DNA from: Chloroflexota bacterium
Lineage (GTDB): Bacteria; Chloroflexota; Chloroflexia; JAMDCE01
Length of the DNA: 7,564 nucleotides
Reading direction: 5' to 3'
Assembly: GCA_023489135.1 (NCBI GenBank)
Contig: JAMDCE010000345.1
Span: forward strand, 1 to 7,564
Under the pieces are notes generated by a model that did not search any database, had not been told where the DNA came from, and saw only the letters and a program-made list of their open reading frames with translations. A program made the position numbers and the translations under genes. Shown one piece after another: positions 1 through 7,564 of the stretch. Each line of letters opens with the position of its first letter. Within the stretch, counting starts at the first letter, position 1.

Positions 1-450
1 GTCATGGGCAGGATTGACCGCTTCACCGATGCGGATGGCCACGTCGAAGCCGGCCACAATGGCCTCGATTAAGCGGCGACCGTCCACCCGACCGCGCTGG
101 CTGGCTGCCAGCGCCGCTGGAAGAACCACCGTTCCCGCATGCATAGTGGACGCCTTGTGCACGTCGTCCAGTTCGAGGATATGGGTGCTCACCCCGTTGA
201 CAAAAGCCGCCACTGCCGCCGGAGCCCAATGTCGCAAATCGTTGGGATCGAACAACAGGGCGTCGTCGTTCTTGCCCATGCCTTGCCCCACTGCACGGGC
301 CATCTGAGATGGCGGAGTGCTCGTGCCGGCCCAGGCGTTTCCCACCCAATCCAGGTAAGTCAGTTTCGCCATCTGCACCACGTCAGGGGGCAGATCTTCG
401 TAGCGTAGTCCGGCCACATACTTGGCCAGAGTGCGCGAGAGTGTCTCCAT
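1..450 (-). CDS. MmgE/PrpD family protein, N-terminal part (cut by window edge)
   Basis: Reading the minus strand from an ATG at 450 gives 150 residues with no stop before the window edge, so the C-terminal two thirds are missing. The family includes 2-methylcitrate dehydratase, cis-aconitate decarboxylase and many uncharacterised lyase or isomerase-like cytosolic proteins. The N-terminal helical domain is recognisable: residues 28-42 (AKLTYLDWVGNAWAG) match the conserved helix, and residues 85-115 carry the family hallmark NGVSTHILELDDVH followed by a second conserved His (H104) and VVLPAALA. The acidic pair D95/D96 and H104 fall where the cis-aconitate decarboxylase relatives keep active-site residues. 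The start at 450 has AGAAGG nine bases upstream, whereas an in-frame ATG at 459 sits too close to it. The gene begins 13 nt after the M20 hydrolase stop, so the two are probably cotranslated. Family assignment is firm; the reaction is unknown, and a role on the carbon skeleton left after ureide hydrolysis is inference. Confidence 0.88.
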   Translation of the reverse strand, partial: METLSRTLAKYVAGLRYEDLPPDVVQMAKLTYLDWVGNAWAGTSTPPSQMARAVGQGMGKNDDALLFDPNDLRHWAPAAVAAFVNGVSTHILELDDVHKASTMHAGTVVLPAALAASQRGRVDGRRLIEAIVAGFDVAIRIGEAVNPAHD

Positions 451-459
451 TACCTTCAT

Positions 460-465
460 CCTTCT
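460..465 (-). promoter_or_regulatory. RBS that sets the MmgE/PrpD start
   Basis: AGAAGG on the minus strand lies 9 nt before the ATG at 450 but only about 1 nt before the in-frame ATG at 459, so 450 is the better start. It overlaps the TAG stop of the upstream M20 hydrolase (466-464), which suggests translational coupling. Confidence 0.6.
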
Positions 466-1684
466 AAATACCAGCTAGACGAGTCGCCGCCAGCAGTAGA
501 CTGTTGGCCCCGGCCTCTATATCCTCCGGCGCGCTGTACTCCTGTTCGCAGTGGCTCAGTCCGCCCTTGCTTCTTACAAAGATCATCGACGTAGGATAAA
601 CGTCGGCCATGTACTTTGCATCGTGCCCAGCGCCTGACCAGAGTTGACGGTAAGGCAACCCGAGTTCTTCGATGGAGGACTGGACGGCGTTGATCACTTC
701 CGGCGCGAAGGGGGTCGGCTCGCTGGTCCAGAATCGATTCACGGTCGGTGTGACCCGAGTCGCCGCGGAGGCTTCGTTCACCAGCTTCTCCAGTTCCTGA
801 GCCAGGGTCTCCAGTGCGGCGGTCTGAGGGTGCCGGAAGTCTACGCTGAAGACGACCTTTCCGGGGATTACATTGATTATATTTGGTTCCACCGAGACCC
901 GACCCACCGTGCCTACGGCCAGGCTATCTAATTCGCGAGTGAGGCGGTCCACGCCCGTGATGATGCGGGCCGCGACGGCCAGCGCATCGTGGCGAAGGCG
1001 CATTGGAGTGCTGCCGGCGTGGTTGGTTTGACCCTCCAGGGTGACTTCCTGCCAGGTAATGCCGACGATTCCTTCTACTACCCCTACCGGTACCCCGGCT
1101 TCTTCCAGGGCTGGCCCCTGCTCGATGTGCAGTTCTAGATAGGCCGAGGCGGGGCCAGGGCGATCCTCCTCCCGGCCGAGATAGCCGATACGCCGCAGTT
1201 CGTCTCCGAACCGCAGTCCTTCCCGGTCGGCCCGGTCGTATACGTATTCCTGTGTGAACCGACCGATAGCGGCGCCTGAGCACAGCATCGCTGGCTCGAA
1301 TCGAGCGCCCTCCTCGTTGGTCCAGTTGACCAACTCGAGGGGCCGGCGGGTTTTTACCCCATTGTCGTTGAGGGTGCGAATGACCTCCAGCGCTCCCATC
1401 ACTCCCACTGCGCCGTCGTACCGGCCGCCACCACGCACGCTATCGCAATGAGAGCCCAGCAACACCGCCGGACCGGCTTCGGAGCCAGGACGATGGCCTG
1501 TCATGTTGCCAAAATCATCGATTCTGACGCGGAGTCCGGCTTCCCCCATCCACTGGCGGAGGAGGTCCCGGCCGGCCCTGTCTTCGTCGGAAAGGGCCAG
1601 CCTGCTGACTCCCCCTCCGCTTGTGGCGCCCTTCTCGGCCAGTAACCTCAGACTCTCGTTTAACCTGCGGCCATTTACTCGCAT
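464..1684 (-). CDS. M20-family N-carbamoyl-amino acid hydrolase / beta-ureidopropionase-type (AmaB/HyuC/AllC family)
   Basis: The 406-residue protein has the length and fold of the Zn-dependent hydantoinase/carbamoylase branch of the M20 peptidases. These cytosolic dimers hydrolyse N-carbamoyl-L-amino acids, N-carbamoyl-beta-alanine or allantoate to CO2, ammonia and the amino compound. All expected metal and catalytic residues are visible: GSHCDSV with H79, GGGRYDGAVGV with D90, the NEEG pair E124/E125, H186 in ELHIEQGP, and H378 in LSHCEQE. The dimerisation or lid domain (about 210-325) contains GQTNHAGSTPM (218-228), NIINVIPG (268-275) and DFRH (282-285), which normally contact the substrate carboxylate and amide. 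SGAGHDA (350-356) is also typical. GGAGG sits 10 nt upstream of the ATG. The neighbouring dihydropyrimidinase supports a role as the second step of ring-opened ureide degradation. Allantoate amidohydrolase and other carbamoylase specificities cannot be separated from sequence alone. Confidence 0.9.
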   Translation of the reverse strand: MRVNGRRLNESLRLLAEKGATSGGGVSRLALSDEDRAGRDLLRQWMGEAGLRVRIDDFGNMTGHRPGSEAGPAVLLGSHCDSVRGGGRYDGAVGVMGALEVIRTLNDNGVKTRRPLELVNWTNEEGARFEPAMLCSGAAIGRFTQEYVYDRADREGLRFGDELRRIGYLGREEDRPGPASAYLELHIEQGPALEEAGVPVGVVEGIVGITWQEVTLEGQTNHAGSTPMRLRHDALAVAARIITGVDRLTRELDSLAVGTVGRVSVEPNIINVIPGKVVFSVDFRHPQTAALETLAQELEKLVNEASAATRVTPTVNRFWTSEPTPFAPEVINAVQSSIEELGLPYRQLWSGAGHDAKYMADVYPTSMIFVRSKGGLSHCEQEYSAPEDIEAGANSLLLAATRLAGI

Positions 1685-1753
1685 GGTCTTGTGTCCTCCA
1701 TACGGGTGTATCGGTAATCCCCTATGCCTCTCAAGATTGGAAAGGTGATACGA

Positions 1754-1822
1754 GGGGTTAGGGGTTATGGGTTATGGGTTGAGCGCCAGTAGTATTGACC
1801 CCTATCCGCTAACCCCTAACCC
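1754..1822. repeat. Heptamer-based inverted repeat, copy A
   Basis: The 158-nt spacer between the dihydropyrimidinase stop and the M20 hydrolase start contains four tandem heptamers (two GGGGTTA, then TGGGTTA and TGGGTTG, 1754-1781). A C-rich complementary arm lies at 1798-1822. Positions 1755-1779 pair with 1798-1822 at 21 of 25 positions, the outer 13 perfectly, around an 18-nt loop. The element begins about 20 nt after the dihydropyrimidinase stop. No T-run follows it on the transcribed strand, so it is not a standard intrinsic terminator. It could affect mRNA processing, stability or partial termination, or be a repetitive extragenic palindrome. Confidence 0.8.
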
Positions 1823-1842
1823 GTATGCGCAATCTTCGCGAC

Positions 1843-3228
1843 TTAGCTCAAAACTTTGTTCCGCTTCACGAACTGGCCGTGGCCGTATTCGCCGACGAAT
1901 TCACCGTTCTCAAAGACCGTGGCGCCACGCACCAGGACGTCGCGGGCTTGGCCACTTATCTTGAACCCTTCGTAGAGATGGTAGTCGATGGCTGATTTCT
2001 GGGTAACCGCGGATAGAGTGCGCTCCGTTTTCGGATCCCATACCACCAGGTCGGCATCAGCACCCACTACGATGGCTCCCTTTCGGGGGAACATCCCAAA
2101 GATCTTGGCCGCCTGGGTCGAGCAGACGTCTACCCAGCGGTTGAGAGTGAGCCGGCCATTAACGGCGCCATAGTGATAGAGCAGGCCCACACGGTCTTCG
2201 ATGCCGGGCCCTCCGTTAGGAATCTTGGAGAAATTGTCGCTGCCGAGCGTCTTTTGATCCGCAAATCTAAACGGGCAATGATCTGACGCCACTGTCGCCA
2301 GCGCGCCAGAGGCCAGACCGCTCCAGATGGCCTCCCAGTTCCGCTTGTCCCGCGGTGGCGGTGAGAAGACGTACTTGGCTCCTTCAAAGCCGGGCTTCTC
2401 GATGTCTTCCTGCGAGGTGAATAAGTACTGTGGACAGGTTTCGGCCCAGACCATCTGTCCACGGGCCTGAGCGCGGCGAACCTCTTCCAGCGCCGGAGCG
2501 CAGGAGAGGTGAACCACGTAGGCCGGGACTCCAGCGAGGCCAGCCAGAGTAAGGAACCGGTTGGTCGCCTCAGCCTCGGCCTCCTCCGGACGGGTGGATG
2601 CGTGATACTTCGGTTCTGTCTGTCCGGCCGCCAAGGCCTGGCGCACCAGCACGTCCAGCACGTCGCCGTTCTCGCAGTGAGCCATCACTAGAGCGCCTAC
2701 TTCTTTGGCCCTCAGCAGCGTCCGGAACAGTGTCCAGTCATCGATCATTACCGCGCCCTTGTACGCCAGAAAGACTTTGAACGAAGTTATACCTTGCTCA
2801 ACGAGGGTCCCGATGTCGGCCAGAACGCCGTCATTCATTTCGCCGATCATCACATGTATGCCCCAGTCGATGACGGAGTTCCCCTTGCCTTTGGCGACCC
2901 ACGATTCGGCGACCTCGGTCAGTCGCTGTCCTTTAGCCTGAAGGCCGTAGTCTATTATAGAAGTCGTGCCACCCGCGGCCGCGGCCACTGTGCCCGAGCG
3001 ATAATTATCGCAACTCGTAGTTCCCCCAAAGAAAGTATCCAGATGGGTATGGACGTCGATTCCTCCGGGAATAACGTAGGCGCCACGAGCATCGATCGTC
3101 GCACCGGCCGGGGCGTCAAGGCTATGCCCTAGGGCGACGATCCGGCCGCCGTCGATGGCCACGTCGGCCTGATAGGTCTCCCCGGCCGTCACCACGGTTC
3201 CACCTTTAATCAGTCGAATCTCGCGCAT
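1843..3228 (-). CDS. hydA: Dihydropyrimidinase / D-hydantoinase-type cyclic amidohydrolase
   Basis: This 461-residue cytosolic amidohydrolase would open the ring of dihydropyrimidines or 5-substituted hydantoins, giving N-carbamoyl amino acids. It has the full length of the family: a small beta-sandwich domain from residues 1-55 and the C-terminus, and a TIM barrel between. The binuclear metal site is complete: H60 and H62 in DVHTHLD, the lysine normally carboxylated (K151 in FKVFLAYKG), H184 in MAHCENG, H240 in VVHLSCAP, and D316 in ASDHCPF. Y156 fits the usual substrate-binding tyrosine, and NGGPGIEDR (338-346) is the conserved loop closing over the substrate amide. AAAGGAG at 3243-3237 lies 8 nt before the ATG. 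The M20 carbamoyl hydrolase encoded next downstream is the natural partner. Allantoinase is less likely, because the FKVFLAYKG and NGGPGIEDR signatures are dihydropyrimidinase-like. Exact substrate and stereoselectivity are not readable here. Confidence 0.93.
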   Translation of the reverse strand: MREIRLIKGGTVVTAGETYQADVAIDGGRIVALGHSLDAPAGATIDARGAYVIPGGIDVHTHLDTFFGGTTSCDNYRSGTVAAAAGGTTSIIDYGLQAKGQRLTEVAESWVAKGKGNSVIDWGIHVMIGEMNDGVLADIGTLVEQGITSFKVFLAYKGAVMIDDWTLFRTLLRAKEVGALVMAHCENGDVLDVLVRQALAAGQTEPKYHASTRPEEAEAEATNRFLTLAGLAGVPAYVVHLSCAPALEEVRRAQARGQMVWAETCPQYLFTSQEDIEKPGFEGAKYVFSPPPRDKRNWEAIWSGLASGALATVASDHCPFRFADQKTLGSDNFSKIPNGGPGIEDRVGLLYHYGAVNGRLTLNRWVDVCSTQAAKIFGMFPRKGAIVVGADADLVVWDPKTERTLSAVTQKSAIDYHLYEGFKISGQARDVLVRGATVFENGEFVGEYGHGQFVKRNKVLS

Positions 3229-3257
3229 ATGATCTTCTCCTTTAAGTACAGCATCAT

Positions 3258-3269
3258 CACGAGTTCGTG
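3258..3269. promoter_or_regulatory. Small palindrome upstream of the dihydropyrimidinase (possible operator)
   Basis: CACGAGTTCGTG is a perfect palindrome, with 5-bp arms CACGA/TCGTG and a central GT. It sits 14 nt upstream of the dihydropyrimidinase Shine-Dalgarno, in the only non-repeat part of this spacer. The position would suit a repressor site or a short leader hairpin, but no convincing -35/-10 pair is visible and a 12-bp palindrome can arise by chance. Confidence 0.2.
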
Positions 3270-3279
3270 CCGTGTTTCT

Positions 3280-3342
3280 GGGGGGCAGGGGTTAGGGGTT
3301 AACAGGGATGTGGAAAGCACTTTAACCCCTATCCCCTAACCC
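3280..3342. repeat. Heptamer-based inverted repeat, copy B
   Basis: The 121-nt spacer between the SDR stop and the dihydropyrimidinase start holds AGGGGTTAGGGGTTAA (3287-3302), which pairs with 3322-3337 at 15 of 16 positions around a 19-nt loop. An alternative 10-bp register pairs 3289-3298 with 3333-3342. The C-rich arm lies only about 8 nt past the SDR stop codon. The heptamer unit is the same as in the other two long spacers, but the loop sequence is unrelated. No T-run follows on the transcribed strand. Confidence 0.78.
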
Positions 3343-3349
3343 TTATCCT

Positions 3350-4090
3350 CTACAACATCACATCTCCGCCGTTCGGTCCCAAGGTTTGGCCTGTGTAGTA
3401 GGAGCTCTCGTCGCTGGCCAGGAAAACGGCCGTTGGCACCACTTCATCCACCCGGCCGAAGCGGCGAAGAGGAAGCTCAGCCTCCTTCATGGCCCGCCAT
3501 TCGGGCGAGATATTGGCCAGTAGAGGCGTGTCGATAGGTCCTGGCGCAATGGCGTTCACCAGGATATGCGGCGCGACCTCAAGCGCCAGCGCTTTGGTAA
3601 AGGCGATGACCGCGCCTTTAGCCGCGCAGTAATGGACTAGTTCAGGGGCGCCCTTGTAGCCGAGCTGGGAGGCAAAGCTGATGATGCGACCGGATTTGCG
3701 CTCCAGCATGTGTGGGAGAACGAATCGGGTGCAAAGGAAGACACTGCCCAAATTGACCGCTATCATCTGATTCCACATGCTGATGGACATTTCCGCCAGG
3801 AGAGACTGAGTGACAATCCCGGCTACATTCGTCAAGACGTCGACGCGTCCAAATCTTTCCACGACGCTGGAAACCATCGCCTCGACCTGCGTGGCATCGG
3901 AGACATCAGCGGCCCACGTCGTCACGCTCCCGGCGCTTCCCTGTGCCTGGGCCACCAATTCCTCTAACCGGTCAGCCGAGCGGTCTACGGCCGCCACTGT
4001 AGCTCCTTCTCCCGCGTAGGCCAGGGCGATTCCTCGGCCCATTCCGCTGGCCGCGCCAGTAACCAGGGCTACCTTGTTCTGTAATCTCAT
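3350..4090 (-). CDS. SDR-family NAD(P)-dependent oxidoreductase (FabG-like)
   Basis: This is a 246-residue classical short-chain dehydrogenase/reductase, a cytosolic Rossmann-fold enzyme expected to interconvert an alcohol and a ketone. Visible motifs are the nucleotide loop TGAASGMG (11-18), D36 after beta-2 (favouring NAD over NADP), D62 in AADV, NVAG (88-91; the usual form is NAAG), N113, and the catalytic set S141, Y154 and K158 (YCAAK). PGPIDTP (183-189) and the C-terminal GQTLGPNGG are typical. The reading frame extends 15 codons further upstream, but the ATG at 4090 is chosen because AAAAGGAG lies 8 nt before it and the protein then starts with the standard MRLQNKVALVTG. It is separated from the transporter by a hairpin and from the dihydropyrimidinase by repeat copy B, so it may begin the catabolic transcript. 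The substrate is unknown; a hydroxyacid or similar intermediate of the same pathway is a guess. Confidence 0.92.
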   Translation of the reverse strand: MRLQNKVALVTGAASGMGRGIALAYAGEGATVAAVDRSADRLEELVAQAQGSAGSVTTWAADVSDATQVEAMVSSVVERFGRVDVLTNVAGIVTQSLLAEMSISMWNQMIAVNLGSVFLCTRFVLPHMLERKSGRIISFASQLGYKGAPELVHYCAAKGAVIAFTKALALEVAPHILVNAIAPGPIDTPLLANISPEWRAMKEAELPLRRFGRVDEVVPTAVFLASDESSYYTGQTLGPNGGDVML

Positions 4091-4098
4091 TAGAGTGT

Positions 4099-4106
4099 CT
4101 CCTTTT
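4099..4106 (-). promoter_or_regulatory. RBS that sets the SDR start
   Basis: AAAAGGAG on the minus strand is spaced 8 nt from the ATG at 4090. The longer in-frame start at 4135 would place this Shine-Dalgarno inside the coding region and add 15 residues that do not resemble the family N-terminus. Confidence 0.8.
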
Positions 4107-4189
4107 CTCAAAATAAACTCCACCGGCGAGATCACTATTCTGGCCTAGACTTGACCCAAGCTAGATATGTACAAAGGTGACAGAGGAGA

Positions 4190-4269
4190 GGGGCTATGGG
4201 TTATGAGTTAGGAGTTGTGAGTTATTGCTTATCGTCCAACCCACTTCTTAACTCCTAACCCCTATCCCC
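4190..4269. repeat. Heptamer-based inverted repeat, copy C (degenerate)
   Basis: Five degenerate heptamers occupy 4190-4224, moving from GGGGCTA and TGGGTTA to TGAGTTA, GGAGTTG and TGAGTTA. Positions 4190-4213 pair with 4246-4269 at 20 of 24 positions around a 32-nt internal region. The unit GGGTTA often becomes GAGTTA here, and the opposite arm carries the matching AACTCC form. This copy lies in the 269-nt spacer between the last permease and the SDR gene. Confidence 0.75.
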
Positions 4270-4281
4270 CTTCGCTGTTAG

Positions 4282-4321
4282 AAAAGGCATACCGGCCAGC
4301 GCACCGAGTGCGACTGGCCGG
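4282..4321 (-). terminator. GC-rich hairpin after the permease gene, possible terminator
   Basis: Downstream of the last permease stop, CCGGCCAG (4292-4299) pairs with CTGGCCGG (4314-4321), and CGCAC (4300-4304) pairs with GTGCG (4308-4312). This makes a 13-bp stem with one bulged A and a 3-nt loop. On the transcribed strand the stem is followed by TATGCC and then only four T, so the U-tract is short and displaced. It could be a weak intrinsic terminator, or a stabiliser protecting the 3' end of the transporter mRNA. A second, weaker 6-bp stem (4329-4334 with 4348-4353) lies between it and the stop codon. Confidence 0.45.
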
Positions 4322-4359
4322 ATGTTGCGCGTCCAAAGCGGCTAGCCGGACGCCGAGAA

Positions 4360-5211
4360 TCAGATTTCTTCCTGAACCGCCGCTCTCTGCGCGGTTCGAC
4401 GGAGCATAAAGGTCATCGCCAGATAGGCTATCGCCAGGACGGTCAGCGAGAGGAGGGTAGTTAACACGCCCCAGGCAAAGAGATTCGGATGGATCTCGAT
4501 TGAGAACGTGCCGAAGATCTCCAGCGGCAGAGTATTTGCCGATCCAACGGCGAAGACAGAGCGAGCGAACTCGTCAAAGGACAGGGTGAACCCAAACAGC
4601 GCCGAGGCGATGATACCTGGAAGCACTAAGGGGAAGGTGATGCGGCGGAAGGTGACCCATTCTGAGGCCCCCAGGTCCATGGCCGCCTCTTCCAGAGACC
4701 GGTCGAACCGGTTGAAGATCGCAAGCATCACCACGAAGGAGAAGGGGTAGGCGTACAGGACGTGGGCGACCAGACCAGTGCTATACCAGTTCCGATCCAT
4801 GTTCAGCCAGTTGGCTGTCATCGCTAGGCCAAGGCTTACCAGAACGCCGGGGACCATAATGCCCATCAAGACCAGGTAGAAGATACTGCTAGCTCCCTTG
4901 AACTTTCGCCGGAAGGCCAGGGCGGTCAGGGTGCCAAGGATGGTGGCGACGACCATGACGATAACCGCCAGGGTCAACGACCGAACCAGGGCGTCGGTCA
5001 GATTGAGCGGCGCCACGCGGGTCGGCGGGACGAGTCTGAAAAGGTGCTTGTACCAGTAGATGCTGAGGCCTTTGAGTGGGAATTGGGGTCCTCCCTCTGG
5101 ACCAACCTGGAAAGAGAGTATTGCCATGACCAGGAAAGGCGCGTAGAGGACTAAGACGAATATGGCGGTGTAGATACTTAGAATTCCTTTGAGCCATCGA
5201 CTTATACGCAT
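4360..5211 (-). CDS. ABC transporter permease, PotC-like (spermidine/putrescine-type importer)
   Basis: This 283-residue inner-membrane permease would form half of the transmembrane channel of the importer. Six hydrophobic segments are visible at about 12-34, 76-98, 108-131, 145-167, 193-213 and 247-270. The cytoplasmic EAA loop that docks on the ATPase is intact: EEAAMDLGA from 174 with the downstream ITFPLVLPG ending at 199. The following FTLSFDEFARSVF segment is PotC-like. The reading frame extends 37 codons upstream into the previous gene, but ATG 5211 is chosen: AGGGGGAA precedes it, the protein then starts MRISRWLKG directly before the first helix, and the spacer from the upstream permease is 11 nt. 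It is the last gene of the transporter block. Polyamine specificity should not be assumed, since this family also carries other amino compounds and the neighbours suggest a ureide-type ligand. Confidence 0.92.
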   Translation of the reverse strand: MRISRWLKGILSIYTAIFVLVLYAPFLVMAILSFQVGPEGGPQFPLKGLSIYWYKHLFRLVPPTRVAPLNLTDALVRSLTLAVIVMVVATILGTLTALAFRRKFKGASSIFYLVLMGIMVPGVLVSLGLAMTANWLNMDRNWYSTGLVAHVLYAYPFSFVVMLAIFNRFDRSLEEAAMDLGASEWVTFRRITFPLVLPGIIASALFGFTLSFDEFARSVFAVGSANTLPLEIFGTFSIEIHPNLFAWGVLTTLLSLTVLAIAYLAMTFMLRRTAQRAAVQEEI

Positions 5212-5216
5212 TTTCG

Positions 5217-5224
5217 TTCCCCCT
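5217..5224 (-). promoter_or_regulatory. RBS that sets the second permease start
   Basis: AGGGGGAA on the minus strand lies 5 nt before ATG 5211 and overlaps the TAG stop (5225-5223) of the first permease. This supports translational coupling and rules against the longer upstream start. Confidence 0.65.
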
Positions 5225-6185
5225 ACAACTGCTTGCGCAGGTCGGCGACCCGCAATAGGAGTGTGATGGCGATGGCCATCAGGATCGTCAGCACCACTCC
5301 GGCCACTGACGCGAACCCCCACTTGAGCGCTCCCACCTGGTTGACGATGACGTTACCCAACAGGTTGACCTTCTTGCCCGACAGGGCCGCCGAGGTAGCA
5401 AACTCGCCCAGAGCCATGACCGAGACGAAGATGGAACCGGTGATGAGGCCGGGAAGCGACAGAGGCAAGATGATATCCTTGAACGTGCGCAAGGGGCCAG
5501 CGCCGAGGTCGCGCGCGGCCTCTATTAGCCGCTGGTCTATGCGCTGCAGCGACATTGAAAGGGGCCCCACCATGAAGACTACGTAGATCTGCACCATACC
5601 GATAATCATTCCTAGCTCTGAGTAGAGTAGGCCGCTCAGCGGCTCTTTAATAATCCCCGTGGAGGTAAGAACTATGTTAAGCGCTCCTTCGTTGCCCAAC
5701 ATAGGGCGCCAGGCCACGACGCGGATCAAGAAGCTAGTCCAGAACGGGATGATACAGGCCAGCAGTATGATCATCTTCTCGCGCTGATTCTCGAGCACGA
5801 AGGAGATGAAGAAAGCAACTGGGAAGGCCAGGATGATGGTGGCTGCGAGAACGATCAGCCAGACGCGGACGGTGTTCCAAATTACTGTTATGTAGACCGT
5901 GCTGTTGACGAACGTTTCCCAGTTCTTCAAGGTCAGAATAGGCTTAATCGTCGTCGCGGTCTGGGTCCAAAAGCTGAAGTAAATCACCAGGACGACGGGG
6001 ACGACGAGGAACAGGACCATCCATAGAATTCCGGGCGCCAGGAGAAGAACGGTGCCCAGAGACCGGTTCTTGCGGACAACGGCCATCAGAGGCTCCATCA
6101 CGCCGCCCCGAACCTGCCGCGGAACCGGGTGCATCGCCTCGACTGCGCTAGCTGTTGTATCTTCAAATCGGGTGGGAGTTGCCAT
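5223..6185 (-). CDS. ABC transporter permease, PotB-like (spermidine/putrescine-type importer)
   Basis: This 320-residue inner-membrane protein is the first of two permeases. About 40 mostly polar, basic residues precede six hydrophobic segments at roughly 45-72, 103-131, 138-157, 191-211, 240-263 and 291-313. The signature IPFWTSFLIRVVAWRPML (146-163), followed by GNEGALN, is characteristic of PotB-type permeases. The EAA loop is present as IEAARDLGAGPLRTFKD (221-237) with ILPLSLPG (239-246). The ATG at 6185 is supported by AAAGGAGGT 10 nt upstream, and that Shine-Dalgarno lies just before the ATPase stop, with only 6 nt between genes. Met30 is a possible alternative start, giving a shorter N-terminus, but lacks such an upstream site. 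It pairs with the permease encoded next. Confidence 0.93.
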   Translation of the reverse strand: MATPTRFEDTTASAVEAMHPVPRQVRGGVMEPLMAVVRKNRSLGTVLLLAPGILWMVLFLVVPVVLVIYFSFWTQTATTIKPILTLKNWETFVNSTVYITVIWNTVRVWLIVLAATIILAFPVAFFISFVLENQREKMIILLACIIPFWTSFLIRVVAWRPMLGNEGALNIVLTSTGIIKEPLSGLLYSELGMIIGMVQIYVVFMVGPLSMSLQRIDQRLIEAARDLGAGPLRTFKDIILPLSLPGLITGSIFVSVMALGEFATSAALSGKKVNLLGNVIVNQVGALKWGFASVAGVVLTILMAIAITLLLRVADLRKQL

Positions 6186-6191
6186 CAGGCT

Positions 6192-7319
6192 CTAAACCTC
6201 CTTTCGCGAGATAAGGCGGGTCTGCTTGACCGGCCAGTGTAGAGGCAATTCCGTCCCGTAGGCCGATTGCTCGCCAACCTGAATCAGGCCCTGGCTCCGG
6301 TGCTTCTCCACCTTGAAGACTCCCCCATCGGAGAGCTGCAACATGTAGCTAAGCCTGGAGCCCGTGAACTCGCTCTCGATCATTTTCGCGGTCAAGCGGT
6401 TAACCGCACCCCCATCCGGTTTGGGTTCTCCGATCTCCGCCAGGTCAGTGCGAACCAGAACCGCGCAGGCTTCACCGTCAACTGGAGCAAAGTCTCCCAA
6501 AGGGGCCAGCATCTCGCCCGACAAGGTTTCCACTCTAGCCAGATCGTCGGTTTCACCTTTCACTTTGCCCTGGAGGACGTTGAAGTTGCCGATAAACTTG
6601 GCCACAAACTCCGAGGTGGGCTGGCGAAAGATCTCGTGCGGCGTTCCGATCTGCTGAATGCAACCCTGATCCATAACCACCAGGCGATCGGACATAGCCA
6701 TAGCTTCGCTCTGGTTGCCCGTGACGAGGATAAAGGTGATGCCCAGTTTCTTGTTAAGCCGCTTGAGCTCAGCCTGCATCTTGACGCGCAAGTTGGCGTC
6801 CAGAGCGCCGAGGGGTTCGTCTAAGAACAGCACCTGAGGTCGGGTTATCAGCGCCCTGGCCAGGGCCACCCGTTGCCGTTGGCCTCCTGAAAGCTGTTCA
6901 ACGTACCGGTTGCCCAGACCCTCCAGGCCCACCATATGGAGCGAGTCACGCACCTCCTGCGTTCGCTGCGAGGAGGGCACCTGGCGCATTTCTAGCCCAA
7001 ACTCGATGTTCTTGTGCACGGTCATATGAGGGAACAGCGCAAAGTGCTGCAGCACCATGGCCGTGTCACGCTGGAAGGGCGGCACGTTGACCACGTCCTG
7101 CCCGTTCAGCAGAATCTGACCCGAGTCTGGCCTTTCAAACCCCGCCAAGACCCGGAGAAGTGCGCTCTTGCCACTTCCGCTCGGGCCGAGAATAGAGACG
7201 AATTCTCCACGTCGAACCGTCAGCGAAAAATCGCTGACGACGCGCACACCATAAAAGGACTTGTTGACATTTTGGATCGCCAGTATGGGATCCGATTTCG
7301 TGGAGTCCACGGTGGTCAC
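6192..7319 (-). CDS. ABC transporter ATP-binding protein, PotA-like, with degenerate H-loop
   Basis: This 375-residue ATPase would drive the importer from the cytoplasmic face. In order it has Walker A GPSGSGKS (45-52), the Q-loop glutamine Q91 in LQHFALFPHMT, the signature LSGGQ (143-147), Walker B VLFLDEP with D167/E168, and GALD (171-174). A C-terminal TOBE-type domain spans about 245-375, with VLVRTDLAEI and SRLSYMLQLSDGG. The H-loop is abnormal: the family reads VTHDQ, here it is VTGNQ, so the switch histidine is Gly201 and the next aspartate is Asn202. The codons at 6719-6714 are GGC AAC. The start is a GTG at 7319 with AGGAGGG 8 nt upstream. The preceding gene is a second ATPase, so this subunit may work as one half of an asymmetric ATPase pair. 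ATP-binding residues remain, so complete inactivity is not implied. Confidence 0.93.
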   Translation of the reverse strand: MTTVDSTKSDPILAIQNVNKSFYGVRVVSDFSLTVRRGEFVSILGPSGSGKSALLRVLAGFERPDSGQILLNGQDVVNVPPFQRDTAMVLQHFALFPHMTVHKNIEFGLEMRQVPSSQRTQEVRDSLHMVGLEGLGNRYVEQLSGGQRQRVALARALITRPQVLFLDEPLGALDANLRVKMQAELKRLNKKLGITFILVTGNQSEAMAMSDRLVVMDQGCIQQIGTPHEIFRQPTSEFVAKFIGNFNVLQGKVKGETDDLARVETLSGEMLAPLGDFAPVDGEACAVLVRTDLAEIGEPKPDGGAVNRLTAKMIESEFTGSRLSYMLQLSDGGVFKVEKHRSQGLIQVGEQSAYGTELPLHWPVKQTRLISRKEV

Positions 7320-7327
7320 TGGCCTTA

Positions 7328-7334
7328 CCCTCCT
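7328..7334 (-). promoter_or_regulatory. RBS that sets the GTG start of the full-length ATPase
   Basis: AGGAGGG on the minus strand is spaced 8 nt from the GTG at 7319 and overlaps the TAG stop (7335-7333) of the upstream ATPase. No in-frame ATG before the Walker A motif competes with it. Confidence 0.75.
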
Positions 7335-7564
7335 ACTCCGAAAGGACTACAGTCTCGGCGACCGGCCACCAAACCGTGACGGGGGAGTCCAGCTCGGGCA
7401 CCTGATCGCTCAGACTCTCGTGCTGTTCCACCCACATTCCGTTGCCGCTCCCCAATTGCACGTTATAGGTAAAGATCGATCCGATAATCTCCTCACCGGC
7501 GAGGACGCCATTTACAGCCATCTCGCCGGGACCGGCTTGGCGAGCACCTCCTTGCACCCGGCAG
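7333..7564 (-). CDS. ABC transporter ATP-binding protein, C-terminal TOBE domain only (cut by window edge)
   Basis: The frame is open from the window edge to a TAG at 7335-7333, giving about 77 residues. They resemble the C-terminal TOBE domain of Pot-type ATPases: GVLAGEEIIGSIFTYNVQLG, then GMWVEQH and WWPVAETVVLSE. They align convincingly by eye with the end of the next ATPase, where SYMLQLSDGG, VFKVEKH and HWPVKQTRLIS occupy the same places. TOBE domains bind small ligands or structural partners and steady the ATPase dimer. The nucleotide-binding domain would lie beyond the window, so its catalytic motifs cannot be judged. The 13-nt gap to the next ATPase and the shared Shine-Dalgarno/stop overlap place it in the same operon. 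A GTG at 7557 is not a likely real start, because the frame stays open upstream. Confidence 0.75.
   Translation of the reverse strand, partial: CRVQGGARQAGPGEMAVNGVLAGEEIIGSIFTYNVQLGSGNGMWVEQHESLSDQVPELDSPVTVWWPVAETVVLSE

What the first reader, a model, noticed from the sequence alone, without database searches (positions are those of the whole stretch)
1754..4269. A telomere-like heptamer inverted repeat occupies every long spacer of the locus
All three spacers above 100 nt (1685-1842, 3229-3349, 4091-4359) contain a large imperfect inverted repeat made of (G/T)GGGTTA heptamers. The short spacers of 6-13 nt have none, and I saw none inside the genes. Stems are conserved (21/25, 15/16 and 20/24 paired positions) but the loops are unrelated. 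This argues for a repeating structural unit rather than duplication of one whole element. Options are a REP/BIME-like or MITE-like family, a target for a structure-specific nuclease or transposase, or an mRNA punctuation element between genes.
Basis: partly seen in the sequence, partly recalled or inferred. Interest (0 to 1): 0.72.

Follow-up and report, generated by a model that had tools for sequence, protein, structure and literature searches.

The report
Seven-base repeat hairpins between bacterial genes
Three long gaps between genes on this bacterial DNA each hold a hairpin built from a seven-letter repeat, a known type of bacterial repeat in a form not found in the papers searched, and in distant relatives such hairpins often start at a gene's stop signal.

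Summary
Three inverted repeats of degenerate (N)GGGTTA heptamers occupy the three spacers over 100 nt; the detector finds 0 in 1000 dinucleotide shuffles. The window's genome is not held; by proteins it looks like a Chloroflexota bacterium without a close sequenced relative (inference).

In one Chloroflexota class, 10 of 158 genomes carry a stricter form, up to 49 hits per strand, 0 in the reversed control. Of 61 elements found in stretches of these carriers, 59 are intergenic; of 46 with both neighbours called, 1 lies between divergent genes. The stop codon is in heptamer register at 37 of 51 nearby gene ends. 58 of 61 elements carry stops in all six frames, against 13 of 376 random segments.

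It lacks terminator T-runs (0 of 39) and its arms do not co-evolve; a REP/RAYT link is unproven. One orthologous spacer carries inverted arrays of different 7-8-mers in 6 of 31 genomes read.

Best reading: a new member of the heptameric intergenic repeats known from Xanthomonas, Nostoc and Beggiatoaceae, probably growing by slippage, tolerated at gene ends because the unit carries stop codons, and forming mRNA hairpins.

The parts
1755..1822 (.). Inverted repeat 1: G-rich heptamer arm 1755-1779, loop, C-rich arm 1798-1822; 20 nt downstream of the dihydropyrimidinase stop codon
3282..3349 (.). Inverted repeat 2: arms 3282-3302 and 3322-3342 (array runs to 3349); directly abuts the SDR stop codon TAG (3350-3352, minus strand), which lies in heptamer register
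4191..4268 (.). Inverted repeat 3, the most degenerate: arms 4198-4216 and 4250-4268; 91 nt downstream of the permease stop codon
464..1684 (-). M20-family Zn hydrolase (relatives named N-carbamoyl-L-amino-acid hydrolase), downstream neighbour of repeat 1
1843..3228 (-). dihydropyrimidinase/hydantoinase, between repeats 1 and 2
3350..4090 (-). short-chain dehydrogenase, between repeats 2 and 3
4360..5211 (-). ABC transporter permease, upstream neighbour of repeat 3

Best explanation
The three structures are inverted pairs of heptanucleotide tandem arrays, the long simple-sequence-repeat type of intergenic repeat. Inferred mechanism: a heptamer expands and contracts by replication slippage, and a nearby inverted copy arises by strand switching at the hairpin. 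Read from the sequence: the (N)GGGTTA unit carries TAA on its C-rich strand, and TAG or TAA on its G-rich strand when N is G or A; because 7 is not a multiple of 3, a few units place a stop in every frame. Inferred: arrays inside genes are therefore purged, and arrays reaching a gene's 3' end are tolerated and supply or replace its stop codon. Once there, the transcript carries a hairpin soon after the stop codon (predicted, not measured). The likeliest effect is a mild non-terminator 3' structure that stops readthrough and separates neighbouring genes.
For: Chance excluded. Stricter pattern in 10 of 158 genomes of one class, many copies in G345, G357, G380-G382, 0 in the reversed-pattern control. 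59 of 61 elements intergenic; contexts of the 46 with both neighbours called: 38 tandem, 7 convergent, 1 divergent. Stop codon in heptamer register for 37 of 51 gene ends, and, counted by hand from that listing, for 14 of 23 whose stop lies before the array. Genes next to elements end in TAG 33, TAA 9, TGA 5 of 47, against TGA 313, TAG 183, TAA 175 of 671 other genes; last codon Gly 21 of 47 against 81 of 671. Stops in all six frames in 58 of 61 elements against 13 of 376 random intergenic segments lacking the motif. Same spacers in related genomes keep an element while unit number changes. A de novo search for inverted pairs of any tandem unit gave 42 hits, 38 without duplicates: 35 at period 7, 1 at 8, 2 at 9; among the 15 with units other than the GGTTA type used for choosing stretches, 12 at period 7; 0 in shuffles. 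Published precedents PMC4692102 and PMC4679880.
Against: The window's genome is not held, so everything genome-wide is inferred from distant relatives (at most 55% identity for the dihydropyrimidinase in the class). In carrier stretches fetched without regard to hits there is 1 element in 254 kb, while the window has 3 in 7.6 kb: unexplained. Only one window element starts at its stop codon; the others are 20 and 91 nt away. The pattern used for genome searches matches only two of the three window repeats. Part of the register result is automatic, since an ORF running into an array is stopped in register. In two broader samples the reversed control is not empty: 1 of 301 genomes against 3 with the pattern, 2 of 150 against 2, so genomes with a single hit may be chance. 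Heptamer arrays chosen without regard to unit are intergenic (57 of 63) but show no 3'-end bias (11 of 24) and no significant avoidance of divergent spacers (8 of 44, 11.1 expected). Arms are no more complementary within an element than when swapped between elements of the same genome, if anything slightly less (13.46 against 14.26; duplex energy no different), which argues against selection on the stem. Slippage and strand switching were not tested.
Confidence: 0.72

Rival explanations
1. A functional mRNA punctuation element: selection keeps a stop-anchored hairpin between genes of an operon (3'-end protection, translational backstop, decoupling), whatever its sequence.
For: At the glgC1-glgC2 spacer, inverted 7-8-mer arrays with different units start at or within a few nucleotides of the stop in 6 of 31 genomes read: G357 and G345 (GGGGTTA type), G330 (AATGCAA), G360 (GATTGCA), G352 (GTTACAG), G348 (octamer TGACACGG, seen by eye); G097 and G060 have near-perfect palindromes there. 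One carrier, G345, has two elements near its own dihydropyrimidinase gene.
Against: Arms do not co-vary. Of the 30 spacers, 8 are 17 nt or shorter with no element, 14 are 27-216 nt long without such arrays (judged by eye) and one (G363) has a one-sided array; these 30 are the best matches among 104 genomes with the gene. 29 of 30 dihydropyrimidinase loci fetched from the class show no element within about 1.5 kb. Most heptamer arrays have no inverted partner: 16 of 78 do in hit-independent loci, 90 of 310 in all.
Confidence: 0.2
2. Transposase-linked REP/BIME or MITE family.
For: Dispersed, intergenic, palindromic, many copies per genome. Y1_Tnp matches in 8 of 10 carriers, one of them (G382) below the curated cut-off.
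Against: No Y1_Tnp match in carriers G345 and G375, and six in non-carrier G288, the only non-carrier searched; the family also covers IS200 transposases. No fixed ends seen; unit number varies in place with conserved flanks; different units build the same structure. Genomes may be incomplete.
Confidence: 0.06
3. Rho-independent transcription terminators.
For: Predicted stems at gene 3' ends, including convergent spacers.
Against: 0 of 39 tandem elements followed by T4 within 12 nt; no terminator-like site at the three window repeats.
Confidence: 0.04
4. G-quadruplex element: the G-rich arm folds as a quadruplex.
For: Three to four G-tracts spaced by about three bases in the better-kept G-rich arms, as in the Xanthomonas/Nostoc heptamers shown to form G4 in vitro (PMC4692102 abstract).
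Against: Other heptamers in the same architecture (GATTGCA, AATGCAA, ACGTGAA) have no G-tracts, so G4 cannot be the shared reason for the structure.
Confidence: 0.06

Closest known systems
G-rich heptameric repeats GGGAATC (Xanthomonas) and GGGGA(C/T)T (Nostoc), Rehm et al. 2015, PMC4692102 (abstract, sections 13, 14, 16 and found passages read)
   Different: Unit is (N)GGGTTA and carries stop codons; host is Chloroflexota by inference; loops in several carriers hold nonamer repeats (by eye); several different heptamers form the same structure in one genome (G357).
TAACTGA heptamer repeats of marine Beggiatoaceae, MacGregor 2015, PMC4679880 (found passages read)
   Same: Heptamer arrays whose unit gives stops in all three forward frames, so they can only overlap ORF ends.
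   Different: Those are direct repeats, mostly just upstream of start codons (one inverted case); these are inverted and at gene 3' ends.
REP/BIME palindromes with RAYT transposases (PMC2817692, PMC3733652: only the start of the abstracts seen in search listings)
   Same: Many copies, intergenic, palindromic.
   Different: No fixed palindrome and tandem heptamer arms; link with RAYT unproven.

Membership tests
Heptameric intergenic repeats (Rehm et al. type) | Tandem 7-nt unit | tested here: met
   in the window; in relatives 35 of 38 unique pairs at period 7, partly because stretches were chosen by the heptamer; 5 of 6 in stretches not so chosen
Heptameric intergenic repeats (Rehm et al. type) | Over-represented in non-coding DNA | tested here: met
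   window: 3 of 3 in spacers; relatives: 59 of 61
Heptameric intergenic repeats (Rehm et al. type) | Under-represented between divergent genes | tested here: met
   relatives: 1 of 87 divergent against 45 of 404 other spacers over 40 nt; not significant for heptamer arrays of any unit (8 of 44)
Heptameric intergenic repeats (Rehm et al. type) | Dispersed copies through the host genome | not testable with these tools
   own genome not held; met in multi-copy carriers
Heptameric intergenic repeats (Rehm et al. type) | G-quadruplex formation in vitro | not testable with these tools
   needs CD or footprinting
REP/BIME | Association with a RAYT (Y1) transposase | tested here: inconclusive
   Y1_Tnp match in 8 of 10 carriers, none in G345 and G375, six in the one non-carrier searched; not testable in the window's genome
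MITE | Fixed terminal inverted repeats and target-site duplication | tested here: inconclusive
   orthologous spacers show in-place change of unit number with conserved flanks; no formal test for duplications was made
Intrinsic terminator | Stem followed by T-run | tested here: not met
   window; 0 of 39 tandem elements in relatives

The most novel reading that the evidence does not exclude
In this Chloroflexota class, stop-anchored inverted arrays of 7-8-mers form again and again, from different unit sequences, at the same operon junctions: a sequence-independent punctuation device selected for architecture (all-frame stops plus a hairpin) rather than inherited as a repeat family.
Probability: 0.18. 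Interest if true: 0.75.

Novelty: new member of a known kind. Interest (0 to 1): 0.45.

Why it matters
Why 7-nt arrays are so common among bacterial long simple-sequence repeats, and whether they do anything, is open; PMC4692102 says that a functional role remains to be elucidated. Here the unit carries stop codons, elements in relatives are phased with gene stops, and one orthologous spacer holds arrays of different units in several genomes. That makes 'mutational by-product tolerated at gene ends' against 'selected punctuation' directly testable.

Tried and rejected
Whole-genome scan of the source organism: not possible. Plasmid similarity searches: no useful match (the low-complexity filter may be the cause). 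Rfam on the window: no match at gathering score. RAYT link: left undecided. Co-evolution of arms: not found. Intrinsic terminators: rejected. A first detector for tandem-unit inverted repeats was too loose and was dropped; a stricter one replaced it, and its duplicates were removed. One search read minus-strand loci in the wrong orientation and is superseded. In some searches the pattern was so strict that it misses all three window repeats; I gave 36 of the 82 loci then held. The relaxed pattern matches two of the three window repeats. Viral contigs: 2 records with a related GGGTTAC unit, not pursued. Other samples: 3 of 301 Chloroflexota genomes, 2 of 2 in the family of G038, 2 of 150 in the phylum of G033, 0 of 5 in that of G007, 0 of 7 in that of G001. 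A positive control on a Nostoc plasmid failed because the record is not held; the E. coli control is only 50 kb. Sequence-string search of papers gave 3,255 papers, 25 listed, none of them on this subject by title, and was not used.

Selection: 57 of the 80 fetched stretches were taken because they had pattern hits; gene position was not a criterion. Gene calls in relatives come from my own simple ORF scorer, which called 77-80% of bases coding in pooled sets and trims some starts, so it misses or shortens some genes. In one search the 61 elements are 58 from seven genomes plus the three of the window; the single elements of G371, G452 and G097 were left out.

Full report
What is in the window. 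All genes run on the minus strand: a MmgE/PrpD-type gene, an M20 Zn hydrolase, dihydropyrimidinase, a short-chain dehydrogenase, two ABC permeases, an ABC ATPase and a second TOBE-domain fragment. The three spacers longer than 100 nt each hold an inverted repeat of degenerate GGGTTA-type heptamers; the spacers of 4-13 nt hold none. A detector (two tandem heptamers with up to 2 mismatches facing their reverse complement) finds exactly these three and 0 in 1000 dinucleotide shuffles. As minus-strand RNA they are predicted to fold at -31.8, -31.8 and -36.2 kcal/mol, z -2.9, -2.0, -3.4.

Where it comes from. No genome is held for the window. The best dihydropyrimidinase relative is 70% identical on a 4.9-kb contig. 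For the M20 enzyme several of the 120 listed relatives are named Thermomicrobiales or Sphaerobacter, and among 301 Chloroflexota genomes only G288 passes the cut-off set, at 63%. So the source is probably a Chloroflexota bacterium without a close sequenced relative. This is inference.

Other copies. The pattern GGGTTA-N-GGGTTA, 8-38 nt, TAACCC matches two of the three window repeats. It occurs in 3 of 301 genomes drawn from the phylum, with the reversed control in 1, and in 10 of 158 in the class of G288: G357 49+49 hits per strand, G345 18+21, G380 20+22, G381 13+9, G382 10+16, G375 5+6, G383 2, three with one each; the reversed control is 0 in all 158. Overlapping hits mean that elements are fewer than hits. 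In the phylum of G033 it occurs in 2 of 150 (one genome with 7 hits, one with a single hit), and the reversed control in 2. Multi-copy carriers are therefore clear and single hits may be chance.

Position. In 80 fetched stretches of the 10 carriers the detector finds 61 elements, 59 intergenic; the two 'genic' ones have 53-56% of their length in called genes. Of the 46 intergenic ones with both neighbours called, 38 are tandem, 7 convergent and 1 divergent. By spacer (over 40 nt), 38 of 335 tandem, 7 of 69 convergent and 1 of 87 divergent carry one.

Stop codons. The distance from element to the upstream gene's end is often a multiple of seven. The stop codon is in heptamer register in 37 of 51 cases; in many, the gene ends TAG and the array continues GGGTTAGGGG. 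An ORF that enters the array must stop in register, so I also counted by hand only stops lying before the array: 14 of 23 in register, where one in seven is expected. Genes within 30 nt of an element prefer TAG (33 of 47, against 183 of 671) and end in glycine (21 of 47, against 81 of 671), as expected if the array supplies the end of the gene. 58 of 61 elements have stops in all six frames, against 13 of 376 random 78-nt intergenic segments without the motif. In the window only repeat 2 abuts its stop codon (gap 0, in register). Repeats 1 and 3 lie 20 nt (out of register) and 91 nt (in register, which at that distance means little) away; repeat 1 lacks a stop in one plus-strand frame.

Evolution. 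Genes with 94-99% protein identity in G380-G382, 89% in G375/G382 and 77% in G345/G357 keep an element at the same junction, with different numbers of units and, in some pairs, unrelated loops. Complementarity within elements is not higher than between swapped arms of the same genome (13.46 against a mean of 14.26, sd 0.35; duplex energy -32.0 against -32.7, sd 0.8). Arm lengths correlate weakly (rho 0.22, p 0.09). So the two arms look alike because they share a unit; there is no sign that they compensate each other.

Sequence independence. A de novo search for inverted pairs of tandem arrays with any unit of 4-13 nt in loci L122-L299 gave 42 hits, 0 in shuffled sequence. Without duplicates there are 38: 35 at period 7, 1 at 8, 2 at 9; 15 have units other than the GGTTA type, 12 of them at period 7. 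Since many stretches were chosen by the GGGTTA pattern, the fair numbers are those 12 of 15, and 5 of 6 in stretches not chosen by it. The same script found 1 in 1.17 Mb of the 80 named loci (mostly other Chloroflexi, many Anaerolineae) and 0 in 50 kb of E. coli. At the glgC1-glgC2 spacer, read in the 30 best matches of 104 genomes plus G345, inverted arrays with different units start at or within a few nucleotides of the stop in G357, G345, G330, G360, G352 and G348 (octamer, by eye). G097 and G060 have near-perfect palindromes, G363 a one-sided array, eight genomes spacers of 2-17 nt, and 14 genomes longer spacers without such arrays by eye.

Limits against this reading. In hit-independent loci 16 of 78 period-7 arrays have an inverted partner within 110 nt and 10 a direct one; in all loci 90 and 44 of 310. 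Inversion is common but not the rule. Arrays taken without regard to unit are intergenic (57 of 63) but not biased to 3' ends (11 of 24 nearer the 3' end), and 8 of 44 lie between divergent genes where 11.1 are expected. The 3' anchoring was therefore seen only for the stop-carrying, inverted family. The density in the window (3 in 7.6 kb) is far above that in carrier stretches fetched blindly (1 in 254 kb). 29 of 30 dihydropyrimidinase loci of the class show no element; the exception, G345, has two nearby.

Mechanism. Shown: tandem heptamers in inverted pairs, intergenic, stop-carrying, phased with stop codons in relatives, changing unit number in place. Inferred: slippage, inverted duplication, purging from genes, tolerance at gene ends, a weak 3' hairpin role.

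Known kind. PMC4692102 describes GGGAATC and GGGGA(C/T)T heptamers with inverted pairs, the same gene-orientation bias and position near stop codons. PMC4679880 describes a stop-carrying heptamer, TAACTGA. Searches for a report in Chloroflexota showed none in what was listed (15 of 113 papers listed; 1 paper; 10; 0), in an open-access library that lacks most subscription journals. I therefore file it as a new member of a known kind.

Noticed in passing
window 4284-4313: A G+C-rich hairpin followed by T-rich sequence lies between the permease stop codon (4360) and repeat 3 on the minus strand, a possible ordinary terminator (scan hit 4307-4292; the scan as a whole finds fewer sites than shuffles).
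   Followed up: no
window 6192-7319 and 7333-7563: Two ABC ATPase genes seem to lie in tandem: a full one and, upstream, the TOBE-domain end of another cut by the window edge.
   Followed up: no
L233 and L250, glgC1-glgC2 spacer: G097 and G060 carry near-perfect palindromes with a GTAGAGACG/GTAGATCCG-type stem instead of tandem units in the same spacer.
   Followed up: partly
L134, L141, L168, L175: By eye, a second heptamer type (about GGTTCTC/AGTTCTC) follows the GGGGTTA arrays in G380-G382.
   Followed up: no
loops in G357, G375, G380-G383 elements: By eye, many loops hold nonamer repeats of the ATCAATGAN type, so elements look like composites of 7-mer arms and 9-mer loops.
   Followed up: partly
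L186 (G345:C340) 3466-3574 and 4429-4557: A carrier has two such elements near its own dihydropyrimidinase gene; 29 of 30 dihydropyrimidinase loci of the class show none.
   Followed up: yes
L081, L082: Two viral contigs carry inverted GGGTTAC-type repeats.
   Followed up: no
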